DNA of 64,000 bases from the NCBI GenBank assembly GCA_035532835.1, contig DATKQG010000012.1, positions 1 through 64,000 of the forward strand, written 5' to 3'. Of this stretch, positions 1-64,000 are shown piece by piece. This stretch comes from Candidatus Dormiibacterota bacterium (GTDB lineage Bacteria > Vulcanimicrobiota > Vulcanimicrobiia > Vulcanimicrobiales > Vulcanimicrobiaceae). The translations under genes and the position numbers were made by a program. Each line of letters opens with the position of its first letter. Within the stretch, counting starts at the first letter, position 1. Under the pieces are notes generated by a model that saw only the letters and a list, made by a program, of their open reading frames with translations, was not told the origin of the DNA and made no database searches.

Positions 1-1
1 T

Positions 2-694
2 CGGCTCGATCCATGGAGTGCCCGCATTCCGGTGTACGTCCAGGCCGGGTCTTTCACGCTTCCGCTGCCGGTCGATCCGGAAACCTTCCGCGAAACCGCG
101 CAGCATTACACGGTCTTCGACCAAACCGTCGGCGATAATCCGTTCGCGTTTTTCGACCCCAAGATCGGCGCGAAGCTCACCGTCGGCGACACGCTCCGCG
201 GCTTGAGCGCGCAGATCTTCGCGGGCCCGGGCCACGACCGGCAGAGCGGCCTTGCGACCATCGGAACCGATGTCATGACGTATCTTCAAGCCGCCGCCGG
301 CCCGGTAACCCTGAGCGCTTACCGCTACGGCGGCGAGCGTCCCGATGCGCCCTCGTTCGTCGATCGGTTCCAACGAACGGGCTATGCCGTGGTGTTCGGC
401 AAGGGTAAGTGGACCAGCGAATCGCTGCTGCAGACGGGATGGGATTCCAGCATCGCCGGCGCCGGCTACCGTTCCAGCGGCGGATTCACGCAGCTCCGTT
501 ACGCGTTCAGCCGGCGCTTCTTTGCCCTAGCACGATACGAAGGGACGAACGACCCCGCGGGCTTCGCGCGCGACGGCGTCGTTCTGCTCGGGTACGCACC
601 GATGGAAAATGCGCGTTTCACCATCGAGGATGTGATCGCGCGCACGCCGCTCACGACGCATACGATGAACGCCCAGTTTACGATCGGATACTGA
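2..694 (+). CDS. Outer-membrane beta-barrel protein, C-terminal part
   Basis: The reading frame is open from base 2, so the true start lies before the window and what is seen is the C-terminal ~230 residues. The chain alternates short polar and aromatic stretches such as GPVTLSAYRYGG and FFALARYEG, and ends in FTIGY with a terminal aromatic residue, which is the usual signal of an outer-membrane beta barrel recognised by the BAM machinery. No catalytic motif is visible. The stop is one base from the start of the YceI gene, so the two are probably co-transcribed. A porin-like or uncharacterised barrel role is inferred; the family cannot be named from this piece. Confidence 0.6.
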   Translation, partial: RLDPWSARIPVYVQAGSFTLPLPVDPETFRETAQHYTVFDQTVGDNPFAFFDPKIGAKLTVGDTLRGLSAQIFAGPGHDRQSGLATIGTDVMTYLQAAAGPVTLSAYRYGGERPDAPSFVDRFQRTGYAVVFGKGKWTSESLLQTGWDSSIAGAGYRSSGGFTQLRYAFSRRFFALARYEGTNDPAGFARDGVVLLGYAPMENARFTIEDVIARTPLTTHTMNAQFTIGY

Positions 695-695
695 G

Positions 696-1256
696 ATGCG
701 CACTATTTTACACGCTCTCCTTGCAGCCGGCGCGGTTGCGTTGATCGCGGCAGCACCGCCGGTATCTCGCGCAATCGATCCCGCGCGTTCCACCGCGACG
801 TTCTCGGTGCAGCACATCTTCGTAAGCAACGTCGTGGGAAGCGTGCCCATCGTAGACGGGCGCGTTACGCTCGCGCCGGGAACGCGCGTGCCGACGTCGG
901 TTACCGCCACGCTCGACCCGAGCAGGATCGCCACCGGCGACCGGGATCGCGACGCGGCGCTTCGTGGCGAGGATTGGTTCGATGTCGCTCGATACCCGCA
1001 TTGGACCTTCGCCAGCACGGCGATCTCGCGCACCGCGACGGGGTTCACCATGGACGGGATGCTGACGATCCACGGGGTGAGCCGCCCGGAGCATCTCGAG
1101 GTCTCTGTCGCAGGCAACGCGGAGCATCCGATCTACCACGCCACCGGGAAGATCGACCGGCACGCGTTCGGCATGCACGTGGTCCGTCTGGATCCAGTCA
1201 TCGGCAACCCCGTCACGATCGCCCTCGATATCGTTCTCGCGCCGCCGGGCATCTAA
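696..1256 (+). CDS. YceI family periplasmic protein
   Basis: 186 residues. The first ~25 residues (MRTILHALLAAGAVALIAAA...) are a signal peptide, so the protein is exported. The rest has the YceI lipocalin-like pattern: an opening ID-PARSTATFSVQHIFVSNVVG segment, the ...GEDWFDVARYPHWTFAST... strand that is characteristic of the family, a GMLTIHGVSRP turn and the closing GKIDRHAFGM block. YceI proteins bind isoprenoid or other apolar ligands in the periplasm; the ligand here is unknown. It follows the barrel gene by one base and precedes a small membrane protein, forming a short plus-strand run that ends before the TonB-dependent receptor. Confidence 0.85.
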   Translation: MRTILHALLAAGAVALIAAAPPVSRAIDPARSTATFSVQHIFVSNVVGSVPIVDGRVTLAPGTRVPTSVTATLDPSRIATGDRDRDAALRGEDWFDVARYPHWTFASTAISRTATGFTMDGMLTIHGVSRPEHLEVSVAGNAEHPIYHATGKIDRHAFGMHVVRLDPVIGNPVTIALDIVLAPPGI

Positions 1257-1297
1257 CTGACGGAAGCGGCGTTCCCTTACGCGAAGGGGTATATCGC

Positions 1298-1849
1298 GTG
1301 AATCTTCGGGGATTACCCGGCGCGCTCGCGCTCGGCTTACTCGTTTCGCTCCTCGCCCACACGGTGAGTTACGGCGCGGGCCATGCCGAGGGAGGCGCCT
1401 TCCACCTACTGCTGGTGGGGCTCGCGGCCGTAGCCGTTCTCGGCTTCGCCGGGCGAGCTGTTACGCTGGCATGTTCCGGGGTTGGACATTGCCTCCAAGG
1501 CAGCATTCTTGCGACGCGCTTATCATCGCTCGTACCAAGCCGTTCGCTGCTGGCGGTGGTATCGCTGGGGTGGTTCGCTCTGGGTGAATCGTTAGAGCCC
1601 GCGCATGCCGATGCTTCGGTTGCGGTCGTGCTGGCCGCGGTCGTCGCGGTCGTGCTCCTGATTCGCAGCATCACGGTCGGCGCGTTGCGCGCGCTGGCGA
1701 GGATCGCGGTCGCGATCGCCGCGGCCGCCTTCGCTCCTCACATCCTATGGTGGACGCCCCGTACCGGCACGCGCCCGCTCCCGCAACGCTTTCGCCTAGC
1801 GCGACGGCGTTTCGCCCGCCCTCCTCCGGGCTCGATGCTCGCCGCCTAA
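1298..1849 (+). CDS. Small integral membrane protein, unknown function
   Basis: 183 residues from a GTG at 1298; the same frame is open further upstream but overlaps the YceI gene, so this start is preferred. The protein shows about four hydrophobic helices (around residues 5-25, 35-53, 83-100 and 108-150) and a basic, proline-rich C-terminal tail (PQRFRLARRRFARPPPG). No known motif is recognised. Position between a YceI gene and a TonB-dependent receptor suggests an envelope role, which is inference only. The reverse-strand ORFs here are shadows. Confidence 0.5.
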   Translation: MNLRGLPGALALGLLVSLLAHTVSYGAGHAEGGAFHLLLVGLAAVAVLGFAGRAVTLACSGVGHCLQGSILATRLSSLVPSRSLLAVVSLGWFALGESLEPAHADASVAVVLAAVVAVVLLIRSITVGALRALARIAVAIAAAAFAPHILWWTPRTGTRPLPQRFRLARRRFARPPPGSMLAA

Positions 1850-1880
1850 CATCACCCTTCCCAGCATCTGAGGAGACCCC

Positions 1881-4280
1881 ATGTCACGTCTCTGCGCGGC
1901 GGCGCTCGTCGCCGTCTGTTTGCTTACCTGTGGCGCGAATGCGTTCGCGGCCACGACCAGCCTTATTCGCGGCGTCGTCACGCTGGCGGGCAAGCCGCAA
2001 GCGGGAGCGACCGTTACGCTAACGGGCGACGGCTCGTCGTTTACCACCACCACCGGCCCGAGCGGCGTCTACCATTTTTCGCGAGTACCGTTCGGCCACT
2101 ATCACCTCACGGTTCGCGAGAACGGCTCGGATAATCCCACCCTCGATATCGACATCACGAGCGACTCGGTCGCCACGGTCAACGTGCCGCTGGACAGGCT
2201 TGCAATCATCGGCCGGGCGGTCGTTGCGGCGCACGCGGGTGCGAGCGGCACGCCCGTCTCCGTGAACGTGATCTCGAAGCAGCAAATCGCGAACTCGCCC
2301 AATCGCGATAATCTCAACCGGCTCATCGAAACGGTTCCGGGCATCGTGCGCTTTTCGTATAACGAACCGGTCGCGCACGGCTTCCACGGCGTGACGTATG
2401 AAATCGACGGCGCACCGCTTCCGCTTGCGACCAGTTCCAACTTCGGCGAGATCATCGATCCGCGCAACATCGATTCACTCGAAATCTCAACCGGCGCGAT
2501 GCCCGCAGAATACGGTGGCAGCCGCGCCGGCGCCGTCATCAACATCGTCACCACGCGGCTCTCGGACGTCGCTCCCGGAAGCTACGGGCACGTCAGCATC
2601 GGGGGCGGAAGTTTCGGCTCCGCCTCCGGCAGTCTCAGCGACTTGATACGTTTCAAGAACAGCGAGCTGTTTGTGAGCACGAACGCGCAGCGCAGCAACC
2701 CCGGCATCGATGCTCCAACGTACTCGCCCATCCACGACGGCTCGTCGAATGCGGACCAGTTCGTGCGTTTCCTCACACAACTTAGCCCCCGCAGCACCTT
2801 GTCTTTTGACGCATCGAATCAGTTAGGGCAGTTTCAGATTCCAATCAATACCGATCCGAACAATCCGATCGATCCGGTCTTTAGCCCAGCCGGGACCGAC
2901 GACGTGCAGCGCGAGTACGACCGCTTCTTCAACGTCAATTTCACGACCACGTCCAAAGACGGGGATGGGATCTTTCAAGTGATTCCATGGGTGCGGTACA
3001 CCCGCATCGCCTATGCGGGCAATTTAGCGAGCGACGTGCAAACGTTGGCTCCGAACTCGGCGTATGGCGATCCAACTTCTCCATCGGCGCCGCTCTACGC
3101 AAACCAAATTGGGCTCCGGCAAGATCGCCGTGCAAGCTACGGGGGCATTCGCATCTCGGACTTCCGCGCCACCAAGCATCACGCATTCAAAGTGGGCTTG
3201 GACGCAAGCCGCGAGATTTTTAACGCATCGCAGACCTTCGGGTGCTACGACCCCGCATGCACGCTCGCGCCAACCACCCCTTTGCCGCCGCCGCCCGCTC
3301 CCGGATACTACGCTTTTACGACCGGACAGCATCAGGCCGGCGCTCAAATCGGGATCTACGCGCAAGACCAGTGGCAGCCCAATCGCAATCTGGCGGTCAA
3401 TTACGGCCTGCGTTACGATCATTCAACCGGCTATGCCGGTGGATACATGCTCGAGCCGCGCATCGGCATCAACCTCTCCGACGGCGGCAAAAATATCGCT
3501 CACGTCTACTACGGACGCTTCTACGCCGCGCCGCAGCTTGAGGACGTTCGAGCCGATTGCGTGCTCCTTAACGGCTGCAGCGGGACGCCGACATACAACC
3601 TCCAACCCGAACGCGACGCATACTACGAACTCGGCGTCGCGCACTACTTCAACGCCCACATGAAAGGCTACGTCAATATCTTTCAGCGTTCGGTGACGAA
3701 CGTACTCGACACGACGCAATTCCTCAATACGCCGCTCTTTGCGGTCTTCAATAATGCTACCGGCATCGACACCGGCTTCGAAGTACGGTTGCAAGATGCG
3801 CTACACGACGGCGACTCGTGGTACGTCAGCGGAACGGTATCGGGGTCGTATGCGGGGGGCATCTCGGGGTCGACGTTTCTCTTTCCAACATCGAGCCTCG
3901 ATACGGGTGGGCTGCCGCTCACCTCGCCGGCGCTGCTCGCACCCGAGGATCACGATCAAACGGTCGCGGTTACGGCTGCCTACACGCACACCTTCGGGCC
4001 GATGCGCTCCTGGTTTGGAACGCTCCAAACCAATTATGGCACCGGCTACCCGGTTGCATTTCAGAATCTCAACGGCGGCGTACTCAACGGACGGTTAGCA
4101 TCGCACACAACCTTCGATCTCTCGCTCGGCCGGCACTCGGCGCCAAGGATTTTTGGCTTCGATTTCGACGTGCAAAATCTGTTGAACCATCAGTACGTCA
4201 TCAAGATCGCGAACGGGTTCAACACGACGCAGATCGCAAGCGGACGCCGGGTGGACTTCCGCATTACCTCCGCGCTCTAA
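1881..4280 (+). CDS. TonB-dependent receptor with carboxypeptidase-regulatory-like N-terminal domain
   Basis: 799 residues with a signal peptide (residues 1-24) and a good ribosome site (GAGGAG) before the ATG. Residues ~28-95 form a CarboxypepD_reg-like beta-sandwich (GVVTLAGKPQAGATVTLTGD...). A plug domain follows (~residues 125-215, with SVNVISKQQI and the GAMPAEYGGSRAGAVINIVT block typical of plug ends). The remainder is a large beta barrel with alternating aromatic strands, closing with RRVDFRITSAL. Such receptors import or bind large or complexed substrates using TonB energy; this subtype is often linked to polymer or peptide uptake. Substrate cannot be told. No TonB or ExbBD gene is in the window. 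Confidence 0.88.
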   Translation: MSRLCAAALVAVCLLTCGANAFAATTSLIRGVVTLAGKPQAGATVTLTGDGSSFTTTTGPSGVYHFSRVPFGHYHLTVRENGSDNPTLDIDITSDSVATVNVPLDRLAIIGRAVVAAHAGASGTPVSVNVISKQQIANSPNRDNLNRLIETVPGIVRFSYNEPVAHGFHGVTYEIDGAPLPLATSSNFGEIIDPRNIDSLEISTGAMPAEYGGSRAGAVINIVTTRLSDVAPGSYGHVSIGGGSFGSASGSLSDLIRFKNSELFVSTNAQRSNPGIDAPTYSPIHDGSSNADQFVRFLTQLSPRSTLSFDASNQLGQFQIPINTDPNNPIDPVFSPAGTDDVQREYDRFFNVNFTTTSKDGDGIFQVIPWVRYTRIAYAGNLASDVQTLAPNSAYGDPTSPSAPLYANQIGLRQDRRASYGGIRISDFRATKHHAFKVGLDASREIFNASQTFGCYDPACTLAPTTPLPPPPAPGYYAFTTGQHQAGAQIGIYAQDQWQPNRNLAVNYGLRYDHSTGYAGGYMLEPRIGINLSDGGKNIAHVYYGRFYAAPQLEDVRADCVLLNGCSGTPTYNLQPERDAYYELGVAHYFNAHMKGYVNIFQRSVTNVLDTTQFLNTPLFAVFNNATGIDTGFEVRLQDALHDGDSWYVSGTVSGSYAGGISGSTFLFPTSSLDTGGLPLTSPALLAPEDHDQTVAVTAAYTHTFGPMRSWFGTLQTNYGTGYPVAFQNLNGGVLNGRLASHTTFDLSLGRHSAPRIFGFDFDVQNLLNHQYVIKIANGFNTTQIASGRRVDFRITSAL

Positions 4281-4311
4281 TGCATGGGCCCGCCGGGCTA
4301 GCCGAGCTTTG

Positions 4312-4470
4312 TTAGATGAGATGCTTCAACCGGAGCGCCTCGTACGTCTGCTTGCAGCCGCAGAAGGATGGAGGTTTCTCGAGCGTTCCAGGGCTCTGCA
4401 CCACGCATCCCCGTTCGCCGTGTAGAGTGACCGAGTGCCCGCACTCGTCGCATGCATCGCTTTTAAGCAA
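4312..4470 (-). CDS. Tiny Cys-rich (zinc-ribbon-like) protein
   Basis: About 52 residues from a TTG at 4470 that overlaps the stop of the preceding minus-strand gene (translational coupling is likely). The chain has a CDECGH motif, then HGERGC and, near the end, FCGCKQTY, giving four to five cysteines plus histidines in zinc-ribbon spacing. Small proteins with CxxCGH...HGxxGC...CxC patterns are common and usually uncharacterised; metal binding is inferred from spacing. The frame is open further upstream (to 4548), but only the part after the TTG looks protein-like. Confidence 0.5.
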   Translation of the reverse strand: MLKSDACDECGHSVTLHGERGCVVQSPGTLEKPPSFCGCKQTYEALRLKHLI

Positions 4471-5023
4471 CGCGCATACGGCTTTTAGGATGCACCGCGG
4501 TTGCAAGCGCTGCGACGATGGAACGAAGCGCGCCATCCGAACGGGCATGCATCAGTTCGAGCACCAAGCTTGGGGAGGCCCCAAGCCCACCTTCGTCGCG
4601 CCCGATGCGTTGGGCGAATTCGTCGGCGACGGCTACGATGAGGGCGAGGGTGCCGACCCGGTCGTCGCCATCGATCGCATAGCGTTGGTACTCGCGGATG
4701 GGACCTGCCAGATTCCGGAGCTCGGGAATCCGCTCGAGAGCCGCCGGGTCGAGGTCTCGCAGAACGCCGATGCGGCGCGCCCGCACGGCATCCGGAGCGT
4801 CTTTGAGGGCCCCGGCGATTCGCGCCGACCACTCCCCGACTTCGCGAGCCCGGGCATAAGCCGAAGTATTGCTGCCGACGGAGAGCACCAGCACGGCGTC
4901 GATAACCGCCTCTACCTGCGCTTCCCGCACCCAAGCGGTCTCAAGCACGCTCGGCGCTATCGTCCGCAGCTTCCGCTCGGCCTCCAAACGCCCCAGCTCC
5001 CAAAGGGTAAGTTCCTCGTCCAT
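4463..5023 (-). CDS. Degenerate HD-like helical protein
   Basis: 186 residues from an ATG at 5023, no signal peptide. The order of helices (AYARAREVGEWSARIAGAL, then a middle segment around RIGVLRDLDPAALERIPELR, then GTLALIVAVADEFAQRI) resembles the HD-GYP/HD phosphohydrolase core, where VADEFD-like and LHDIGK motifs occur. The catalytic HD dyad and other metal ligands are absent, so it would be a non-catalytic relative if the resemblance is real. It could bind a nucleotide or act as a scaffold. It is translationally coupled to the Cys-rich mini-protein that follows. Function is unknown; the HD assignment is a moderate-to-weak inference. Confidence 0.5.
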   Translation of the reverse strand: MDEELTLWELGRLEAERKLRTIAPSVLETAWVREAQVEAVIDAVLVLSVGSNTSAYARAREVGEWSARIAGALKDAPDAVRARRIGVLRDLDPAALERIPELRNLAGPIREYQRYAIDGDDRVGTLALIVAVADEFAQRIGRDEGGLGASPSLVLELMHARSDGALRSIVAALATAVHPKSRMRVA

Positions 5024-5204
5024 AGGATGAGCCTAAGGCAGAGGGGGTCCGCTCCACTATACGCATGCTTAGGTAGGCCAGGGTGGAAATTCGGCCGAGT
5101 CCCGCTTCAAACCGGGCATATTTGCCGTAAGATGTCAAAATAGATGGTCGGAACCGACTACCTGTATTGCTTCGAAATCACTTCTTGAAAGGGTGGATAC
5201 CATA

Positions 5205-5477
5205 GTGTTTCAGTTACTGGCTCTTGTTCTTAGCATTTTTGCCGGCCATTTTGGCGGGACGTTCACCGCCGCCGATTCAGTTGGTGGACCGCCTACGTCG
5301 CGCATGATTGCCCCCGCTGACTCGATCGGCGGCCCGCTTACCTCACCCGTGGTTACCCCCGCCGACTCGATCGGTGGCCCGCTCACCGCGCCCGCGGTCA
5401 CCTCCGCTGACTCGATCGGCGGCCCGCCTGGGTCCGTAGTTGTCTCCGCCGACTCGATCGGTGGCCCACTTACGTAA
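5205..5477 (+). CDS. Short secreted-type peptide precursor made of ADSIGGP repeats
   Basis: 90 residues from a GTG at 5205, placed 8 bases after the purine-rich AAAGGGTGG; a GTG at 5193 in the same frame is possible but sits inside that ribosome site. A hydrophobic N-terminal stretch (residues ~2-15, FQLLALVLSIFAGHFGG) looks like a signal or anchor. The rest is five tandem units of the form ADSIGGPLTxPxVTP (lengths 15, 15, 15, 14 and a final 9 residues); the first has ADSVGGPP. Nothing else is present. The gene ends 62 bases before a LuxR-family regulator. A multi-copy signalling peptide precursor or a small surface repeat protein are both possible; no family is recognised. Confidence 0.6.
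   Translation: MFQLLALVLSIFAGHFGGTFTAADSVGGPPTSRMIAPADSIGGPLTSPVVTPADSIGGPLTAPAVTSADSIGGPPGSVVVSADSIGGPLT
5271..5474 (+). repeat. Tandem 45-bp coding repeats (five units, last partial)
   Basis: Five direct repeats with period 45, 45, 45 and 42 bases. The core GACTCGATCGGYGGCCC is almost invariant in the last four units, while the second half of each unit (TSPVVTP, TAPAVTS, GSVVVS) drifts. Differences in the core are mostly silent third-position changes, which suggests selection on the peptide rather than only recent slippage. It lies wholly within the coding region of the repeat peptide and is not CRISPR-like, since there are no unique spacers and the frame is kept. Confidence 0.85.
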
Positions 5478-5492
5478 AAAGAGCGAATCGCT

Positions 5493-5516
5493 AGGCGGTA
5501 CCCCAGGGTGCCGCCT
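5493..5516 (+). terminator. Hairpin between repeat-peptide gene and LuxR regulator
   Basis: Arms AGGCGGTACC and GGTGCCGCCT (10 bp with one G-T pair) around a CCAG loop, starting 16 bases after the peptide stop. No T-run follows, so it is more likely an mRNA-stabilising or partial-termination hairpin than a full terminator. It could set different expression of the peptide and the regulator. Confidence 0.5.
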
Positions 5517-5539
5517 ACTTTAGCGGGAACATCGTGCAT

Positions 5540-6994
5540 ATGGAAAGGCCTTCGCTGGTGGAAGACGCCTTAAACGCATTCCAACACGGTCACTATCAAA
5601 GGGCGAAAGACATTCTGTTGGGATGTCCGCGGTGCACTGCGTGCTCCGAAGTGCTTCTTCTCATCGGCCTGCGGCTACGAGATTACGATCTCGTTTGGAG
5701 AGCCGCCGTCGACCTGCGTGAAACGGGCGAGACGCCGGATCAGCGCGCAATCGGCGAAGCAAGGATATTTTATGCCGACGTTGCCCGGAATCGCACAGCA
5801 GAACCCTTCTCTCAGACAACGCGCCCGCGAACAGCGGTAGGGAAAGCCGAAATCGCACTTATCCACGCATCGATCGAATGGATGCGTGGTTCGACCGACA
5901 TAAAGACGCTACTTTCGAAAAGCCCTCCGCAAACGCTCGATCAAAAAATACGGCGAATATCGATTGAAGCCTGGATTGCAGCACATCGCGGAGATATTCG
6001 TCGACACTCGGAGTTACTGCTGAACGCACTAAGTCGTGCTTTGGCAGGTGGACTCGACGTCGGAGCGATCATGGTGCTTGCGCACCCCGTCGCCGCCCTG
6101 TTTCGCGAAATTGATTTAGGCGAGCTTGCCCCATATGCGGAAGCGATTCTCCAGAAGGTTCCATGGGGATCCGTTTCGATTCACGATCGCTTTTATGGAG
6201 AGCGAGCATTTGCCTGGCGACGAGCTCTCGACGGCGACTTCATATCAGCACTGAAACACCTGGATACCGCGATGCTTGCAGCGCCCGACGATCTCTGCAG
6301 GGCACTCTCTCATATTGACTCGGCTCGGATTGCCGTTGCGAGCAACTCGCATGTCCACGCGCAAGCCTCGGTAGCATTGGCTTTCGCGGCTTTTGAGCGC
6401 GTCGAATGGACCGTCGCCACGCATGAAGAGCCCTTGGGACTCTATGGTTCTCTCGACATTCTCTCGGTAGAACCAGAGCGAGCCCGGCTTCTGCTTGACC
6501 GTGCCGTTGCTGCCGTTCCTACTGCGGCGCTAGGGATCGCGCACGGTTCCCGCCTTACGGCATACCGAACATTTGCGGAAGCAGCTGTCGCAACGTCGCC
6601 TGAGGAAGCGCACATAAAGGCGAATGCTGCATATCGTCTTTTTATCAAGTGCGGATATATTTTTCGGGCGGCCTCGGCAGCCGTGCTTGCGTTCGAAGCA
6701 TCGGGCCAACGTAAATGGTTGGAACGTGCATCAGAACTCGTCATGCCGTATCCCCGCTCCATACTTGCGATGTCACTTCGTCAATATGCGGAGCGTCCCG
6801 ACGGATTGACCGAACGGCGCTTGCAGGTTTTGCGCGGACTTTGTCAGGGAAAAACCTCGCAACAGGTTGCCGAGTCTTTGTGCCTGTCCGAAAGTACCGT
6901 TAGGAAGCATATTGGAGATCTCCATCGTATCCTAGGAGTAACACGCCGCGCGGAGTTGGTGCTGCGGGCGATCGAACTCCGCCTCGCCGCGTAG
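5540..6994 (+). CDS. LuxR-family transcriptional regulator with long helical sensor region
   Basis: 484 residues from the ATG at 5540 (a GTG two codons earlier is possible). The C-terminal ~65 residues are a LuxR/NarL-type helix-turn-helix: DGLTERRLQVLRGLCQGKTS, then QQVAESLCLSESTVRKHIGD and RILGVTRRAELV. The first ~410 residues are mainly alpha-helical, with paired helices like those in TPR or MalT-type sensor regions; there is no receiver, PAS, GAF or ATPase motif. A helical-repeat sensor joined to a DNA-binding tail suggests that it binds a peptide or protein. It sits directly downstream of the ADSIGGP-repeat peptide gene, so the two may form a signal-receptor pair. That pairing is inference. 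Confidence 0.8.
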   Translation: MERPSLVEDALNAFQHGHYQRAKDILLGCPRCTACSEVLLLIGLRLRDYDLVWRAAVDLRETGETPDQRAIGEARIFYADVARNRTAEPFSQTTRPRTAVGKAEIALIHASIEWMRGSTDIKTLLSKSPPQTLDQKIRRISIEAWIAAHRGDIRRHSELLLNALSRALAGGLDVGAIMVLAHPVAALFREIDLGELAPYAEAILQKVPWGSVSIHDRFYGERAFAWRRALDGDFISALKHLDTAMLAAPDDLCRALSHIDSARIAVASNSHVHAQASVALAFAAFERVEWTVATHEEPLGLYGSLDILSVEPERARLLLDRAVAAVPTAALGIAHGSRLTAYRTFAEAAVATSPEEAHIKANAAYRLFIKCGYIFRAASAAVLAFEASGQRKWLERASELVMPYPRSILAMSLRQYAERPDGLTERRLQVLRGLCQGKTSQQVAESLCLSESTVRKHIGDLHRILGVTRRAELVLRAIELRLAA

Positions 6995-7070
6995 ACTGCC
7001 GACGCGCGAACCTCACCGGCAGGCTTCCGCGGAATCCGCTGCTCCGGCATTCTCGGGTGAATTCAAGCTC

Positions 7071-7103
7071 TCAGCGAGCAATGCGATTCATCGCTTTTTA
7101 TTT
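7071..7103 (+). terminator. Weak terminator after the LuxR regulator
   Basis: A short stem (GCGA-TTCA-TCGC) is followed by TTTTTATTTT on the plus strand, downstream of the regulator stop at 6994 and overlapping the convergent gene's end. The stem is only four base pairs, so efficiency is doubtful. Confidence 0.35.
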
Positions 7104-7529
7104 TGTAAAAACTAAGCCCGAGATTTTGCCGGCTTGGTCGAACGAAATGTACTCCTCGATGGATCCGGCCTTGAATGCAACGACGTAGCGATAGACCGTG
7201 GTTTGGCCAACCATTTTGGAGCCGCCGTATGCCGCACCGTACGGCTGACCGAGAGGCGCGAGCTGCTTTTGCAGAGTGGTTAGCATCTGTGGCGTGAGTT
7301 TCGCGTCGATCGTCTTATTGAGTTGGCTGCGATCGACGTTGCCGCTCTGCACTCGTTCCAGCCATTCGACGGCCTTGCTCTCTATCGCCGGATTTTGAGA
7401 GGCAGCGCTCGCGGCCAAGCCCGGCAGGGGCGCGGCCGGCGCCGGCGCGGTCTGCGCGCCCGCGCTCAAAGGCGTTGTGCCGACTGCAAGCAGCATTGCG
7501 ATGACGACGGGGTAACGACTTTTACTCAT
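7098..7529 (-). CDS. Exported NTF2-like (DUF3887-type) protein at the end of the amyloid locus
   Basis: 143 residues with a signal peptide (residues 1-25, ending near SAGAQT) and an Ala/Pro linker. The mature part (SKAVEWLERVQSGNVDRSQL ... LTPQMLTTLQKQLAPLGQP ... YRYVVAFKAGSIEEYISFDQ, ending GLVFTK) has the cone-fold pattern of small NTF2-like/DUF3887 domains: an N-terminal helix, a hinge, then strands in which a cavity could bind a ligand or peptide. The gene lies 31 bases downstream of the FapF-like pore gene on the same strand, so it is probably the last gene of the amyloid operon. It is not part of the classical six-gene fap set; a chaperone or assembly role is inference. Confidence 0.7.
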   Translation of the reverse strand: MSKSRYPVVIAMLLAVGTTPLSAGAQTAPAPAAPLPGLAASAASQNPAIESKAVEWLERVQSGNVDRSQLNKTIDAKLTPQMLTTLQKQLAPLGQPYGAAYGGSKMVGQTTVYRYVVAFKAGSIEEYISFDQAGKISGLVFTK

Positions 7530-7560
7530 GATTGCCTCTCACCTGATTGTCTCTGAGCGC

Positions 7561-8892
7561 TCACGGAACCACGTGTGGCACGCGGAACGTGAGCTGGAAA
7601 TTGGGAGCGTCTTGAGTAAGCCCGATCGCCAAAACCGTTTGGTACGAGAGGTTCTTGCTTACCGCGTAGGTCGCTCCAATGTTGAACACCGCCGCATTGA
7701 GCGCACTTCCAACCACATTGGTCCACGGCAGCCCGTCGGGGCGCTCCCGCAGCGGCTGAACCATCGAATCCTGGAACGAGAACGAGGTGCTCATGCGGTC
7801 GTTCAGAGAAAACGCCGTTCCGATCGTAAAGCTCAGCGAGCCACCGGGCTGGATCGTTCCGGGCTGTGTGATGCCGACATAAGGGCTGATGTCGTTGTAG
7901 TGCTGCGGTAAGTTATAGGCTAGATTGACGCCTCCGAAAACGACTGCCGGATCGAGCGTTTTGATCATCGTCGCGCCCAGTTGTAATCCCCAGGCTCCTT
8001 GCCCCGTCGGGAGCGCTTCCACATAGGAAAGGTTGTTGTTCGTCGTGTCCTGGTACACCTTAATCCCATACGGGCTGATCCCCGTCGGGGCGGTGATATG
8101 GGCACTCAGAATGGTCGCCGGGCTGCCAAGCGAATGCTGAGCAAGCTGATAGTAGAGCCCAAAGTTTACATCGCCGATCGAGCCGCTATGCGTACTGCGC
8201 TCGCTGATCTGTGCGGTGGACGATTGCGCACCCTGAGAACTGTACATCGACGAGCGATAGACGAATGGAACCGTCGCATCGAATTGCAAACGATTAGATG
8301 CGCCGTAAGCGATATTGAGATTCGGCTCGTAGAGCGCGTTCTGCTGCCGGCTTACGTTGATGTTCCCAAGAAAAATCGCTCCCAGCGCCATGAATCCGTT
8401 AAGGGTGAAGAATCGGTTATCGCCATACGTATAGGTCGCCGCAGGCGTCAGGGTTAGCCCCTTACTGAATAGCGCATTCTCTTGCTGGTATACGGCTTTT
8501 ACCGCGTTGGCAGTCGGCGCAGCTTTGCCATAGGTTTGCTGGGCTATCGGAGGTGGAGCAATGAGGTGCGCTGCCGACGCCGACGGGGCCGACGCCTCGA
8601 CGTAATGGTTCTGCGACGGCAGAGGGTCCAAATAGCTCGGCGTCGATTGATAGACGGCCGGCTCGGCAGTAACGACGTTAGGCGAGGACATCTGCGACGA
8701 CTCGTTCTGTTGCCGGCTGCGTTCGAGCGCCTTGATGCGCTGGCGATCTCGCGCATTCTCCTTTGCCAGATGCTGCATCTGCAACTGGAGAGCATGCACC
8801 TGTTGCGCGAGCGTCTGCTCTGCCAGCGCCGGCGCCGGCAAAACCATCGCAGAAGACAAAACTACGGCCAGATATCGCGAACCTTTAAACAT
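7561..8892 (-). CDS. fapF: FapF-like outer-membrane amyloid secretion pore
   Basis: 443 residues. A signal peptide (1-24) is followed by a coiled coil (~residues 25-60, heptad pattern in QQVHALQLQMQHLAKENARD), a proline/serine-rich linker to ~residue 135, and a beta-barrel region to the C terminus (alternating strands, ending FQLTFRVPHVVP). This is the architecture known for FapF of Pseudomonas: a trimeric barrel whose N-terminal coiled coil gates amyloid export. The same barrel also resembles the general phenol-degradation/transporter porins, so family assignment rests on the coiled coil and on the neighbours: C39 peptidase, FapE-like protein and GxN-repeat subunits just upstream. ATG start with an AGGGGG site. 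Confidence 0.78.
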   Translation of the reverse strand: MFKGSRYLAVVLSSAMVLPAPALAEQTLAQQVHALQLQMQHLAKENARDRQRIKALERSRQQNESSQMSSPNVVTAEPAVYQSTPSYLDPLPSQNHYVEASAPSASAAHLIAPPPIAQQTYGKAAPTANAVKAVYQQENALFSKGLTLTPAATYTYGDNRFFTLNGFMALGAIFLGNINVSRQQNALYEPNLNIAYGASNRLQFDATVPFVYRSSMYSSQGAQSSTAQISERSTHSGSIGDVNFGLYYQLAQHSLGSPATILSAHITAPTGISPYGIKVYQDTTNNNLSYVEALPTGQGAWGLQLGATMIKTLDPAVVFGGVNLAYNLPQHYNDISPYVGITQPGTIQPGGSLSFTIGTAFSLNDRMSTSFSFQDSMVQPLRERPDGLPWTNVVGSALNAAVFNIGATYAVSKNLSYQTVLAIGLTQDAPNFQLTFRVPHVVP

Positions 8893-8906
8893 GAGCGCGC
8901 CCCCTT

Positions 8907-9764
8907 TTATGGTATTCCGATTAGGGTATTCAAAATCGTCGACATTCCCGTGCCGGTTAACGGGCTCGTCGGCTGACTATGAACGGTGATGCCGAGTTGA
9001 TTGGTAATCTGGTTTGCGTCGCCCCACGCTTGTACGGATTGCCCGATCGTGCCGGACCCTACCACCTGCGACACCGTGCCGCGCGGCGTCACGATCGAGA
9101 CGCTGAACGCGTTGTCCCCGACCGTGGTCGAGCATTGCGCACCGCAGGTATTGATGACGGGAACCGGAGTTAAGCCCGGCGCCGCGTTGCCATAGGTGAC
9201 GGTCGCTTCGTTTGACGCCGTATTGCCGTCGCCGGCTATTTGAATGCTCTGCCCGACGCCGCTCGAGATATTCGTCAAGGGAGCGTTTCCGGCGATGCTG
9301 TCGTTGGCGGGCCCTCCTGGAATACCGCCGCCGCTCCCGGAACTCCAACTCTGGATCGAAACGCTCTTAGACTGTACGTCGATCCCAACGTTTAGTCCGA
9401 CGCTGTCTTGCGTCGGGCTCGCAGCACCTTTTACCGTCCACGTGCTGACCATCGCGATCCCGAAATACGTTACGCTGCCCGATCCCGTAAGGTTGGAGAG
9501 CGGTGAGGGGCCACTGGCGGCGGCCGCCGCGGGTGTCTGTGAGAGGATCTGCGAGCCGGGCGTCCCCATCGCAAGGGCAATCGGCCGAATCTCCGTCGGC
9601 GGTACGTATTTACCGCGAATCCCATTAAGATCCGCGTCCGAAACGGCCGAAGCATCCGCCGGCATGGCCGGAAACGCCGTCGCGTCGGCTCGCGCCGGCA
9701 CTGCGTCGAAGAAAGGGAGCGCCGCAAGAACTACGGTTGCGATCGTTAAGCGGGCGATAAGCAT
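8907..9764 (-). CDS. FapE-like exported protein of the amyloid locus
   Basis: 285 residues from the ATG at 9764, which has an AGGAG site seven bases upstream; an earlier GTG/ATG pair at 9782-9777 overlaps the C39 peptidase stop. After the signal peptide (residues 1-26) there is a SDADLNGIRGKYV segment, an RGK/RGR-type motif that recurs near the mature N terminus of proteins exported with C39-peptidase systems. The body is Ser/Gly/Asn rich with two curlin- or Fap-like units (QIAGDGNTASNEATV and QAWGDANQITNQLGI) and a CGAQC cysteine pair. Size, position between the peptidase and the pore, and weak amyloid-like repeats fit FapE, the minor extracellular component. Direct homology needs a profile search. 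Confidence 0.65.
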   Translation of the reverse strand: MLIARLTIATVVLAALPFFDAVPARADATAFPAMPADASAVSDADLNGIRGKYVPPTEIRPIALAMGTPGSQILSQTPAAAAASGPSPLSNLTGSGSVTYFGIAMVSTWTVKGAASPTQDSVGLNVGIDVQSKSVSIQSWSSGSGGGIPGGPANDSIAGNAPLTNISSGVGQSIQIAGDGNTASNEATVTYGNAAPGLTPVPVINTCGAQCSTTVGDNAFSVSIVTPRGTVSQVVGSGTIGQSVQAWGDANQITNQLGITVHSQPTSPLTGTGMSTILNTLIGIP

Positions 9765-9778
9765 GGCGCTTCTCCTCA

Positions 9779-10474
9779 TCACAGGCGATTCATGGCCGGA
9801 ATGTACACGAGCATCAACTGCGCGTTATTAAGCGCATTCGATACAGACGGAATGCCATTCGATATCACGTCAAGCGGCAGCGGCTGGTTCAGCGCCAGCA
9901 ATTTATTGTGTATGTCGTAGGTGTTGGCCGCGATCACGAAAATGATGCCGTCCCACGAGTGCGCGAATGCACCCGTCTCGATCCGGCGGTTTCCGAACAT
10001 CGGATCGGCCACATACACGTAGTCCGGATCCGCATGCTTCAACACCACGAAGTGCGAGTATCCCTCGACCGTTATCAGCGCGATCGACGGCACTTTAATC
10101 GCGTACAGCGATGTTAGCGGAAGACGATAGCCGGACCCGATAAACCCTATCGCGTCGACATAGTGCTTGATGTCCAGCAATGAAAAGCCGTGGGTTTTGA
10201 CGACTTGCGGATCGCTGATGCTGAGCATTCCACGGATCGTGCCGTTTTCAGTCGCTGCCAAACCGTACGCGTAGCGCAGTAGGGTCGCCACCGAGGCGGC
10301 CCCGCAGCTATAGTCCGTCGATTGGCGAACGATATGGGCAAAGCGTTCCGAATAGAACGATGAGATGTGGAAGCTCACTTGCCCGGCTCCCGGGATGAGC
10401 ATCGGCGATTGCTGCCCCAAGGCTCCTCGAGAGACCGCGAGCATGACTAAAAGCGTTAGACTGATAATGCGCAT
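9779..10474 (-). CDS. fapD: FapD-like C39 family peptidase
   Basis: 231 residues with a signal peptide (1-20). The papain-like C39 core is clear: QSTDYSCGAASVATLLRY with catalytic Cys57, GYSHFVVLKH with His141, and VADPMFG with Asp157; the oxyanion Gln is at position 51 of the QSTDYSC block. Unlike bacteriocin-processing transporters there is no ABC or membrane part, which matches FapD, a periplasmic C39 peptidase required for amyloid fibril export. Its stop overlaps the start region of the FapE-like gene. It is separated from the major repeat subunit gene by 76 bases that contain a strong hairpin. Confidence 0.82.
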   Translation of the reverse strand: MRIISLTLLVMLAVSRGALGQQSPMLIPGAGQVSFHISSFYSERFAHIVRQSTDYSCGAASVATLLRYAYGLAATENGTIRGMLSISDPQVVKTHGFSLLDIKHYVDAIGFIGSGYRLPLTSLYAIKVPSIALITVEGYSHFVVLKHADPDYVYVADPMFGNRRIETGAFAHSWDGIIFVIAANTYDIHNKLLALNQPLPLDVISNGIPSVSNALNNAQLMLVYIPAMNRL

Positions 10475-10505
10475 GGTGGTTGTTTTTCAACATTCCGCAT
10501 AGTAT

Positions 10506-10533
10506 GTGTGGGCACGGATCGCCGTGCCCACAC
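10506..10533 (-). terminator. Strong hairpin between amyloid subunit and peptidase genes
   Basis: Perfect 12-bp arms (GTGTGGGCACGG / CCGTGCCCACAC) with a 4-base loop, in the 76-base gap after the major repeat subunit. No T-run follows on the minus strand. It probably protects the upstream subunit mRNA or causes partial termination, so that the fibre subunits are made in excess of the secretion parts, as in other amyloid operons. The consequence is inferred. Confidence 0.7.
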
Positions 10534-10550
10534 CACAAAGCAGCTCGTCT

Positions 10551-11387
10551 CTATGGCTCGACCACGAGGACGTTGGCTTGCTGGTTGCCGATGCCGGAGG
10601 CTACGTTAGCCCCGATGTTTCCTGAAGCGTTCTGGAAGGCGTTGTTACGAACATCAGCGTTATTTCCACCCGACAGAATGTTGACGGTGACTGCCGAGAT
10701 TTGGCCGATGGTCGAGGTGACGCTGCCGAGATCTCCGTCTGCAGCAGAGCTGAGGTTCATCACAACAGCACTATTTGATTGCTGATTCAGCGATCCGGCA
10801 GCCAGGTTCAGCCCGATATTGCCTTTGGCGTTCTGGAACGCATTGTTCATAGCCTCGGCGTTATTTCCGCCCGAGGCGAGGGAGATCGTAAAGGCCTGGC
10901 CTTGCCCGACCGTATCGCTGACGTTTGTCACGTTCTCGAGTACGGCAAGGGCGTTGTCCTGCATATTCTGTGCGCCGCTCGCGATGTTGGCTCCGACATT
11001 ACCCGAAGCATTGCGAAACGCGTTATTTTGCACAGTTGCTTTGTTCAGACCGGAGAATACGGATGCCGCACCCAAGGTCCCTTGGAGAAAAGTTCCGGTA
11101 TAGTTGTACGCTGGCGATGTCGGGCCATCGATATATGCGCTATTGGCCTGCTGGTTGCTGTCGCCGGCGGCGATGTTTGCGCCGATGTTGCCGCTCGCAT
11201 TCTCGAACGCATTGTTTATGGCCGCCGCGGTGTTTGCGCCGCCGCCGCCATTACCGCTCAAGATATTGATCTGCCCGACGGTCTGATCGACGGGAACCGT
11301 GGGCGGCGCGGCGAAGGCCGGCCCGCATAGAGCTGCGATGAATGCAAAGCTCGCCGAGGCCGCTATGAGTTTTCTGTTGATCCGCAC
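10551..11387 (-). CDS. fapC: Fap-type amyloid subunit with four GxNxAxGxxNQQxN repeats
   Basis: 278 residues from GTG at 11387 with an AGGAG site seven bases upstream. Signal peptide 1-27. Four imperfect repeats at residues 58-86, 121-149, 181-209 and 248-276, each of the form NNAFxNAxGNIGxNxAxGxx followed by NQQxNxxxV (the second has NMQDN). This matches the GVNxAAGxxNQQxN motif described for the FapB/FapC fibre subunits of Pseudomonas. The repeats are spaced by linkers rich in Gly, Ser, Thr and Asn. Residues with N/Q ladders can stack as a cross-beta fibre. Number of repeats and length fit a FapC/FapB subunit. It follows the second subunit gene by 28 bases and precedes the strong intergenic hairpin. 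Confidence 0.83.
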   Translation of the reverse strand: MRINRKLIAASASFAFIAALCGPAFAAPPTVPVDQTVGQINILSGNGGGGANTAAAINNAFENASGNIGANIAAGDSNQQANSAYIDGPTSPAYNYTGTFLQGTLGAASVFSGLNKATVQNNAFRNASGNVGANIASGAQNMQDNALAVLENVTNVSDTVGQGQAFTISLASGGNNAEAMNNAFQNAKGNIGLNLAAGSLNQQSNSAVVMNLSSAADGDLGSVTSTIGQISAVTVNILSGGNNADVRNNAFQNASGNIGANVASGIGNQQANVLVVEP

Positions 11388-11415
11388 GTGATGCTCCTTC
11401 TGTAATCGCGTGACG

Positions 11416-12021
11416 CTAATGCGTTACGCCTTGTTGAACTTGGAATAGAAAGCCATTGGCCGATGCGTTTCCGGTCCCGGCAGTTTGGTTGAGTTGAACG
11501 ATCCCTTTGCCATGAAAGGTCGTGACATCCGAACTCACCGAGTTCGCTATTGCGGCCGGTGTTGTACCGTTCGCGGATGTCGTTTGAACCGGCATGGCGC
11601 CGGCGAGCGTGTCGTCGCTCAACTGCTGGGCGGGAACCGCAAACCGCACGATGGCGAGGTTGCCCTGTTCGTTACCGGATCCGGCAGATTGGTTTACCTG
11701 CACGAGACCGGAAACATTCGAAAAAGCAAAGTCTCGGATGCTAGCGGAGCCCCCACTCCCATTGGAGATGGTGGCCTGCTGCGTTAAGCGAAGGGGAAGG
11801 TGTGTGTCGCCGACGGTGATATCGGTGACGTTGCCTTGAACGTTCCCATTACCGGCGGCCTGATTGATATGAAGCGCGCCGGGAACTGTTTGGAACGCAT
11901 CGTTCGCGATCGTTGCGGTATCACTGGCAGGCGTCGGATCGGCGAGCGCCGGTGTTCCGACTCCGCTCAGAAAGCCCAGAGTAACGGCCACTGCAACGAT
12001 GTTGAAGGGACGCATATTCAC
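11416..12021 (-). CDS. Second Fap/curlin-like repeat protein (FapA/FapB position)
   Basis: 201 residues, GTG at 12021 (or ATG two codons on), signal peptide 1-27. Three shorter repeats at residues ~40-66, 97-124 and 163-190 of the form GxxxINQxAGxGNxQGNxxxI (for example GALHINQAAGNGNVQGN). They share the N-Q-AG-GN-x-x-N frame of the neighbouring subunit but diverge more, so this is probably the minor subunit/nucleator (FapB-like) or the FapA-type partner. It is the first structural gene of the amyloid operon, 102 bases after the response-regulator pair. Which Fap letter it deserves cannot be decided by eye. Confidence 0.72.
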   Translation of the reverse strand: MNMRPFNIVAVAVTLGFLSGVGTPALADPTPASDTATIANDAFQTVPGALHINQAAGNGNVQGNVTDITVGDTHLPLRLTQQATISNGSGGSASIRDFAFSNVSGLVQVNQSAGSGNEQGNLAIVRFAVPAQQLSDDTLAGAMPVQTTSANGTTPAAIANSVSSDVTTFHGKGIVQLNQTAGTGNASANGFLFQVQQGVTH

Positions 12022-12123
12022 ATCGACACCTGTTTTCTCTTTCGATTCGAAAAGCGTACTATTGCTGCATGGTCGCGAACAGTGACGAAAGCCCCGGGAC
12101 TTTCGCCCCTGCGCGAGCGACCT

Positions 12124-12513
12124 TTATTTGAACGTTAGATCGTTGCACATGTCCGTTAGCATGCGACGAATCGTCGGCGATCCGGCACTCTTGGGAATGA
12201 CCAATTTAACCTGCGGCGCGGTATGAATTTGCGATTGGGTATGCGACATTCGCGCACAAAAAAGCACGACCGAGCTCTCTCGGCTCGCCGCCTCGGCACG
12301 GCGTAGTGCATTCAAGAGGCCGCCGGTGAGATAGTCGGTATCCATGAAGACCAGTCCGGGGCGATGCCTGCGCAGATAGTCCTCGTCGAGATCCGCGCTG
12401 ACGTACGCTACGGAAATGTTGAGGCCCGAGAAGATGGCGGTCAGGGACCGGACCAATATGCCCTGCGCCTCAACGATATAGACGCTGGGCAGAGAGATGG
12501 ACGGCATATTCAT
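12124..12513 (-). CDS. Stand-alone receiver-like protein
   Basis: 129 residues consisting of one receiver (REC) fold with no output domain: first strand SVYIVEAQGILVRSLTAIF, phosphoacceptor region GLVFMDTDYL with Asp58, and a conserved late lysine in VIPKSAG. The usual acidic pair after strand 1 is replaced by Glu15-Ala-Gln, so Mg binding and phosphorylation may be altered. The first strand resembles that of the neighbouring NarL-type protein (both have IVExQ), which suggests the two are paralogues. It lies between that regulator and the amyloid subunit genes on the same strand, so a role in controlling fibre production is likely by position only. Confidence 0.7.
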   Translation of the reverse strand: MNMPSISLPSVYIVEAQGILVRSLTAIFSGLNISVAYVSADLDEDYLRRHRPGLVFMDTDYLTGGLLNALRRAEAASRESSVVLFCARMSHTQSQIHTAPQVKLVIPKSAGSPTIRRMLTDMCNDLTFK

Positions 12514-12546
12514 ATCCGTCCATCGTAGTTCGAGACTTGAACTTCC

Positions 12547-13245
12547 TTAGAGGCCGCTACTGCCCACCGACGTTAGTACCAAGGGACTACGACTTCCGGT
12601 AGCGAGACCGTGACGCACCGCGTGAACTGCAACCTGGGATCGAGCCGTAAGCCCAAGTTTCACGAAGATACTCCCGATATGGTTTTTAACGGTCTTTTCT
12701 GATAACTGCAACTCGCTTGCGATCTGCTTGTTCGTCAGGCCCTCTGCGAGCAGACTAACGATTTCGAGTTCGCGAACGGTGAGGTCGCTGGTGCATCGCT
12801 GGGTCCGCGGCGCGGAGCCCTTGAGGACGGATCGCACGAGCCGCGGGTCGACGTAAAACCCGACGCTGGCGACGGTATGGATTGCATTGAGAATTTCCGT
12901 CGGAGCGAGGTCCTTAACGATATACGCATCGATGCCGCTTGCGAGCGCGTTTAATACGACGCTTTCATCCAGAAATGCCGAGAGCATGCAAATGCGTGAA
13001 CTGACTCCAGCTTTCCGAAGCGCATGAACGATTTGGCAGATATTGAGCCCGTATGGGTCACCGTCGATCACGAAGATGTCATGTTCTACAGCCAGCAAGG
13101 TGGCAATCGTAAGCTCGCTTGCTTCGGCGACGATTTCGAGCTGGTCGTCGGTGGCGATAATCGAGCGAAGGGCTTCGAGCAATAGCCGCTGGTGTTCGAC
13201 AATGATCAATCTAGCGGGAACGGTGTTGAAGTTTGATAGCTCCAT
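12547..13245 (-). CDS. NarL/FixJ-family response regulator heading the amyloid locus
   Basis: 232 residues from the ATG at 13245, which has GGAAAG six bases before it; the frame extends to a TTG at 13326, but no ribosome site is seen there. Receiver domain at ~residues 10-130 (ARLIIVEHQRLLLEALRSII, acceptor in HDIFVIDGDPYG, Lys in AYIVKDLA) followed by a LuxR-type helix-turn-helix (LTVRELEIVSLLAEGLTNKQ, ELQLSEKTVKNHIGSIFVKL). The acidic pair is Glu-His instead of Asp-Asp. No histidine kinase is in the window. The gene is the most upstream in the minus-strand set that leads to the Fap genes, so it is the best candidate activator. Confidence 0.85.
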   Translation of the reverse strand: MELSNFNTVPARLIIVEHQRLLLEALRSIIATDDQLEIVAEASELTIATLLAVEHDIFVIDGDPYGLNICQIVHALRKAGVSSRICMLSAFLDESVVLNALASGIDAYIVKDLAPTEILNAIHTVASVGFYVDPRLVRSVLKGSAPRTQRCTSDLTVRELEIVSLLAEGLTNKQIASELQLSEKTVKNHIGSIFVKLGLTARSQVAVHAVRHGLATGSRSPLVLTSVGSSGL

Positions 13246-13706
13246 CACACACTTTCCAAGATACGGTAGTGGTAACATTTCTAAGGACGGAAAAAGACCG
13301 GCAGCACTCTGCGCGTCGATTTTCAATCGACGTAGCTGTACTGATCGTCCCTACGTCTTACTCCCTACTGTAGCGGGCGCAGGGCGTCCTAGGCACCCTC
13401 AATTTAGGGGGGTTTTGGAGGGTAAAATGCCCTTTGGAGCCTAGGTATATCGCCATATGCGGCGCGGGCCTCGTGCCTCACCGGCCCGCCCCGCCCGGCG
13501 GTATTTCCTAAGATGAAATTTCGGCGTACCTAGCTCGGCTATGAACCTTGCCGATGAAGCTTAAAGTACGTAAAGACGAGGTGATCGCAAGGGGGCCTAC
13601 CTAATATGCAAGCAATAGTTCTCCGATAGATTTCGCGAGGAGTCGAAGGAGCGGTACCCGGCGTTCTCGCCGGGCATGTGACCGTTGAGGATCATTGGGA
13701 TGGCCG
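13246..13706. other. Divergent intergenic control region
   Basis: About 460 bases without a convincing gene, between two divergently transcribed regulators. It contains nested inverted repeats at 13388-13445 and a 7-bp stem with a TTCT loop (CCCGGCG/CGCCGGG) at 13657-13674, about 20 bases before the LuxR gene start. No known riboswitch consensus was recognised. It most likely holds both promoters and their regulatory sites. Confidence 0.6.
13388..13445. repeat. Nested inverted repeats (CCTAGGC...GCCTAGG)
   Basis: Outer arms CCTAGGC (13388-13394) and GCCTAGG (13439-13445); directly inside the left arm is ACCCTC (13395-13400), which pairs with GAGGGT (13418-13423). The inner loop is a G-rich run (AATTTAGGGGGGTTTTG). 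The arrangement could be a compound operator or a structured RNA element in the leader of one regulator. Confidence 0.5.
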
Positions 13707-14642
13707 ATGCGACAACCTGAAAAACATCACATAAAGAAACCGAAAACTGCGATCGAGGCAGGCCCCGCGGATAGTATTACCGGGTGGTGCTACGTTAGGC
13801 TCGGCCGGTTCGGCGAAATCCGAATGCTCCAGCACGAGGGCATTAAAGATCAAGCGTATGTATTTCGCCTCATTTACGCCGATATCGAGCTCTCCGGGAT
13901 CGCGGACGATATTTTGCACGGCGTTGTGGGCTTCGATGGAAGCCGAGCCCTCGCATTCACCGAATTACATACCAACGGCGTCAGCCGTATTTATATGCTG
14001 GTGCGCGACAAGACCGCTCGTGGTGAAGCGTGGCTCGTGGGGTTGCGCCAAGAAGCGAGCACCCTGCTCCGGCTCTACAACGCTCTCCCGGATAACTGTG
14101 TGAACGGTGCGCTGAACATGCGCACGATCACCAGCATCGCGGTAATCCAAGTTGACGCTTCTCAGACTCCGCTGGCATCGTGGTTTTCGGAGGATGCGAG
14201 CCTTCGTGCGGTAGCACCGATATTGGCCCTCAAGCACGATCGGCTGCAAGCGCATATCGCAACGCTCGTTTCGGCCTTGACGCAGGATTGGGATTGGAAC
14301 GACCCGTCACGGTGCGCTCCCGTTAGCGGGATGCTCGGCACGGATATCTTGCTGCAGATCGTGCCATCGTCTGCGCAGGGATCGGTTCTAGCGACGCTCA
14401 TTTTCGAGCCCGTGCGGATGCGCCGCACCCTTTCAGATACGTTTGCCACACGTGCCATCACCGCTCGCGAGTCGGACGTCGTGCGCCTCGTCATGGCCGG
14501 TCGCTCCGTGAAAGAGATCGCCAGCGCTCTCTCGGTAGCAGAATGTACGATTCAGGACCACATCAAAAACGTACTAGCGAAGACCAACGCCCGGAATCGA
14601 TCGCAAATGATCGCAACGTTGCTCGGATTCGGCGCGAGCTAG
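13707..14642 (+). CDS. LuxR-family regulator divergent from the amyloid locus
   Basis: 311 residues from ATG at 13707 (a TTG at 13695 is in frame). The last ~65 residues are a LuxR helix-turn-helix (ITARESDVVRLVMAGRSVKE, SVAECTIQDHIKNVLAKTNA). The N-terminal ~240 residues contain a GAF/PAS-like alpha-beta region (GVSRIYMLVRDKTARGEAWL, ...LLRLYNALPD) but no motif precise enough to name a ligand. It ends two bases before the convergent deaminase gene. The 3' end of this gene and the 3' end of the deaminase have a degraded copy at 27361-27460. Regulation of the amyloid genes is plausible from position. Confidence 0.75.
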   Translation: MRQPEKHHIKKPKTAIEAGPADSITGWCYVRLGRFGEIRMLQHEGIKDQAYVFRLIYADIELSGIADDILHGVVGFDGSRALAFTELHTNGVSRIYMLVRDKTARGEAWLVGLRQEASTLLRLYNALPDNCVNGALNMRTITSIAVIQVDASQTPLASWFSEDASLRAVAPILALKHDRLQAHIATLVSALTQDWDWNDPSRCAPVSGMLGTDILLQIVPSSAQGSVLATLIFEPVRMRRTLSDTFATRAITARESDVVRLVMAGRSVKEIASALSVAECTIQDHIKNVLAKTNARNRSQMIATLLGFGAS

Positions 14643-14644
14643 CG

Positions 14645-15217
14645 CTAGCCGCCGCTTAGATATTTATACCGATTAGCGAACATCGCGTCGGTTACCGGTG
14701 AGAGCACGCCACCCAGAACGAGTTCGCTCGTATAGAGCCCGGGTGCGGCCGCAGCGATAACGTCCTTGCATCGCAGTGCGATGAGCTTGACATATTTCGC
14801 CACGAACGGCATTTCCGATGCATACACGATCCGAGGTATCCCGGCCCAAATCATCGCGCTCATACACATCGGGCACGACTCGCCGGTGCCGTACATGGTG
14901 AGATTGTTCCACCCCTGGTTACCGTGATGGGCGATGTAGTCGTTCATCGCCGCGATCTCCGAGTGAAACGTCGGATTGGCTCGCATATTCACCACGCCGC
15001 GCCCAACCACCGTGCCGGAACGCTGGTCGACGATGACCGATCCGAACGGCCGAGCCGGATTTTGCTTGGCCGCATCGATGGCCATCTGCATGTAGCGCTC
15101 GTGCCGCGCCAAGTCATCCGGCGAGGGTGCGGCCGACGTTGCCGAGACGGCTGCGGCAGCAGCGACCGTTCCCGCGATTCCCGCGATAAAGTGCCGGCGC
15201 GACGAAGGGTGGGTCAT
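14645..15217 (-). CDS. Tat-exported nucleoside/guanine deaminase-type zinc enzyme
   Basis: 190 residues. The N terminus MTHPSSRRHFIAGIAGTVAA is a twin-arginine signal. The cytidine/deoxycytidylate deaminase fold follows: zinc ligand and proton shuttle in FHSEIAAM (His85, Glu87) and zinc cysteines in SCPMCMSAM (Cys115, Cys118); family members usually have PCxxC, here it is SCPMC. Length and sequence are closest to guanine deaminase/tRNA-type nucleoside deaminases. Export is unusual for this group. It lies 11 bases after the molybdenum hydroxylase gene on the same strand, so a joined purine or azaheterocycle degradation route (deaminate, then oxidise) is a reasonable inference. AGGAG site before the ATG. 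Confidence 0.8.
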   Translation of the reverse strand: MTHPSSRRHFIAGIAGTVAAAAAVSATSAAPSPDDLARHERYMQMAIDAAKQNPARPFGSVIVDQRSGTVVGRGVVNMRANPTFHSEIAAMNDYIAHHGNQGWNNLTMYGTGESCPMCMSAMIWAGIPRIVYASEMPFVAKYVKLIALRCKDVIAAAAPGLYTSELVLGGVLSPVTDAMFANRYKYLSGG

Positions 15218-15228
15218 GCTTGGACTCC

Positions 15229-17958
15229 TTAGGCCGACGTGGGCGCGCCGGCGAGTTTCGCGAATATGCGGTCCTCAGTAAACGGCGTACTCGTGAAACG
15301 CACGCCCGTCGCGGCCCGAAGCGCATTTCCGATAGCCGGCGCAACCGGATTTATGGTGTTTTCGGCGATCGACTTCGCGCCTAACGGGCCGATCTTGTCG
15401 AAGGTATCCGCGAACAAGACCTCCGTCACGGGCGCGTCTGCAAACGCTGGAATGCGATAATTTCGAAGCGACGGATTGACCACCGCGCCGGCCCCGTCGT
15501 ACACCATCTTCTCTTGCAGCGCAAATCCGATGCCCTGAACGACGCCGCCGATAACCTGTCCCCGGACCTGGTTGGGATTCACGACCACGCCCGTATCCAC
15601 GGCCTCAATGCTAAAGAGCACGGCTATTTCTCCCGTGACGCGATGCACGGCGAGCCGAACTCCGTAGGCGATAAACGCCACCGTGCGCGGCGATCCATAG
15701 GCTTTGCGAAACGAGGAGAATTCCTCACCCTCCGCAGTCCCCTTGGCCGCTAACTCGGTCAACACAAGACGCTTGCGGCCACAAACCACGTGCCGGTCTT
15801 CTATGTGACAGTGTTCGACCTTCTCTCCGGTCGTGCGGCTCGCGTACGCCAGGATCTTATCGCGCAACGCTCGGGCAGCCTGTTCGACCGCTTTGGTGGG
15901 GACCATCATCCCGACGCTCGCGAACGTGCCGCTATCGTACGGCGTTTTATCCGTATCGGCATTCAGGAAGGTCACTCGCGATGTCGAGCAGCCAAGAATC
16001 TGCGCCGCGACCTGTTGCTGCGCGGTGACCAGACCGTTCCCAATCTCCGATGAGCCCACCGTAAAATGGTAGCGCCCGTCCGGCAACAGCTCGATCTGCG
16101 CGCCGGAGCGCTGCTCGGTGGGCGGCACGCAATCGAGCATCGAGAGCGCCATCCCGCTCCCTTCGAGCCAATCGTCACCGGCAGGTTTGGAAAGCCCTCG
16201 GCCGCTCTGCAGCGCCCTATCCACTGCGTCGATGCATTGGTCCAATCCGTAGCTGCCCATCGTCAGATCGGATGCCTCTTTCCATACGGATTCCATGTTG
16301 TCCGAGGGACCGATGACGTTCTTGCGGCGCATTTCGATGGGATCGATCGCCAGCATACGCGCCAATTCGTCGAGGGCGGACTCTATCGCAAACGTCGTCT
16401 GCCCGGTACCGTATCCGCGAAAGCCGCCGCCGCAGTGCATGTTGGTGTACACCGCATATCCGTCGCCTTTTTTGTTCGGACATTTATAGATCGCCCACGG
16501 GCCGGACATGCCGTTGGCCAGGGTTTCCCCGCCGTGATTTCCGTATGCGCCCGTGTTCGATACGACGCGGAACTGAATCGCCGTTAGCGTGCCGTCCTTC
16601 TTCGCGCCGATTTTTACCTGCGTTTTCATCGCGTGACGAGTGGTTGCGCCGATAAATTGCTCTTCTCGGGTAAACTCCCATTTCACCGGACGTCCCGTTT
16701 TCAGCGTCGCTAAAAACGGCAAATCTTCGCTCATCATATCTTGCTTGCCGCCGAAACCGCCGCCCACGCGTTCGGTGAAAACGTGCACGTCTGAGAGGTT
16801 GAGTCCAAAGATGTAGCAGAGCTTGCTCTTAACGACAAATGGCCCCTGAGAGCTCGTCCGCACGTGCATGCGACCGTCCTCGCCACGCCAACTAATCGAC
16901 TGCATCGTTTCGAGGTGCACGTGCTGTTGGCGTTGGGTCGCGTAGGTGTCCTCATAGATCGCGTCGGCATCCGCAAAGCCGTCTTGCACGCTTCCGATTT
17001 CACCATGGAGTTCCAGAAAGACATTCTTCTCGGGATGCATGATATGCGAATAGGCCCGCTTTTCGTGGAGCACCGGCGCGCCGGGCAGCATCGCTTCTTC
17101 GGGATCGAAGACTGCCGGGAGAATCTCGTACTCCACCTCGAGCTTGCGACAGCCTTCTTCGGCGGCGGCCTCCGTATCGGCAATGACGGCGGCGATGCGC
17201 TGCCCGACGAATCGCGCAACGTTGTCGAGGAGATAGGTATCGTCCGGATCGACCCGATTATCTTCGTGAATCGCCGTCGTATAGAGTGTGCGCGGGACGT
17301 CTTCCCACGTAAATACGTCCACAACGCCGGGAACGGCCATTGCCTTATCCCGTTTGACCGACAGAATCCGCGCGTGTGCGTGCGGCGAGCGTAGAACCTT
17401 CAGATGAAGCAACCCCTCCATCGGTGGAATATCGCTAGTGTAGCGAGCGTGTCCGGACACGATCGACTCCGCGAATGGATTGGGAACGCTGGTGCCGCTC
17501 GAGCTGCCGGCCGCGTCCCGCACAACGTTCGTCACGCCCGCGAAGGCATCGCGAATCGACGCATACCCGGTGCAGCGGCAGAGATTTCCCTTGAGCGCGT
17601 GAGGAAGGTCGCGCTTTTGTTCTTCGGTAAGGGCCGCCCCCGTCATGATCATGCCCGCCGCACAATAGCCGCACTGGAACGACTGCGCATCGAGGAACGC
17701 CTGCTGCATCGGGTGCAGCGTACCATCCGGTTCGGCCAATCCCTCGATCGTCGTGATTTCGTGGCCCTCGGCCCGAAATGCCGGATAGAGGCAGCTATGT
17801 ACCGGCTTTTTATCCACCCAGACCGTGCATGCGCCGCAATCGCCGCCGTCACAACCCTTTTTGACGCCGTACCATCCCAGATCGCGCAAGAACACGCGAA
17901 GGCATTCGCCCGGGGCCGGTTGGCCCGAGAAATCCTTTCCGTTTACCGTGAGTTTCAT
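15229..17958 (-). CDS. Xanthine dehydrogenase-family molybdenum hydroxylase, fused 2Fe-2S and Mo subunit
   Basis: 909 residues. Residues 1-155 carry two 2Fe-2S clusters: Cys36, Cys41, Cys44 and Cys56 (GCDGGDCGACTVW) and Cys96, Cys99, Cys127 and Cys129 (QCGYC, CRC). From ~160 to the end is the molybdopterin-binding part: GGGFGGKQDM, the MHCGGGFRGYGTGQ loop, and near the C terminus GAKSIAEN, whose Glu sits where the catalytic base is found. The FAD domain of eukaryotic-type enzymes is missing and is provided by the next gene upstream (4-base overlap). Enzymes of this family hydroxylate purines, aldehydes or N-heterocycles. The neighbouring deaminase favours a purine-like substrate; the exact substrate is not known. 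Confidence 0.88.
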   Translation of the reverse strand: MKLTVNGKDFSGQPAPGECLRVFLRDLGWYGVKKGCDGGDCGACTVWVDKKPVHSCLYPAFRAEGHEITTIEGLAEPDGTLHPMQQAFLDAQSFQCGYCAAGMIMTGAALTEEQKRDLPHALKGNLCRCTGYASIRDAFAGVTNVVRDAAGSSSGTSVPNPFAESIVSGHARYTSDIPPMEGLLHLKVLRSPHAHARILSVKRDKAMAVPGVVDVFTWEDVPRTLYTTAIHEDNRVDPDDTYLLDNVARFVGQRIAAVIADTEAAAEEGCRKLEVEYEILPAVFDPEEAMLPGAPVLHEKRAYSHIMHPEKNVFLELHGEIGSVQDGFADADAIYEDTYATQRQQHVHLETMQSISWRGEDGRMHVRTSSQGPFVVKSKLCYIFGLNLSDVHVFTERVGGGFGGKQDMMSEDLPFLATLKTGRPVKWEFTREEQFIGATTRHAMKTQVKIGAKKDGTLTAIQFRVVSNTGAYGNHGGETLANGMSGPWAIYKCPNKKGDGYAVYTNMHCGGGFRGYGTGQTTFAIESALDELARMLAIDPIEMRRKNVIGPSDNMESVWKEASDLTMGSYGLDQCIDAVDRALQSGRGLSKPAGDDWLEGSGMALSMLDCVPPTEQRSGAQIELLPDGRYHFTVGSSEIGNGLVTAQQQVAAQILGCSTSRVTFLNADTDKTPYDSGTFASVGMMVPTKAVEQAARALRDKILAYASRTTGEKVEHCHIEDRHVVCGRKRLVLTELAAKGTAEGEEFSSFRKAYGSPRTVAFIAYGVRLAVHRVTGEIAVLFSIEAVDTGVVVNPNQVRGQVIGGVVQGIGFALQEKMVYDGAGAVVNPSLRNYRIPAFADAPVTEVLFADTFDKIGPLGAKSIAENTINPVAPAIGNALRAATGVRFTSTPFTEDRIFAKLAGAPTSA

Positions 17959-18773
17959 GCGCTCAACTCCTGACGAATCTCTTCGGCAAAATGATAGGTA
18001 AGATGCCTGCGGTGGCTCGGCGAACTGTGCACGTCGTCCAAATACAGCGCGTCGGGAATGCTCGCATCGATCGCGTCTCGTAACTGCGCGCTCGTCGGTG
18101 TCGTTTCGAACCGCATCTGCACGGGGTGAATCGTGGCTGCGGTAACGGTAACGAGCATCTCGTTCGTCGTACGGTCGCGCGTACCGATGAGCAGAACGCC
18201 GGACCGGCCGAGATGCGTCAGCGAAGCTCGACGAAATGCGTATGTTTTTTCCAGCGCGCGCCCCGGGATATGGATGTTTCGCACTAATTCACCGGGTGCA
18301 AGAACGTTAGCATGATTTCCGGTGACGAAATCGATCGCCCGCACGTCGCGGGGCGCTCCGCTTCGGGGCCATAGCGTATAGATTGCCTCAAGCGCAACGG
18401 TGAGCGAGATCATCGGTCCGGCCGGTAGCGACATGACGATATTGCCGCCAATCGTGGCTTCATGCCAAATCTTAAATGATGATAGGAACGAGCGGCAACA
18501 TTCCCCGATCAAAGCCCCCGCATGCCACTCTGCAGGCGGCCTAAATGCGTAGAGCTCCGCAATCGTACACGTTGCCGCAAGGTCGAGGGCGGCTTCGGTA
18601 CTCGCAAGCGCAGGCCAGTTGAGGTCGTGCAAATCAACGAGCGTCGTGGTGTGAAGCTGGGGCTCCGAGAATAGCCACGTTCCACCCGCAAGCCATGCGT
18701 AATCATCACGCCATTCTCGAATCTCTTCGGCTGATTTTGGGCGTCGCACCTCGGTGATCGTGTTCAGATTCAT
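17955..18773 (-). CDS. FAD-binding subunit of molybdenum hydroxylase
   Basis: 272 residues from the ATG at 18773, six bases after GAGG; the longer frame to 18938 runs into the upstream gene. It has the FAD-binding domain of the CoxM/XdhB type: WLAGGTWLFSE (FAD pyrophosphate loop, usually AGGTDL), then TIGGNIVMSLPAGPM (variant of the TIGGNLAxxxPAGD motif), and a C-terminal CO-dehydrogenase flavoprotein domain. Electrons from the Mo/FeS chain pass through this FAD to NAD or another acceptor. Its end overlaps the start of the Mo subunit by four bases. Confidence 0.85.
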   Translation of the reverse strand: MNLNTITEVRRPKSAEEIREWRDDYAWLAGGTWLFSEPQLHTTTLVDLHDLNWPALASTEAALDLAATCTIAELYAFRPPAEWHAGALIGECCRSFLSSFKIWHEATIGGNIVMSLPAGPMISLTVALEAIYTLWPRSGAPRDVRAIDFVTGNHANVLAPGELVRNIHIPGRALEKTYAFRRASLTHLGRSGVLLIGTRDRTTNEMLVTVTAATIHPVQMRFETTPTSAQLRDAIDASIPDALYLDDVHSSPSHRRHLTYHFAEEIRQELSA

Positions 18774-18793
18774 AAATGCCTCGTCTTCGCGTC

Positions 18794-19729
18794 TTAGAGT
18801 AAGCGCCAGAGAACTGCGATCTCGATCGCGTAACATAACAGCAGAACTAGCGGGCTGGTAAGCACCAGCCAGCGGGGTTGCGATTCGGGAAAGAGCCATG
18901 CGTGGAATACACGGACCGCTAGCGGCATGAGGGGCCATGACGTGAGCGCTACGCTGATCGCGTTACCGATAAACGTGCCCATGGCGGGATTCAATGCTTG
19001 GAGATGCGGCGAGAGAAACTTCAGCTCGAGCATCACCACCGGGAAGAGCGTAAGGAGCACCAGCGATGCCGTCTTCCACATGTTCGGTGGTTTGCCGGTG
19101 CTTGGATTGAGCGGGGCCCATCCGGGAAACGACGTGTCGACCCGTTGTGCGTGGAAACCGTCGATGAGATCCTCGCTTTCCTTCAAAAGCGAGGCCCTAA
19201 TATCGGAGTTCAGCCACCCGTCTAGGCTCGTTTCCGAATCGAAGCGCAGAACGGTAGTCCAGCCCGATTCCTTTTGGTGCGGCGGCGCGACGAACGAACC
19301 GAGGTAGCCCGGAAACGTTTCCTGCACTTTTTGAATGCGATCCGCGAATCTCCGGTACGCTTCTTCTTTACCGGCTTTGATCCGCGTGATAATGACTTCG
19401 GTAGCGCTGTGCTGCACGTAGTATTCGATAGCAGCCTGGCCGGCGAGTTGCATGATGACGCCGCCCGCAACGAACGGCGCCCCTTCCTGGATAAGGTTCC
19501 GATTGCGCTCGGAGCTGCGCCAGGCCCGCAGCGCGTCCACCGAGTCAAATCGCGCGATCGCGACCGCCTCGTCCTGATCGGGAGTGGGCGGCCAATACTC
19601 GAAGCTCGTCGATCCGGGCGACGCAAGCACGTCGCTCTGCCAGCGAGCGTGCCACTGCGTGAAGTCGCTCGCCTTCTCCGGCAGCACCCGGGCGCAAAGG
19701 ATCAGGCTCGCGCTTGGGCCGTCGCTCAC
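18794..19729 (-). CDS. Two ABM-domain protein with C-terminal membrane helices
   Basis: 311 residues from a GTG at 19729 that overlaps the stop of the upstream gene (GTGA). Two antibiotic-biosynthesis-monooxygenase (ABM) ferredoxin-like domains are seen: residues ~8-95 (...DFTQWHARWQSDVLASPGST) and ~105-200 (EVIITRIKAGKEEAYRRFAD, FPGYLGSFVAPP). Three hydrophobic helices follow (~217-235, 250-268, 285-305). This fused layout is known for uncharacterised membrane-anchored ABM proteins. ABM domains act as small monooxygenases or dimeric sensors; which applies here is unknown. It is joined to the molybdenum hydroxylase genes by a 20-base gap. Confidence 0.75.
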   Translation of the reverse strand: MSDGPSASLILCARVLPEKASDFTQWHARWQSDVLASPGSTSFEYWPPTPDQDEAVAIARFDSVDALRAWRSSERNRNLIQEGAPFVAGGVIMQLAGQAAIEYYVQHSATEVIITRIKAGKEEAYRRFADRIQKVQETFPGYLGSFVAPPHQKESGWTTVLRFDSETSLDGWLNSDIRASLLKESEDLIDGFHAQRVDTSFPGWAPLNPSTGKPPNMWKTASLVLLTLFPVVMLELKFLSPHLQALNPAMGTFIGNAISVALTSWPLMPLAVRVFHAWLFPESQPRWLVLTSPLVLLLCYAIEIAVLWRLL

Positions 19730-20850
19730 GGCTGGCGCTGCAGCTGCTCGATCGTCGCCGGGCCGGCGCCGGGAGTAATCTTCACCGGCCACTCATGCGA
19801 GCCGAACGGCACCAATGGCGGCAGGTACTCAGGAATCCCAAGCTTTTTATCGCCGGCAATAATGGCGGCACGGGCATCGCCACCCATCAGTTCGTAATCC
19901 ATCAAGTAGTAATTACCGAAGAACTCTTCGCCGACGGATCGGTCGGCGATAACCCGCGTTAGGGCGGTCATCATCGCATCGGGCGTCGTGGTGAAGTCGG
20001 TGGTTTCGAATAGCATGAGGCGCGTATTCATAGCGCTCGGACCAAAAAACTGTGCGAGCACGCTAAAGAGCACGTTATTTTGACGCGCGACGTAGATCGT
20101 GTTGCTCAGCGCGTACGTCTTGTCCCAATCGTCTTTGCCGAGGAGATGCTTCCATCCGGCAACCACTCCCATCCAGTGATCGACCTGTGTGTGCGCGGCC
20201 CACGTCACACATTTTGCCAGCAGAGGACTCTGCTGATGAGCGAACGCGTGAATATCGTCGTAAGAAATGACGCCCTTGGAAAGCTCTTTGTCCATAAACG
20301 CGATATTATTTGCGAGCACCGATTTCATGGTATTACGCCACGCCGGATTCACAGAGATATCGCCAATCGTATCGAGCGCGGATTGTTGCTCGGTACGATC
20401 CGATTTCATCATCGCGACCCACGATTGATCCGCGGAATTGTCCAGGTGCGGGCCGGAGAGCTCGAACAGGGCCATCGTGCTGTGACCGACCGACTTCAAC
20501 AATTGATAGACGATCGGTACGGACGGCGCATCGAGGGGCGCCTTCCCGGGCCGATAGAGAATCATCTTGCCGCCCGAGCCGCTGAAGAGCGCCATCAGCA
20601 CGGGATGCTGTGCCAGCAGATTTTGCTGGAAGCTCGCCAGCGCCGAATCGTAGTACGAGAACATCGAAAGATCCAGCGAAAGCACGTTCTGCTGCGCTAC
20701 TCCCTCTTTGGTGGTGGCGGGATGGCCGACGATCACGTTCATATATGGCGGCATCTGAGCGGCGCCTGCGCTCTGCAGGCCAAACGCCCCGAACAGCGCG
20801 AGCGCAAGTGCAAGGACTGCGATACGGCAATATAACGGGCGTGCGTACAT
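19726..20850 (-). CDS. Exported protein of unknown function, first gene of the hydroxylase operon
   Basis: 374 residues from ATG at 20850, six bases after AAGGGA; the frame is open to 21153 but the signal peptide (MYARPLYCRIAVLALALALF) begins here. The mature part has no recognised motif; it shows a mixed alpha/beta composition, with LQSAGAAQMPPYMNVIVGHP at the mature start and a proline-rich C terminus (YLPPLVPFGSHEWPVK). It overlaps the ABM-protein start by four bases, so it is co-expressed with the hydroxylase. It might bind or bring substrate in the periplasm; this is inference only. Confidence 0.6.
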   Translation of the reverse strand: MYARPLYCRIAVLALALALFGAFGLQSAGAAQMPPYMNVIVGHPATTKEGVAQQNVLSLDLSMFSYYDSALASFQQNLLAQHPVLMALFSGSGGKMILYRPGKAPLDAPSVPIVYQLLKSVGHSTMALFELSGPHLDNSADQSWVAMMKSDRTEQQSALDTIGDISVNPAWRNTMKSVLANNIAFMDKELSKGVISYDDIHAFAHQQSPLLAKCVTWAAHTQVDHWMGVVAGWKHLLGKDDWDKTYALSNTIYVARQNNVLFSVLAQFFGPSAMNTRLMLFETTDFTTTPDAMMTALTRVIADRSVGEEFFGNYYLMDYELMGGDARAAIIAGDKKLGIPEYLPPLVPFGSHEWPVKITPGAGPATIEQLQRQP

Positions 20851-21013
20851 AGAGCATCCCTTCAGCGGACAGTGAATTGTCCGTCGGAGCTTTCGAATAA
20901 TAGCTGTAGTAGCCTTTTGGCTCGAGCTTTTTGCCGGATAGCACAAGAAAGGAGCGCGCTCGCATCGCGTATATCCACAGGTAGGGTTTGCGCCCTGAAG
21001 AACCCCAAATGCT

Positions 21014-21613
21014 ATGCGAGATTCCGGTGCTGTAACGACGCCAGTTCCGACGTTGCGGAGCGAACGTCTGTGCCTGCGACCGTTTAGCGCAATCGATCCC
21101 GATTCACTCCTGACTTTCCAGGAGCGTAATCGGGCCCATTTATGGGAGCCCAAGCGCGACGAAGCTTTTTACACGCGCGACTACCAACGAGCACAGATCA
21201 CCGCCAGCATCGTAGCAGAGCAGAAAGGAACCGACGCGCGCTTTGCCGCTTTCGAATCTGACGGAACGCAGATCGTAGCATGCGTCAATTTGTGGAGCAT
21301 TCGACGTGGCGCTATTCACGCGGCGGTTCTCGGCTACTCCGCCGATGTCGACTACCAGCAACGGAGCTTTGCACAAGAGGCTGCGAGCGCAGTCATCGAC
21401 TATGCCTTCGATATGCTAAACTTGCACCGAATCGAAGCGAGCTATCAGCCCCTCAACGAGCGCAGCGGCCGCGTACTGCGAAAACTCGGCTTCGCCGTTG
21501 AGGGATATGCGCGCGACTATCTCTTTATAGCGGGCGAATGGCGCGACGGCATTCTCACCTCGCTAACGAACAACGGCTGGAGCCCACGCTCAGTAGCTTC
21601 TGACGCGAAGTGA
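21014..21613 (+). CDS. GNAT acetyltransferase, RimJ/RimL type
   Basis: 199 residues from ATG at 21014. The RimJ/RimL-like GNAT pattern is visible: LRPFSAIDPDSLLTFQERNR at the start, the VLGYSADVDYQQRSFAQEAA segment where acetyl-CoA pyrophosphate binds (the canonical glycine-rich turn is changed to QQRSFA), IDYAFDMLNLHRIEASYQPL and SGRVLRKLGFAVEGYARDYL. Enzymes of this type acetylate N-terminal residues or small amines. It stands alone, divergent from the hydroxylase operon with a 163-base spacer that holds both promoters. Confidence 0.82.
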   Translation: MRDSGAVTTPVPTLRSERLCLRPFSAIDPDSLLTFQERNRAHLWEPKRDEAFYTRDYQRAQITASIVAEQKGTDARFAAFESDGTQIVACVNLWSIRRGAIHAAVLGYSADVDYQQRSFAQEAASAVIDYAFDMLNLHRIEASYQPLNERSGRVLRKLGFAVEGYARDYLFIAGEWRDGILTSLTNNGWSPRSVASDAK

Positions 21614-21694
21614 ACTTCGTACGGTAAGCCGATCGCGAACGCTCGAACGGGCAGCCGGCATGAACCGGAGGGGGCGGCGAGAACAAAAGAAGGC

Positions 21695-23428
21695 ATGGCC
21701 GATCCCACGCAGCGGGACAAAGTCCAGACCACTCGAGTGAACGAGATCGTGGCACTATGCGAGCGAGCCAACGTTGACGAGCATGGCCCGCTGGCCGAAG
21801 CCGGATCTTCGGCGCTCTATCGTTCGGCGCAAGGCCTTCCCATCTCGCGCATTTCGTCGGAGTCAGAGCACGGCAGCGACGAAGCGGCGGCATTCTGCCG
21901 CGGCGTCCTGGCACAGTTGCAGGCAATCGACATCGCTGCGCTTGACGAGCAACCCCGGCTCTCCACCGTGGTTCTCCGGGCAGCTCTTGAACGGCGGCTG
22001 GCAGCGGCTCGCTACTACTGGTATGTATCTCCAGTAACGCCTTACCGGTCGTTTGTGGGGGCGTTTCGGCTGATTTTCCGTTCTTTTGACGTTGATTCGG
22101 ACGAGGCACGCACGCGCTATCTCTCAGTCCTGAAAGACGTCGCGGCTTTCGCACTTGCAGCCAAGGATAAACTCGCCGGGCAAGCGGCACGTGGTCTTAC
22201 CATCACGGCGCGCGCACTTCCGCCGATCATCGCACTGCACCGAGCTGCCGCCGCGTCCGACGGAACGCCATTCTTGCCGGGAACGGAGAAACTCGCAGCC
22301 CTCGACGAACGCGCATGTGAACGGCTTCTTCGAGACGCGCGAGCCGTTTTTCAGCACGATGTCTCACCGGCACTGCACGAGCTGGCCGAGTATATTGCCG
22401 GGCCTTACGCACACTCGGCGTGCGCCGCATTCGGTCAATCCGCCTATCCGGGCGGCACCGACTACTACGCTCACGCGGTTCGGGCAAATACGACGCTCGC
22501 TATCGAACCATCCGCGGTTCACGCCCGCGGCTTGGCGGTGATGGACGAACTGCGGGAAGCGATGAGCGAGCTCCGTTCGCGCCTTGGGTTTCACGGAACG
22601 GCGCAAGAGTTCCACCGCTCCCTGCGGGCCGATCCGCGGTTCGTCCCGACTCGTCCGGAGCAAATCGGCGAGCGACTGCAGTTCTTTGCCGAAAGGGCCG
22701 ACGTTGCATTGCCTGCGCTGTTTCTCCGCAAACCGGCAGCACCGTTTAGCACCAAGCGCTTATCGCCGGATCTCGAACCCGGCATGACCTTCGGATACTA
22801 CGAACCTGGAGCCAAGCCGGGTGAATGCGGCAATTATGTTTACAACGGTTCGAAGCTCGCTGAACGTTCGCTCCTGAGCGTCGCTTCTCTCGCTCTTCAC
22901 GAACTCGTTCCGGGCCATCATTACGAAATAAATCTGTCGCGCGAGAATGAAGCTCTGCCTCGTTTTCGGGCATTCCAGTCGCTCGCCACATACATTCCCG
23001 CATACCATGAAGGTTGGGCCGAGTACGCTGCGGATCTCGGCAAGGAACTGGGCATATACGAGGACCCATACGATCTGTACGGGCGACATGCACTCGATAG
23101 CTTCATTTCCTCGCGCCTAGTCGTGGACACGGGAGTCAACGCACTTGGGTGGAGCTTCGATCGCGCGGCAGAGTATTTGCGCGAAAATACGCTCCTTTCA
23201 GAGGGCGAGATCGAATCCGAGCTCCTACGCTATGCCACCGATCTTCCCGCACAAAGCCTTTCGTACAAAATCGGCTCGCTGAAGTTTGCAGAACTTCGAG
23301 AGCGAGTGCGCTCGCAACTCGGGGCGGCTTTCGATGTACGCTCCTTTCACGATCGAATCGTACGGAACGGCGGAATGCCGCTCGACGTCCTGGAGAGCGA
23401 AACGCTCGATTTTATTTCCGACCAATGA
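21695..23428 (+). CDS. DUF885 family metallopeptidase-like protein
   Basis: 577 residues, cytoplasmic (no signal peptide). The DUF885 hallmark LALHELVPGHHYEINLSREN is at about residues 397-416: an HE...PGHH motif taken to be a zinc site, followed by YHEGWAEYAADLGKELGIYE, the second metal-ligand region. The N-terminal half is helical. Members are thought to be metallopeptidases related to the M3/M32 group but most are uncharacterised. Full length for the family. It is monocistronic here. Confidence 0.85.
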   Translation: MADPTQRDKVQTTRVNEIVALCERANVDEHGPLAEAGSSALYRSAQGLPISRISSESEHGSDEAAAFCRGVLAQLQAIDIAALDEQPRLSTVVLRAALERRLAAARYYWYVSPVTPYRSFVGAFRLIFRSFDVDSDEARTRYLSVLKDVAAFALAAKDKLAGQAARGLTITARALPPIIALHRAAAASDGTPFLPGTEKLAALDERACERLLRDARAVFQHDVSPALHELAEYIAGPYAHSACAAFGQSAYPGGTDYYAHAVRANTTLAIEPSAVHARGLAVMDELREAMSELRSRLGFHGTAQEFHRSLRADPRFVPTRPEQIGERLQFFAERADVALPALFLRKPAAPFSTKRLSPDLEPGMTFGYYEPGAKPGECGNYVYNGSKLAERSLLSVASLALHELVPGHHYEINLSRENEALPRFRAFQSLATYIPAYHEGWAEYAADLGKELGIYEDPYDLYGRHALDSFISSRLVVDTGVNALGWSFDRAAEYLRENTLLSEGEIESELLRYATDLPAQSLSYKIGSLKFAELRERVRSQLGAAFDVRSFHDRIVRNGGMPLDVLESETLDFISDQ

Positions 23429-23631
23429 ATAAAGGCTTCCTTAGGGCCGCCTTAGCGTTTTTAGGACCGGTATAGGCGGCGAGAGGCTCCGCCTAGGCGC
23501 TACGCCTTACGGTCGAACAAGCCATATGACGGCCACGACGACGAACAGCACGTCCGAAATCACCGCGTGCCGCCCCGCTAGTCCGGGCGTATCGCCAGGC
23601 GCGGCTCCGGTGCGTGAGGAAGGCGTGGATT

Positions 23632-23871
23632 ATGGATGATGCAAAACGGTTGGCGGCCGCACTCAACGTACTTGCGAAGTCGCCTCAGTTTTCGAACAGC
23701 AAGGCGCGCTCCGCAGCGCGCCAGGAGCCGGCGGTGAATTGGCCGGAAACGAAAGCTCTCAACGCGGACTTCAACGCCGAAGTAGACGGGTTCGAATCTT
23801 TCGTCATGAACGACGGAAGCACGTGCGCCTGGATGCCCGGCCAATTCCGCTACGCGGCGCAAGCTCGTTAG
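23632..23871 (+). CDS. Small hypothetical protein
   Basis: 79 residues from an ATG at 23632, about seven bases after AGGAAGG, which supports real translation. The sequence (MDDAKRLAAALNVLAKSPQF ... GSTCAWMPGQFRYAAQAR) has an amphipathic N-terminal helix and one cysteine, with no signal peptide and no recognised family. It ends 22 bases before the convergent flagellin stop. A hairpin (TAGGCGG/CCGCCTA, 23473-23495) lies between it and the DUF885 gene. Confidence 0.45.
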   Translation: MDDAKRLAAALNVLAKSPQFSNSKARSAARQEPAVNWPETKALNADFNAEVDGFESFVMNDGSTCAWMPGQFRYAAQAR

Positions 23872-23893
23872 ACGGCGGTAATAGCAGCCCGAA

Positions 23894-25252
23894 TTATCGG
23901 AAGAGTGCGAGTACCGATTGGGCGTTATTGTTCGATTGCGAGAGTACCGACGTTCCTACCTGGACCATAATCTGCAGTCTTGTGAACTCGGTTGTCGCTT
24001 GACCGACGTTGAGATCGCGAATCGACGATTCCGACGCCTGCAGGTTTACGGCTGCGGTAGTGTCGCTATCCGCATCCTCGTTCAAGCGCACAACGACGGC
24101 GCCCAGGTTCGCTTGCTGCGAGAGCACCGTACTTAGCGCGATGTCGATCTGACCGATCGCATCTTCAGCTCCGAGCGATGGATTATTGGCACTCGAGATG
24201 GCGACGTTGATATTCGAGATGCGCAGCGTCGAGGTGTTGGTCGCCTGAATCCCAACCTGAATGACGTCGCCTTCATTGGCACCGGATTGAAAGTTGAACG
24301 CGGGGTTGCTGGGATTCGTTAACGCCGCAACATTTTGACTGACCTTGATATATGCCGTCGTCCCGACATCCGCGGTGGTGATGGCGCCGAGCGTAACCGC
24401 CACGTTATCGAAGCCCGAGTAGTTGCTCGTGAACTTTGCAGTTATATTCTGCGGATGCAAGCCGAGCGCCGTGGTCGCGACCGCACTCGGGCCGAATAGC
24501 GTACCCGATACGCAGACCAGTCCGGTCGCGCTCTCGATGAACGTTTCTTGTACTGCGATCGAGACACCGGTGTTGATAACTTGAAGCTCGATCGTGCCGT
24601 CGACCGTCGATTCCCCTGCGCCGGTGCCGTTCCCGAGCCCCTGCACGCCTGGCAGCGCCGCATTCGGTGTCGTGTTAAAGGCGGTCGGAAACGACGCGAC
24701 CGCCGTCGCGACGAGGAATCCGTAATTGATGCCGCTGGCAGAAGCAACGCCGCCGTTCGTCGCAAGCGCGGAGTTCGCCGTGACGGTGAGGTACGCGTTT
24801 TGCTCCGCTTGGAATCCCGCGTGGCTGCCATCGAGGAGTGCCTGGCCGTTGAAGTTCGTGTTCTGCGAGATCCGGTTGACCTCAAGCAGAAGCTGCGAGA
24901 CCTCGGTTTGCAGATTAGCGCGATCGTTCTGGCTGTTGATGTCGGATGCGGCTTCGACGGCCAGCGAGCGAATGCGCTGAAGAATGTTGGTCGTCGTCGA
25001 CAGGGCGCCGAGTGCGACTTGCGCCGCGTTGTTGGCGTTCTGCACGTTTTGAACGGCGGTATTGAAACCATCGACGTTCGTCTGCAGATTTGTCGCGATC
25101 GCTAAACCGGAAGGGTCGTCGGCGGCGCTGTTGATGCGCAGGCCCGATGACAACTCATTGACGGTCTTTTGCAGCGCCTGCTGATTTCTGTTGAGATTGA
25201 GCTGGACGCTGTTAGCCAACAGGTTGTTTGAAATGCTCAGGCCTTGACTCAA
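23894..25252 (-). CDS. fliC: Flagellin
   Basis: 452 residues from a TTG at 25252; an ATG at 25267 is in frame, but its own codons supply the GGAGGAG ribosome site for the TTG, and SQGLSISNN is a normal flagellin start. The conserved D0/D1 N-terminal helix (NRNQQALQKTVNELSSGLRI NSAADDPSGLAIA) and C-terminal helix (TEFTRLQIMVQVGTSVLSQS NNNAQSVLALF) flank a variable region of ~250 residues that would form the filament surface. No other flagellar gene is in the window. A possible sigma-28-like -10 (ACCGATAG, 25337-25344 complement) precedes it, weakly. The divergent TPR-sulfotransferase may modify it. Confidence 0.93.
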   Translation of the reverse strand: MSQGLSISNNLLANSVQLNLNRNQQALQKTVNELSSGLRINSAADDPSGLAIATNLQTNVDGFNTAVQNVQNANNAAQVALGALSTTTNILQRIRSLAVEAASDINSQNDRANLQTEVSQLLLEVNRISQNTNFNGQALLDGSHAGFQAEQNAYLTVTANSALATNGGVASASGINYGFLVATAVASFPTAFNTTPNAALPGVQGLGNGTGAGESTVDGTIELQVINTGVSIAVQETFIESATGLVCVSGTLFGPSAVATTALGLHPQNITAKFTSNYSGFDNVAVTLGAITTADVGTTAYIKVSQNVAALTNPSNPAFNFQSGANEGDVIQVGIQATNTSTLRISNINVAISSANNPSLGAEDAIGQIDIALSTVLSQQANLGAVVVRLNEDADSDTTAAVNLQASESSIRDLNVGQATTEFTRLQIMVQVGTSVLSQSNNNAQSVLALFR

Positions 25253-25407
25253 GGGACACTCCTCCATGGTTGCGCCGAGACTTCCCGGCTAAGATGGGCT
25301 ATCCATAGCCCTCCCAACGGCGCCGATACACGTTTACTATCGGTAACTCCTGTCGCTTTTATAAGCGCAAAGGCTCGAGCCATCGCGGGCCGAGAACCCT
25401 ATATAAG

Positions 25408-26988
25408 ATGGCATCACTCGAAGACGGGCTGGCGCAAGCGCAGGCGGCGCTCGCCACGGCCCCGGACTCCTGGCGGGCACTGGCCGCCGTGGGGAGCCTG
25501 CTTGCGGCCCTCGGGCGGCTCGAGGCAGCCGTGCCTTTCCTCGAGCGGGCGTTTGCCCTCGGTCCCAACCAGGCGACGGTCGCAAATAATTTGGGTGCCG
25601 CCTATCGGGCACTCGGCCGGCTAAGCGAGGGGCGCGAACTCTTTAGGCGCGCAGCGGCCTTGGAACCGAGCTATGCCGACGCGGTCGCGAACCTCGCCGG
25701 GTCGTATTCGGCCGTGGGGGCGCACGAGGAGGCGGCAGCGGCGCTCGAGGGCTTGATCGCCGAGGGCGTGGATTCGGCCGGAATGCGCGACCAGCTTGCC
25801 ATGGCGCTCTGGGCGGCAGGCCGGGCGCCGGAAGCGATCACGCATTTGGAGCGCGCAATCGCACTCGATCCACGCCACGCCGGCGCCTACGCGCATCTCG
25901 GGCAGATCCACGTGGAGAGCGGCAGCCTACCCGAGGCGAAATGGGCCTATCTCAAGGCGATTGAAATTGCGCCGGAGCGGCCCGAGTACTACCGTTTTTT
26001 GATCGAGGTCGATGCCGAGGCACTCGAACCGCACCACCTCGCCTCGCTCTCTTCCATGCGGCCGGACGACCTTTCGATCGACGATCGCATCGAACGAGAC
26101 TTTGCGTTGGCCAGAGCGGCGATGCGTACCCGCGACACGAGCGTCGCCTTCCAACACTTCGCAGCGGCAAATGCCGCCGCGCGCTCGCAGCGCGCGTACG
26201 AAGAGCGCCAGACACTCGACGCATTTATCGGTATCTCCGAAACCTTCACGCAATCTTTCATCGCAGCGCGCGAAGGCACGGGAGACCCCTCCGAACTGCC
26301 GGTGTTCGTCTTCGGGATGCCGCGGTCGGGGACAACCCTCATCGAGCAGATGCTGGCCAGCCATCCGGATGTCGCGGGCGGCGGCGAACTCGGGCTTTTC
26401 GAGGATGTCGTGCAGGAACGGGAAGGGCCGCGCGAACTGCGCGAGATCGGCGCGGCATACGCCGCAGCGCTTCGTGCGATCGCTCCCGGCGCGCTACGCG
26501 TCACCGATAAAATGCCCGCCAACTTTCGCTATGCCGGGTTCATTCATCTCGCGCTCCCGAACGCGCGGATGATCCACGTGCGTCGCGACCCGATCGACAC
26601 ATGTTTTTCGTGCTTTACACAGCATTTCCGCAGCGAGGGGCTTGCATGGACGTACGACCTAGGCGAAATTGGCCGCTACTACCGCGGCTACTTCGAATTG
26701 ATGGAGCACTGGCGACGCACCCTCCCGAACGGAGCGATACTCGAAGTGCAATACGAGGATCTCGTCGACGACTTCGAAACGCAAGCGCGCCGCATCGTCG
26801 CGTACTGCGGCCTGACCTGGAACGACGCGTGCCTAACGTTCCACCAAACCAAGCGTGCCATAAAGACCGCGAGCGTCGCGCAGGTACGCCGCCCGCTCTA
26901 TCGCTCGTCGATCGGGTATTCGCGCCCATTCGTGCCGTATCTCAGTCCGCTGCTCGACGCACTCGGCCCAACGCGTCAACGCTTGTAG
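25408..26988 (+). CDS. TPR-sulfotransferase fusion protein
   Basis: 526 residues. Residues ~1-190 hold about five tetratricopeptide repeats (for example AVPFLERAFALGPNQATVAN, NLGAAYRALGRLSEGRELFR, AITHLERAIALDPRHAGAYA). Residues ~295-520 are a sulfotransferase domain with the PAPS 5'-phosphosulfate loop FGMPRSGTTLIEQML (~residue 302) and the 3'-phosphate motif RRDPIDTCFSCFTQHF. Such fusions act on proteins or glycans, with the TPR part binding the acceptor. The gene diverges from the flagellin, 155 bases apart, as TPR-glycosyltransferases often do. Modification of flagellin is a testable guess. Confidence 0.88.
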   Translation: MASLEDGLAQAQAALATAPDSWRALAAVGSLLAALGRLEAAVPFLERAFALGPNQATVANNLGAAYRALGRLSEGRELFRRAAALEPSYADAVANLAGSYSAVGAHEEAAAALEGLIAEGVDSAGMRDQLAMALWAAGRAPEAITHLERAIALDPRHAGAYAHLGQIHVESGSLPEAKWAYLKAIEIAPERPEYYRFLIEVDAEALEPHHLASLSSMRPDDLSIDDRIERDFALARAAMRTRDTSVAFQHFAAANAAARSQRAYEERQTLDAFIGISETFTQSFIAAREGTGDPSELPVFVFGMPRSGTTLIEQMLASHPDVAGGGELGLFEDVVQEREGPRELREIGAAYAAALRAIAPGALRVTDKMPANFRYAGFIHLALPNARMIHVRRDPIDTCFSCFTQHFRSEGLAWTYDLGEIGRYYRGYFELMEHWRRTLPNGAILEVQYEDLVDDFETQARRIVAYCGLTWNDACLTFHQTKRAIKTASVAQVRRPLYRSSIGYSRPFVPYLSPLLDALGPTRQRL

Positions 26989-27011
26989 AACACGCCCCGG
27001 AACGCGCCCAG

Positions 27012-27357
27012 CTCGGCCTTCTTCAATCTGCTGCCCGCGTATCCGATGGACGGCGGGCGAATCGTCCACGCGCTCGCTTGAGGCGCGACGCACAGCCGAG
27101 CGAAGGCGATAAAAATTGCCGGAACGCTCGGCACGATCATGTCGGTATTGCTGGGCTTGTGGGGCGTGTTTTTACTCGTCGCAGGCTTTACGGTTGCGGG
27201 CGTATCGTTGAGCGATTTTGCTAAAGCCGCGCCGCAAAACGGCACGTGTACCGTCACGTCGATCATGACTCCCGTGGCACGACTCGCGCATGTCGACGCG
27301 GACACCAATGCGCTCGACGCAATGAAACAGCTCTCGAGTTCGGGCTTCCACCAACTG
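27012..27357 (+). pseudogene. Decayed partial copy of the M50 protease gene
   Basis: Nearly identical in sequence to parts of the intact site-2-protease gene at 49342-50475: it begins at the CCTTCTTCAA block (residue ~150 of the intact protein), keeps [13 protein letters not shown], then has Trp changed to stop (GCTTGAGGC for GCTTGGGGC), loses in frame the bases matching 49963-50187 (225 bases, 75 codons) and ends at CCACCAACTGC. There is no start, no HELAH motif and no CBS pair. It is not expected to encode a working product. The high identity implies a recent duplication. Confidence 0.85.
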
Positions 27358-27360
27358 CTA

Positions 27361-27460
27361 AAACGAACGCTCGAAATCGATCGCACATGACCGCGACGTT
27401 CCTCGGATCCGGAACGAGCCAGCGCTAACCGCCGGCGGTTACCGGTGAGGCACGCCATCG
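27361..27460 (+). pseudogene. Fused remnant of LuxR-regulator and deaminase gene ends
   Basis: The first ~70 bases match the 3' end of the LuxR gene at 13707-14642: the frame reads TNARNRSHMTATFLG before a stop, against TNARNRSQMIATLLG in the intact gene. The next bases (CAGCGCTAACCGCCG, then GGTTACCGGTGAG) match the reverse 3' end of the deaminase gene at 14641-14712 with about 40 bases removed. It joins directly to the M50 remnant, so two loci that are 35 kb apart in the window are joined here. Not coding. Confidence 0.8.
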
Positions 27461-28648
27461 TCAAAACGGTCCGCTAAGAGGCTCGAATCGTTCTGCCAGC
27501 GCGAGCAGCTTCGCGTCCATTCCTGCGGGAGCGACGAGTTGCGCCCCAATCGGCAAACCATCGCGTGAACGCCCCACGGGAAGCGTGAGGCTCGGTGTTC
27601 CGAAGAACGACCACGGGGCCTGCGAACGCGCATCGCCGGTCGTCTCGCGGCTTGGGGCGGGTCCGACGCACGTGGTCAGCAACGCATCGATGCCGGAGAA
27701 TAGCGGCGCCAGTTTCAAACGCAGCTCCTCCCTCAGGTCTAGCGCGGCTCGATAAGCATCCTCATCGATGGCCTCGCCTCTACGCACCAGAGCACAAATT
27801 TCCGGCGGCCGGTCGCGCTCGCGCAGAAATGGCAAGGCGGCGGCGACTTCGAAGGCCACGATCGTTTTGAGCGGATCCAATGTGGCCCGCGCAACAGCTC
27901 CAAAGTCGCGAGGCACGACGTCCGCAAAGTCCGCGAGCCGGTGCGCGAATCCCTCGAGCGCTGCGTGGGCCTCGTCGCCGTAGTACTCCGAAAAAAGCTC
28001 CATATCGACGGCAATCAGCGGCCGCTCCGGCGCCACCGCCGACGTCAGGCTCGGGATCAACACCCGCGCGACGCGTGTGACCATTCCGACATCGCGAGCA
28101 ATGATGCCGACGTGATCGAGAGAGTGTGCGAGCGGCAAAATGCCGCGGGTTGAGATGCGCCCGTAACTCGGTTTGAAACCAACGACCCCGCAGAAGCTCG
28201 CCGGACGCAACGTCGAACCGACCGTTTGCGTGCCGAGTGCGAAGTCGACGTGCCCGGCTGCCACGGCCGCGGCGCTACCGGCGCTCGAACCCCCGGGCGT
28301 GCGTGCCGGATCGTGTGGGTTGCGCGTCGGCGCCGGATCGAGATACGCAAACGCCGTCGTGTGCGTTTTCCCAAGGATCGCCGCACCGGCGTCGCGCAGC
28401 GCAGCGACGCACGGCGCATCTGCGGTCGGAGACATGTCATGAAAATCAACCCCAAAGCGCGTCGGCATGCCACCCACGTCGATGACGTCCTTAATGCCGC
28501 ATGTCAACCCGGCAAGTGGTCCTTCACCGGCCGGTGCGGGATTGGGATCGATGAAGACCCACGCCTCGATTCCGCGATCGGAACCGTCACCCGGAACCGA
28601 TGGTGCATGCGTCGCATTTTTCATGTTCGCTCCCTTTGATTCTGTCAT
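27461..28648 (-). CDS. Amidase (amidase signature family)
   Basis: 395 residues; the start ATG overlaps the bioB stop (ATGA). The Ser-cisSer-Lys triad can be placed: Lys53 in CGIKDVID, cis-Ser122 in [12 protein letters not shown] and nucleophile Ser145 in [13 protein letters not shown]. Family enzymes hydrolyse amide bonds of diverse small molecules; this one is shorter than GatA (~480) and has no GatB/C partner, so a general amidase is more likely. It is the last gene of the biotin-carboxylase operon, where it could supply a free acid for the CoA ligase; substrate unknown. Confidence 0.85.
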
Positions 28649-29646
28649 GTCGCGAGCGCGGTCATTCCGAGCCGCACGAACAGCCGCGCGTCCTCGTCCG
28701 GTTCCGGATTCGGTGTCGTGAGCAGTTTCGGACCCGCGAAGATCGAGTTCGCGCCGGCGAGAAAACAGAGCCCCTGCAACTCGTCGCTCATCTGTTCTCG
28801 GCCTGCCGAGAGTCGCACGACGGTCGCCGGCATCGTGATGCGCGCGGCCGCGATCGTACGCACGAACTCGATGGGATCGAGATCCTCGTTCCCGGCCAGC
28901 GGCGTTCCCTCCACGCGCACCAGGAGATTGATCGGTACGCTCTCGGGATGCTGTGGCAGTGTTGCGAGTGTTGCGATCAACCCGATGCGGTCCTCGGGAG
29001 ATTCACCCAGCCCGACGATTCCACCGCAGCAGACGTTGATTCCCGAATCCCGCACGTGCGCAAGTGTCTGCAACCGGTCGTCGTACGTGCGCGTGCTGAT
29101 GATGTGCCCGTAGAACTCCGGCGATGTATCGAGATTGTGATTGTAATAGTCGAGTCCGGCGTCCTTGAGCCGCTGCGACTGCGGGGCGGTGAGCATTCCT
29201 AACGTCACGCACGTCTCGAGGCCGAGTGCCTTCACGCCCTCGATCAACGTGCAGACGCGCTCCAGATCGCGATCGCGCGGCGAGCGCCAGGCGGCGCCCA
29301 TACAGAACCGCGTCGCCCCGGCGTCCTTCGCTTCCCGCGCCGCGGCGAGCACCGTTTCGAGGTCCAGAAGAGCGGTTACAGGCAGCGCGGTATCGTGCCG
29401 AGCGCTCTGCGGGCAGTATGCGCAATCTTCCGAGCAGCCGCCCGTCTTGATCGAGAGCAGCGTTGATATTTGTACGACATCCGGTTCAAAGTGCGCTCGA
29501 TGCGCAAGCTGCGCGCGGAAGATCAGTTCCGGCAAGGACAGCGCGAAGAGCGCGCGCACTTCTTCGCGCGTCCAATCGTGTCGGGGGACTCCCCATTCGG
29601 AGGATTGTGCGACATCGCGGGTCTGGGAGAACCTTTGCGGCATCAT
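28645..29646 (-). CDS. bioB: Biotin synthase
   Basis: 333 residues from ATG at 29646, ten bases after GGAG; the longer frame adds 20 unlikely residues. Radical-SAM enzyme that inserts sulfur into dethiobiotin. The 4Fe-4S Cys triad is [13 protein letters not shown] (Cys71, Cys75, Cys78); later conserved parts are [49 protein letters not shown] and a closing [20 protein letters not shown]. It is inside an operon that encodes biotin-dependent carboxylase subunits, which explains the local need for biotin. bioF, bioA and bioD are not in the window. Confidence 0.96.
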
Positions 29647-29715
29647 CGATCGTTCAGCTCCTGAATTGCGCGAGTACATCTGCGTCACTCTCCGCCGGTT
29701 CCACATCCGGGCAAG

Positions 29716-31839
29716 CTAAGACTGCGCGACTTCGATCAAAAGCGCGTCAACGACGATGGCTCCGCCTGGAAGTACTTTCACCGGATTGAGATCGAATTCT
29801 AGGATGCTCTCGGCGTGATCTGCCGCAAGGCGCGACACGTTGACCAAGAGTTCGGCCAGCGCATCAACGTTGGCAGCCGCGCGGCCACGCAGCCCGGTAA
29901 GGATCGGAAAGCCGCGTAGCTCGCGCAACATCTCGTGTGCATCGGTAAGGGCAAGCGGCGCCGCCCGGAAACTAACGTCGGCGAGCACCTCGACGAAAAT
30001 CCCCCCCAACCCGGCCATCACGACGGGGCCAAAAACGGGGTCGAGCTGGACGCCGACGATGGCCTCTTCGCCGCCTTCGATCATCTTCTGCACGAGGACG
30101 CCGTCGATTCGCGCTTTCTCGTCGTATGCGCGCGCAGCGGCGAGCACGGTATCGTACGCGCGGCGCACTTCCGCATCGTCCTTCACACCGAGGACGAGAG
30201 CGTGCGCATCACTTTTATGCTGGATGTCGGGTGATTCGACTTTGATCGCGACCGGATACCCGATCGCTCGTGCCGCCTCGACCGCGTCGGACGCGGTCGA
30301 GCTCACCCGCCACGGCGCGACTTCGATGCCGTACCGCTGCAGCAGGTCGAACGTCCGGCCGGCGGGTGCGACAACCCGCGGTTTTTCCGGGCCGGACGGC
30401 GGAGTAACATCGTGGCGCGGTACCGAGCGTGCCGAAGGCGAGTTGCTGGACCTTGTAGCCAGAGCGCTGTCGCGGCGCTGCGCGTAGCGCACGAGTGCGC
30501 CGGCTGCGGCGACGGCTCGCGTCGCGGTCGGAAGCGCGCACATGCCCAGCTCGGACATCTTCTCGCGCGCGCTTTGCGGCGCGGCTGCCCACGCAATGAG
30601 GAACGGTTTCTCCGTGCCTGCCAAGACGGCACGAAACTGTTCGATGATCGTGTCGGCGAATTTGTCCATGAGGCCCAAATAGAAGACGCCGATGTCGACG
30701 TTCGGATCGGCGAATACGATCTCGAGCGTCTCCCGCAACAGGCGGGGCTCGGCGATGAATTGGGCCGTGATATCGATCGGGTTTTTGATCGACCCAAACG
30801 CCGGGACGACGTTCCGCAGCGCGGCCTGCGTCGCTTCGCTCAAGGTAGCCGTCTGGAGCCCTTCGGCCTCGGCCTTGTCGGCCATGAGCACCCCGGCCCC
30901 GCCGGAATGCGTGACGAGTGCGATCCGCGGCCCTTGCGGGAGCGGGCACATCGCGAACGCGGCGACGAAGTCGAGCAATTCGTCCTCGTCGTCGACGCGA
31001 ACGATTCCCTTTTGCCGGAACACGCCCGAGTAGACCCGGTCCGATCCGGCCAGCGAGCCGGTGTGCGAGAGTGCCGCCCGGGCGCCCGCCGCCGATCTAC
31101 CGACCTTCGCGATCACGAGAGGCTTTCCGAGCGCAAGTGCCTCATCGGCAACGGCCAACAGCTTTGGGCCATCCTTCAGACCCTCGATGTAGCCGGCAAC
31201 GACGCGTACGCGGTCGTCGCGCACAACGTACTCGAGCAAGTCTGCGAACATCAGATCTGCCTCGTTGCCGGAGTTGACGAAGTAGCCGAGCGACAATCCC
31301 CGCTCGCGCAACAAGGCAACGAGCGCCGTGCCGAACGCACCGCTCTGCGTGACGAACGCTATCGGCCCGCCGACAACCGAACCGTCTCCGGCCTGGCTGA
31401 ACGTCGCAAGCACGTGTTCGTACGCATTCCAAAATCCGACCGTATTGGGCCCGCAGACGGGTATGCCCCCGCGGCGTGCCAGCGCCGTAAGTTCTCGTTC
31501 ACGTTCCTTTCCGCGCTCGTTCATCTCTGCGAAGCCGGAACTGAAGATGACCGCGCCGCCCACGCCTTTTTCGATGCACGCTTCGAGCGCACCAAAAACC
31601 GCTTCCGCCGGAACGGCGATGATCGCTAAATCCACGGTGCCCGGGATCGCGCGAACGTCCGCATAGCATGGCAATCCCGCGAGAGTTTGGTATTTGGGAT
31701 TGATCGGATAAATCGGGCCTTCGTATCCTTTATCGAGAAGAAACTTCAACGGACGGCCGTTGATTTTCCGAAAGTCTTCCGAGGCGCCGAAAATGGCGAT
31801 CCCGTTTGGCGCAAAGAAGCGTTGCAGGTTCGAGGTCAT
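29716..31839 (-). CDS. ADP-forming acyl-CoA synthetase (fused alpha-beta)
   Basis: 707 residues from ATG at 31839, overlapping the thiolase stop by four bases. Domain order: CoA-binding (residues ~8-125, IAIFGASEDFRKINGRPLKF), succinyl-CoA-ligase-like with the His loop ALSHTGSLAGSDRVY (residue ~255), a flavodoxin-like domain, and a C-terminal ATP-grasp part (~480-705, QRYGIEVAPWR, GYPVAIKVESPDIQHKSDAH). Enzymes of this type make acyl-CoA with ATP, or ATP from acyl-CoA, via a phosphohistidine. Preferred acid unknown. In the operon it links thiolase products or free acids with energy conservation. Confidence 0.9.
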   Translation of the reverse strand: MTSNLQRFFAPNGIAIFGASEDFRKINGRPLKFLLDKGYEGPIYPINPKYQTLAGLPCYADVRAIPGTVDLAIIAVPAEAVFGALEACIEKGVGGAVIFSSGFAEMNERGKERERELTALARRGGIPVCGPNTVGFWNAYEHVLATFSQAGDGSVVGGPIAFVTQSGAFGTALVALLRERGLSLGYFVNSGNEADLMFADLLEYVVRDDRVRVVAGYIEGLKDGPKLLAVADEALALGKPLVIAKVGRSAAGARAALSHTGSLAGSDRVYSGVFRQKGIVRVDDEDELLDFVAAFAMCPLPQGPRIALVTHSGGAGVLMADKAEAEGLQTATLSEATQAALRNVVPAFGSIKNPIDITAQFIAEPRLLRETLEIVFADPNVDIGVFYLGLMDKFADTIIEQFRAVLAGTEKPFLIAWAAAPQSAREKMSELGMCALPTATRAVAAAGALVRYAQRRDSALATRSSNSPSARSVPRHDVTPPSGPEKPRVVAPAGRTFDLLQRYGIEVAPWRVSSTASDAVEAARAIGYPVAIKVESPDIQHKSDAHALVLGVKDDAEVRRAYDTVLAAARAYDEKARIDGVLVQKMIEGGEEAIVGVQLDPVFGPVVMAGLGGIFVEVLADVSFRAAPLALTDAHEMLRELRGFPILTGLRGRAAANVDALAELLVNVSRLAADHAESILEFDLNPVKVLPGGAIVVDALLIEVAQS

Positions 31840-33008
31840 ACAACGCGCTCGATCGCGATGCTTGCGCCTTGGCCACCGTTTCCGCAAATCATCGCGAGCC
31901 CGTAGCGTCCGCCAAGCGTCTCTAATTGGTGCACGAGGTTGAGGACGATGCGAATCCCCGACATCGCGATCGGGTGACCGATCGCGATCGCCCCGCCCCA
32001 CACGTTGACTCGTTCCTCGTCGAGTTTGAGGTCGCGGATACAGGCCAGCATCTGCGCCGCAAAAGCCTCATTGACTTCGATAAACGCAAACTCATCGATC
32101 TTCATCCCGAGACGCGCCAGGAGCTTGCGCGTCGATGCGACCGGAGCGATGGGGAAATCGGCCGGATCGACGGATGCCATGGCCATTCCGATGATCCGCG
32201 CACGCGGATTGCGTTTCAAACGCTTCGCACCATCCTCGGTCGTAAGCACGAGGGCCGCAGCCCCATCGGCGAGCCCGCACGCATTGCCCGCCGTCACGGT
32301 TCCGTTCTTATCGAACGCGGGCCGCAATTTCGCGAGCGTCTCGTGCGTTGAATCCGGGCGCGGAAGCTCGTCGGTTTCAAACACGTCCGGCGGGGCGCCG
32401 CCCGTCGAGAGCGGCGCTATCAGGGCGTCGTCGGCATGGGATTCCCGAGCCCGCGACCAACGATGCTGGCTGCGTAACGCAAAATCGTCCTGTTCTTCCC
32501 GCGATATTCCGTAACGTAGCGCAAGGGCGTCGGTCAAAGCGCCCATATGCTTGCCGGTCATCGGATCGATGAATCCGTCGTGATACATCGCGTCCACCAA
32601 ACTCGCGGTACCCATTCGCGTCCCCCAACGCACGTCGAAGGTAAGGTGCGGAACGCTCGACATATGCTCCACACCCGCGGCAATGGCCACATCGGCTTCG
32701 CCTTGTGCGAGCGCGTTCGCGCCGGTTGAGATCGCCAGCATTCCGGAGAGACATGCCTGCTGCACCGTGAAGGCCGGCGTCGTCACGGGCAGGCCTCCGG
32801 CGATTGAAATAAGCCTTCCTGGATTCGGACCGTTTCCTGCTTGGCGCGCGAGGCCAACCGTGCAAAGACCCACGTCCGCAGCCTCGAGCGCCGTGTACGC
32901 GAGCGACGCCGTAACGGCGTGCGCGCCAAGATCGACCGCCTTTAGCTGCCGCAACGCTCCGCCGAATTTGCCCACGGGCGTTCGGACGCCGCCGATAATC
33001 TGAATCAT
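31836..33008 (-). CDS. Thiolase (acetyl-CoA acyltransferase)
   Basis: 390 residues. Nucleophile Cys86 in QQACLSGMLAIS; active-site His in GGAIAIGHPIAMSG; second catalytic Cys in AMICGNGGQGAS, where most thiolases have CIGGGQG. Also VNEAFAAQML. The type is degradative/biosynthetic thiolase II family, cleaving or making beta-ketoacyl-CoA. Its start overlaps the carboxyltransferase stop by four bases. With the carboxylase set it could turn over a C4 or larger acyl-CoA; direction not determined. Confidence 0.93.
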   Translation of the reverse strand: MIQIIGGVRTPVGKFGGALRQLKAVDLGAHAVTASLAYTALEAADVGLCTVGLARQAGNGPNPGRLISIAGGLPVTTPAFTVQQACLSGMLAISTGANALAQGEADVAIAAGVEHMSSVPHLTFDVRWGTRMGTASLVDAMYHDGFIDPMTGKHMGALTDALALRYGISREEQDDFALRSQHRWSRARESHADDALIAPLSTGGAPPDVFETDELPRPDSTHETLAKLRPAFDKNGTVTAGNACGLADGAAALVLTTEDGAKRLKRNPRARIIGMAMASVDPADFPIAPVASTRKLLARLGMKIDEFAFIEVNEAFAAQMLACIRDLKLDEERVNVWGGAIAIGHPIAMSGIRIVLNLVHQLETLGGRYGLAMICGNGGQGASIAIERVV

Positions 33009-34435
33009 TGCTTTACCAATCTGACGGAGGTTATGTCGCCGCGCTGCGCGAGCGCTTTAAGCAGGGTGAGGATCGGCGTCCTACCGATCGGGTAGTCCCG
33101 TTTGATCGGGCCGGCGCTCTTGAGCGGCCGGTACTGATCCTCGCCGTAGAACACGGCGAGCAGAAGATCGTCATCGGAATCGAATGGTCCTCGCTCGCGG
33201 CGGACGCGCTCCAGCGTCGGCGCAAGCAGGTCGCCCGGCCGCTCGCTCACGACGCGTTCGCCCGCAACGATGCGGTCGTAGAGATTAGGCTCCACCGGCG
33301 CCGCGAGCTCGCCGTAATAGCCGAGAACATAGCGTCGCACCTCGTCGGGAACCGTTTTATAGCGTTCCCCTCCGATCACGTTCAAGGTGGCCTGCGTCGC
33401 CACGTATTGTGCGAATGGACTCACCATGATGGGATAGCCAAGATCCTTGCGCACCGCGGCAGCCTCTGCAAGGATCTCGTCGAGGCGGTTCTCGATGCCC
33501 ATCGCTTGCAACTGGCTGCGCAAGTTCGAAATCATCCCGCCCGGGACCTGATGTTCGTAATGAAACGGATCGTATTCCGCGACCGCTCCGAGCGGTTTAC
33601 CCTCGCGAGCCGCTACGTAGCGGAGGTGGTCGCGAACCGGGGCGAGTTGTTCGAGATCGAACGGCACGTCGTAACCCAGCCGGCGCGCGTTCTCGACAAG
33701 CCATTCGGTCGGAGGCTGGGATGCGCCGTGGGCTAAAACGGAGGTGGCGCTATGCACGACGTCGACCCCGCGCTCGATCGCTTCGAGCGCGGAGAGCGGC
33801 CCAAGCCCGGTCAAACAATGCGTATGCAACTGCAGCTGCATCGAACCGACGGCTTCGCGCAACCGCGGTATCAAGGTTGCGGCTCGCTCGGGCTTCAACA
33901 AGCCGCTCGGATCCTTGAGGTACACCGCATCGACTCCGAGCGCGACGATTTCCCGGGTCTTTCGCACGTAGTAATCGTCGGTATGAACGGGGCTCACCGT
34001 GTAAACGACACCGGCGGCCACGTACAGCCCGGCGTTCTTAGCGGCCTTCACCGAAACGTGGATGTTCCGAATATCGTTGAGCGCATCGTAGGGCGTGGTA
34101 TATCGAATACCGTTCGCCGCCATTCGTTCGGCCGTAAGCGCGACGACGTCATCGGAGAACAACTCGAAGGTGAAGAGACTCTGCCCTCGCGTCATGACGA
34201 TGAGCGGCGTGCGCGTCACGACCTCGCTCATGATTCGCATACGCTCCCACGGGTCTTCGCGCAAAAAGCGCACGCACACGTCGAACACGGCGCCGCCGAC
34301 CAGATCGATCGCCTCGAAACCCGCCCGGTCCAGGTTCTCGGCGATGGGAAGCATCATCGCCGTCGTCATACGCGTCGACCACAGACACTGGTGCGCGTCG
34401 CGCAGCGTCGTATCGATGAAACCTATTTTCCTCAT
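33005..34435 (-). CDS. Carboxyltransferase subunit of biotin-dependent carboxylase (pyruvate/oxaloacetate type)
   Basis: 476 residues from ATG at 34435, overlapping the biotin carboxylase stop. Fold and motifs of the 5S/PycB family: metal-site start IDTTLRDAHQCLWSTRMTT, carboxylated-lysine loop YLKDPSGLLKPERA, and HTHCLTGLGPLSAL with the two metal histidines; most relatives have HTHDTSG or HTHDTAG, so the Asp is Cys here. There is no C-terminal biotinyl domain: biotin is on the separate carrier two genes upstream. Pyruvate carboxylase is the default reading, but the altered loop leaves the acceptor open. Confidence 0.85.
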   Translation of the reverse strand: MRKIGFIDTTLRDAHQCLWSTRMTTAMMLPIAENLDRAGFEAIDLVGGAVFDVCVRFLREDPWERMRIMSEVVTRTPLIVMTRGQSLFTFELFSDDVVALTAERMAANGIRYTTPYDALNDIRNIHVSVKAAKNAGLYVAAGVVYTVSPVHTDDYYVRKTREIVALGVDAVYLKDPSGLLKPERAATLIPRLREAVGSMQLQLHTHCLTGLGPLSALEAIERGVDVVHSATSVLAHGASQPPTEWLVENARRLGYDVPFDLEQLAPVRDHLRYVAAREGKPLGAVAEYDPFHYEHQVPGGMISNLRSQLQAMGIENRLDEILAEAAAVRKDLGYPIMVSPFAQYVATQATLNVIGGERYKTVPDEVRRYVLGYYGELAAPVEPNLYDRIVAGERVVSERPGDLLAPTLERVRRERGPFDSDDDLLLAVFYGEDQYRPLKSAGPIKRDYPIGRTPILTLLKALAQRGDITSVRLVKQ

Positions 34436-35790
34436 GCCGGGCTGCCTATCGGAAGAAACTCGCGCTCGATCCATTTCGTATCGATTGCATTCGCCGCGAA
34501 GCGCGGATCGGCAAGAACCCGCAGGTGGAAGGCTCGCGTCGTCGGTACTCCCTCGATCTCGAACGCCTCGAGTGCGCCGCTCATTTTTTCAATCGCGGCC
34601 GCGCGAGTCGGCGCCGTGACGATGAGTTTGGCGATCATCGAATCATAGAATGGTGGGATGACGTATCCTTCGAACACGTGCGAGTCAACCCGGATCCCTT
34701 CGCCGCTGGGCGGCGTCCAGCGTGTGATGCGGCCGGGCGCCGGCCGAAAATTCGCTTCCGGATCTTCGGCATTGATCCGGCACTCAATCGCGTGCCCGTT
34801 CAAAGCGATCTCCGCCTGCGTAAGAGAGAGGCCATCACCGCTTGCTACCCGCAGTTGTTCGGCAACGATGTCGACTCCCGTGACCGCCTCGGTAACCGGG
34901 TGCTCGACTTGGATGCGCGTATTCATCTCCAAGAAAAAAAACTCTTCGGTCTTTGGGTCGTAGACGAACTCGACCGTACCGGCGCTCCGATAGCCGATGT
35001 TGCGGGCAAGCATGATTGCGGCCTCACCCATCGCCACCCGTGTCGCCGCCGAAATACTCGACGGCGCCTCCTCGAGAAGCTTTTGCGAACGACGTTGCAG
35101 CGTACAATCCCGCTCGCCGAGATGGAGGTGCGAGCCGGCGCCGTCCGACAGCACCTGAATTTCGATGTGCCGCACGCCTTCAAGGAAGCGTTCGGCATAC
35201 AAGGATCCGTTCCCGAAAGCAGCCTGCGCTTCGGCCGACGCCTCCGAGAATGCGCTCGCGAGTTCGTCCGGCGAGCGAACGACGCGCATCCCTCGTCCGC
35301 CGCCGCCGGCCGCTGCCTTGAGCAAGAGTGGGAAGCCGATCGACTTTGCCGCATCTTGCGCGGCCTCGTTATCGGCCAGCTCCGCCTGCGTCCCGGGGAT
35401 CGTCGGAACCCCAACCCGACGCGCCGTCTCGCGAGCCCGTATCTTATTCCCCATCGTCGCTACCGCTTCGCTGGTGGGGCCAACGAACCGCACGCCGTTC
35501 TCTTCGCACAACGCTGCGAAGGACGCGTTCTCCGCCAAGAAACCGTAACCCGGATGCAGCGCGTCGCATTTCGACCCGATGGCCGCAGCCACGATCGCGT
35601 TTTCGTTGAGATAACTCTCCGCGGCACGCGGCGGACCGATGCACAGGGTACGATCGGCCATGCGTACATGCAGAGCGTCACGATCGGCGGTCGAGTAGAC
35701 TGCGACGGTCTCCACCCCGCATTTCCGTGCGCCGCGAATGATCCGCACCGCGATTTCTCCGCGGTTCGCTACCAAGAGCCGGCGGATCAT
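34432..35790 (-). CDS. accC: Biotin carboxylase
   Basis: 452 residues. ATP-grasp enzyme that carboxylates biotin on the carrier protein with ATP and bicarbonate. Hallmarks: MIRRLLVANRGEIAVRIIRG, HPGYGFLAENASFAALC, the glycine-rich lid KAAAGGGGRGMRVV (residue ~160), RDCTLQRRSQKLLEEAPS, EMNTRIQVEHPVTE and GHAIECRINAEDP. Length is that of stand-alone AccC, not of fused pyruvate carboxylase. Start overlaps the carrier-protein stop (35787-35790). It serves the carboxyltransferase downstream and possibly acetyl-CoA carboxylase elsewhere. Confidence 0.95.
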   Translation of the reverse strand: MIRRLLVANRGEIAVRIIRGARKCGVETVAVYSTADRDALHVRMADRTLCIGPPRAAESYLNENAIVAAAIGSKCDALHPGYGFLAENASFAALCEENGVRFVGPTSEAVATMGNKIRARETARRVGVPTIPGTQAELADNEAAQDAAKSIGFPLLLKAAAGGGGRGMRVVRSPDELASAFSEASAEAQAAFGNGSLYAERFLEGVRHIEIQVLSDGAGSHLHLGERDCTLQRRSQKLLEEAPSSISAATRVAMGEAAIMLARNIGYRSAGTVEFVYDPKTEEFFFLEMNTRIQVEHPVTEAVTGVDIVAEQLRVASGDGLSLTQAEIALNGHAIECRINAEDPEANFRPAPGRITRWTPPSGEGIRVDSHVFEGYVIPPFYDSMIAKLIVTAPTRAAAIEKMSGALEAFEIEGVPTTRAFHLRVLADPRFAANAIDTKWIEREFLPIGSPA

Positions 35791-36263
35791 ACCGGTTCGA
35801 GAACCATGACGTCTTGCCCGTACTCGACGATCTCGGCATTGGCGACGGGGAGCTCGACGACGCGCCCATCGCGCGCGGCGGCAATCGTATTGATCAGTTT
35901 CATCACTTCGATGATGCAGAGCGTATCGCCCTTACGTACGACGCTCCCAATTTCAACAAACGGAGGAGCACCCGGAGCCGGCGCGCGGTAAAAGGTTCCG
36001 AGCATCGGCGCCGTCACGCGAAAGCGGTCGCTTCCGAGCGGCGCCACCGGTTCGGCGGCGCGCGGCGCAACGGGGGCGGCAATTGGGGCCGGCGCCATCG
36101 GTGGGGCCGGTCTAGTCTCCATTGGCCGCGAGCCGGCGCCGTTTCGACGGACGTCGAGGACCATACCGCCGATCTCGAGGTGCAACTCGTCGAGCGACGA
36201 GCTTTCGATCAGCTTGAGAATCTGGGCGACATCTTCGTAGCTGATATCGGCCTTGGGTTCCAT
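35787..36263 (-). CDS. accB: Biotin carboxyl carrier protein
   Basis: 158 residues. N-terminal ~45 residues are the AccB-type helical region (DISYEDVAQILKLIESSSLD), a Pro/Ala linker follows, then the biotinyl domain (VTAPMLGTFYRAPAPGAPPF, biotin site EVMKLIN with Lys122, ending VEYGQDVMVLEP). It is the first gene of the seven-gene operon and lies 65 bases from the transporter stop, with a terminator-like hairpin between. It resembles acetyl-CoA carboxylase AccB more than decarboxylase gamma subunits. Confidence 0.93.
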   Translation of the reverse strand: MEPKADISYEDVAQILKLIESSSLDELHLEIGGMVLDVRRNGAGSRPMETRPAPPMAPAPIAAPVAPRAAEPVAPLGSDRFRVTAPMLGTFYRAPAPGAPPFVEIGSVVRKGDTLCIIEVMKLINTIAAARDGRVVELPVANAEIVEYGQDVMVLEPV

Positions 36264-36284
36264 CTTAACTCACCTATTTGAGAA

Positions 36285-36308
36285 GGGTGGCAGATTCGTC
36301 TGCCACCC
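36285..36308 (-). terminator. Hairpin terminator after the MHS transporter
   Basis: Perfect 10-bp stem GGGTGGCAGA/TCTGCCACCC with a 4-base TTCG loop in the gap between the transporter stop and the accB start. On the minus strand it is followed by TTCTC rather than a T-run, so termination may be partial. It separates the sulfonate gene set from the carboxylase operon. Confidence 0.6.
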
Positions 36309-36328
36309 ATATAGATTACCGCGTCGCA

Positions 36329-37663
36329 TTAAACCCGGGCCAGCTCTGGCTGCGCTCCCTGCACGGGCGTATCGACCGCGTCGTTCGTATACATCCGTCG
36401 CACGGCATACAAGCACGTTACGCTGATCATGCCGACGACGAAAACGTAACTCGCGACGAGCCAAGGGTTGCCGCCGGCGCGACTGAGCAGAATGATGGCC
36501 AAAATCGGCGTGAGGCCGCTGGCGTATATCCCCGAGAACTGGTACACGAACGAGATGCCGCTGTAGCGAACGCGCGGCTCGAAGAGTTCGCAAAACAACG
36601 CCGCTTCGGGGCCGTAGAGCGCGGGGTATGCCAAGCCGAATGGAACGATGATGGCCACCCACATCCAGCCCACGCCGAGCGGCATGAGCAAAAATGCGGG
36701 GAAGGCAAGCAACGCCGTCGCGACGGTGCCGATAGCGAAGATGCGACGCCGCCCGTAACGATCCGAGAGCCGGCCGAAAATGGGAACCATAAACGCCATC
36801 ACGATTGCCGCGACGGTTACGGCACCCAGGACGCTGTCTCTTGTGTATTTCAAGTTCGTCGTCAGATACGACAAGATGAACACGCCGTAGATATTGAAGC
36901 CGACACCTTCAATAAACCGAATGCCGAGCCCGAGCATGACGTTCCGCCCCGACGTGCGGATGAGTTCTTGGAAGGGTATACGCGCGATCGATCCGCTGCT
37001 CTTAACGTGCTCGAACGCCGGGCTCTCGAGAATACGCAGACGGATGTAAATGCCGATGATGACCAGCAGGGCGCTCGCCAAAAATGCGATGCGCCACGCG
37101 TAGGCGAGCAGCGCGGCCTCGCCGAGTTGCGAAAGCAAATACGAGACTCCCGTACCGAGAGCGAGCCCTGCAGGAACGCCGATTTGCGGCCAACTCGCGT
37201 AGAACCCGCGTTGCTCCGGCGGGGAATGTTCGGCCGACATAAGAACGGCGCCGCCCCACTCGCCCCCCAGCCCGATGCCCTGCAGCAGTCGCACCGTCAG
37301 CAGCAGGATGGGCGCGAGCGCACCGACCTGAGCGTATGTCGGCAAGAGCCCGATCAAGAACGTCGCCACACCCATGATGCCGAGCGTTAGAATGAGCATG
37401 CTCTTGCGTCCTATTCGATCTCCGAAGTGACCGAAAATCATCCCGCCGATGGGACGAGCGACGAACCCGACGGCGAAGGTCGTATACGCAAGGAGCGTTC
37501 CGATCGTCGGGTTGAACGTTGGAAAGAACAGTTTTGGGAAAATTAACCCGCTGAACGTTCCATATAGAAAGAAATCGTACCACTCGATCGTCGTTCCGAT
37601 CGCGCTCGCGAATGCAACGGTACGCACGTTTTTTGCCAGCGCTCGGGCAGCGTCACTCGTCAT
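36329..37663 (-). CDS. MFS transporter, metabolite:H+ symporter (MHS) family
   Basis: 444 residues, twelve predicted membrane helices. MHS features: FASAIGTTIEWYDFFLYGTF in helix 1, GFVARPIGGMIFGHFGDRIG RK as the MFS signature loop between helices 2 and 3, and LLQGIGLGGEWGGAVLMSAE. This family (ShiA, KgtP, ProP) imports small organic acids or zwitterions with protons. A copy of the TGTCCGTAC operator core lies about 120 bases upstream, so it is probably in the sulfonate regulon and may import the sulfonate. A 16-bp inverted repeat stands in its leader. Confidence 0.88.
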   Translation of the reverse strand: MTSDAARALAKNVRTVAFASAIGTTIEWYDFFLYGTFSGLIFPKLFFPTFNPTIGTLLAYTTFAVGFVARPIGGMIFGHFGDRIGRKSMLILTLGIMGVATFLIGLLPTYAQVGALAPILLLTVRLLQGIGLGGEWGGAVLMSAEHSPPEQRGFYASWPQIGVPAGLALGTGVSYLLSQLGEAALLAYAWRIAFLASALLVIIGIYIRLRILESPAFEHVKSSGSIARIPFQELIRTSGRNVMLGLGIRFIEGVGFNIYGVFILSYLTTNLKYTRDSVLGAVTVAAIVMAFMVPIFGRLSDRYGRRRIFAIGTVATALLAFPAFLLMPLGVGWMWVAIIVPFGLAYPALYGPEAALFCELFEPRVRYSGISFVYQFSGIYASGLTPILAIILLSRAGGNPWLVASYVFVVGMISVTCLYAVRRMYTNDAVDTPVQGAQPELARV

Positions 37664-37695
37664 GATGAGCTCTCCTCACATCAATGCGGTAATGC

Positions 37696-37747
37696 GGTGA
37701 CTAGGCGTCAGAGTATCGCAACGCGGTGCGCCTGACGCCTAGTCACC
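37696..37747 (-). repeat. Perfect 16-bp inverted repeat in the MHS transporter leader
   Basis: Arms GGTGACTAGGCGTCAG (37696-37711) and CTGACGCCTAGTCACC (37732-37747) around a 20-base loop, 33 bases before the transporter start. No T-run. It could be an mRNA structure over the 5' leader or a two-half-site operator for another factor. Confidence 0.7.
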
Positions 37748-37782
37748 TCTCAAGACATCCTATGAAAGGCTTTACCTTTGCA

Positions 37783-37797
37783 ACATGTCCGTACCTG
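37783..37797 (-). promoter_or_regulatory. Operator half-site (TGTCCGTAC) before the MHS transporter
   Basis: ACATGTCCGTACCTG carries the nine-base core also found at 42707-42728, 46444-46457 and 47323-47340. The second half of the palindrome is weak here. It lies between the SDR stop and the transporter start, upstream of the latter on the minus strand. Confidence 0.5.
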
Positions 37798-37846
37798 CCT
37801 AGATAGGTTGCTCATTTTCAAAATTGTTTCTCCACGGCCTTCGACC

Positions 37847-38608
37847 CTATGCGATGAGTAAACCGCCGTCGATCACGATGGTCGATCCATGAATATAGCT
37901 AGCGACGTCCGAGACCAGGAACGTGACGAGCGCCGCGATTTCGTGCGGCTGCGCGACGCGCCCGAGCGGTATCGAGCGGGAGACCTGATCGTAGACATGC
38001 GCTTCCAACAATGCGTCCGCAGTCATTGGCGTCTGGGTGACGGCCGGAGCGATCGCATTCACGTTGATGCCTGCTCCCCCGTACTCGCGGGCAAACCCCT
38101 TCGTTAAGGCGATAACCGCGGCTTTGCTGGCTCCGTAGAGGGCGTTGCCGATCGAACCGCCGCCCTTCACTGCAGAGATCGACGCAACGTTCACGATTTT
38201 TCCGTAACCTCGTTCGGACATCGCGGGCAACGCAGCCTGCGAACAGGCGAGGACCCCACCGACGTTTATACGAGAGACGTCTTCCCAATCGCCCATCGTC
38301 GACGATGCGAGCGAACCCTTTTTTAAAATTCCCGCACTATTGATGAGAATATCCAGCGAGCCGGATTGCGCAAGAACGGCCTCTACGGCCCTCGTCGCGG
38401 CCTGAAAATCGCTGACGTCGAGCTCGAGGCCAAACGCGCGCCTGCCAATCTGTACCAGGGATTTCGCGGATGCTCGTGCGGCCATGCCGTCAACATCGGC
38501 CAAATAGACGGTGCAGCCTTCCGCCGCGAGCGAGGCTCCGATGCTCGCACCTATCCCTCTCGCGCCGCCCGTAACGAGTGCGACTCGCCCTTCCAGACCT
38601 AGATCCAT
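37847..38608 (-). CDS. Short-chain dehydrogenase/reductase
   Basis: 253 residues from ATG at 38608; the longer frame overlaps the preceding gene. Rossmann start RVALVTGGARGIGASIGASL (TGxxxGxG), Asp in VYLADVDG suggesting NAD preference, NSAGIL for NNAG, catalytic Ser in NVASISAVKG and YGASKAAVIALTKGF (Tyr, Lys). It is the last gene of the xsc operon, 10 bases after the iron alcohol dehydrogenase. SDR enzymes are known as sulfoacetaldehyde reductase (IsfD), and as dehydrogenases for C3 sulfonates, so oxidation of a hydroxy-sulfonate to feed Xsc is plausible. The precise substrate is not readable. Confidence 0.87.
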   Translation of the reverse strand: MDLGLEGRVALVTGGARGIGASIGASLAAEGCTVYLADVDGMAARASAKSLVQIGRRAFGLELDVSDFQAATRAVEAVLAQSGSLDILINSAGILKKGSLASSTMGDWEDVSRINVGGVLACSQAALPAMSERGYGKIVNVASISAVKGGGSIGNALYGASKAAVIALTKGFAREYGGAGINVNAIAPAVTQTPMTADALLEAHVYDQVSRSIPLGRVAQPHEIAALVTFLVSDVASYIHGSTIVIDGGLLIA

Positions 38609-38618
38609 AGATCGCGGA

Positions 38619-39929
38619 TTACCAGTATGCCATTGCGGACTCGAACAAGCCGCGAAGGTCGTCGCGAGAGATCTCGCGCGGACTGTTCGTGAGGAGGCGA
38701 CGCTGCGGAAACGCGCCATCGGTCAGGGCATCGACATCGGCAGCCGTGTAACCGAGTGCTTCGAGTCCGTTCGGCATATTCGTCGACCGCATCAGTTCGA
38801 CGATGCGGCTCGAGAGTGCGTGTCCGGCGTCTCGGTCGTCGACGTCGCGAACGTCACCGCCGAGTAACGACGCCGCCTCTATATGGCGACCGGGGCACGC
38901 AGCGGCCGTGAACTCGAATACCGCCGGCGCGTTGACGATGACCGACATCCCATGGGGAACGATGGCATCGTCTTGCGGATAGCCCTGGGGGCGAAAATCT
39001 CTCACCAGCCCCGACACGGAGTAGGACATGCCGTGCGGCGCATGGCAGCCAGCATTACCGAAACCGATTCCCGCGAGCGTCGCAGCGAACATCATCTGCT
39101 CCCGAGCCTCGTCGTCGGCTGCATCCTTTACGGCCCGCTCGATGTAGCGTCCCAGCAGCTTGAGCGCTTCGGTACAAGCGATGTCGCTAAACGGGTTTGC
39201 GCCCTGCGAGAGCGGTCGCGCCTCACCGTTTACGGGGCGCTTCCGGCGAGTGAACGGCAGCGCGGTATAGGATTCGAGAGCGTGGCTAAGCACGTCGAAT
39301 CCACTGCAGGCTACAACCTCACCCGGAAGCGTGCGCGTGACATTCGGATCCGCAATTCCTAGAGATGGTTTTAGGCGCCGCGATACAATGCCGGTCTTTG
39401 CACCCATCGCGACGAGGTCGAAGATCGCTATGCCCGTGCATTCACTTCCGGTTCCGCTCGTCGTCGGGCAGGCAATGTGCGGTTTGAGTGGACCCGGCAC
39501 CGCTTGCCCGCCGCCGATCGGCGCATTGACGTAGGCCATGAAGTCCGCGGGGTAGGTCGCGTACAAGTTTGCCGCTTTCGCCGTGTCGATCGTCGAACCG
39601 CCGCCCACGGAAACATAACCGTCAAACTTTCCATCGACGGCGAATGCCGCGGCAGCTTTGAACGATTCGTCGGTGGGTTCTACCGAAACCTCATCATAGA
39701 TCACGGTATCGATGCCGGCCTCCAGCAGCGATTCTCGAACGGTTGCGAAGAATGCCAGTCCCCGTACGCTCTTATCCGTAAAGAGAGCAACGCGCGTCAT
39801 GCCAAGCGCGCGCGCCGCGCCGCCGACCTCGTCTAAGAGGCCCCTCCCGAATCGTATGCGGGTAGCGTCGACTTCGAAACCGCGATCGCCCTCGCTCGTT
39901 GCATGATAGTGATTGGCGCAACAGCTCAT
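38619..39929 (-). CDS. Iron-containing alcohol dehydrogenase, hydroxyacid-oxoacid transhydrogenase-like
   Basis: 436 residues. Type III Fe-[17 protein letters not shown] (nucleotide loop), [16 protein letters not shown], metal ligands in [30 protein letters not shown] and [15 protein letters not shown]. The N terminus ([28 protein letters not shown]) and [10 protein letters not shown] block are those of the ADHFE1/HOT group, which moves hydride between 4-hydroxybutyrate-like acids and 2-oxoglutarate. Fe-ADHs also act as sulfoacetaldehyde reductase (SarD) or its reverse. In this operon oxidation of isethionate or another hydroxy acid to the aldehyde used by Xsc is likely. Start overlaps the Pta stop by four bases. 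Confidence 0.88.
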
Positions 39930-40843
39930 GTCGCCGCACCGTCGCGCGAGGCGCCGTCTTTACGTCCGGCAATCAAAGCCGCGATCGCAATCGCCGCCAT
40001 ACGGGCTGCGGCCGGTTCGTTGCGCGACATCAATAAAATCGGGGCAGACGCTCCAAGGATGATGCCCGGAGCGATCGCTCCGCTAAAGTAGACGAGTTGT
40101 TTGTACATCACGTTGCCCGTTTCAATCGTCGGCACGAGAAGGATATCCGGATCGCCTGCGACCGGCGAGGCGATACCCTTCGCTTGCGCGCTCTGCAAGG
40201 AGATCGCATTATCGAATGCGAGCGGACCGTCCACGATCCCTCCGGTAATCTGGCCCCTCTCGGCCATCTTAGCGAGAGCTGCCGCATCGATCGACGCCAT
40301 CATCGCCGGATTGACCGATTCCACCGCAGCTAGAACCGCCACTTTCGGCCGCGTGCAACCGAGGAGACGCACGAAATCGATCGCGTTTTGTACGATCGAG
40401 CGCTTCTCCACCAATCCGGGTGCGATGTTGAAAGCGCCATCGGTAACATAGAGCGTTTTGTGATAGATCGAGCTGGGGACTGCGCACGCAAAAACGTGAC
40501 TCATCAAGCGATTGGTACGCAGCCCGGTCTCTTTGTGAAGAATCGGGCGCAGGAAGTCGTCGCTGTGCAGGTGGCCCTTCATGAGAATATCCGCTTGCCC
40601 GCCCCGGACCAGAGCGACCGCGGCGCTCGCCGCTTCGACGTCGCTCCGCGCGGCAACGATACGAGGGGGGTCGGCTACGCCTAGTTCCCCCAAGATGGCG
40701 CGAATCTTCGCCGGATCGCCGACGAGCAGCGGCTCTACGCCGCATCGATCGCGCGCTTCCAGTGCCGCCTCCAGCGCGTCGATACTGTGCGGCCACGTGA
40801 TAGCTACGGTGCGAGGCGGTAGGCCTCGCACCGTAGCTATCAC
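39926..40843 (-). CDS. pta: Phosphate acetyl/butyryltransferase family enzyme (Pta role)
   Basis: 305 residues from the GTG at 40843; a TTG at 40891 inside the xsc end is the other option and would give the usual [11 protein letters not shown] lead. PTA_PTB domain: [73 protein letters not shown] and a closing [14 protein letters not shown]. It would turn acetyl phosphate from Xsc into acetyl-CoA, the standard partner step in sulfonate pathways. The gap to xsc is 19 bases. A 21-bp perfect inverted repeat covers the start region and is translated as part of the protein. Confidence 0.85.
40797..40843 (-). repeat. Perfect 21-bp inverted repeat over the start of the Pta-type gene
   Basis: Arms at 40797-40817 and 40823-40843 are exact reverse complements (21 of 21) with a five-base loop (GGTAG). 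The GTG start is the outermost codon of one arm and the arms encode the peptide [15 protein letters not shown]. In RNA this is a very stable stem that would hide the start codon unless ribosomes arriving from xsc open it, so it could enforce translational coupling or cause attenuation. Confidence 0.9.
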
Positions 40844-40862
40844 ATCCGCAAACGGATCGAAG

Positions 40863-42644
40863 CTAACCGTTGAGATGTTTGTATCGGTCAAGGAAACGCT
40901 GCGGCTTCTGGAGCGCATCGCGACGAAACGGCTCGCCGAGTTCTTCGGAATCGACCATGAGATTGATAACCGACGGGCGCTTCGATGCGATTGCCTCGCG
41001 CAAGGTGCCCGCAATGTCCGACAGCCGGTCGACCTTATACCCATTGGCGCCCATTTCGCGAGCGATTCCCGCAAAGTCCGGATTTTTGAGATTGGTGCCA
41101 AGGAACCGGTTGTCGTAGAAATCGATCTGATTCTTCTTTTCAGCACCCCACTGAGCGTTGTTCCAAACGATCGCAACGACCGGAATATCTTCTCGAACAG
41201 CGGTCATGACCTCGGCTAGGCTCATACCCCACGCACCGTCCCCGATGAAGGCAACAACCGGAAGATCCGGGCGGCCGAGCTTCGCGCCGAGCGCCGTGGG
41301 ATACGAATATCCGCAGTTGCCGAAGCTCATTGCCGCAAGGAACCGGCGCGGCTCCTTAAAGCGCAGATAACTGTTCGCTACCGACGAAATATTTCCGATA
41401 TCCGTGGTAACGATCGCATCGTCAGGGAGTGCGTCCGCAACGGTTTGTAACGCGCGCCTTGGGCTGATGGAAGCCCCCTCTTGGGACGACATCGCATCGA
41501 GCTCTTTGCGCCACGCATCGCGGCGTTCTGCGATTTTTCGAACGACCTCGCCGTTACGCGTGCGACCGGCCTGGATCGAACGCAACCGCTCGAGGATCGC
41601 ACGAGCCGTTTGCTTTGCATCGCCGCAAATGCCGAGTTCGATCCGCTTCGTCAAACCTAAAACGCGATGATCCGCGTCCACTTGAACGATACGTGCGTTT
41701 GCGGGCCAATAGTTCATGCCGTGCTGCGGCAGGGTGCCGAATGGGCCAAGGCGGCAGCCGAGCGCGAGGACGACGTCGGCTTGCGCGATCGTTTCCATCG
41801 CGGCCTTCGACCCCTGGTAGCCAAGAGGACCGACCGCAAGTTCGTGTTCGTAGGGGAACGCATCGTTGTGTAAATACGAGCACGCGACCGGCGCGGTGAG
41901 AAATTCTGCGAGTTCGCGCGTTTCGTTTACCGCATCACCCTGCACGACGCCGCCGCCGGCGAGAATCACCGGATTTGCGGCGTTCGCTAGTGCTTGCGCC
42001 GCAGCCTCGATTTGTTCGGGGTTGCCGGGCCCGCGTTCGAGCGTTAGCGACGGATAGATCTCCGTCATGAAATCGCCATAAAAATAATCACGCGGGATAT
42101 CGATTTGAACCGGTCCCATCTCCGCCTTGGCAATGTAGAATGCCCGCCGAAGTAGCTCGGCCATGCGTTCCGGACGATTGACCTGCACTTGCCACTTGGT
42201 AATTTTGGAGAAGATCGGCATCTGTTCGGTTTCTTGGAAGCCGCCCAATCCTACGCCGAGCGTACCGACCGCGGGCGTACACACGACCATTGGCGTATGC
42301 GCCCAAAAAGCTGCGGCAACGCCGGTGACGAAGTTCGTGATGCCCGGACCGTTTTGCGAAATGACGAAGCTCGGTTTACCCGTGACTCGCGCCATACCGT
42401 CGGACATGTGTACGGCGTTTTGCTCGTGCGCTACGGAGAGAAAGCGAATCCCCGCCGCCGGAAAGAGATCGAGCGCATCCATATAGGCCGACCCGACGAT
42501 TCCCGGTACTAACTCGACGCCTTCGGTTCGCAGCGTTTCGACAAAGGCTTCGCTTGGCGTCATGCGAGTCGGCCCGCTAACCGGCCGAATAATTGCGGGG
42601 GCAACGTTCGTTTTGGTATCCAACACGATAGGTTTCCTCTCCAT
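40863..42644 (-). CDS. xsc: Sulfoacetaldehyde acetyltransferase
   Basis: 593 residues; ATG at 42644, though the usual family start is MTPSEAFVETL 27 residues later. TPP enzyme that turns sulfoacetaldehyde plus phosphate into acetyl phosphate and sulfite. Diagnostic parts: IVGSAYMDALDLFPAAGIRF, HEQNAVHMSDGMARVTG (cofactor Glu), SQNGPGITNFVTGVAAAFWA, GLGGFQETEQMPIF, GPVQIDIPRDYFYGDF, HNDAFPYEHELAVGPLGYQG, TPP motif GDGAWGMSLAEVMT ... NNAQWGAEKKNQ and C-terminal LGEPFRRDALQKP. These separate Xsc from acetolactate synthase. First gene of a four-gene operon behind a strong promoter with an operator overlapping the start site. Confidence 0.94.
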   Translation of the reverse strand: MERKPIVLDTKTNVAPAIIRPVSGPTRMTPSEAFVETLRTEGVELVPGIVGSAYMDALDLFPAAGIRFLSVAHEQNAVHMSDGMARVTGKPSFVISQNGPGITNFVTGVAAAFWAHTPMVVCTPAVGTLGVGLGGFQETEQMPIFSKITKWQVQVNRPERMAELLRRAFYIAKAEMGPVQIDIPRDYFYGDFMTEIYPSLTLERGPGNPEQIEAAAQALANAANPVILAGGGVVQGDAVNETRELAEFLTAPVACSYLHNDAFPYEHELAVGPLGYQGSKAAMETIAQADVVLALGCRLGPFGTLPQHGMNYWPANARIVQVDADHRVLGLTKRIELGICGDAKQTARAILERLRSIQAGRTRNGEVVRKIAERRDAWRKELDAMSSQEGASISPRRALQTVADALPDDAIVTTDIGNISSVANSYLRFKEPRRFLAAMSFGNCGYSYPTALGAKLGRPDLPVVAFIGDGAWGMSLAEVMTAVREDIPVVAIVWNNAQWGAEKKNQIDFYDNRFLGTNLKNPDFAGIAREMGANGYKVDRLSDIAGTLREAIASKRPSVINLMVDSEELGEPFRRDALQKPQRFLDRYKHLNG

Positions 42645-42706
42645 ATGTGGTACGTCGTATTCCGAGCATCGCTGCAGCGAGCAGCGTCATCTTCGAAATT
42701 TTGTAC

Positions 42707-42761
42707 CTGTCCATACTTGTACGGACAGAGTTATTGTATGGTCGCGTTTTGGAAAAGTCAA
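42707..42761 (-). promoter_or_regulatory. xsc promoter with overlapping palindromic operator
   Basis: On the minus strand: -35 TTGACT (42761-42756), exactly 17 bases, -10 TACAAT (42738-42733), then a palindrome CTGTCC-N10-GGACAG (42728-42707) just downstream of the -10, covering the expected start of transcription. The palindrome is the best copy of the TGTCCRTAC motif, so repression by the GntR/UTRA protein encoded at 46478 is the simplest reading. Confidence 0.8.
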
Positions 42762-42816
42762 TCGCGGTGCGCCCCAGCGCACCGCGCAGCAATCAACGGC
42801 TCGCACGAGGTTGCGA

Positions 42817-43695
42817 TCACATGGCGTTCACGAGCAACTCTCGCAGTGCGGGCACGATTCCGCTCGGCGTTTCGCATACCGATACGCCGGCTGCGGCAAG
42901 GGCACGAACCTTGGAATCGCCGCTGCCCCGCGACCCGTCGACGATGGCTCCGGCGTGGCCCATCTTGCGCCCGGGCGGGGCCGTACGGCCTGCGATAAAA
43001 GCGGCAATCGGTTTATCCATGCTTGCCGCATACTCGGCCGCCTCCTCTTCCATCGATCCGCCGAGCTCGCCGATGAGAACGATCGCCTTCGTATGCGAAT
43101 CGCGATCCAGCATCATCAAGGCGTCGCGCGTGGTCGTACCGATGAACGGATCGCCACCGATTCCCAAAAATGCAGACTGCCCAAAACCATCGCGGGTGAG
43201 ATTCAGGCAGACAAGCGTACCGAGGCTGCCGCTACGGGAAATGACGCCGATCGAACCCGGTGCGAAAATCGTTGTCGAAAGGCTCGGCATAATGCCCAGC
43301 GATGCTTCGCCCGGCGTTACGAGCCCTGCAGTATTTGGGCCGAAGACGCGCGCGTCACGATCGCGTGCGTCCGCCAAAAACCACATGACGTCGTGGACGG
43401 GAATATGTTCGGAGAGTACGACGATGTTGGATATTCCGGCATCCAGCGCATCCGTGACGGCGTCTTTGGTTGCGTATGGCGGAGTAAAAAGAACGCTGAA
43501 ATCGATCTGGTGCGATCGCGCCGCATCCCGAGCGGAATTGTAGACCGGGACGCCCAGATGCGTCGTGCCGCCCTTACCGGGCGACGAGCCTGCGACGATT
43601 TGCGTTCCGCTTGCCCGCATCCGCTCGGTCCAGAACGTGGCCTGCTTTCCGGTAATACCCTGAACGAGAACCGTGTGCTGCGCGCGAAGAATCAT
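42817..43695 (-). CDS. CoA ligase alpha subunit, SucD-like (sulfoacetate-CoA ligase candidate)
   Basis: 292 residues. SucD fold: CoA site VLVQGITGKQATFWTERMRA, GGTTHLGVPVYNSARDAARS, PPYATKDAVTDALDAGI, FGPNTAGLVTPGEASLGIMP, ISRSGSLGTLV and the phosphohistidine loop PPGRKMGHAGAIVDGSRGSG. It overlaps the beta-subunit stop by four bases. A sucCD pair inside a set with acylating aldehyde dehydrogenase and xsc fits the NDP-forming sulfoacetate-CoA ligase (SauCD) described in Bilophila; true succinyl-CoA synthetase is the alternative. Confidence 0.85.
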   Translation of the reverse strand: MILRAQHTVLVQGITGKQATFWTERMRASGTQIVAGSSPGKGGTTHLGVPVYNSARDAARSHQIDFSVLFTPPYATKDAVTDALDAGISNIVVLSEHIPVHDVMWFLADARDRDARVFGPNTAGLVTPGEASLGIMPSLSTTIFAPGSIGVISRSGSLGTLVCLNLTRDGFGQSAFLGIGGDPFIGTTTRDALMMLDRDSHTKAIVLIGELGGSMEEEAAEYAASMDKPIAAFIAGRTAPPGRKMGHAGAIVDGSRGSGDSKVRALAAAGVSVCETPSGIVPALRELLVNAM

Positions 43696-44852
43696 TGTGG
43701 TACCTCCACGAACGCCCGATGTTCTGCGGCAGCGGAAATCGCGGCGCGCACCGCATCGTCCATCGAATCGTACGGCTCGATACCCAACTCGTCGCGTACG
43801 ATCGCTATTGCGGCTTCTTCCCCGGTCCCGTGAATCGAAAATGCCATGGGGATCGTCGGACGGAGCGACTGGATAGCGTCGACGACACCGCGTGCCATCA
43901 CGTCCGTCTGCGCGAACGCACCGCAGAAATTAACCAGCAAACTTCGGACGTTGGGATTCGCTAAGACGATTTCGAGCGCGGGCTTCGCCTTGGTATACGC
44001 ATCGCCGCCAATCTCCATAAAATTCGCAGGCCGCCCGCCGTAATGTGCGACGACGTCCATGGAGGTCATCGTCAAGCCGGCGCCATTAGCAAGGATTGCG
44101 ACGTCGCCCTCGAGTTCGATGTATAACAGGCCCAACGCACGCGCGCGCCGCTCGAGTTCCGTGCCCGGCTCTCCAACTGCAGCTGCCGCGTCGGCGAACA
44201 ACGCCTCGTGCCGCTTTTTAGCCGAATCGTCGAGTACGAGCTTGCAATCCAGCGCATAGAGTTCGCCATCCTCCGTCAGCACCAGCGGATTGATCTCCAC
44301 GAGTTCGGCGTCCGTCGCCAGGTATAGATCGTATAACGTAACGAGCGCGCCGGCTATCGCGTCCACGTTGACGGCGCCGACATCGGCCGGCCCGAGTAGC
44401 TCTTTAATCGCGCCGAGCGATAGCGGCTTACGGATGTCGGCCGTCATGTGATGAATGTGCGAGGGCTCCACATCTTCGATGTCCATGCCCCCGAAGGTGG
44501 AGAAGAGTATTCGCGCGGATCCGCTAGACGGATCGTTCATGACCGCCGCGTAGAATTCGCGCGCGATCGGAACGGCGGCCTCTACGAGGAGCGAGCTGAC
44601 GGCGTGACCGTTTACGCTGCTACCGATCATCTCGGCAGCGGTCTCGCGCGCCTGGGTCGCGCCGATCGCGAAGCGAATGCCGCCGCCCTTCCCACGTTTG
44701 CCCGCCCCGATCTGCGCCTTTACGACGACGCGGCCGCCCAAGCGTTCGGCGACCGCGCCGGCACCCGCCGCGTCGCTCACCAGCTCGCCCGCCGGAACAT
44801 TCATACCCGCTCGACGAAGAAGTTCTTTGCCGATGTGTTCGGAGACGTTCAT
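43692..44852 (-). CDS. CoA ligase beta subunit, SucC-like (sulfoacetate-CoA ligase candidate)
   Basis: 386 residues. ATP-grasp SucC fold: EHIGKELLRRAGMNVPAGEL, VVKAQIGAGKRGKGGGIRFA, LATDAELVEINPLVLTEDGE (Mg site Glu/Asn), LDCKLVLDDSAKKRHEALF, ANGAGLTMTSMDVVAHYGGR PANFMEIGGDA and VNFCGAFAQTDVMARGVVDA. It forms the ATP- or GTP-using half of the ligase with the next gene. ATP use is inferred. It lies four bases downstream of the acylating dehydrogenase, so acid activation and reduction are made together. Confidence 0.86.
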   Translation of the reverse strand: MNVSEHIGKELLRRAGMNVPAGELVSDAAGAGAVAERLGGRVVVKAQIGAGKRGKGGGIRFAIGATQARETAAEMIGSSVNGHAVSSLLVEAAVPIAREFYAAVMNDPSSGSARILFSTFGGMDIEDVEPSHIHHMTADIRKPLSLGAIKELLGPADVGAVNVDAIAGALVTLYDLYLATDAELVEINPLVLTEDGELYALDCKLVLDDSAKKRHEALFADAAAAVGEPGTELERRARALGLLYIELEGDVAILANGAGLTMTSMDVVAHYGGRPANFMEIGGDAYTKAKPALEIVLANPNVRSLLVNFCGAFAQTDVMARGVVDAIQSLRPTIPMAFSIHGTGEEAAIAIVRDELGIEPYDSMDDAVRAAISAAAEHRAFVEVPQ

Positions 44853-44856
44853 AATA

Positions 44857-46269
44857 TTAAGCTCCGTATCGCGCTAAGTATGCGCCGAATAACTCGCTCT
44901 CGCTGGGTTCGCGCGATGGGCACGTACGCACGAGGTGCGTCATGTTGATGAAATGCTTGTACGAAAGGTTCTCGCTGATGCTGTTCTTAGCCCAGGAGCC
45001 GCATCCCATCGAGAGCGTGAAATTCAACCCGTTGTCGAACGATCCGCCGTTGTTGAAGCAATGGGCTTGATTGACGAGTACGCGCACGACGCCCACGCGG
45101 TGCGCGAGAGCGTCGGCGTTCGCCTCATCTCGAGTATGGATCCCACAGGAATGGCCGGCGCCGGAGTAGGCGAGGATTTCCTTCACGCGGGCGACGGCGT
45201 GGTCGAAATCCGGGGCGCGGAATAGCGTCAGCACGACCGACAGCTTCTCGCCGGACAGCGGTGCGTCGTCGCCGACGCGCGTCTCCTCGACCAGAAAGAA
45301 TCGCGCCGCATGCGCGGCCGGGTCGTCAAAGCCAACGACCTCGGCAATGCGCTTCGGCGATTGGGCCGTAATGCTCGGGTTGAGCTTATCGTTCACAAAC
45401 ATGACTCGCTCGAGCAGCGCCTTCTGCTGGGCGTTGAGGAGATAGCCGCCTTCGTTCCGTAACGCTTCGAGCGTGCGCTCGTACACGGCGTCCAAGATGA
45501 CCAGGCTGTTCTCCGACGAGCAACTCGTCGCATAGTCGAAGGTCTTGCTACGGGCGATTTTATCGGCGGCATCGTCGATGTCCGCGCTGATATCGACGAT
45601 GACCGGAACGTTTCCCGCGCCGACCCCGATGGCGGGCGTTCCGCTCCGATAGGCATTACGCACGTTGGATTGCGAACCGGTGACGACGACGAGGTCCGCC
45701 TGAGCCATCAATTCGTTCGTGAGTGCTTTGGTGATCGGCGGAGGTAACATCTGCACCAGGTCCGTCGGCGCACCGACCTTGCGCAGTTCTATATGGATGA
45801 GCTCGAGCAGCTTCGCGCACGTCGTGGCGCCCTTGGGCGAGGGCGCGAGGACGACGGCATTGAGCCCCTTGAGCGCCATCATCGCCTTATTCGTGGGGGT
45901 GGCCGACGGGTTGGTCGATGGGCATAAGGCGGCGACGACGCCGATCGGTTTCGCGATGCGCGTGAGATTCGTCGCGGCGTCGTGATCGATAACTCCGACC
46001 GACACCGCCCGAGGCTCCAGCAAATCGCGTAACGTCCCAAACGTCTTCCGCAGATTTTTCTGAACCTTGTCTTCGTACCGGCCGATTCCCGTGTCCTCGA
46101 CCGCGAGCTTAGCGAGAGACTCCGCGTTGTGGTAACACGCCCACGCTACGGCCGTCACCAGCGTGTTAGCCTGTTCCTGGGTATATTGCGAAACCTCGTC
46201 CTGCGCCCTTCGCGCGCGACGGATAACGTCTGCAACGATTGCCGGTATCGATAGGGTGTCTACGAGCAT
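44857..46269 (-). CDS. CoA-acylating aldehyde dehydrogenase (SauS-like)
   Basis: 470 residues, AdhE-N/EutE-type aldehyde dehydrogenase: N-terminal helices EVSQYTQEQANTLVTAVAWA, cofactor region LCPSTNPSATPTNKAMMALK (the NPxxT-like acylating signature), GVGAGNVPVIVDISADIDDA, and nucleophile Cys in FDYATSCSSENSLVI. It reduces an acyl-CoA to the aldehyde. With the SucCD-like ligase next to it and xsc after it, the likely reaction is sulfoacetyl-CoA to sulfoacetaldehyde, the SauS step. First gene of its three-gene operon, divergent from the regulator gene. Confidence 0.88.
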   Translation of the reverse strand: MLVDTLSIPAIVADVIRRARRAQDEVSQYTQEQANTLVTAVAWACYHNAESLAKLAVEDTGIGRYEDKVQKNLRKTFGTLRDLLEPRAVSVGVIDHDAATNLTRIAKPIGVVAALCPSTNPSATPTNKAMMALKGLNAVVLAPSPKGATTCAKLLELIHIELRKVGAPTDLVQMLPPPITKALTNELMAQADLVVVTGSQSNVRNAYRSGTPAIGVGAGNVPVIVDISADIDDAADKIARSKTFDYATSCSSENSLVILDAVYERTLEALRNEGGYLLNAQQKALLERVMFVNDKLNPSITAQSPKRIAEVVGFDDPAAHAARFFLVEETRVGDDAPLSGEKLSVVLTLFRAPDFDHAVARVKEILAYSGAGHSCGIHTRDEANADALAHRVGVVRVLVNQAHCFNNGGSFDNGLNFTLSMGCGSWAKNSISENLSYKHFINMTHLVRTCPSREPSESELFGAYLARYGA

Positions 46270-46443
46270 GCGTCAACCTCTACGAGCGCGCCGAGATGAT
46301 ACAAAAAAAATGACGTGACACGTCTTGTTATGCACGGAAGGCGAAGGGGAGTGTCGAATCGGCTTTCAGGGTACTCATGCCGAATGTTCTAATGCACACG
46401 GTTGCCGCGGCAAAAAAATGCAATCCCCTTTGGTCATCAGTAC

Positions 46444-46457
46444 CTGTCCGTACAAGT
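46444..46457 (+). promoter_or_regulatory. Operator half-site before the GntR gene
   Basis: CTGTCCGTACAAGT, identical in its core to the xsc operator; it lies 20 bases before the regulator ATG and in the shared space with the divergent aldehyde dehydrogenase gene, so it may give autoregulation and control of both directions. The opposite half is not conserved. Confidence 0.6.
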
Positions 46458-46477
46458 TCTCATCAGGGTACACGGTA

Positions 46478-47242
46478 ATGCAGCTGAAGTCAAACCCACC
46501 CGAACTCGTTGCCGACGGCCCGGTGCCGCTCTACGAGCAGATAACCCGGGTTCTGCTCGCCGAGGTCCTTGCCAATCGGACCGGCCCGCGACGGCTGGGA
46601 TCGGACAACGTCCTGATGGCCCGGTTTGGCGTGAGCCGAATGACGATCCGGAGCGCCGTCGACGAACTCGTACGTCGCGGTCTCGTGCAGCGCATTCAAG
46701 GAAAAGGAACCTACGTCGTCGATCCTCGATCGGTCGAAGTGCGGCTCGACGGGCTCGAGCGCTTTTTCCAAGAATGGCACGAACCGCATCTTCACACGCA
46801 TGCGCGAATCCTGGCGTTTCGAACCATCGTGCCCCCCGCGGCGATCTCACAAACGCTTCGGATCACCCGCGGCAGCCGCGTTCTGCACGTCCGCAGGCTC
46901 CGCGAGGCCGACGAGGGCCCGATCGTTATCGACGACCGGTATGTCCCAGATTGGTGCATGCAAGACCTCACGCGCGAAGACGCCGCAAAACAGTCGCTTT
47001 TCGTATCGATCGAGTCTCACTCCGGAATAAGGACGGAGACGGTGGAGCAGACCATTTCGGCGGTCCTCGCCAACGACGCCGAAGCGAAGCTCTTGGCGGT
47101 CGCTCCCGGAACGCCGGTCCTCGAACGCCGCGTCGTCTTCATGACGGCGGACCTCCGGCCAACACTATGCGGTCGCAGCGTTTACCGTGGTGACCGCGTT
47201 CAGTTTCAGCTGCGTGCCTCGCGAGGCGAGGGCCTCTCCTAG
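46478..47242 (+). CDS. GntR-family transcriptional regulator, HutC/UTRA type
   Basis: 254 residues from ATG at 46478; the frame is open to 46325 but the winged-helix domain begins at VPLYEQITRVLLAEVLAN. Residues ~18-85 are the GntR DNA-binding domain (DNVLMARFGVSRMTIRSAVD, GLVQRIQGKGTYVVDP); residues ~105-250 are a UTRA ligand domain (RVLHVRRLREADEGPIVIDD, VLERRVVFM). UTRA proteins bind small metabolites and leave DNA when loaded. It sits between two divergent gene sets that carry the same operator, so it is taken as the sulfonate regulon repressor; the inducer is unknown. Confidence 0.88.
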   Translation: MQLKSNPPELVADGPVPLYEQITRVLLAEVLANRTGPRRLGSDNVLMARFGVSRMTIRSAVDELVRRGLVQRIQGKGTYVVDPRSVEVRLDGLERFFQEWHEPHLHTHARILAFRTIVPPAAISQTLRITRGSRVLHVRRLREADEGPIVIDDRYVPDWCMQDLTREDAAKQSLFVSIESHSGIRTETVEQTISAVLANDAEAKLLAVAPGTPVLERRVVFMTADLRPTLCGRSVYRGDRVQFQLRASRGEGLS

Positions 47243-47280
47243 CCCGCATCGGACCTTCGGAACGGTTCGATTCGGTTCGA

Positions 47281-47340
47281 TTGACTTCTTGACCCGGACT
47301 CACTAGAATCGAATCAGACTTTTGTCCGTACATGTTCGGA
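47281..47340 (+). promoter_or_regulatory. Promoter and operator of the second MFS transporter
   Basis: TTGACT (47281-47286), 17-base spacer, TAGAAT (47304-47309), then the operator TGTCCGTACATGTTCGGA (47323-47340) over the expected start of transcription. The arrangement is the same as at xsc. The transcript would have a leader of nearly 390 bases before the MFS start. Confidence 0.75.
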
Positions 47341-47703
47341 TTACTATGGACGGGTGTTCAACCGTTGGCGGCTAGTCTTTCAGACTAGTCCGCAGGGGTG
47401 ACAAGTTGCGCTGGACGAGCCTGCTACGACCGGCCTTGGAGAGAGCGGCGTTTGAAACGTTCGCTCTGCGCCGCGCTCTTCGACCAGCGAACGCTGCTGC
47501 GTCCACCGCTACATCCGGCGGACAATCGATATAGTGCCTGACATCCCCAAACACCATCTCGCCCGGAGCATCTCGTGGGACTCAAAGGCCCACGAGGGCG
47601 CTTTTTGCTATGCCAAACCACCTGCGTCAAATCACGACTCTACCGTACCAGCTTGGGCACCGCGCATTCGCAGCCGGTGCCCTCATTTAAGGAGAGCCCA
47701 ACG
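47341..47703 (+). other. Long structured leader before the MFS transporter
   Basis: No gene in this stretch. Three hairpins are visible on the plus strand: GCGG-CTAGTCT/AGACTAG-(T)-CCGC at 47368-47393; CTCGTGGG/CCCACGAG at 47572-47596 followed by T5; and GGGCACCG/CGGTGCCC at 47655-47682, which ends 8 bases before the AAGGAG ribosome site. No known riboswitch consensus fits. Attenuation or a small RNA ending at ~47606 are possible. Confidence 0.5.
47572..47606 (+). terminator. Terminator-like hairpin inside the MFS leader
   Basis: 8-bp stem CTCGTGGG/CCCACGAG, 9-base loop, then GGCGCTTTTTG. It lies about 100 bases before the transporter start in the same direction, so it may work as an attenuator, or end a short leader RNA. 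The T-run begins five bases after the stem, which weakens it. Confidence 0.45.
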
Positions 47704-49122
47704 ATGAGTACAGGAGTTCCCGCAGACACCCGATCGATCGAGCACGAGGCCAACCTGCTCGCCCGTCTCGACCGTTCGCCCATGACCAAGACGATACGAT
47801 TGATCATCCTCCTTTTGATGCTGGTGTGGTTAGTCGAAGCGTTCGACATCGGCATTATCGGAACGGCTTTGCTCTTCCTCAAACAAGCATGGGCTCTCAC
47901 CCCGAAACAAGTGGGACTCCTCGGCAGCGCAGGCACGTTCGGCATCGTCTTGGGGTTGTTACCGGCCGGTCGCATCGCGGATCGATTCGGGCGCAAACGC
48001 GTCCTCATCGTCGGCATCGCGATATTCTCGGTCTTCACGCTCGCCGGCGTCCTCGCGACGAATATCTCAGAACTCGCCGTTCTTCGCTTCATCGCCGGGC
48101 TCGGCGAAGGCGCGGTATTCCCCGCACCCTACTTGCTTATTGCCGAATTCGTAAACAAAAAACATCGCGGCATTGCGGTTGGCTGGGCGAACTTCGTTCT
48201 TACCGGGGCGTATATGTTCCCAAGCTTGGCGGGAGTTTGGGCCCTGCGATTCAGTCCGGAAACAGGCTGGCGCGCGCTATTTCTCGTGGGCGGCGTCTGC
48301 ATCGTCCTCGTGCCGATTCTGGCCAAATGGCTACCCGAGTCGCCGCGCTTCCTGCTCAAAGTAGGCCGCGAAGACGTCGTGCGTGGATTGGTTGAGCGCG
48401 TCGAAGATGAAGCACATCTGCCACACGATACCACGATCGTCAATCAGCAGGCACTGGACGTACTCAAGGTTACGGAACACCGCAACGTCGGGCTGGCCAC
48501 GCTCCTCCAACAGCCATACCTCAAGCGCGCGTTCGTCGCCTACTGCGCGCTGGGCTCACCATTCGTCATCTTTTACACGATGACGATCTACGGACCGACG
48601 ATTTTCCATCTCATGGGTCAAACCAAATCGAATGCGCTCCTCTATACGGCCGCGTTGCAGCTGCTTTCGGGCTTCGGCACGGTATTCGGCGCGGCGCTGG
48701 GCGATCGTTTCGGTCGACGCCCGATTCACTCGCTCTTTATGATGATCACCGCAGTTGCATTGATTCTACTTGGACAGCACTTCTCAACGCCGGTGCTCGT
48801 CGTCCTTGCCGTGATTGCGTGGTTCTTGGGTCTGGGCGGTTTTGCGGTTCCGAAGCTCTATATGGCCGAGCAATTCCCCACGCGTTTGCGTGCAACGGGT
48901 AGCGCGGCCGGCGAGGTGATTACCCGCTTTCTCCTCGGCGTGCTGATGGTGTACTACATCCCGACCATGCTTGACATCATGCACCCGAGCGGCCTCTTCG
49001 TCTTACTTGGCATAGCAATGGCCGCACTCGTACTCCCGCTGATATTCTTCGGCGTCGAAACGGCGGGCCGAAGCATGGAAGAAACCGGGACGAAGGTTGT
49101 AGGTGCAGCAAAGCCAGCCTGA
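47704..49122 (+). CDS. MFS transporter (sulfonate uptake candidate)
   Basis: 472 residues from ATG at 47704 after AAGGAG. Twelve membrane helices, N-terminal cytoplasmic arm, helix 1 LVWLVEAFDIGIIGTALLFL, MFS loop GRIADRFGRKRVLIVGIAIF, helix 4-5 region LRFIAGLGEGAVFPAPYLLI, and PESPRFLLKVGRE after helix 6 as in the sugar/metabolite porter group. The sulfoacetate porter SauU of Cupriavidus is also an MFS protein. The operator shared with xsc puts it in the same regulon. A GC-rich terminator follows. Confidence 0.87.
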   Translation: MSTGVPADTRSIEHEANLLARLDRSPMTKTIRLIILLLMLVWLVEAFDIGIIGTALLFLKQAWALTPKQVGLLGSAGTFGIVLGLLPAGRIADRFGRKRVLIVGIAIFSVFTLAGVLATNISELAVLRFIAGLGEGAVFPAPYLLIAEFVNKKHRGIAVGWANFVLTGAYMFPSLAGVWALRFSPETGWRALFLVGGVCIVLVPILAKWLPESPRFLLKVGREDVVRGLVERVEDEAHLPHDTTIVNQQALDVLKVTEHRNVGLATLLQQPYLKRAFVAYCALGSPFVIFYTMTIYGPTIFHLMGQTKSNALLYTAALQLLSGFGTVFGAALGDRFGRRPIHSLFMMITAVALILLGQHFSTPVLVVLAVIAWFLGLGGFAVPKLYMAEQFPTRLRATGSAAGEVITRFLLGVLMVYYIPTMLDIMHPSGLFVLLGIAMAALVLPLIFFGVETAGRSMEETGTKVVGAAKPA

Positions 49123-49150
49123 CCTTTTCCCTTCGAGAATCGTTCCCTTA

Positions 49151-49181
49151 GCCGCCGCCTCCCGCACCGGGGAGCGGCGGC
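49151..49181 (+). terminator. Rho-independent-type terminator after the MFS gene
   Basis: Stem GCCGCCGCCTCCC with GGGGAGCGGCGGC (13 positions, one mismatch), five-base loop, followed by TCGTTTCT. It lies 29 bases after the transporter stop. Confidence 0.7.
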
Positions 49182-49341
49182 TCGTTTCTGCTCAGATGCC
49201 GGTTAGCTCGCTCGTTGCGATCGTTCCGCGTTGCTGCGCGCTGAGGATCGCGGGCTACTCGCGCATGAGCGAGATCGCCGCGGCCGCTAGCCTTCACGCC
49301 GTATTCATACGGTCTTCTTCAACAACGACCAGAGTGAAAGC

Positions 49342-50475
49342 GTGCAGATCGGGCGCGTTTTCGGGATATCGGTGCTCATTGACTGGAGTTGGCTCCTCAT
49401 CTTCGCGCTGCTCGTTTGGTCGCTCTCGTCGAGCCTTGGTCCATTCGGGACGATCGCTGCTTCCTGGCGCATCCCCGCGGCCCTCATAACGGTTCTCGCG
49501 CTCTTTGCCTGCGTCGTCGTGCACGAACTGGCGCACGCGCTTGTAGCGCGCGCCTACGGCATCAAAACGCAAGAAGTCTTGCTGTTTGCTTTCGGCGGCG
49601 TTTCGCAGATGGAGCGCGTCGGCGTGGATGCAAAGAGCGAGGCCCTCATCGCTGTCGCCGGGCCGTTGACCAGCCTGGTCCTCGGCGGCATCTTCGGCGC
49701 AATTCGGCTCGTGCTGCCGCAGGCCGGAGACGCGGCCCAGGTGTTCGGCTACTTGGCACTGATCAACGTCGTGCTCGCCTTCTTCAACCTGCTGCCCGCG
49801 TATCCGATGGACGGCGGGCGAATCGTCCACGCGCTCGCTTGGGGCGCAACGCACAGCCGAACGAAGGCGATACAAATTGCCGGGACGCTCGGCACGATCA
49901 TGTCCGTATTGCTGGGCTTGTGGGGCGTGTTTTTACTCGTCGCGGGCTTTACGGTTGCGGGCGCATGGACGATGCTCGTTGCCTGGTTCATCATGCAGAC
50001 GGCGCAGAGCCAGTACATCGCCGAAACCGAAATCGAACCACTCGGTCTCCTGCGGTGTGGAGACGTCGCCGATCCAGCCGGCGATCCGCTTGCGCCCGAT
50101 ACGCCTTGCGACGCGGCACTCGATCTGATGGAGGCCACGCGGCGCCGCGCCGTTCCCGTGGCGTCCGGAACGACGGTGCTCGGCCTCGTATCGTTGAGCG
50201 ATTTTGCTAAAGCCGCGCCGCAAAACGGCACGTGTACCGTCACGTCGATCATGACTCCCGTGGCGCAACTCGCGCATGTCGACGCGGACACCAATGCGCT
50301 CGACGCAATGAAACAGCTCTCGAGTTCGGGCTTCCACCAACTGCCGGTCATGAACCCCGCCGGCGAGCTGTTCGGCTTCGTTTCGATCGAGACCATCCGC
50401 CGGGCCGTTGCGTTCGACTTGGAGCGCGCGCGTCTGGGCGCGCGCGTAGATTCGCATCGAGGCAGCCGTGTCTAA
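49342..50475 (+). CDS. Site-2-protease-type M50 metalloprotease with CBS domains
   Basis: 377 residues from GTG at 49342. Six or so membrane helices; zinc site HELAH (His61, Glu62, His65) in [17 protein letters not shown] and the second motif AYPMDGGR (residues ~153-160, NPxDG type with Tyr-Pro). The C-terminal ~150 residues hold two CBS domains ([40 protein letters not shown]), which sense adenine nucleotides in other proteins. This is the SpoIVFB/Rip-like subgroup that cuts membrane-bound regulators. Its end overlaps the acetyl-CoA synthetase-like gene. A damaged copy of its second half is at 27012-27357. Confidence 0.92.
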
Positions 50476-52237
50476 CGCGAGCGCGACGTGGGCGCCGATC
50501 TCCAAACGTGCCGGCGTCGCGGTGACGCCGAACATGCTCGATTACGCGCAGACCTGCGCGTCCTTTCGATGGGACGCCGCGTGGAAGGAACTGTTGTCTT
50601 CCCCGCGCGCTGCGGGCGTCAACATCGCCGATCTCGCCGTCGATCGCCAAGCCGAAGGCCCGCTCGCGGCGCACGTCGCGCTCCGGTGGCTGGGCAAGCG
50701 CGGCGAGCGGCGCGACATTACCTTTGCCGACCTGCGCGCCCTCACCAATCGGTTCGCAAACGCGCTGCGCACGCTAGGCATCGGCAAAGGAGAGCGCGTG
50801 TTTGCGTTGACCGGCCGCGTGCCGGAACACACCATCGCCGCGTTGGGAACGCTCAAGAATACGAGTGTCTTCTGCCCGTTGTTCTCCGCGTTCGGCCCCG
50901 AGCCGCTCGCGCAACGCCTCGAACGCGGCGATGCGAGAGTGCTCGTCACCTCGTACCGGCTCTATCAGAAACACGTCGCCGCATTGCGGCTGCGGCTGCC
51001 GCAGTTGCAGCACTATCTCATCACCGATATCGAAGATCATGTCGGCGACGGTGTGTGGTCGTTCGCGAAACTGTTGCAGGACGCGTCGCCTGAGTTCGCC
51101 ATTCCCCGCACCGAGCCGAGCGACATGGCGTTGTTACATTTCACGAGCGGAACCACCGGCATGCCCAAGGGAGCAATTCACGTTCACGAGGCGGTGGTGA
51201 TGCATTACATCACCGGAAAGTACGTACTGGATCTGCATCCGGACGACGTGTATTGGTGTACGGCCGATCCGGGCTGGGTCACCGGAACGTCGTACGGCAT
51301 GATCGCACCGCTCTTGCACGGCGTTACGAACCTCAGCGACGAGGGGGAGTTCGATAGCGAGCGCTGGTACCGAACCCTCGCGGCAGAAGCGGTGAGCGTT
51401 TGGTATACCGCTCCGACCGCCGTCCGCATGCTGATGCGTTCGCCGATCGAACCAAGAACGGCCTACGATCTGCGGCGGCTACGCTTCGTCGCGAGCGTGG
51501 GCGAACCGCTCAATCCATCGGCGGTGCTCTGGGGGCAACAGACGCTCGGCCTGCCCATTCACGATAATTGGTGGCAAACCGAAACCGGCGGCATCATGAT
51601 CGCAAACTATCCCTCGATGGAAATCCGTCCCGGATCGATGGGACGCCCGGTGCCGGGAATCGAAGCGGGAATCGTTCGTCGCGCTGCGGGTGATACGATT
51701 GAAGCTGTAACCGAGCCGGACGCCGAGGGCGAACTCGCGCTGCGCCCCGGCTGGCCCTCGATGTTTCGCGGCTACCTCCACGACGATGCGCGCTACGCGA
51801 AATGTTTTGTCGACGGTTGGTATCTGACGGGAGATCTCGCGCGCCGCGATGCCGATGGATACTTCACGTTCGTCGGTCGCGCCGACGACATCATCAAAAC
51901 CGCCGGGCATATGGTCGGCCCGTTCGAAGTCGAGAGCGTATTGATGGAGCACCCCGCGGTCGCCGAGGCGGCGGTGATCGGCAAACCCGAAGCGACGATC
52001 GGCGAACTGGTCAAAGCCTTTGTCGTGCTCAAACCCGAGCATGTTGGAAACGAGCAATTATCGCTCGATATCTTGGGTTTCGCACGAACGCGCCTGGGAT
52101 CGGTCGTGGCGCCCAAAGAGCTCGAATTCATCGCGCAGATCCCGCGCACGCGCAGCGGCAAGCTGATGCGGCGGCTGCTCAAAGCGCGCGAGCTGGGGCT
52201 TCCCACCGGCGACGTCTCCACCTTGGAAGGCACGTAA
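50468..52237 (+). CDS. Acetyl-CoA synthetase-like AMP-forming acyl-CoA synthetase
   Basis: 589 residues, GTG start overlapping the M50 gene by eight bases. Adenylate-forming family: [19 protein letters not shown] (P-loop), [40 protein letters not shown] (the acetyl-pocket Trp is present), [20 protein letters not shown] and the catalytic Lys in [20 protein letters not shown] is the acetate-type signature, so acetyl or propionyl is likely. It starts the operon with E1-E2 genes, providing a second route to acetyl-CoA. It has a shorter N terminus than AcsA. Confidence 0.9.
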
Positions 52238-52238
52238 A

Positions 52239-53216
52239 ATGCTCGAAACGCCGGCGGTCAAACACGGCCTCGCGCTCCTTCGCGAAATGCTGCTCATCCG
52301 GCGTTTCGAAGAACGATGCGCGCAATCGTATGCGGAGCAAAAAATCCGCGGGTTCCTTCATCTGTACGTCGGGGAGGAAGCGGTTGGCGTCGGCGTTATG
52401 CAGACGCTCGTCGCCGAAGACGTCGTGATCTCGACGTATCGCGAACACGGCCATGCCCTCGCGCGAGGAATCGCTCCGGGCCCGATCATGGCCGAGATGT
52501 ACGGCAAACAGGAGGGCTGCAGCCACGGCCGCGGCGGATCGATGCACATTTTCGACCGTGCGACGAACTTCTACGGCGGCAACGCGATCGTCGGCGGAGG
52601 CATTCCGCTCGCACTCGGGTTCGCACTCGCGGCCCAGCTGCGCAACCGACCGGCGATCTGCTGCTGCTTCTTCGGCGAAGGTGCGGTCGCAGAGGGCGAG
52701 TTTCACGAGTCGATGAATCTTGCGGCGCTCTGGAAGCTCCCCGTACTGTTCGTCTGCGAGAACAACTATTACGCGATGGGTACGCGCCTCGATCTCTCCG
52801 AATCGGTGACCGACATTCACCAGAAGGCCGCGTCGTACGGCATCGCTTCCGCGTTCGTCGACGGTATGGACGTCGAAGCGGTTGAAGCGGCGGCGCAAAC
52901 CGCCGCAGCATCGGTGCGCGAACACCATGGCCCGTACTTTCTCGAGTGCCGTACCTACCGATTTCACGGCCATTCCACCGCCGATCCGCAACTCTATCGC
53001 TCCAAGGCCGAGGTCGAAGAGTGGAAAAAACGCGACCCGATCCCAATGCTGATCGCGCGCCTCAAAAGCCGCGGCGAATGCAACGACGACGATATCGCTC
53101 GCCTCGAGAGCGAGATCGCCGGCATCGTCCGCGACGCCGTCGCCTACGCGGATGCCGGAACGCTGGAGCCCCCGGAAACGCTCACGCGTTTTGTGTACTC
53201 GGAGCAACCGGCGTGA
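52239..53216 (+). CDS. pdhA: Pyruvate/acetoin dehydrogenase-type E1 component, alpha subunit
   Basis: 325 residues. TPP-binding E1 alpha: [83 protein letters not shown] motif [20 protein letters not shown] ... CENNYYAMG, and the phosphorylation-loop-like [20 protein letters not shown]. With the next two genes it oxidatively decarboxylates a 2-oxo acid; pyruvate or acetoin fits this size and sequence best. One base from the preceding stop. Confidence 0.93.
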
Positions 53217-54193
53217 GCACTTATCGCGAGGCCGTTCGCGCGGCTATCCATGAGGCGATGCAAAGCGACGAACGCGTATTTCTGATGGGCGAAGACGTCG
53301 GACGCTACGGCGGATACTTCGCAGTCAGCAAAGGCTTTATCGACGAGTTCGGCCCGGAGCGCATCCGCGACACGCCGCTCTCGGAATCGGCCTACGTCGG
53401 CGCGGGCATCGGTGCGGCGCTCGCAGGCATGCGACCGATCGTGGAAATCACCACGGCGAACTTCAGCCTGCTCGCGCTCGATCAGATCGTCGACAACGCC
53501 GCGAGTTACCTCTACATGTCCGGCGGGCAATTCAACGTTCCGCTCGTGATTCGCATGGGCACCGGCGGGGCGCGCCAAATGGGTGCGCAGCACTCGCACA
53601 GCCTCGAAGGCTGGTACGCGCACATTCCGGGGCTCAAGATTCTCACGCCGGCAACGCTCGCAGATGCGCGCGGTATGCTGGCAACCGCCCTCGCCGATCC
53701 CGACCCGGTGCTGATCTTCGAACATGGGACGCTCTACAACATGGAGGGCGAACTTGCCCCCGATGCGGGGGCGGTGGATATCTCGAGCGCGAGCATTCGG
53801 CGCGCCGGCCGAGACGTCAGCATCATCACCTACGGAGCGACGCTATGGAAGGCGCTCGCCGCAGCCGAAACGCTCGCGCAAGATGGGATCGAGGCGGAGG
53901 TGATCGACCTGCGGAGCCTTCGACCCCTCGACGAACGCACGATCGTGGAGTCCGTAAAGCGAACGCACCGCGCCGCGATCGTCGACGAAGGATGGAAGAG
54001 CGGCAGCATCTCCGCCGAGATCTGCGCCCGGATCGTTGAAGCGGCGTTCTACGATCTCGACGCGCCGATCGCGCGCGTCTGCAGCGCCGAGGTGCCGATG
54101 CCCTACGCGAAACAACTCGAAGATGCCGCGCTTCCGCAGGCCGAAACGATCGTCGCTACCGTCAGGTCGCTCGTGAGTCACGCCGGTGGGTGA
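53213..54193 (+). CDS. pdhB: Pyruvate/acetoin dehydrogenase-type E1 component, beta subunit
   Basis: 326 residues from GTG at 53213, overlapping the alpha stop (GTGA). E1 beta motifs: [107 protein letters not shown] and [20 protein letters not shown]. It completes the TPP site with the alpha chain. Overlaps the E2 gene by eight bases. Confidence 0.94.
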
Positions 54194-55316
54194 GTTCCGC
54201 ATGCCGAGCCTGGGCGCCGATATGGCTGCCGGAACGCTTACACGCTGGGACGTAAAACCCGGCGACCATGTGAACAGCGGCGATACGATCGGCGTCGTGG
54301 AAACCGACAAAGCTAACGTCGAAATCGAAGTATTTGAAAGCGGCATCGTCGACCGGTTGATCGTGCAGCCCGGAGCGAAAGTACCGGTCGGTACGCCGCT
54401 GGCCCTCATTCGCGGCGAAGCCGAAGCGCCGGCCAAAGCTCCCGCTCTCGTTCGCGCGTCACCGATGGCGCGGCGTCTTGCGCGCGAGTACCGGCTCGAT
54501 CTAGCGACGATCGCCGGCAGCGGCCCGCACGGCGTCGTCGAGCGCGCCGACGTCGAGCGCGTCGCGAAACAAGCTGAGGTACGTCCGGGGCCCGCGGCCC
54601 CCGTGCCACCCGCAGCGCCCGCGCCACAACCGCCTGCGCCGCAACCATCGGAAGGCGCCGGCATGCGGCGTGCGATTGCAGCGGCGATGACGCGGTCGAA
54701 TCGCGAGATTCCGCATTACTACCTCGAGACGCACATCGACTTCTCGAACGCCCAGCGTGCGCTCGAAACGATAAACCTGCGCCGCTCGGTCAAAGAGCGG
54801 TTGCTGCCTGCCGCGCTGTTGTTCAAGGCCGTGGCAACCGCGCTCGCCGAGGTCCCGGAACTCAACGGGTATTGGATCGACGACGAGCCGCACCAGAGCG
54901 AGCGCATCAACGTCGGCATGGCGATCGCACTACGTCAGGGCGGGCTCGTGATCCCGGCCATCCACGATGCCGACGCAAAATCGCTCGATGAGATCATGGA
55001 AGCGATGCGCGATCTCATCACGCGCGCTCGTAGCGGCTCCATGCGAAGCTCCGATCTCGTTGACTCGACGATCACCGTGACCAACCTCGGCGATCTCGGC
55101 GTCGAGAGCGTTTACGGAATCATCTATCCGCCGCAGCTCGCGCTCGTGGGATTCGGCAAGATCGTCGAACGCCCGTGGGCCGAGAACGGCATGATCGGTA
55201 TTCGCCCGATCCTCAGCGCGACGCTCGCTGCGGACCATCGCGCGACCGATGGGCACCGCGGCGCGCGCTTTCTCTCCGCCCTCGAACGCTACATACTACA
55301 GGTGCAGCCGGGATGA
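54186..55316 (+). CDS. pdhC: Dihydrolipoyl acyltransferase (E2) of 2-oxo acid dehydrogenase complex
   Basis: 376 residues. One lipoyl domain (residues 1-77, lipoyl Lys42 in [12 protein letters not shown]), a peripheral-subunit-binding domain (~95-130, [20 protein letters not shown]), an Ala/Pro hinge, then the acyltransferase core (~155-376; [20 protein letters not shown], and ADHRATDG with catalytic His and Asp near the end, where many E2s have DHRVxDG). The core is short for the family but intact. No E3 (dihydrolipoamide dehydrogenase) is nearby, so E3 must come from elsewhere. Confidence 0.93.
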
Positions 55317-55552
55317 ACGCGACCGAGATCCGCGAAGCCGTGCGTGACATTCTGCACCGCTTCGCCCCCGAAGCCGACCTTGACGCCCTCGCCCCGACCG
55401 CCGATCTACGCGAAGCGCTGGACATCGACTCGTTCGATTTCCTCAACCTGCTAAACGCGCTCCACGATCGCCTTGGAGTGGACATCCCCGAATCCGACTA
55501 CGGCCGCGTTCGAACGCTCCAAACTCTCACAGAATATCTCACCGCGTCGTAA
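55313..55552 (+). CDS. Acyl carrier protein in the 2-oxo acid dehydrogenase operon
   Basis: 79 residues; ATG overlaps the E2 stop by four bases, so it is tightly coupled. Four-helix ACP pattern with the phosphopantetheine Ser40 in the sequence ALDIDSFDFLNLLNALHD. No fatty-acid or polyketide synthase gene is close. A carrier linked to an E1-E2 complex is unusual and suggests that the acyl group is passed to, or the activity depends on, this carrier. It is not certain that the Ser is modified. Confidence 0.85.
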   Translation: MNATEIREAVRDILHRFAPEADLDALAPTADLREALDIDSFDFLNLLNALHDRLGVDIPESDYGRVRTLQTLTEYLTAS

Positions 55553-55560
55553 CTTGGACA

Positions 55561-56073
55561 TCAGCCAAGGTGTTTACTTAGGACTACGCTTTCGTACATG
55601 GCGTGCGACCACTGCTGCCGAGCGACTTCTAGGAACCCCTTGCGCTTGTAATAGTCTATTAAGGTCGTGGCGTCCCGCGCAGTGTCGCACGACAGGTACA
55701 TCTTTCCATGACTCCGTGCATACTCTTCAACCGCTCGCAGAAGAGCGCGCCCTACCCCTTCCCCATGGAGTCTTGGTTCGACCGCAAACTGCCCGAAATG
55801 CCCAACGTCGGAGCGCCCGTAGTATTCCGGTTCTGAAGCAAATCGCCGCTCTGCATAGTAAGCGATGGTTCCCACTATCGCATCGCTACATTTAGCAGTC
55901 CAGGCCATCGTCGCGCTGCTTAGACGGCGCCCCGTTGTGCCCACATTTTGAGTAGCCGCAACATAGTTCAACCCCTCGGCGGCGAGTGGGGCGTAGGCGC
56001 GATGTAAGAGCTCGGTGATTTCTTCAAGCGAGTGACGATGGGAGTCCCAAGGGAATATTTCAAATGGGGTCAC
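55561..56073 (-). CDS. GNAT family N-acetyltransferase
   Basis: 170 residues from GTG at 56073; the frame is open up to 56250 but the extra part is Arg-rich and unlike a protein start. GNAT core: motif D GTIAYYAERRFASEPEYYGR, motif A FGQFAVEPRLHGEGVGRALL (V-P...G-x-G-V-G-R-A, acetyl-CoA binding), motif B YYKRKGFLEVARQQWSHAMY. Substrate unknown. It converges on the ACP gene with an eight-base gap. Confidence 0.8.
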   Translation of the reverse strand: MTPFEIFPWDSHRHSLEEITELLHRAYAPLAAEGLNYVAATQNVGTTGRRLSSATMAWTAKCSDAIVGTIAYYAERRFASEPEYYGRSDVGHFGQFAVEPRLHGEGVGRALLRAVEEYARSHGKMYLSCDTARDATTLIDYYKRKGFLEVARQQWSHAMYESVVLSKHLG

Positions 56074-56327
56074 GCTCTCGACTTCGCGCCGGCAAAAGCG
56101 CGTTCTTCCTTCGTCGGCGTGGCCCTGAGCGCGTGTTGTGCGACGTGCGCTGCTGAGATGCCGACGTAATAGCTGCGGAGTCGGCCACGAGACCCGCGCA
56201 AACGAACCTGCCGCGATTGTTTCCCGGACGGGCTCGTTATGGCGGTGCAATCATCGTCGCGGCTCAGTGATTGTCTTCGCGGCCGCCTTCTCTCTGCACC
56301 AAATCTATAGGTCGAAACTGTATGCGC

Positions 56328-56361
56328 AAAAAAAGGCCCGTACTTAAGACGGGCCTTTTTT
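56328..56361 (-). terminator. Bidirectional terminator between acetyltransferase and tRNA
   Basis: AAGGCCCGT/ACGGGCCTT 9-bp stem with A-run on one side and T6 on the other, so it can work in both directions. It lies five bases beyond the tRNA 3' end and terminates tRNA transcription on the minus strand. Confidence 0.9.
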
Positions 56362-56365
56362 GAAT

Positions 56366-56441
56366 TGGCTCCCGGTGCTGGACTCGAACCAGCGACCCAT
56401 TGATTAACAGTCAATTGCTCTACCAACTGAGCTAACCGGGA
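56366..56441 (-). tRNA. tRNA-Asn (anticodon GTT)
   Basis: 76 bases including encoded CCA. Acceptor arms TCCCGGT and ACCGGGA, D arm GCTCAGTTGGTAGAGC, anticodon loop CTGTTAA with anticodon GTT, and T arm CTGGTTCGAGTCCAG. Anticodon GTT reads AAC and AAU codons, so the charge is asparagine. Followed by a strong terminator. Confidence 0.97.
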
Positions 56442-56548
56442 TTACATCCGCGGGACGAACGCGGGCCGAGCGATATTGGCTCTTGGCGGCTCTCATCCTT
56501 TTACCGAGCTTGACCGGGTCTGTCAAGGTGCGATATACATCACAGACT

Positions 56549-57775
56549 ATGCTTTCGGGTGGTCCGCGGCGCGGCGTCTTTAGCTCGCCCGCTTTCGCAC
56601 GGTATTTCCTGGGCCAGGCCCTCTCGTACGTAGGGGATGGGCTGCGGCTGCTTGCCGTCCCGCTGCTGGTGTTCCATCTGACGAAGTCGGCCCTTTCGAC
56701 GGGCGGCTCGCTGGTGGCCGAGGTCGTGCCGTTTGCCATCTTCGCCATGGTGGGCGGCTCGCTCGCCGACCGGGTCGATCGGCGGCGGCTGATGATCCTG
56801 TGCGATATGGTGCGCTTTGCCGTGATGGCGGCGTTCACGGTTACCTACGCCCTCCACGTGCTCACCGTCCCGATGATCTACTGCGGCCTTGCGATCATCT
56901 CCATCAGCGCGGCCTTCTTCATGGGCGGCCAATCCGCGTCGATCCCGTACCTGGTCGGCAAGGAAGGCGCGACGCGCGCAACATCGGCGCTCCTTGCGGC
57001 CGAGAACACCACCAACCTAGTCACCCCAGTCATCGGGGGCGCGCTCTTCAGCTTCTTCGGTCCGCTGCCGGCGCTCGCCATCAATGCGATGACCTATCTG
57101 GGCAGCCAGGTCTCGCTCGCGTTCGTTCCCTCGCTCGGTCCGGACCAGCCGAAGGGCGTGCCGACCTGGAGCGAGTTGCGCGGCGATTTGAAGATCGGCA
57201 TGCTGCATCTCTTCAACGATCGCGCGATGCGCGCGCTGACGGTGATCGGCTTTGCGCTCAATACGCTCGGTTATGCCGGGTATGCGATCTTGATCCCGTT
57301 CTTCAAGCGCGATTTCGGTGCGAGCGATCGCGACATCGGCATCATCTTCGGCATGAACGCGCTCGGCGCATTGATCGGCTCGCTCGCCGCGGGACACTTC
57401 GATCGGCGCTGGCCGTTCGGCCGCGCGATCACTATCGCATACGTCATCGATGCGTTGCTGTTTTTGCCGATCATCTTCGCGCGCTCGATGTGGCTGGCCG
57501 GGCTCTGTTGGGCGGCCTCCAACGCTCTCGCGCAATTCGAGGTCGGGCAGATTATCGGGTGGCGTTTGCGCATTCTGCCCGGCGAATTGGTAGGCCGCGT
57601 CTTCGGCGCGATTCGGTTGGTCGTGCTCATCGGCATGGCGCCCGGCGTGCTGTTTTCAGGCTGGGTCGCCGACCGGTATGGCGCGCATCTGGCGATGTCG
57701 ATCAGCGCGGTCGGGTACGTCGCGATCGCGTTCGTCGCGCTCGCGTCACCGACGATCCGCCGCGAGTCTCGTTAA
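56549..57775 (+). CDS. MFS exporter, EntS/MFS_3 type
   Basis: 408 residues from ATG at 56549 (frame open to 56483). Twelve helices; N-terminal FARYFLGQALSYVGDGLRLL, signature loop GGSLADRVDRRRLMILCDMV, GGQSASIPYLVGKEGATRAT SALLAAENTTNL typical of the MFS_3 macrolide/siderophore exporter group. Likely a drug or small-molecule exporter. Its stop is eight bases from the convergent aminotransferase stop. No clear ribosome site, so possibly leaderless. Confidence 0.83.
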   Translation: MLSGGPRRGVFSSPAFARYFLGQALSYVGDGLRLLAVPLLVFHLTKSALSTGGSLVAEVVPFAIFAMVGGSLADRVDRRRLMILCDMVRFAVMAAFTVTYALHVLTVPMIYCGLAIISISAAFFMGGQSASIPYLVGKEGATRATSALLAAENTTNLVTPVIGGALFSFFGPLPALAINAMTYLGSQVSLAFVPSLGPDQPKGVPTWSELRGDLKIGMLHLFNDRAMRALTVIGFALNTLGYAGYAILIPFFKRDFGASDRDIGIIFGMNALGALIGSLAAGHFDRRWPFGRAITIAYVIDALLFLPIIFARSMWLAGLCWAASNALAQFEVGQIIGWRLRILPGELVGRVFGAIRLVVLIGMAPGVLFSGWVADRYGAHLAMSISAVGYVAIAFVALASPTIRRESR

Positions 57776-57783
57776 GGCTGCAT

Positions 57784-58917
57784 CTACGCCGTTTCGAGTG
57801 CGCGGTCGAAGGCATCGAGCGCCTCGGCCATGCCGTAACGGCCGATCCCGATGCGAAAGCGATCGCTGGGAACCGGCGCCAATTCCGAGCGATAGATGCT
57901 CGCCGGCAACAGCAAAATGCCATGCTCCTCCACCAGTCGCGTACAGAACGCGTCGACGCCGTCGGCGCCGAGGTAGCGGGGAAATGCGACGCAGCCCCCA
58001 TCGGGAGCGCGCCACTCAAACAGATCGCCGTGCCGGGCAAAGAATGCGTCGAGCAGCAAGAGATTCTCCGCCACAATCCGGCGATTGCGCGCGAGCAAGC
58101 GTTCGCGTGCCTTGAGCGCGATGCGCGCGAGCAGTTCGCTCGGCGCCGCATTGCAGATCGAAAGGTAGTGCTTGAGCCGCGCCATGCGCGCGAGCAGCTC
58201 GCGATCGCGGCAGGCAATCCATCCCACGCGAAGGCCCGGCAGCCCGTACGCTTTCGACATCACGCCCAGCGAAATCGCGCGCTCGTACACATCCGCCGCC
58301 TGCGGCAAGCGCCGGGCATCGTCCGGCTCAAGGCCGCGATACACCTCATCGCTCAAGAAATGGATGCCGCGCTCCGCGGCCATTTCAACCATCTCCCGAA
58401 AATCCGCCCGCGTCGGGATGGCACCGGTCGGATTGTTCGGAAAGTTTGTCGCGACCAGCTTCGTATTCGGGCGGATGCGCGTGCGGAGTTCGTCCAAGTC
58501 GAGCGTCCATCGCACGTCCTCACGCAACGCGATCCCGGAGACATCGCAGAGCGAGAGCGGGATCGATTCCATCGACTGGTAGTTCGGCACCGTAACGATC
58601 GCGTGGTCGCCCGTGCCTAGCAGCGCGTGCATCAGGCACCACAGGCCCTCCTGCGCGCCCGCGAAGCACAGCACGTCGTCCGGCTCGATGCTTTCGTATG
58701 TCGAAGCGATGGTCTCGCGCAGGGCCCGGCCGCCTTCAACCTCCACGTACTGCAACGAGAGCCGCTCCCAAGCGTCGCGGTCCCCATCGTCTGCGCATGC
58801 GAGCAGTTCGCTTACCGTGCTACTCTGCGCGTCCGACGCGGTCAGGTGATAGCGCGCGCGAAACTCCCAATGCCCGAGGTACTCCTCGAGCCGGAAGACT
58901 CCCAACGGCGTCGGCAT
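57784..58917 (-). CDS. Class I/II aminotransferase (PLP)
   Basis: 377 residues. Fold-type I aminotransferase: VEVEGGRALRETIASTY, FAGAQEGLWCLMHALLGTGD, VPNYQSMESIPLSLCDVSGI, NFPNNPTGAIPTRADFREMV, FLSDEVYRGLE and PLP Lys in GVMSKAYGLPGLRVGWIACR. The conserved Arg for the substrate carboxylate is in FRIGIGRYG. Substrate not clear; the sequence is of the group that includes aspartate/branched-chain and unknown aminotransferases. Terminator and start region separate it from the exported protein upstream. Confidence 0.88.
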   Translation of the reverse strand: MPTPLGVFRLEEYLGHWEFRARYHLTASDAQSSTVSELLACADDGDRDAWERLSLQYVEVEGGRALRETIASTYESIEPDDVLCFAGAQEGLWCLMHALLGTGDHAIVTVPNYQSMESIPLSLCDVSGIALREDVRWTLDLDELRTRIRPNTKLVATNFPNNPTGAIPTRADFREMVEMAAERGIHFLSDEVYRGLEPDDARRLPQAADVYERAISLGVMSKAYGLPGLRVGWIACRDRELLARMARLKHYLSICNAAPSELLARIALKARERLLARNRRIVAENLLLLDAFFARHGDLFEWRAPDGGCVAFPRYLGADGVDAFCTRLVEEHGILLLPASIYRSELAPVPSDRFRIGIGRYGMAEALDAFDRALETA

Positions 58918-58954
58918 GCAGCTTCACCTCGCGCGATACATCGGTAGAAAATAG

Positions 58955-58986
58955 ATGAGGCCCGTCCCTTACGGGACGAGCCTCAT
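58955..58986 (-). terminator. Terminator after the glycine-zipper protein gene
   Basis: ATGAGGC(C/T)CGTCCC stem of 13-14 pairs with a TTAC loop, followed on the minus strand by CTATTTTC. It lies between the stop at 59007 and the aminotransferase start. Confidence 0.75.
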
Positions 58987-59006
58987 TCCGCCTTCCCCTA
59001 CTCGCG

Positions 59007-59603
59007 TTAGGGTCCGGACTGTCTGCGAATCGTTACCGTCTGGTTGAGCGTGATCTGCACGTTCGATCCGGTCGGCAGGCTGAAATTGGATTGTTTGTTG
59101 ATACCGTAGAGTAAGCCGCCGGCCGCGCCGACGATGCCGCCGCCGCCGGTGTGGAAGATCGTCTTACCGAGGACGTTGCCGAGCAGCATGCCACCGAGCG
59201 TCGTCAGGGCGACGTGGCCGCCATTCTTCTGCTGTTGGTTCTTCTGGTCGGACGTCATGCTCGCGGAGATGTCGACCGTGCTGCCGTCGGCCAAGCGCAG
59301 ATAATCGAACTGCAGCCCGAGCGAGGCCTTGCGTCCCTGCGCGGCCGGCGTGACACTGGTCACTTCACCGGCGATGATCGCGCCCTGGAAGGCCGGGTTG
59401 CCGCTGGGATACGGGGGCACCACGTCCATCGCGAACCGGTCACCGACGTGGGCGCTGCCGGTATCGATCGCTTGCTGCAAGCGACCGTTCAACTGCGTGC
59501 CCTGGTAGAGCGTCAACGTGGTGCTTTGCGCCGATGCCGTTAGCGCCGAGCCCGCGAGGGCGGCGACCGCCACGAGGGCCGTCATGCTGCGACGAAAATT
59601 CAT
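59007..59603 (-). CDS. Exported glycine-zipper protein of unknown function
   Basis: 198 residues from ATG at 59603, nine bases after GGAG. Signal peptide 1-25 (SAQSTT as probable cleavage). The middle forms a beta-rich domain (TLYQGTQLNGRLQQAIDTGS, MDVVPPYPSGNPAFQGAIIA); a glycine-zipper segment GGMLLGNVLGKTIFHTGGGG IVGAAGGLLYG may span or line a membrane. Ends NVQITLNQTVTIRRQSGP. Similar exported proteins are found in several phyla; a periplasmic or outer-membrane role is expected but not shown. Confidence 0.65.
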   Translation of the reverse strand: MNFRRSMTALVAVAALAGSALTASAQSTTLTLYQGTQLNGRLQQAIDTGSAHVGDRFAMDVVPPYPSGNPAFQGAIIAGEVTSVTPAAQGRKASLGLQFDYLRLADGSTVDISASMTSDQKNQQQKNGGHVALTTLGGMLLGNVLGKTIFHTGGGGIVGAAGGLLYGINKQSNFSLPTGSNVQITLNQTVTIRRQSGP

Positions 59604-59632
59604 TGCGAAGTTCTCCATGCCGGTTAAACGCG

Positions 59633-59662
59633 AAGGCACCCCGGAAGGTTCCGAAGTGCCTT
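59633..59662 (-). terminator. Hairpin after metK
   Basis: AAGGCAC with GTGCCTT and inner CCGGAA/TTCCG pairs form a stem of about 12 pairs with mismatches. It lies about 24 bases after the metK stop and before the exported-protein ATG on the same strand. No long T-run. Confidence 0.5.
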
Positions 59663-59685
59663 TGCTGGTGCTATTGTGCGACTCG

Positions 59686-60912
59686 CTAGTTGGCGAAGTT
59701 CGGGACGCGCAGCGCCTCGCCGGTGAAACCGGTAGCCTTGCGAAGCGCGTCGACTTTGTCCAAGCGCTCCCACGGCAGATCCAGGTCCGAACGGCCGAAG
59801 TGTCCGTACGCCGAGACTTGCTTATAAATCGGGCGACGCAGGTTGAGGTAGTGAATGATCGCCGCGGGACGCAGATCGAATACGCTCTTTACCGCCGCCG
59901 CAATCTGTTCTTCGGGAATCTTCGAGGTTCCAAAGGTCTCGACCAATACGCTTACCGGTTCCGCGACGCCGATGGCATACGCCACCTGCACTTCGCACCG
60001 GTCGGCAAGGCCGGACGCGACCACGTTCTTTGCGACCCAGCGTGCCGCATACGCAGCCGAACGATCCACCTTGGTCGGATCCTTGCCCGAGAACGCGCCG
60101 CCGCCGTGGCGCGCCATCCCGCCGTACGTATCGGCGATGATCTTGCGCCCGGTCAAACCGGCGTCGCCCTTGGGCCCGCCGATGACGAAGCGTCCGGTCG
60201 GATTCACGAAGATGCGCGTGTTCTTATCCAGCAGCGCGGCCGGAATCACGTGCTTGATGATCTTCTCGGTGACTTCGTTGCGAATCACATCGAGCGGAAT
60301 ATCCGGGTCGTGCTGGGTCGAGATGACGACCGCGTCGACACGCACCGGCGTATCGCCGTCGTACTCCACGGTTACTTGCGATTTTCCGTCGGGACGCAAG
60401 TACGGAATGTCGCCGTTCTTGCGCATCGCGGTGAGATGGCGGGTGAGATTGTGCGCCAGCACGATCGGGAGCGGCATCAGTTCGGGCGTCTCGCGACACG
60501 CGTAGCCGAACATCATACCCTGGTCGCCCGCGCCGGTCTGCTCGAACTCGTCGTCCTTGCCGCCCTTGGCCTCCATCGATTTATCGACGCCCATTGCGAT
60601 GTCGGGCGACTGTTCGTCGATCGAAACGCTCACGCCGCACGTTTCCGCGTCGAAGCCGACGGCGGACTTCGTGTAGCCGATCTCGCGAATGGTATCGCGC
60701 ACGATGCGCGGGATGTCGATGTACGTCTTGGTCGTCACTTCACCGGCGATGTGAATCTGGCCGGTGATCGCGAACGTCTCGACCGCCACGCGCGACATCG
60801 GGTCTTCGCGCAGTAATGCGTCGAGCACGGCATCCGAAATGGCATCCGCGACTTTGTCCGGGTGCCCTTCGGTTACCGATTCGGATGTAAAGAGCCGGCG
60901 GTAATCGCCCAC
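59686..60912 (-). CDS. metK: S-adenosylmethionine synthetase
   Basis: 408 residues. Makes SAM from methionine and ATP. Motifs: [79 protein letters not shown] and [25 protein letters not shown] replaced by [10 protein letters not shown]-type region. It is slightly longer than E. coli MetK. One base separates it from the ahcY stop, so metK and ahcY form one unit of the activated-methyl cycle. Confidence 0.97.
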
Positions 60913-60913
60913 G

Positions 60914-62212
<1,299 letters not shown>

Positions 62213-62269
62213 TTACAAACTATCGTTGCTTCTGCAGAAGTATCGCCAGCCCCGCCGAATTGCCCCGGC

Positions 62270-62890
62270 GTGGATAGCCTTACAGACTACTTAACACGCC
62301 TCGCGTCCAAAACGCCGACCCCCGGAGGCGGAAGTGCTGCGACCATCGTCGGAGCCAGCGGCGCCGCCCTGGTGGCGATGGTGGCCCGCGTCAACCTCGA
62401 AAACCCAAAACGGGCCGCCCAGCATCCTCTTGCACGCGAGCTGGCCGCGAAGGCCGATGCCCTGCGCGCGCAGCTCGAGGCGGCACGCGTCAAGGACGAG
62501 GCAGCCTTCGGCGCCGTGGTGGCCGCCCAGGCGCTTCCCAAGGGGAGCGAAGCCGAGGCGGCGACCAGGCAATCGGCCTTGGAACGCGCGCTCACCCATG
62601 CGGCCGCGGAGCCCTTGCATGCGGCCAGGCTAGCCCTTGATGTGCTGGCCCTCGCCCACCGTTCGCTGGATATCCCGAACCGCAACCTGGCAAGCGATCT
62701 CGGCTGCGCCGCTGAATTCGCGGCCGCTGCGCTGGCGGCGTGCGCCTACAACGTGCGCGTCAACCACCGCTTCATGCGCGATGCTGCGACGATCGCATCG
62801 CAGGCGAACGAACTCGCGCGTTACGAGCGGCGCTCCGCCGCGCTCGTGCAAGCCGTGCGCACGGCGGTTGCCAAACTCCTGGCCGCGTAG
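62270..62890 (+). CDS. Cyclodeaminase/cyclohydrolase family folate enzyme (FchA/FTCD-like)
   Basis: 206 residues from GTG at 62270. It has the FTCD cyclodeaminase start LTDYLTRLASKTPTPGGGSA AT, where TPGGGS is the family mark, then GASGAALVAMVARVNLENPK, VKDEAAFGAVVAAQALPKGS, LALDVLALAHRSLDIPNRNL ASDLG. In bacteria this family acts as methenyl-THF cyclohydrolase or formimino-THF cyclodeaminase. Its place next to metK-ahcY, in the divergent direction, fits one-carbon metabolism. No ribosome site is clear before the GTG. Confidence 0.85.
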   Translation: MDSLTDYLTRLASKTPTPGGGSAATIVGASGAALVAMVARVNLENPKRAAQHPLARELAAKADALRAQLEAARVKDEAAFGAVVAAQALPKGSEAEAATRQSALERALTHAAAEPLHAARLALDVLALAHRSLDIPNRNLASDLGCAAEFAAAALAACAYNVRVNHRFMRDAATIASQANELARYERRSAALVQAVRTAVAKLLAA

Positions 62891-62892
62891 CG

Positions 62893-64000
62893 CTACGGCG
62901 AGCCCTGCGGCTCGACCACCACCCGCGAGAAGCGTTTGGGATCGACCCATTTGCGCATGGCCGAACGGATCTGCTCGGGAGTGATCGCGAGCAGCCGCGT
63001 GTAGTACCGATACATATCGTTGGCGCTGATCCCGTCGATACTCGTCTGCAACAACTCATCGGCGACGCCGTTGTAGGTATCCAGTTGCAGGATGCCTTGC
63101 GCGAGCAGCAAGGCCTTCGCGCGTTGCACGTCCTGGACCGGAAGGAGATCGGTGCGCAGCCCTTCGATGGCGGCATCCGCTGCGGCCTGAGCGCGCGCGA
63201 CGTTCTTGGCATCCGAAGCAAAGCTCACCGAGAACGTCGATCCCGTCCGTCCGATCTGCGCATCCGAATCGATAGAATAGACCAAACCGGCGCGCGTGCG
63301 AACGTCGCGAAACAGCAGCGATCCCGTGCCTTCGCCCGAAAGCAACGTATTCGCGAGTTGGATCGCGATGGCGTCGCGGTCTCCGCGGTGCAGGCCGATC
63401 ACCTGGCTCAACGTCACGTCGGACTGCTTGTTCGTCGGCGATGCGACGGTAACGGACGTCGCCTTCTTTCCGGCGTGCAGCACCGGATAGACGAACGCCG
63501 GCTTCGGGCCTTTAGCCCGCCACGCGCCGAACGAGCGCTCGATCGCCGCTTTAGCATGCGCGGGCGAGACGTCGCCGACGATCGCAATCGTCGTGAGGTC
63601 GGGCCGATAAGCGAATGCGTACCACTTGCGCACGTCGGCCAGCGTGAGTGCGCCAACGCTCGCGCCCGTTGCGTGGCGGCGGCGCGGGTCGCCCTTGGGG
63701 TAGAGCGCGTCGATGCGCGCGAGTTGCGCTTGCGTCTCCGGACGGTTCTGCATCGCGAGCAGCGATTGCGCGTAATTCCGCTGCATCAACGCAAAATCGC
63801 TTGCGGGAAACGCAGGCTGCAATTCTCCGTCGGCGAGCAGCGCTACGGCGCGATCGAAGTCCTGCGCGCGCACCGTCAACGAAAACGACGTGCCGAGCCC
63901 GACGTTCGCGGCGATCGCATCGAGCTGCGCCTGATAGGCTTTGAAATCGTAACCGGCACTTCCAAACGCGAGCAGCGTTTGCGTGAGCGTCGCTACGCCG
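62893..64000 (-). CDS. M16 family peptidase (pitrilysin-like), C-terminal part
   Basis: The frame is open to the right edge, so the gene starts beyond the window; ~369 residues are visible. The sequence LTLADVRKWYAFAYRPDLTT IAIVGDVSPAHAKAAIERSF is the standard end of an M16 half, and LHRGDRDAIAIQLANTLLSG EGTGSLLFRDVRTRAGLVYS is the second half with the R-x-G-L-x-Y motif that binds substrate ends. The zinc HxxEH motif is not in the visible part; it would be in the missing N-terminal half, or in a partner chain. Converges with the folate gene with a two-base gap. Confidence 0.87.
   Translation of the reverse strand, partial: GVATLTQTLLAFGSAGYDFKAYQAQLDAIAANVGLGTSFSLTVRAQDFDRAVALLADGELQPAFPASDFALMQRNYAQSLLAMQNRPETQAQLARIDALYPKGDPRRRHATGASVGALTLADVRKWYAFAYRPDLTTIAIVGDVSPAHAKAAIERSFGAWRAKGPKPAFVYPVLHAGKKATSVTVASPTNKQSDVTLSQVIGLHRGDRDAIAIQLANTLLSGEGTGSLLFRDVRTRAGLVYSIDSDAQIGRTGSTFSVSFASDAKNVARAQAAADAAIEGLRTDLLPVQDVQRAKALLLAQGILQLDTYNGVADELLQTSIDGISANDMYRYYTRLLAITPEQIRSAMRKWVDPKRFSRVVVEPQGSP

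Follow-up and report, generated by a model that had tools for sequence, protein, structure and literature searches.

The 64,000-nucleotide stretch of DNA analysed here (the window) carries a genuine fapBCDEF operon of its host genome, located on the minus strand from position 12021 to 7561, with the genes in the canonical order. The host belongs to Candidatus Eremiobacterota (Vulcanimicrobiota), a phylum placed by NCBI in the kingdom Bacillati, and the suspicion of a first-pass annotation of the letters that the locus lies outside Proteobacteria was thus right. No 16S gene was found in the host genome, and the phylum was inferred from members of its family. A complete fapBCDEF operon is thereby placed in a Bacillati phylum that is distant from the Proteobacteria, where Fap was discovered, and in particular from Pseudomonas, whose biofilms contain such amyloid fibres. 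We consider it very probable that the operon represents an Eremiobacterota Fap lineage, unnamed in the literature searched, which works in a Pseudomonas-like manner and has an RNA hairpin after fapC.

The first-pass annotation had described a four-repeat subunit, a second repeat protein, a stand-alone exported C39 peptidase with Cys57, His141 and Asp157, a FapE-like protein and a coiled-coil plus barrel pore, arranged on one strand as subunits, D, E and F. All of these are recovered, as FapC, FapB, FapD, FapE and FapF, respectively, and the profile search that it had proposed for the subunits, FapD and FapF yields matches throughout. The E-values of the NCBIfam profiles are 2.4e-22 for FapB, 7.9e-25 for FapC, 3.2e-58 for FapD, 3.6e-11 for FapE and 1.5e-95 for FapF, the matches of FapD and FapF being strong. 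It should be pointed out that none of the five window proteins reaches the curated equivalog cut-off of its model. These cut-offs look narrow, since the FapB proteins of Acidithiobacillus, Bisbaumannia, Bryobacterales and another proteobacterium likewise score below them. The synteny is observed just as directly as the homology: the B-C-D-E-F order recurs in other Eremiobacterota, where one locus ends at a contig edge before FapB, and also in Pseudomonas, Halomonadaceae and Bryobacterales loci. The E-values, from 4e-11 to 2e-95, and the gene order shared with other genomes of the phylum exclude chance.

The annotation had further taken positions 7098–12021 as a complete locus, of which the part at 7561–12021 stands as fapBCDEF. 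The open reading frame at 7098–7529 was rejected as a Fap gene; it has weak Pfam matches only, no match to a Fap profile and no relative in other fap loci, and the operon proper is therefore 7561–12021. Nor is fapA part of the locus. None of the phylum's eight Fap-positive genomes gave a match to FapA, while the Pseudomonas positive control was matched at 5.8e-20, and the gene set is thus fapBCDEF. The FapA chaperone is often absent from Fap systems and is not strictly defining (PMC3792158).

We now turn to the subunits. The major fibre subunit, fapC (10551–11387, minus strand), encodes 278 residues with a signal peptide and four imperfect repeats, which a repeat HMM locates at residues 45–86 (11130–11255; NNAFENASGNIGANIAAGDSNQQAN), 107–149 (10941–11069; NNAFRNASGNVGANIASGAQNMQDN), 168–209 (10761–10886; NNAFQNAKGNIGLNLAAGSLNQQSN) and 235–276 (10560–10685; NNAFQNASGNIGANVASGIGNQQAN). 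The repeats retain the invariant residues G-N-x-G-x-N-x-A-x-G-x-x-N-x-Q-x-N, and these columns are common to the FapC proteins of Pseudomonas, Halomonadaceae, Acidithiobacillus-like bacteria and Bryobacterales. The protein aligns with the FapC structure solved by cryo-EM (PDB 9nqd, 3.1e-12). In the AlphaFold model, whose confidence is modest (mean pLDDT 60), strands are predicted in every repeat, as the annotation had anticipated, and the sole PDB match found by Foldseek at E<=0.001 is cryo-EM FapC (9u4u). Across the phylum the repeat HMM finds 3, 4 or 12 repeats, so that the number is not fixed even inside one family. Exactly three repeats occur in 94% of cases, which is typical and not defining (PMC12392863). 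The minor subunit and putative nucleator, fapB (11416–12021, minus strand), encodes 201 residues with a signal peptide and two to three degenerate repeats, and aligns with the FapB of other phyla.

Downstream of the subunits, fapD (9779–10474, minus strand) encodes a predicted exported C39 cysteine peptidase (Pfam C39, 1.5e-17). Its catalytic residues can be read off directly, and the C57/H141/D157 triad is invariant in 85 of 85 FapD proteins. The next gene, fapE (8907–9782, minus strand), overlaps fapD by 4 bases; its 291-residue product has an N-terminal extension and a C-x3-C motif, both of which characterise the FapE of this lineage, and shares the conserved columns of the FapE alignment. 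The fold model of FapE has a mean pLDDT of 61 and gave no PDB match at E<=0.001. Finally, fapF (7561–8892, minus strand) encodes an outer-membrane barrel that aligns over the barrel with the solved Pseudomonas FapF (PDB 5o68, 1.5e-75), preceded by an N-terminal coiled-coil-like region that is read from the sequence only.

Two related systems have to be weighed against this assignment. The Fil system, a putative pilus system made of the C39 peptidase FilB and the channel FilC, is built from related peptidase and channel families, and the FilB and FilC models indeed also match the locus (6.3e-33 and 1.6e-16). However, these matches are much weaker than those of FapD and FapF, and the locus also has FapB, FapC and FapE, with canonical repeats and order, the Fap subunits being outside the definition of Fil used here. 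A Fil-type identity is thus very improbable. The locus could also be a mere FapD-FapF-like secretion pair for another cargo, as in several Acidobacteriota, where the C39 peptidase adjoins a FapF-like channel; the five Acidobacteriota regions that were checked hold such genes close to each other with no match to FapB, FapC or FapE. In the window, by contrast, these three proteins are found and the subunit has the invariant repeat residues, which makes such a pair hardly credible. We therefore retain the assignment as a full Fap operon.

Compared with fapABCDEF of Pseudomonas, the operon shares the B-C-D-E-F order, the repeat signature, the C39 triad of FapD, the FapE family, the FapF barrel with its PTG motif and the hairpin after fapC. 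It differs in the absence of FapA, in having four FapC repeats where Pseudomonas usually has three, in a FapC that lacks the C-terminal CxxC of many pseudomonad proteins, and in the C-x3-C motif and the N-terminal extension of FapE, which Pseudomonas FapE does not have.

By homology with Pseudomonas, all five Fap proteins would leave the cytoplasm via Sec. FapD, as a periplasmic cysteine peptidase, would then cut one or more of the Fap proteins and thereby license export. FapF would be a trimeric 12-stranded barrel in the outer membrane with a periplasmic coiled coil, through which FapB, FapC and FapE would be exported. Outside the cell, we infer that FapC polymerises into cross-beta amyloid fibres with one layer per repeat, that is, four layers here, nucleated by FapB, with FapE acting as a cap or an anchor. 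The post-fapC hairpin would probably pass only part of the transcription, or of the mRNA survival, into fapDEF, and the subunits would therefore outnumber the secretion parts.

This hairpin (10506–10533, minus strand) consists of a 12-bp uninterrupted stem and a 4-nt loop. Its fold has a z-score of −5.2, and 0 of 200 shuffled sequences were equally stable. Both its presence and its conservation are direct observations: a stable hairpin lies immediately 3' of fapC in 74 of the 82 loci examined, as compared to 2/80 after fapB, 3/85 after fapD and 4/85 after fapE. The hairpins of different lineages are unrelated in sequence, with the position kept. The feature has apparently not been described before. 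As to its function, it may keep the fapC product in excess over the secretion parts, and we somewhat favour the view that fap operons from Pseudomonas to Eremiobacterota share it as a position-fixed leaky terminator or 3' stabiliser that sets the ratio of subunit to secretion machinery. Such an element would explain in a simple way why one operon can yield far more subunit than exporter.

Alternatively, the hairpin could be a full terminator, with fapDEF forming a separate transcription unit. In many Pseudomonas a T-run follows the hairpin, as in intrinsic terminators, and a promoter inside fapC would be compatible with a separate unit. However, the window hairpin has no T-run behind it, no sigma-70-like site was found between it and fapD in the window, and in many loci only about 25–35 bases separate the hairpin from the fapD start, which would leave little room for a promoter. 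Full termination is thus rather unlikely, and partial read-through or stabilisation is the preferred reading.

The operon is present in 8 of the 149 genomes of the phylum, all in one family, and the strong FapF and FapD matches fall in the same eight genomes, with a gap in the FapD match scores from 1e-51 to 1e-11. In the same-genus genome G056, the contig ends at window position 3517, before the fap locus. Given the patchy spread over the phylum, the operon might have been acquired recently from Proteobacteria such as Acidithiobacillus instead of being an old part of the family. The FapDF tree also conflicts with that of rpoB (AU p of 0.006, 0.010 and 4e-5 in separate tests), and this conflict points to some transfer or loss inside the family. 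Against such an acquisition, the eight Eremiobacterota FapD+FapF form one deep clade (support 100/98) with long internal branches, which argues against a recent import from the sampled Proteobacteria. We consider recent acquisition improbable.

The annotation had also expected that a host outside Proteobacteria would make the system much more widespread than usually described. The operon does add a further phylum, but part of this wider distribution was already on record: PMC6173800 reports five additional phyla with fapD-fapF pairs, and PMC12822426 describes Fap operons from Desulfobacterota, Nitrospirota and Bacillota. The Eremiobacterota operon therefore represents a new lineage within an already known system.

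Acidithiobacillus falls on the Eremiobacterota side of the unrooted D+F tree. Its Fap system likewise comprises subunits, D, E and F, with more than three FapC repeats (6–8), but its fapF is oriented opposite to its E-D-C-B genes and its FapE lacks the C-x3-C motif. On the Acidithiobacillus plasmid p5, the FapD match is split over two short coding sequences, probably a broken remnant.

LuxR/NarL regulators adjoin the window operon, unlike in Pseudomonas fap, and their role in its regulation would be that of candidates. A small receiver-like protein (12124–12513, minus strand) lies between fapB and the NarL gene and has its best relatives in the genus in whose members this gene adjoins fap. A divergent LuxR-type regulator (13695–14642, plus strand; Pfam GerE) has its best relatives beside fap in two genomes (G082 and G083). 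Both were rejected as Fap-specific regulators and stay candidates only, because the LuxR family occurs in 69 and the receiver family in 37 of the 149 genomes, mostly without fap. Upstream of fapB, the candidate NarL-type response regulator (12547–13326, minus strand; Pfam Response_reg and GerE) has relatives that adjoin fap in loci L012–L015.

The window carries five neighbouring genes, all on the minus strand between 12021 and 7561, which were found to match the NCBIfam profiles of the Fap system: fapB (11416-12021, 2.4e-22), fapC (10551-11387, 7.9e-25), fapD (9779-10474, 3.2e-58), fapE (8907-9782, 3.6e-11) and fapF (7561-8892, 1.5e-95). The first-pass annotation had proposed a Fap locus at 7098-12021 and a profile search for FapB/C, FapD and FapF; that search gave the matches above, and the five genes account for 7561-12021. 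The remaining ORF (7098-7529, minus strand, downstream of fapF), a small exported protein, has only weak Pfam matches, and none of the other fap loci compared contains a relative; this part of the claim does not hold. The four FapC repeats read from the sequence were also counted by a repeat HMM, and the proposed Cys57/His141/Asp157 triad of the peptidase is indeed present, the triad being invariant among the 85 FapD proteins compared. It is important to note that none of the window's five scores reaches its curated equivalog cut-off; these NCBIfam cut-offs are read as narrow because four other Fap genomes (Bryobacterales, one more proteobacterium, Acidithiobacillus and Bisbaumannia) have a FapB that likewise falls under.

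Residues 127-440 of FapF align with the crystal structure of Pseudomonas FapF (1.5e-75 at best), and FapC matches the FapC chains solved by cryo-EM, with E-values of 3.1e-12 and 1.7e-11. The suggested AlphaFold check of the subunit, made with 21 sequences, gave strands in every repeat, and the only PDB match at E<=0.001 was FapC 9u4u (probability 0.97, TM-score 0.41 by target length). Since the confidence of the model is modest (mean pLDDT 60), it supports the stacked layers that had been anticipated but does not prove them. The predicted fold of FapE gave no significant structural match.

A number of differences from the Pseudomonas system were found. No FapA was detected in the eight Fap-positive genomes of the phylum, compared to 5.8e-20 for the Pseudomonas control; the absence of fapA is a known and common variant (PMC3792158). 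Many pseudomonad FapC proteins have a C-terminal CxxC, which the window's FapC lacks. Its four repeats compare with 12, 3, 3, 3, 4, 4 and 3 in the fap loci of the seven Eremiobacterota relatives (L010-L016) and with three in 66 of 69 other loci, mostly Pseudomonas; three repeats have been described as almost universal (PMC12392863, PMC12822426), with larger numbers known. The 12-repeat FapC of genome G086 (L010:9160-11808, minus strand) has 882 aa, three times the length of the window's FapC, and in that of G093 (L016:5274-6959, plus strand) a Ser/Asn-rich stretch several hundred residues long is inserted between repeats 1 and 2. In FapE, all eight Eremiobacterota proteins share a C-x3-C motif and are extended at the N-terminus, an extension absent from the other FapE aligned.

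The genome does lie outside Proteobacteria, as had been suspected: its lineage is Candidatus Eremiobacterota, a name placed by NCBI under Vulcanimicrobiota, kingdom Bacillati. In a search of 149 genomes of this phylum, FapF was present in eight, all from one family, and FapD was matched in the same eight with E-values of 3e-51 or below. After these, the strongest FapD match is at 2.5e-11, and the weaker ones all sit within open frames longer than 700 residues, as C39 transporters would give. G056, of the same genus and with a nearly identical rpoB, has no FapD or FapF match, but its matching contig stops at window position 3517, short of the operon, which this genome may or may not lack.

The order B-C-D-E-F on a single strand recurs in the other Eremiobacterota loci (the L011 contig stops before FapB), and complete B-C-D-E-F sets were also recovered in one Bryobacterales (Acidobacteriota) locus, Pseudomonas and Halomonadaceae. 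In the FapD+FapF tree the eight Eremiobacterota form one clade on long branches (support 100/98; 100/99 in a repeat with fewer rows), and recent acquisition from the Proteobacteria sampled is unlikely. The tree is at odds with that of rpoB: rpoB groupings are rejected for FapDF (AU p 0.0063 and 0.0101) and one FapDF grouping for rpoB (p 4e-5), the p-values being indicative since the groups were named after both trees were known. The family has probably seen transfer or differential loss.

Dueholm et al. (2013) found Fap in Proteobacteria only (PMC3792158). Rouse et al. (2018) extended the list by 25 genera and also described fapD-fapF pairs from five other phyla (PMC6173800), and a December 2025 survey of GTDB v226 reported operons from taxa that include Desulfobacterota, Nitrospirota and Bacillota (PMC12822426). 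Uncultured species were part of this survey, and its figures may already count Eremiobacterota unnamed; in the literature searched, no paper linking Eremiobacterota by name with amyloid was found. The window's operon adds a new lineage to this known system. Separately, five Acidobacteriota regions (L197-L201) have FapD-like beside FapF-like genes with no FapB/C/E, and on the 6.5 kb Acidithiobacillus sp. AMEEHan plasmid p5 (NZ_CP118750.1, L202) a FapD-like match is divided between two short genes and may be a remnant or a misassembled fragment.

We now consider the fapC-fapD gap, which holds a hairpin with an uninterrupted 12-bp stem (10506-10533, minus strand; z -5.2, none of 200 shuffles equally stable). 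A survey of the 70 bases that follow every fap gene, for stems of at least 8 uninterrupted pairs, found one behind fapC in 74 of 82 loci, which are mostly Pseudomonas and not independent, compared to 2/80, 3/85 and 4/85 after fapB, fapD and fapE, and 40/85 after fapF, the operon end in most loci. In 60 of the 82 loci the stem after fapC surpasses every one of 40 dinucleotide shuffles; the corresponding counts for fapB, fapD and fapE are 1, 1 and 2. Hairpins of unrelated sequence occupy the post-fapC position in five Eremiobacterota types, Bryobacterales, Acidithiobacillus, Halomonadaceae, Aquitalea and several Pseudomonas types, and a few rows of 29 aligned pseudomonad loci show paired changes on both stem sides (G-C to A-T, C-G to T-A). 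A T-run follows the hairpin in many Pseudomonas but not in the window. The hairpin may have a functional role. The open-access full texts searched contained nothing on a fapC terminator, stem-loop or fap operon hairpin, and the searched text of two fap expression papers does not mention one; the element seems so far undescribed.

Adjoining fapB are a NarL-type regulator, a small receiver-like protein and a divergent LuxR gene. All three have relatives next to fap in G082 and G083, and the NarL gene has one there in L014 and L015 too, but the families are common in the phylum also without fap, and the three genes are candidate fap regulators only. Elsewhere in the window, an orphan 186-aa gene (4463-5023, minus strand) and a LuxR-type regulator (5534-6994, plus strand) flank a gene for a protein of 94 aa (5193-5477, plus strand) that begins with a hydrophobic segment and carries five ADS[IV]GGP repeats. 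Two fap-less genomes of the phylum (L193, L194) have this trio as well, there with three repeats, and it looks like a repeated-peptide signal cassette. The window also has a flagellin gene at 23894-25267 on the minus strand (Flagellin_N 9e-36, Flagellin_C 1e-13).
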